Below, piece by piece: positions 1 to 9,270 of a stretch of 9,270 nt of DNA. Numbering within the stretch: position 1 is the first letter of the stretch; each line of letters begins with the position of its first letter. Origin of the DNA: Chloroflexota bacterium (lineage in GTDB: Bacteria > Chloroflexota > Anaerolineae > Anaerolineales > Anaerolineaceae); contig JAAZPN010000097.1 of assembly GCA_012797215.1 (NCBI GenBank), positions 1-9,270 of the forward strand. Reading direction: 5' to 3'. A program made the translations under genes and the position numbers. The notes below the pieces were generated by a model, which did no database searches, was not told the origin of the DNA, and was given only the letters and a program-made list of their open reading frames with translations.

Positions 1-928
1 CAGGCTGCGCCACACTGGCTTACGCAAGGTCGCGCTGGGCTTGTCCGGCGGCGCGGATTCCAGCCTGGCGCTCTTGGTCTGCTGGCAAGCCTTCAGGCAG
101 ATGCATCTGGATGGGAAAGGCATTCTGGCGGTGAGCATGCCTGGACCAGGCTCCACCCAAGCCTCCCAGGAGCGGCTGCAGACGCTGGCTCGTCTATGCG
201 GGGTGACTTTGCGCGAAATTCCAATCACAAGCGCTCTCGAAAGCCACCTGCGGGACATCGGGCACCCGCTGGATTTGTTTGACCTTACTTACGAAAACGC
301 GCAAGCGCGCGAGCGCACACAGATTCTGCTGGACCTTGCCAATCAGCACAGCACGTTGATGGTCGGCACCGGCGACCTCTCGGAGATAACGCTGGGCTGG
401 TGCACTTTTGCTGGCGACCAGACTTCCAATTATCACGTGAATGCCGGCCTCCCCAAAACGCTTGTTCTGCGCGTGCTTGCCTGGGCAGGGGGCGCTCTGT
501 TGGGAGAGCAGGGCGCGGCTGCCGCTGCCAGCGTCTGCGCGGCCGCAATATCTCCGGAACTTCTGCCTGTATCGGCGGATGGAAGCAGCCCTCAAAATAC
601 TGAAGAGGTTCTGGGGCCGTACCTGTTGCATGATTTTTTCCTTTTTCACGCTCTCGCGAACAGACTTTCCCCGCGCGAGCTGTATCATTTGGCAGTTAGC
701 GCGTTCGCGGGGCAGTACTCTCCGCAGGATATCTACACCTGGCTGCGGCTGTTTTACCACCGCTTCTTCGGCCAGCAATTCAAGCGTTCAGCTGGCCCGG
801 AAGGACCGCGCGTGGGCGAGATCTCGCTTTCGCCGCGCTCTGGCTGGATGATGCCGGCTGATGCCAGCGGCGCGCTCTGGCTGCAGGAGCTTGAGGATTT
901 GGAAAAAGAGCCAGGAGAAAACGGATGA
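1..928 (+). CDS. nadE: Glutamine-dependent NAD+ synthetase, C-terminal synthetase domain (5' partial)
   Basis: The gene product amidates nicotinate adenine dinucleotide (NaAD) to NAD using ATP and glutamine-derived ammonia, the last step of NAD synthesis, in the cytoplasm. The frame is open to the left edge (codons from base 2), so the gene is cut. Visible motifs are the PP-loop GLSGGADS (bases 38-61), then YENAQARERT, GTGDLSEITLGW and NYHVNAGLPKT, all typical of the synthetase domain. The tail, with FKRSAGPEGPRV followed by SLSPRSGW, resembles the Mycobacterium tuberculosis NadE type. That type carries an N-terminal nitrilase-like glutaminase domain, which I infer lies upstream of the window. 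Its TGA overlaps the next start by four bases (ATGA), implying translational coupling to the NadD-PncC fusion that supplies its substrate. The family call is very safe; the glutaminase half is unseen. Confidence 0.95.
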   Translation, partial: RLRHTGLRKVALGLSGGADSSLALLVCWQAFRQMHLDGKGILAVSMPGPGSTQASQERLQTLARLCGVTLREIPITSALESHLRDIGHPLDLFDLTYENAQARERTQILLDLANQHSTLMVGTGDLSEITLGWCTFAGDQTSNYHVNAGLPKTLVLRVLAWAGGALLGEQGAAAAASVCAAAISPELLPVSADGSSPQNTEEVLGPYLLHDFFLFHALANRLSPRELYHLAVSAFAGQYSPQDIYTWLRLFYHRFFGQQFKRSAGPEGPRVGEISLSPRSGWMMPADASGALWLQELEDLEKEPGENG

Positions 929-2181
929 GCAATCAATCCCCATTTTTGCTCGTTTTTGGCAGCTCCGCTGACCCTTTTCATAAAGGACACAGCGCCTTGG
1001 TCGTCTCCGCGGCGCGCGCGCTGACCAGGCGCGGCTGGCGGGTTGAGGAACTGATGCTTTTACCTGTCTATCGGCACCACAACACACTCGATGCAGTTAA
1101 AAGATCCCTGCCGCTTACCTTTGAACACCGCTTCGCGCTTTGCCAGCTGGCAGCGGGAGATATTGCCCGCGAGTTGGCGGGGATAGTTGAACGGGTTTCC
1201 GTAAGCAGGCTTGAGGAAGAAATCGCGCGCGGCAGCCATCGCCCCAACCTGAGCGCGGAAACCTTTGCCCGCCTGCGCGAACAATGCGACCCCGCGGTGC
1301 GGCTGGCATTCCTGCTCGGAACGGATAGCGTTACCGGCGAGGATCCCTCGCTTAACCACTGGTTCAATCTGGATGAGCTTCTGCGCCTGACCGCGCTGGT
1401 AATTTGCCCACGGGAGGGTTTTTCGCCAAACCTGAAGTTCATCGGAAGCCTGGAAGCTAGAGGCGCGCAAATTATCCTGCTTGACGAGGCGCGCGCCCCG
1501 GAGATTTCATCTTCCGAAATTCGCAGGGAGTTGGAGAACGGCGTTGAACCTGAGCGGCTGATTCAAAAGGGCTGGTTGACCCCGGCAAGCGCCGAATATA
1601 TCCGCCAGAACCGCCTGGTCCCCATTTGGAAGGAATTGGATTCCTCCGGAAACACTCCGAAAACCCTGCTCCAGACGGCAGACGCGGACAGCCTGGAAGC
1701 CCGAATTGGAAAAATCCTTTCCGGGCATAAATGGACGCTGGCGTTGGCGGAAAGCTGCACCGGCGGACTCATAAGCCATCGCATCACCAACATTCCGGGT
1801 TCCTCCGAGTATTTCATAGGCGGGGTTGTGGCCTACGCGTACGCCGCCAAGGTAGCGCTTTTGGGCGTACGCTGGGAGACGCTGCAGCGTTACGGCGCTG
1901 TGAGCAGTGAAACCGTTTTGGAAATGGCGCGCGGCGCGCGGGAAGTGTTCAAAACCGATTTCGCCTTATCCGTTTCCTGCATTGCCGGGCCTGGTGGAGC
2001 CACCCCAAACAAGCCTGTTGGCACCAGTTGGGTAGGCCTGGCCGCGCCCGGCAAGGAATGGTCCCGTCATTTCTTGCTGACCGGCGACCGTATTGCCAAT
2101 AAAGAAGCCCTGGCGCAAAAAGCGCTGGAAATGTTGTTGGAATTTATCAGCGCGGAAAGCGCTGGCAGCGCAAAAAAATGA
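925..2181 (+). CDS. Fusion of NadD-type nicotinate-nucleotide adenylyltransferase and CinA-C/PncC NMN deamidase
   Basis: This 418-residue protein has two domains. Residues about 7-225 form a nucleotidyl transferase: GSSADPFHKGH at 12-22 (the HxGH motif), LLGTDS followed by HWFNLDELL in the middle, and EISSSEIR at 193-200, the usual NadD ending. This domain should convert NaMN and ATP to NaAD. Residues about 255-410 form a CinA C-terminal/PncC domain with LAESCTGG at 274-281 (its serine is the family's proposed nucleophile), YFIGGVVAYAYAAK, YGAVS and IAGPGG at 353-358. PncC proteins deamidate NMN to NaMN, the NadD substrate. The CinA N-terminal domain is absent, so this is not an ordinary CinA. 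Odd points: the first motif is GSSADP rather than the usual GGxFDP, and the SYTxxT-like nicotinate-contact segment reads NLSAET at 108-113. The gene sits between nadE (4-base overlap) and comEC. The fusion is an unbroken frame with no internal stop. Confidence 0.9.
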   Translation: MSNQSPFLLVFGSSADPFHKGHSALVVSAARALTRRGWRVEELMLLPVYRHHNTLDAVKRSLPLTFEHRFALCQLAAGDIARELAGIVERVSVSRLEEEIARGSHRPNLSAETFARLREQCDPAVRLAFLLGTDSVTGEDPSLNHWFNLDELLRLTALVICPREGFSPNLKFIGSLEARGAQIILLDEARAPEISSSEIRRELENGVEPERLIQKGWLTPASAEYIRQNRLVPIWKELDSSGNTPKTLLQTADADSLEARIGKILSGHKWTLALAESCTGGLISHRITNIPGSSEYFIGGVVAYAYAAKVALLGVRWETLQRYGAVSSETVLEMARGAREVFKTDFALSVSCIAGPGGATPNKPVGTSWVGLAAPGKEWSRHFLLTGDRIANKEALAQKALEMLLEFISAESAGSAKK

Positions 2182-2201
2182 ACCGGGAGACCTGAACCAG
2201 C

Positions 2202-4532
2202 GTGCATAGCCCTGCCCCCACCCCACAAGCCAGCCCTGACCCAACGCAGGTGCATATCCCCTCTTTTATGCCGTTCTTTTGGCTGGCCTGCGCGGGCATC
2301 TGCGGCGCGCTCGGGGCAAGTTGGCTCAAGTTCCCTTGGCAGTGGTGGGCGGTCCTATTAGGATTAAGCGGCTTAGGCGTGCTCTGGCAAGCAATACGCG
2401 CCTCTCGCTTGCAGCCGCGCAAAGAAATGCCGCTTTCTGCCGCCGCGTTCGCGTTTTGTCTTATCGCGCTGCTTTATCAACTCTCTCTGCCGGCTAACAC
2501 GGCTGAATATATTGGCTACTACGTCGGGAAAGGCGAAGTGGTAGCGCAAGGCGTGGTAAGCGAACCACCAGAGGATTGGGAAGGCGGCCAGGAACTGGTG
2601 GTGCGCGTTCAAAGCGTAAAACCACTCTCCGCGGACGTGGCCACTGCCGACCAAGGCAGCGCGCGCGGCAAAATTCTGCTGCGAACAAGCCCAGGCAGCG
2701 CATACGCCTACGGCGACCTGCTTGCCGTTCGTGGGGAACTCACCCAAGCTGGCGAAAGCGCCGCGTTTTCATACAAGAACTACCTGTTTCATCGCGGCAT
2801 TACCGCGTTGAGCCAATACGCGCGCGTGCAACTTTTGGCGCGCGAGCAAGGCAGCCCCATTTCCAGCGCCATCTTCCGGCTGCGGGAACGCTCTTATCTA
2901 GTCGCCCGTCAAATCTTCCCTGAACCAGAAAGCGCCTTGCTGCGCGGCATTCTGCTCGGAGATGAGAGCGGAATATCCGCAGAGCTTGAACGGGCGTACG
3001 CCCTTACAGGAACCGCGCATATCATTGCCATATCGGGCTTTAATATGGCCATTTTGGCCGCCCTGGTTACCAAGCTCTTCACGCGAAAGCTAGGCGTCTG
3101 GCGGGGCGGTGCGCTTTCCATCCTGACTCTAAGCGTCTACACGATATTCGTCGGAGCAGGCCCATCTGTAGTTCGGGCTGCTTTGATGGGCATAATGGGC
3201 ATCCTTGGCGCCTCTATCAACAGGCGCGGAAGCGGACTCAACAGCCTGGGGTTCACGGTATTCCTGATGCTGCTCTTTAATCCTCACCTGCCCTGGGATA
3301 TCGGATTTCAACTCTCAGCGGCTGCCACGTCGGGTTTGATTTTGTTCAGCGCGCCTCTGCAAGCCCGCTTAGAGCGCAAAATGGAAACGCGCATAGGGCT
3401 AAACGCCGCCCACTACTTGGGGAACCTGATAGGCGAATACCTTTTGACCACCTTGGCTGCGCAAACCTTTACCCTTCCTTTGATAGTATTCCACTTCCAG
3501 GAAGTTTCACCGCTATTCCTGATAGCAAATCCGCTGGTGTTGCCCGCCCAGCCGCTGGTGATGGGGCTTGGCATGCTGGCATTGGGCGGGGGTTTGCTCG
3601 CGCAAAGTCTGGGAAAAGCCCTCGGCTGGCTGGCCTGGCTGCCGGCCGCGTACACCAACCGCGTGGTGCTGTGGCTGGCAGGCATTTATCCCGGCGCATG
3701 GCGTTTCCCACCATTCAGCTTCTTTTGGGTGCTGGCTGCCTGGGCGCTGCTTCTCAGCCTCATGCTTCCAAAAAAAGCCAACCCAACGAAAGCGCTCGCG
3801 CGGCCTGCGGCGTTAGGAATTATTGGAGCCAGTATGGCTGTGCTTGTCTGGACGGCTGTCGCCCACGCGCCAGACAAGCAGCTGCACGCGCGTGTGTTTA
3901 ATAGTCCGGAACAGCCGGTTTTGCTTCTGCGCGGCGCGTCCGGTCGCTACCTGCTGGTGGGAGGCTCCCTGCCCGCGGCATCGCTCGCGGAACAACTGGG
4001 CAATGCCCTGCCGCCGTTCCAGCGGGAAATAGATGCGCTGGTCATACCCGTATGCGGCAGAGACGCAGTCCAAGGGCTGTATGGCATAAATGAAAGCGTG
4101 CGCATCGAAGTAGTCTATTGGGCCTGCGACCCCGACCGTCTGCAAACCACGCGCCGATTGTATGCGTCCTTTCAGACTTCTGGTATTCTCCAGCGCAGAC
4201 TGCAGCCAGACGACGCCTTGCTGTTTGGCGACGGCGCTTTAGTCAGTTTTGAACTCGGGGCGGACTCACTTTCATCGCTCCGGGTTCAAAGCGGTCTTTA
4301 TTCAGCATTAATTCAATACAAAGCGGACTCCAGTCCGGAGCCGGTCAGCCTGTGGGTGGGCGCTTATGGCGCCGAGATGCCCGGCGCTCAAGTTCACCTC
4401 GCGCTCGGAACGCGCCCATTATCAGGCGATTTGCCCGTGTCACCAAGCAGCGGGCTAATTTCAGTCGCGGATTATACCTGGGTGGAAGTCGTGACTGATG
4501 GCCAAGGAATGAGATTAGTTGCGGTAAAATAA
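2202..4532 (+). CDS. comEC: ComEC/Rec2-family DNA-uptake channel with degenerate C-terminal metallo-beta-lactamase domain
   Basis: ComEC proteins are inner-membrane channels that import single-stranded DNA in natural transformation. The 776-residue product begins with hydrophobic segments and a DUF4131/OB-like region (to about residue 200). The Competence domain follows: LLRGILLGDESG near 247-257, HIIAISGFNMAIL around 273-285 (many homologues have SGLH), and SVVRAALMG, then many membrane segments to about residue 550. The C-terminal part aligns in pattern to the metallo-beta-lactamase domain (IDALVIPV, residues 610-617), but the expected THxxxDH metal site reads PVCGRDA (616-622), so both histidines are lost. 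It lies 20 bases after the NadD-PncC gene, probably in the same operon. The start is GTG with GGGAG 12 bases upstream; in-frame GTG 2250 or ATG 2268 are possible alternatives. Whether it still supports transformation is unknown; no pilus or other com genes are in view. Confidence 0.92.
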   Translation: MHSPAPTPQASPDPTQVHIPSFMPFFWLACAGICGALGASWLKFPWQWWAVLLGLSGLGVLWQAIRASRLQPRKEMPLSAAAFAFCLIALLYQLSLPANTAEYIGYYVGKGEVVAQGVVSEPPEDWEGGQELVVRVQSVKPLSADVATADQGSARGKILLRTSPGSAYAYGDLLAVRGELTQAGESAAFSYKNYLFHRGITALSQYARVQLLAREQGSPISSAIFRLRERSYLVARQIFPEPESALLRGILLGDESGISAELERAYALTGTAHIIAISGFNMAILAALVTKLFTRKLGVWRGGALSILTLSVYTIFVGAGPSVVRAALMGIMGILGASINRRGSGLNSLGFTVFLMLLFNPHLPWDIGFQLSAAATSGLILFSAPLQARLERKMETRIGLNAAHYLGNLIGEYLLTTLAAQTFTLPLIVFHFQEVSPLFLIANPLVLPAQPLVMGLGMLALGGGLLAQSLGKALGWLAWLPAAYTNRVVLWLAGIYPGAWRFPPFSFFWVLAAWALLLSLMLPKKANPTKALARPAALGIIGASMAVLVWTAVAHAPDKQLHARVFNSPEQPVLLLRGASGRYLLVGGSLPAASLAEQLGNALPPFQREIDALVIPVCGRDAVQGLYGINESVRIEVVYWACDPDRLQTTRRLYASFQTSGILQRRLQPDDALLFGDGALVSFELGADSLSSLRVQSGLYSALIQYKADSSPEPVSLWVGAYGAEMPGAQVHLALGTRPLSGDLPVSPSSGLISVADYTWVEVVTDGQGMRLVAVK

Positions 4533-4543
4533 TACTAACCTCT

Positions 4544-4549
4544 TATAAT
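4544..4549 (+). promoter_or_regulatory. Putative -10 element of the rrf2-MFS operon
   Basis: A perfect TATAAT lies 84 bases before the rrf2 start, immediately after comEC. The best -35 match is TTGCGG at 4519-4524, inside the end of comEC with a long 19-base spacer, so the -35 is weak. I see no terminator between comEC and this site, so read-through from the upstream operon is also possible. Confidence 0.45.
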
Positions 4550-4593
4550 TATGCGCTGTAATTTTTCGAGTGTCGATTAGAGCGGATACTCCA

Positions 4594-4611
4594 CGCCTGG
4601 CATCCCAGGTG
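4594..4611 (+). promoter_or_regulatory. Leader inverted repeat before rrf2 (possible operator or hairpin)
   Basis: CGCCTGG and CCAGGTG are separated by CATC and would pair as a 7-bp stem with one G-U pair and a 4-base loop in the rrf2 leader. The position between the putative -10 and the start codon suits an autoregulatory operator or a small leader hairpin. Short repeats like this also arise by chance, so the role is a guess. Confidence 0.25.
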
Positions 4612-4633
4612 CTCAGTTGGAAACGGACTCAAT

Positions 4634-5056
4634 ATGGCAATGCAAATTACCAATCAGGCGGATTATGCCCTGCGGTCTATGATCTATATTGCCCAAAACG
4701 GACATAACCGTCTGACACCATCCAACGTCATTGCGGAAGAGATGCAAATCTCCCGCATTTTTCTTTCCAGGATAAATTCTCAGCTGGTGGGCGCGGGCTT
4801 AATCAAGACTCGCCGCGGCGCGCGGGGCGGCATTATGCTGGCAAAAAACCCGGCGGAAATCTCCATCTACGATATTGTGACGACGATCGACGGGAAGATT
4901 AACCTGATTCGCTGTACGGAAGATCCGGAGGCCTGCCCGCTTGCGGAGAGCTGCCCCTATCGCGTCTTCTGGAAAGAAACTGAATGCTTAATCATCGCGC
5001 AGCTAAAAGGGACTTCTCTTCAGGACATGCTGGATAAGCGCGCGCCTTTGCCGTAG
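4634..5056 (+). CDS. Rrf2-family transcriptional regulator with three Fe-S-type cysteines
   Basis: This is a 140-residue winged-helix regulator of the Rrf2 family (IscR, NsrR, RirA relatives). The N-terminus ITNQADYALRSMIYIA, the helix-turn-helix around residues 28-50 (containing ISRIFLSRI) and the wing RRGARGGIMLA at 60-70 are standard. Cysteines at 94, 101 and 107 (C-x6-C-x5-C) sit where IscR and NsrR bind an Fe-S cluster, so it may sense iron-sulfur status, redox or nitric oxide. This is family inference; the actual signal is unknown. The next gene, an MFS transporter 32 bases downstream, is the obvious candidate target along with its own promoter. The start is ATG 4634, or ATG 4640 two codons on; the Shine-Dalgarno is poor (GGAAA 10 bases upstream). 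The length is normal for the family. Confidence 0.93.
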   Translation: MAMQITNQADYALRSMIYIAQNGHNRLTPSNVIAEEMQISRIFLSRINSQLVGAGLIKTRRGARGGIMLAKNPAEISIYDIVTTIDGKINLIRCTEDPEACPLAESCPYRVFWKETECLIIAQLKGTSLQDMLDKRAPLP

Positions 5057-5088
5057 CGCGTTATTAGTCCTGATCAGGCTATCGCGGC

Positions 5089-6273
5089 ATGCCCTTCACA
5101 ATTTCTGCGCGTACCCGGGTTGAAATTTTCCTTTTCACGCTCACCCGCACGGTCATTAATTCAGGCTACCGCATGGTCTACCCACTCTTGCCGCTCTTTG
5201 CGACCGGCATGGGCGTTCAGTTGGCAGATCTCAGCATAGCGTTTTCCATCCGCTCGGTGCTGGGGGTGTTCAATCCTTTTATCGCCTCTCTGGCAGACGC
5301 GCACGGACGCAAAAAAGGTCTGATGCTTGGCATTGTCCTGTTCTTTGCCGGCTGCGGCATCACGGCTGTTGGCAGAAATTTCCTGAGTTTTATTGTTGGG
5401 CTCTCGGTCTTCGGAATTGGGAATGGCGTTTTTATCCCTTCGATGCAGTCCTATCTGGGAGAAAAAGTACCTTTTGAGCGCAGGGGCACTGTTTTATCCA
5501 TAACCGAACTAAGTTGGTCGCTGGGCTTCATCATCGGGGTGCCGGTATTGGGAACGCTTCTGAATAAAGGCGGCTGGGTCGCGCCTTTTTACGCGCTCAC
5601 GATAGCCGGCGCGCTGCTGGCAGCGGCGCTGTGGCTGCTAATTCCCGCTGAGAGCGTTCCCTTAGCATCCAGACCATCCGCTTTATCGCATCTTGGCAAA
5701 GCCCTGCGCTATTTTCCGGTGCTGGCGGCCGCGTTTACGGGAATATTTTCCACGGGCGCGAATGAAATGATTAATCTGATTTTCAGCGTATGGATTAAAG
5801 ACTCGTTTGGTCTGGATTTCTCCGCCCTGGCAGCAGCTTCCATCGTTATCGGCACCTCAGAACTGGGTTCGGAGCTGCTTTCAGCCGCAGTTTTGGACAA
5901 GATTGGCAAACACCGCGCCATCAAAATCGCATTATTGATGAACGGCTGCATTGCGCTGCTGCTCCCTCTAACGATAAAATCCTTTGGTCTTGCGTTAGCA
6001 GGTCTGGCGCTTTTTTATGTAAGCTTTGAATTCGCGCTGATAGGCCTTATGACCACTGCCAGCGAGGTGATGCCCTCTTCTCGCGCTGCTGTACTGGCTA
6101 TTCTCATGGCATCTCTCTCGCTTGGCAGAATGCTTGGGCCTCTTTTCAGTCCTTCGTTATACCAGGTCAGCTTCTGGCTGGTATGCGCGGCAGCCGCGCT
6201 CTTAAACGCAGCGGCAGTGGCATTAGTGCCCCGCATCCGGGTAAATCAGCAAAGCACAGTTGAAGCGCAATAA
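5089..6273 (+). CDS. Major facilitator superfamily transporter
   Basis: This 394-residue, very hydrophobic protein has a pattern consistent with 12 membrane helices. MFS motif A appears as ADAHGRKKG at residues 69-77, in the loop after helix 2. The sequence SYLGEKVPFERRGTV after helix 4 and the stretch ELSWSLGFIIGVPVLG are typical of drug/sugar-efflux-like MFS proteins (DHA1 or AraJ-like), although family membership does not fix the substrate. It lies 32 bases after the rrf2 gene with no visible promoter between them and a weak Shine-Dalgarno (CAGG), so co-transcription and control by the Rrf2 protein are likely. A 10-base palindrome CCTGATCAGG (5069-5078) lies in the gap. An exporter of a toxic metabolite, or of a compound that damages Fe-S clusters, would suit the context, but that is speculation. 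Confidence 0.9.
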   Translation: MPFTISARTRVEIFLFTLTRTVINSGYRMVYPLLPLFATGMGVQLADLSIAFSIRSVLGVFNPFIASLADAHGRKKGLMLGIVLFFAGCGITAVGRNFLSFIVGLSVFGIGNGVFIPSMQSYLGEKVPFERRGTVLSITELSWSLGFIIGVPVLGTLLNKGGWVAPFYALTIAGALLAAALWLLIPAESVPLASRPSALSHLGKALRYFPVLAAAFTGIFSTGANEMINLIFSVWIKDSFGLDFSALAAASIVIGTSELGSELLSAAVLDKIGKHRAIKIALLMNGCIALLLPLTIKSFGLALAGLALFYVSFEFALIGLMTTASEVMPSSRAAVLAILMASLSLGRMLGPLFSPSLYQVSFWLVCAAAALLNAAAVALVPRIRVNQQSTVEAQ

Positions 6274-6294
6274 TTTGCTTCCTTAAAAACATCT

Positions 6295-6324
6295 GCTTTA
6301 GAAACAATGCGCTTATACTAAAGC
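6295..6324 (+). promoter_or_regulatory. Possible promoter and flanking inverted repeat before the Dck-type kinase gene
   Basis: TATACT at 6314-6319 is a plausible -10, with no convincing -35. A perfect 7-base inverted repeat, GCTTTAG (6295-6301) and CTAAAGC (6318-6324), brackets the promoter and overlaps the -10 by two bases. This is where a repressor operator would lie. Arms of this length occur by chance several times in a window this size, so confidence is low. Confidence 0.35.
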
Positions 6325-6353
6325 TAACTCACCAAGTTTAGAAGGCGGAATGC

Positions 6354-6986
6354 ATGGATAAATTTATCGTGGTTGCAGGCAATATTGGCGCGGGGAAGTC
6401 CACCCTGGTTCAAATACTAAGTGAACGGCTGGGCTTTAAGCCTTTTTTTGAGCCGGTAAATGACAATCCCTACCTGGAAGACTTCTATCGCAACATGGAA
6501 ACCTGGTCTTTCCATTCGCAGCTATATTTCCTCACCCGCCGTCTGCGCATCCATAAACAGCTGCTGGACGCGGAAGGCTCTGTGGTTCAGGATCGCTCGG
6601 TCTACGAGGACGCGGAAGTTTTTGCGCGCAACCTGTATTTGCAAGGGGATATGAGCACCCGTGATTACGGCGTTTACCAGGATCTTTACCGCATCCTGAT
6701 TGATTTGCTCCCGCCTCCCAACCTGGTGGTCTATTTGCGAACCTCGGTTGATACGCTTTTGGAAAGAATCAACACGCGCGGACGCGGTTTTGAGGCAGGC
6801 ATATCCCGCAGCTACCTGGACCGGCTGAACGCGCTGTATGAGGAGTGGATCAACTCCTTTATCCAATGCCCGGTCCTGATTATTCCGAGCGATAATCTTA
6901 ACCTTGTCTCCAGCAGCGCCCATATCAGCCAGGTTGTGCAGCTGGTGCAAGAGCGCTTGATGGGCAAAACTGAAGTCAGCCTTTAA
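6354..6986 (+). CDS. Deoxynucleoside kinase, Dck-like (deoxyadenosine/deoxycytidine kinase type)
   Basis: The enzyme phosphorylates deoxynucleosides at the 5' position with ATP in dNTP salvage. The 210-residue product has the P-loop GNIGAGKST (9-17), the substrate-site stretch FFEPVNDNPYLEDFY (31-45), WSFHSQLYFL (51-60), QDRSVYEDAEVFA (79-91; the DRS motif) and a LID with RINTRGRGFE (138-147). As I recall the Bacillus subtilis proteins, QDRSxYED and the later CPVL segment match Dck more than Dgk, so a dAdo/dCyd preference is likely but unproven. A good Shine-Dalgarno, AAGGCGG, ends five bases before ATG. It has its own leader and a terminator directly after it, so it is probably a single-gene unit. 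It lies immediately left of the origin-like region, and a sister kinase lies on the far side. Confidence 0.92.
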   Translation: MDKFIVVAGNIGAGKSTLVQILSERLGFKPFFEPVNDNPYLEDFYRNMETWSFHSQLYFLTRRLRIHKQLLDAEGSVVQDRSVYEDAEVFARNLYLQGDMSTRDYGVYQDLYRILIDLLPPPNLVVYLRTSVDTLLERINTRGRGFEAGISRSYLDRLNALYEEWINSFIQCPVLIIPSDNLNLVSSSAHISQVVQLVQERLMGKTEVSL

Positions 6987-7006
6987 AACAGTTCACGTCA
7001 TCAATT

Positions 7007-7037
7007 AACGGAGTTCATATTTTTGGGCTCCGTTTTT
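7007..7037 (+). terminator. Rho-independent terminator after the Dck-type kinase gene
   Basis: AACGGAG (7007-7013) and CTCCGTT (7028-7034) form a perfect 7-bp stem with a 14-base loop, and a TTTTT run follows at 7033-7037. It stands 20 bases after the kinase stop codon. It would stop + strand transcription before it enters the AT-rich part of the origin-like region. Confidence 0.7.
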
Positions 7038-7076
7038 AATTTTAATTAACCCTTTTATTGGTTTGTATTTAATTAA
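7033..7076. other. AT-rich DNA-unwinding element of the putative oriC
   Basis: 38 of 44 bases are A or T, in a window that is otherwise clearly GC-richer. It begins in the T-run of the upstream terminator and ends exactly where the DnaA-trio-like triplets start, which is the expected place for duplex opening. It contains TTAATT runs and two TTAATTAA-like segments. Confidence 0.65.
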
Positions 7077-7096
7077 GTAGTAATAATCGTAGGGGG
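7075..7096 (+). promoter_or_regulatory. DnaA-trio-like element with G-rich spacer
   Basis: Read on the + strand the triplets are AAG TAG TAA TAA TCG TAG, followed by GGGG and then a DnaA box. The known DnaA-trio motif is 3'-(G/A)AT-5', i.e. TAG or TAA in this reading, and four of the six triplets match it exactly. Order and polarity (AT-rich DNA, trios, G/C cluster, tandem boxes) agree with the published bacterial basal unwinding system, where trios guide DnaA onto single-stranded DNA. Confidence 0.7.
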
Positions 7097-7113
7097 TGTG
7101 GAAAAGTGGAAAA
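7097..7113 (-). promoter_or_regulatory. Two tandem DnaA boxes next to the trio element
   Basis: Read on the minus strand, 7097-7105 gives TTTTCCACA (8 of 9 to TTATCCACA) and 7105-7113 gives TTTTCCACT (7 of 9). They overlap by one base and point the same way. Paired boxes beside the trios are what the Bacillus-type opening module has. Confidence 0.7.
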
Positions 7114-7210
7114 AGTCCCTGCCAAAGAATAGAAGCCCCAACATAGCGAAGTTTTTACCAGTAAAAGCGCATATTTGCTGAATAAACTTTCAATTCAGAC
7201 AAATTGCCGC

Positions 7211-7282
7211 TGTGGAAAAGTGACTAAATATTTGTGGAAAGAAAATTGGTGCGTGGATATTTTTCTGCAATAGCGCGGATAA
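7211..7282 (-). promoter_or_regulatory. Central cluster of DnaA-box-like sites
   Basis: Four minus-strand 9-mers resemble the DnaA box: TTTTCCACA (7211-7219), CTTTCCACA (7233-7241), ATATCCACG (7252-7260) and TTATCCGCG (7274-7282). The first fits the loose consensus TTWTNCACA. The others have two mismatches to TTATCCACA and are individually weak. Their common orientation and spacing of about 20 bases (22, 19 and 22) support them as a group. Confidence 0.55.
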
Positions 7283-7333
7283 CAGCAGAATATTCAACAA
7301 TTTTCCCCGGGATTCATAGAAAATTTGCTCGAG

Positions 7334-7386
7334 TTATTCACATTTCTACAGACTTATCCACAGTTTTTTGGCACTTATCCACAGTT
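7334..7386 (+). promoter_or_regulatory. Three plus-strand DnaA boxes, two of them perfect
   Basis: TTATTCACA (7334-7342), TTATCCACA (7354-7362) and TTATCCACA (7375-7383) are phased 20 and 21 bases apart, i.e. about two helical turns. The last two sit in an identical 14-base repeat, ACTTATCCACAGTT (7352-7365 and 7373-7386). A further weaker minus-strand site, TTTTCCACG, lies at 7400-7408. The perfect boxes point the opposite way to those beside the trio element. Confidence 0.8.
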
Positions 7387-7412
7387 GGCGTGGGTTGTTC
7401 GTGGAAAAATGC

Positions 7413-8420
7413 TCAAAGACCGTATTCGGCTTTCAAATCTACCAACGCGGCTTCGGCGTGATCTAAAAAGTGATCTAGTCGTTCAATCTGTTCTTCTTTG
7501 ACGGAGGGATTAATTTCCAGCGTCTCCAGAAATTTCTCCCAGGCTTCTTCCTGTGCAGGGTCTTCTGATAACACTTGCGCGGCCTGATGCCAGGTTTCCA
7601 CCATTGGCCAGAGCGCGGCGTGAGGAACTCCGCTTTCTACCATCGCTGCGCAGCTGTTCACAAAATACCCCTTTCGCGCCGGTAATAAGTTTGGCGGGCA
7701 GCCAGGCGTTTTTGCCGCCGCAGTCAGCGCGTTTTCCCAGACCGGGCACCAAGTGTTGAACGTGTCAGCATTAATTGGCACTCGGCTGATAAGCTGCAGC
7801 AGTTCGCCGGTTAGTTCCAGCTTCCCGAGCGCTTCCGCGCGGGCAGGGAACTCCAACAACATGCGCCGCGTAGTTAGCGCCGGACCGTTTAAAATCGCCA
7901 GGGCATTGGCCGCGCTGCCAACCGCTTTGTAATACAGGTCAGTCCACACGCCGAAAGGAAGTTCCTGGGGGTCTTCCAGTTCAAACCAAAGCTGGCGGGC
8001 TTTTTCCGCGGCGGCTTGCCCGCGGGAGTAGAGCGTTTCGGGGCTATTGAAGTTCGCGCTCACGCCTGCCTGAATAAACTCCAGCCAATGGTCCGTGTCG
8101 TAAAGAATGGCGCTGTGGTCGCACAACGCGAACCCCAGCCAAGGGTTCAGGCGCAAACGGCGGTGAAAGGTGTAGAAAGACTGGTGGTGATGCTGCACAT
8201 CCAGCGAGATTTCGTAGCTGATGCGCTGCACTTCCCGCTCAAAGAGTGGATTCTCTTTGTGCACAACTACTAAATCGATATCCGTGCTGCCGCCTATCAA
8301 CGGGTCTTCCGTCAAAATAGAGCCGGTAAAGTACACAGCGACGATGTCATTTGTCTGGCGCAGTTTTTTTGCCGCATAATCCTTGGCAAATTTAACCAAC
8401 AAATCCCGGGTAATGTGCAC
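7413..8420 (-). CDS. Pol-beta-superfamily nucleotidyltransferase of unknown substrate
   Basis: This 335-residue protein carries the nucleotidyltransferase signature TGSILTEDPLIGGSTDIDL at residues 32-50. It has the GS pair at 33-34 and metal-binding aspartates 47 and 49, and a likely third acid is D74 in ISLDVQHHH. Such enzymes transfer a nucleotide to an antibiotic, protein or RNA, and the substrate cannot be read from sequence. Residues about 145-335 look helical, in the style of the helical C-terminal domains of kanamycin-nucleotidyltransferase-like proteins or HEPN-like partners. The start is GTG, backed by a strong AAGGAG five bases upstream. It is 14 bases after the Dgk-type kinase gene, so the two form an operon. 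No separate toxin-antitoxin partner is visible. Its 3' end abuts the origin-like region, and I see no terminator there. The fold is well supported; the role is unknown. Confidence 0.85.
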   Translation of the reverse strand: MHITRDLLVKFAKDYAAKKLRQTNDIVAVYFTGSILTEDPLIGGSTDIDLVVVHKENPLFEREVQRISYEISLDVQHHHQSFYTFHRRLRLNPWLGFALCDHSAILYDTDHWLEFIQAGVSANFNSPETLYSRGQAAAEKARQLWFELEDPQELPFGVWTDLYYKAVGSAANALAILNGPALTTRRMLLEFPARAEALGKLELTGELLQLISRVPINADTFNTWCPVWENALTAAAKTPGCPPNLLPARKGYFVNSCAAMVESGVPHAALWPMVETWHQAAQVLSEDPAQEEAWEKFLETLEINPSVKEEQIERLDHFLDHAEAALVDLKAEYGL

Positions 8421-8434
8421 GATATCTCCTTGTT

Positions 8435-9073
8435 TCAGCCTTCCAACGGCAGGCTTTCCTGAAACGGCGCGATGCGCAGCGTCTGCCGGATGCGGTTGAT
8501 GACATAGTTCAGGTCGTCCGGGCGTGCCACGATGTTCAGGGTGTCTGTTTCGATAGGCAGAAGCCTTCCGTCCCAGCGCGGGTCGGCAAAGAATGCTTCG
8601 TAGGCCTGGTTTAGTTCGTCGATATAAGCGCGGTCCATGCCGCGTTCATAAGGGCGGTCGCGGTGCGCGATGCGCTGCATGAGTGTATCGGTGCTGGCAC
8701 GCAGAAAAACCACCAGGTCTGGCTGGGGAATCTTTTCGGCCAGGGCTTGGTGTACGCGATGGTACATCGCCAGTTCGTCGCCGGTCAGGTTGATGCCGGC
8801 AAAGAGCGCGTCCTTTTCGAAGGTATAGTCGGAAATAATGGTTCTCCCGGCAGCGAGCGTATCCGGTATGACCCGATGCTGCTGCTGATAGCGGCTTAAC
8901 AAAAAGAAAATTTGGGTCTGAAACGCGTAGCGGCTGCGGTCGCTGTAAAAATCGCTCAGAAAGGGATTTTCCTCGAAGACTTCCAGAAGCAGGTCGGCAG
9001 CAAAAGCGGAGTGGACGAAGCGGGCAAGCGTGGTTTTCCCTACGCCTATCACACCTTCTATGGCAATGAACAT
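8435..9073 (-). CDS. Deoxynucleoside kinase, Dgk-like (deoxyguanosine/purine type)
   Basis: This is a 212-residue kinase of the same fold as the Dck-like enzyme on the other side of the origin-like region. It has the P-loop GVIGVGKTT (7-15), FEENPFLSDFY (33-43), YAFQTQIFFLLSRYQQ (49-64) and a LID RIAHRDRPYE (134-143). Where Dck proteins have ERS or DRS, this one reads SDYTFEKDALFA (81-92). As I recall it, Bacillus subtilis Dgk has a closely similar ADYxxYKxxxFA, hence the purine-type call; substrate preference remains inference. The ATG start has AGGAG nine bases upstream. It is the first gene of a two-gene operon with the nucleotidyltransferase. The 5' leader has a 7-base inverted repeat close to the start. 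Having both Dck and Dgk types suggests full deoxynucleoside salvage. Confidence 0.92.
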   Translation of the reverse strand: MFIAIEGVIGVGKTTLARFVHSAFAADLLLEVFEENPFLSDFYSDRSRYAFQTQIFFLLSRYQQQHRVIPDTLAAGRTIISDYTFEKDALFAGINLTGDELAMYHRVHQALAEKIPQPDLVVFLRASTDTLMQRIAHRDRPYERGMDRAYIDELNQAYEAFFADPRWDGRLLPIETDTLNIVARPDDLNYVINRIRQTLRIAPFQESLPLEG

Positions 9074-9095
9074 GAACAGCGACTCCTGAGCGTGA

Positions 9096-9118
9096 TATGG
9101 TAGCTAAAATATACCATA
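9096..9118 (-). promoter_or_regulatory. Inverted repeat and possible -10 region upstream of the Dgk-type kinase gene
   Basis: TATGGTA (9096-9102) and TACCATA (9112-9118) are perfect 7-base arms with a 9-base AT-rich centre, lying 22 bases before the start codon. On the minus strand the centre gives TATATT/TATTTT, a possible -10 without a good -35. It could be an operator over a promoter or a leader hairpin. Confidence 0.35.
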
Positions 9119-9120
9119 AG

Positions 9121-9270
9121 CCCCAGCCAGGTGGGAGTGAGCCCACGCCAACGCCCTGTCCGGACGTATGCTCAAGGGGGCAGCTTCCGTCCTTGCGAAC
9201 CGTTTTGCTTATCTGTCTCTCACTAATCTGAGCGGCTATTAAGCCAAAACGGTGCGGCAATCTGCCTTTA
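9121..9270. other. Non-coding region with several inverted repeats (possible structured RNA or leader)
   Basis: I see no credible gene here. Inverted repeats are GTGGG/CCCAC (9131-9135, 9142-9146), GGACG/CGTCC (9162-9166, 9188-9192) and a long one, ACCGTTTTGCTTA (9199-9211) against TAAGCCAAAACGGT (9240-9253), whose arms pair throughout with one bulged base. A short GGCA/TGCC pair follows at 9256-9266. The density of pairing suggests a structured RNA or leader on the minus strand ahead of dgk, or a small repeat element. I could not match it to a known RNA family. Confidence 0.4.

Follow-up and report, generated by a model that had tools for sequence, protein, structure and literature searches.

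Where does chromosome replication start in the Anaerolineales when the customary landmark is missing? Chromosomal origins are usually marked by the dnaA gene, and no dnaA is present in the window, that is, the whole 9.3-kb stretch of DNA analysed here (9,270 nucleotides). An earlier note on this DNA had nevertheless read an intergenic gap in it as an origin-like module, with about eleven DnaA-box-like sites, two of them perfect, an AT-rich unwinding stretch, and neither dnaA nor dnaN nearby. The results described below allow us to predict, with high confidence, that this gap (6987-7412) is the chromosomal oriC of an Anaerolineales bacterium, of the same general kind as Bacillus incC and with dnaA at a distance; the tests that could be run in relatives thus support the earlier interpretation. 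The most telling parts, an opening element built of tandem boxes and DnaA-trios and a regularly spaced box triplet, were absent from that note.

The gap comprises 426 bases, exactly as first described, and has a GC content of 37%. A scan for sites with at most two mismatches to TTATCCACA returned ten boxes (starts 7097, 7105, 7211, 7233, 7252, 7274, 7334, 7354, 7375 and 7400), so that the perfect pair at 7354-7362 and 7375-7383 stands but the count of eleven does not. Comparison with 2000 dinucleotide-preserving shuffles clearly showed clustering beyond chance: two perfect boxes vs. a shuffle mean of 0.00 (maximum 1), five with at most one mismatch vs. 0.12 (maximum 2), and ten with at most two mismatches vs. 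1.64 (maximum 7), none of the 2000 shuffles matching the observed number in any of the three mismatch classes. In the window as a whole, 34 box-like sites were counted vs. 16.3 expected, and 0 of 200 shuffles reached 34. The AT-rich unwinding stretch was likewise confirmed, the 60-mers of lowest GC content in the gap (18%) starting at 7032-7033 and adjoining the boxes, as in an oriC. The features of the locus are collected in the table.

Table. Features of the gap and its flanking genes, in window coordinates; NTase, nucleotidyltransferase-like gene.
Feature	Position	Strand	Basis
Deoxynucleoside kinase gene, left neighbour, pointing at the gap	6354-6986	+	PF01712, E 3.7e-56
Terminator-like hairpin with T tail, between the kinase gene and the AT-rich stretch	7007-7034	+	11 pairs
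AT-rich unwinding stretch (DUE); the DnaA-trios form its right part	7033-7092		60-mers with 18% GC
Whole opening module (basal unwinding system)	7071-7116	-	46-nt profile, 52.5 bits; next best in window -1.8
DnaA-trios 5'-AAG-TAG-TAA-TAA-TCG-TAG-3'	7075-7092	+	Sequence; middle A in 5/6
GC cluster (GGGG), between boxes and trios	7093-7096		Sequence; G/C-rich in the module alignment
Trio-proximal DnaA box TTTTCCACA	7097-7105	-	1 mismatch; position conserved
Second DnaA box of the tandem, TTTTCCACT, overlapping the first by one base	7105-7113	-	2 mismatches; position conserved
Four further DnaA boxes	7211-7282 (7211, 7233, 7252, 7274)	-	1-2 mismatches; placement here differs among loci
Triplet box 1 TTATTCACA	7334-7342	+	1 mismatch
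Triplet box 2, perfect TTATCCACA	7354-7362	+	Box scan and triplet scan
Triplet box 3, perfect TTATCCACA	7375-7383	+	Box scan and triplet scan
Weak DnaA box TTTTCCACG adjoining the NTase stop	7400-7408	-	2 mismatches
NTase, ending at the gap	7413-8420	-	Weak Pfam NTP_transf_2; module after NTase in 66/75 loci
Second deoxynucleoside kinase gene, adjoining the NTase	8435-9073	-	PF01712, E 6.3e-34

Other roles for the gap were considered and rejected. The kinase and NTase genes converge on it, and it therefore cannot be the promoter of either; no sigma-70-like site was found in 6900-7500, where 1.1 would be expected. Nor does it look like an RNA gene, as no Rfam family reached its gathering score within the window. 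The terminator-like hairpin is weak on its own, since the shuffles are expected to yield 0.6 such structures against the one observed.

Of the two neighbours named in the earlier note, the deoxynucleoside kinase has a strong Pfam match, and the nucleotidyltransferase of the window a weak one to NTP_transf_2 (E 0.0011, 19.7 bits, cut-off 21); within the NTase family, 15 of 16 members match this Pfam entry at E≤1, with a best value of 3.4e-5. The surrounding genes are mostly of housekeeping types (NAD synthase, CinA, ComEC, kinases), and the nearest named protein relatives belong to Anaerolineaceae or Chloroflexi/Chloroflexota. The gene families on the kinase side of the gap vary among relatives: a match to the left kinase, with identity up to 97.6%, lies within 4 kb after the NTase in 22/80 loci. 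Two kinase paralogues flank the block of origin and NTase in the window, and 65 of 81 sequences contain frames of the same kinase family, so that the dosage of nucleotide-salvage genes near the origin may matter. In the 66 module-bearing loci, the NTase ends toward the origin, i.e., it is read against the fork.

The opening module was compared with the published rule for basal unwinding systems, which asks for a box with at most two mismatches, an optional second box with at most four, a spacer of 0-16 nt and at least three NAN trios (PMC8287927, section 13). Judged by eye rather than with the authors' program, the window fits this rule: TTTTCCACA has one mismatch, TTTTCCACT has two, and four consecutive trios, TAA-TAA-TAG-AAG when read outward from the box, begin 10 nt away from it. 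The consensus of the aligned gaps consists of a pair of abutting boxes together with a GC cluster and a repeat of TAC/TAN.

The second part of the locus is the box triplet, which lies 217 nt from the module and on the opposite strand. The window thus possesses a distal box set besides the trio-proximal pair, as in incC. With spacings of 19-22 nt allowed and three mismatches in all, a triplet with spacings of 20-22 nt was found in 68 of 77 gaps, in 52 of them with exactly the 20/21 spacing of the window; it was missing in L023, L024, L025, L047, L055, L069, L073, L074 and L076. Boxes on the triplet strand peak 200-300 nt before the module in the relatives. Since 20/21 nt corresponds to about two helical turns, this arrangement fits binding on one face of the DNA, and its conservation would be in keeping with helical phasing.

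To follow the locus across relatives, one genome per species was scanned with an alignment of 16 NTase sequences, and the best 80 of 81 relatives were retained, with NTase identities from 89% down to 31%; having been found via the NTase, these loci are biased toward genomes that keep it. The box cluster, whose presence in relatives at the same locus had been proposed as a check, was indeed there: in 71 of the 80 loci, the 700 nt that follow the NTase contain at least three boxes with at most one mismatch. The cluster was missing from this stretch in L047, L055, L069, L073, L074 and L076; L014, L026 and L078, with at most 200 nt of sequence after the NTase, are also counted among the nine loci without it. 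The sets used for the profile (76 sequences) and for the triplet (77 sequences) include the window and omit loci with less than about 300 nt after the NTase.

The 46-nt module profile, trained on 66 gaps including that of the window, gave 19.7-58.8 bits in 66 of 76 gaps (window included), the remaining ten falling below -18 bits. As the profile was trained on gaps that it scores, shuffled gaps and a wider scan serve as the fair controls. The former reached a maximum of -3.3 bits (n=380); in the latter, scores at the gap were 42.6 (G001), 47.5 (G021), 52.5 (G026) and 54.2 bits (G027), vs. at most 8.8 bits off the gap in 1.67, 0.70, 0.24 and 0.20 Mb of these genomes, respectively. In G001, the complete genome of Leptolinea sp. 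HRD-7 (AP024710.1; 3,573,743 bases), the module model had one match at E≤0.01 among the matches listed, at 1,036,577. With the window not counted, a search of the 1.4 kb that follow the NTase located the module in 66 of 75 loci and not in the other 9. In one of these, L069, the module (L069:1295, minus strand) is some 9 kb away from the NTase (at 10001), beside other genes; it adjoins a small reading frame, OsmC-like by eye, of a family found after the gap in several other loci. This is a rearrangement separating the NTase from the origin. The gaps of L041, L043 and L065 keep the triplet, with no module found in the locus sequence; their module may have moved or changed.

The triplet is also rare elsewhere. 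A background scan of 2.75 Mb of sampled sequence, counting at most one triplet per piece and strand, yielded three, two of which are the origins of G001 and G021. The third lies in G027 (C9, about 182.7 kb; L245:2738-2788), about 29 kb from the origin, with a 21/21 spacing, no opening module near it, and a position just past the 3' end of a frame resembling, by eye, an ABC-F ATPase; it is possibly a DnaA-titration or regulatory site. The perfect triplet occurs once in complete G001 (1,036,303-1,036,352); across the phylum, 6 of 61 genomes have it, with one copy each, while the reversed control pattern was found in none.

We then asked where dnaA and dnaN lie in the relatives. A search for dnaA covered 40 of the 80 locus genomes and found the gene in 39 (none in G004); 30 dnaA loci of 3.5 kb were read, and the contig bearing the NTase could be placed in 11 of the 40. 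The claim that dnaA is not near holds well beyond the window, in which the gap differs from a canonical origin with dnaA at its side: dnaA lies 332 kb from the gap in G001 (at 703,690), 446 kb away in G021, and on another contig than the NTase in 9 of the 11 relatives placed. The 30 dnaA loci have at most 2 boxes per 500 nt and no module (maximum 8.6 bits). Leptolinea HRD-7 has two boxes, one of them perfect, about 250-320 nt upstream of its dnaA frame (L084:780-846), which would fit self-regulation of dnaA; it is the only one of the 30 dnaA loci with a pair of boxes inside 500 nt. As for dnaN, its absence from the vicinity is true of the window but not of most relatives placed. In 9 of the 11, the dnaN with the best score shares a contig with the NTase, about 6-78 kb off, and lies within 25 kb in 7 of the 11 (about 6-20 kb); it is farther away in G029 (about 48 kb) and G039 (about 78 kb), and on other contigs in G030 and G040. 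In G002, a close relative of the window, neither dnaA nor dnaN is on the contig of the module.

A turn of the GC skew at the gap, another check proposed in the earlier note, was observed in four relatives, with the cumulative minimum of G001 50 kb off. For G001, the skew was calculated from 80 pieces, each of 20 kb, and six further ones for filling in, and for G021, G026 and G027 from sampled contigs. The sampled cumulative skew of G001 has one main minimum, at about 0.95 Mb, and one main maximum, at about 2.82 Mb, the latter being separated from the gap (1.036 Mb) by half a chromosome; after filling in, the minimum is at 986,009, i.e., 1.4% of the chromosome from the gap. On contig C3 of G021, the pieces centred at 925 and 957 kb bracket the sampled minimum; the module of this contig is at about 947.9 kb, its dnaA at 501.7 kb. 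A lesser local minimum is seen at about 565 kb, some 63 kb from dnaA, and of the five pieces right of the turn, the one at 1,055 kb has a negative skew. For G026, the skew is negative in each of the five samples to the left of the gap and positive in each of the six to the right, the corresponding numbers in G027 being 3/4 and 5/5. More generally, the skew is higher right of the gap than left of it in 38 of 42 loci with enough flank (mean difference 0.063) and runs in the wrong direction in the other 4, vs. a positive difference at 36 of 79 control midpoints of G001 pieces (mean -0.002). The skew of the window itself is weak (-0.003 left, +0.023 right). Reasoning from these relatives, its genome would likewise turn its skew at the gap and carry dnaA elsewhere.

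To see how far the arrangement extends, the class Anaerolineae was searched with stricter filters, all figures referring to the matches listed. The module model matched 262 of 396 class genomes at E≤0.01. Among 20 module-bearing genomes picked for long contigs, 10 have the module and dnaA on one contig: the two are about 1 kb apart in G341, G289 and G362, and at least 112 kb apart in G337, G418, G387, G070, G067, G252 and G151. In the three adjacent cases, the dnaA reading frame ends 380-711 nt before the module, and a triplet (20/21, 20/22 and 20/21, respectively) is found downstream of dnaA, at a distance of about 250-270 nt from the module. These origins have the same triplet and module as the window and differ in their position downstream of dnaA. 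The same two-part structure beside dnaA indicates that the element in the window is the counterpart of dnaA-adjacent origins, and dnaA and the origin appear to have come apart in this class. In the four distal cases read, the triplet is present in G387, degenerate in G337 and absent in G107 and G418. Of the best 30 class matches, 23 have a triplet on the expected strand and side; it is missing there in L256, L264, L268, L272, L273, L276 and L278, of which L268, with no box at one mismatch or fewer nearby, may be a chance match. A clear NTase was found in 10 of the 20 genomes. It is close to the module, at about 1.2 kb or less, in G272, G308 and G343 alone; in the remaining ones, it lies on a different contig or at least about 35 kb off. 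For dnaN, the distance to the module is at most 40 kb in 10 of the 20.

The closest known parallel is B. subtilis incC. According to PMC6669920 (sections 5 and 15), incC needs the trio-proximal pair 6/7 as well as the distal boxes 1/2/3, and the helical phasing of the distal box is consistent with looping. Tandem boxes, a GC cluster, DnaA-trios and a separate distal set of three boxes are common to both systems in what these sections and those of PMC8287927 describe. The differences are that incC lies between dnaA and dnaN, whereas dnaA is far off in the relatives here, and that the same sections hold no description of a group-wide regular 20/21 triplet spacing. The oriC of Thermotoga maritima, as presented in the portion of PMC10316083 consulted, also combines a box cluster with TAG-repeat trinucleotides in an AT-rich unwinding element, but has five boxes in a 149-bp minimal origin, and no distal triplet is described in that portion. 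Origins away from dnaA are already established: E. coli and many other bacteria have oriC in another gene context (PMC4285127, section 4), and Synechococcus elongatus has it near dnaN and away from dnaA (PMC7198777, in part). The excerpts of the latter paper show the same separation of dnaA from dnaN, with the origin near dnaN and the skew turn; the phylum is different, however, and here the neighbours are the NTase and a deoxynucleoside kinase, with dnaN about 6-78 kb off in 9 relatives. What is notable in the present case is the rigid layout. No paper on an Anaerolineae or Chloroflexota origin was found by title or the start of the abstract, one MAG's origin is mentioned in PMC11964896, and a DoriC prediction for cultured Anaerolinea may exist.

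By analogy with these systems, the locus may work as follows. DnaA, encoded elsewhere on the chromosome, would bind two box sets in the gap: a distal one, the triplet (7334-7383), whose sites, spaced by about two helical turns, would share one face of the DNA, and a proximal one, the tandem pair (7097-7113). From the tandem pair, DnaA would load across the GC cluster onto the DnaA-trios and open the AT-rich stretch. The triplet, about 220 nt from the module and facing it, would collect DnaA and deliver more of it by looping, and forks would then leave in both directions.

Could the boxes serve another purpose? A datA-like titration site consists of boxes without an opening element, away from the skew turn. 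The gap, in contrast, combines its boxes with a module bearing trios and lies at or near the skew turn in relatives, and both elements are rare in the sampled genomes. The lone triplet of G027, which lacks the module, indicates that such clusters can occur away from an origin, and one might accordingly imagine a titration or regulatory cluster, datA-like or in a DnaA-controlled promoter, with the true origin elsewhere, e.g., at dnaA. The 30 dnaA loci have no such clusters, however, and both neighbours of the gap point into it, which makes it a promoter of neither; we consider this explanation very unlikely.

The secondary minimum in the sampled skew of G021 might suggest that the gap is one of several origins per chromosome, only the strongest of which shapes the skew. 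Complete G001, with one module match among those listed, one perfect triplet genome-wide and one main skew minimum and maximum, argues against this, and such a multiplicity seems very improbable. Since the window may be a metagenome record, we also considered whether the gap could be the replication origin of a mobile element, such as a plasmid or phage, that has integrated. This we reject as extremely unlikely: the place is conserved, the box cluster following the NTase in 71/80 relatives; the element is present in a complete 3.57-Mb chromosome near the skew minimum; and the neighbours are mostly housekeeping genes. The gap is thus best regarded as the predicted chromosomal oriC.

Beyond this locus, we lean, with distinctly less assurance, toward the view that the origin of the lineage is a conserved cassette, in which a 20/21 triplet, about 220-300 nt of intervening DNA and a tandem-box/DnaA-trio element keep the same geometry whether dnaA is adjacent or hundreds of kb off. 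If this is true, an origin has been uncoupled from its initiator gene across a lineage with its mechanism unchanged, and the phased triplet would be a fixed array for DnaA delivery. The prediction provides a replication start at the sequence level for the large and mostly uncultured Anaerolineales. With it, metagenome-assembled genomes could be given correct coordinates, their growth rates estimated from read depth and their strand bias studied; origin predictors relying on dnaA would search in the wrong place. In addition, the strict layout of triplet plus opening element, with and without dnaA adjacent, makes the two-part model of Bacillus testable in a distant phylum.
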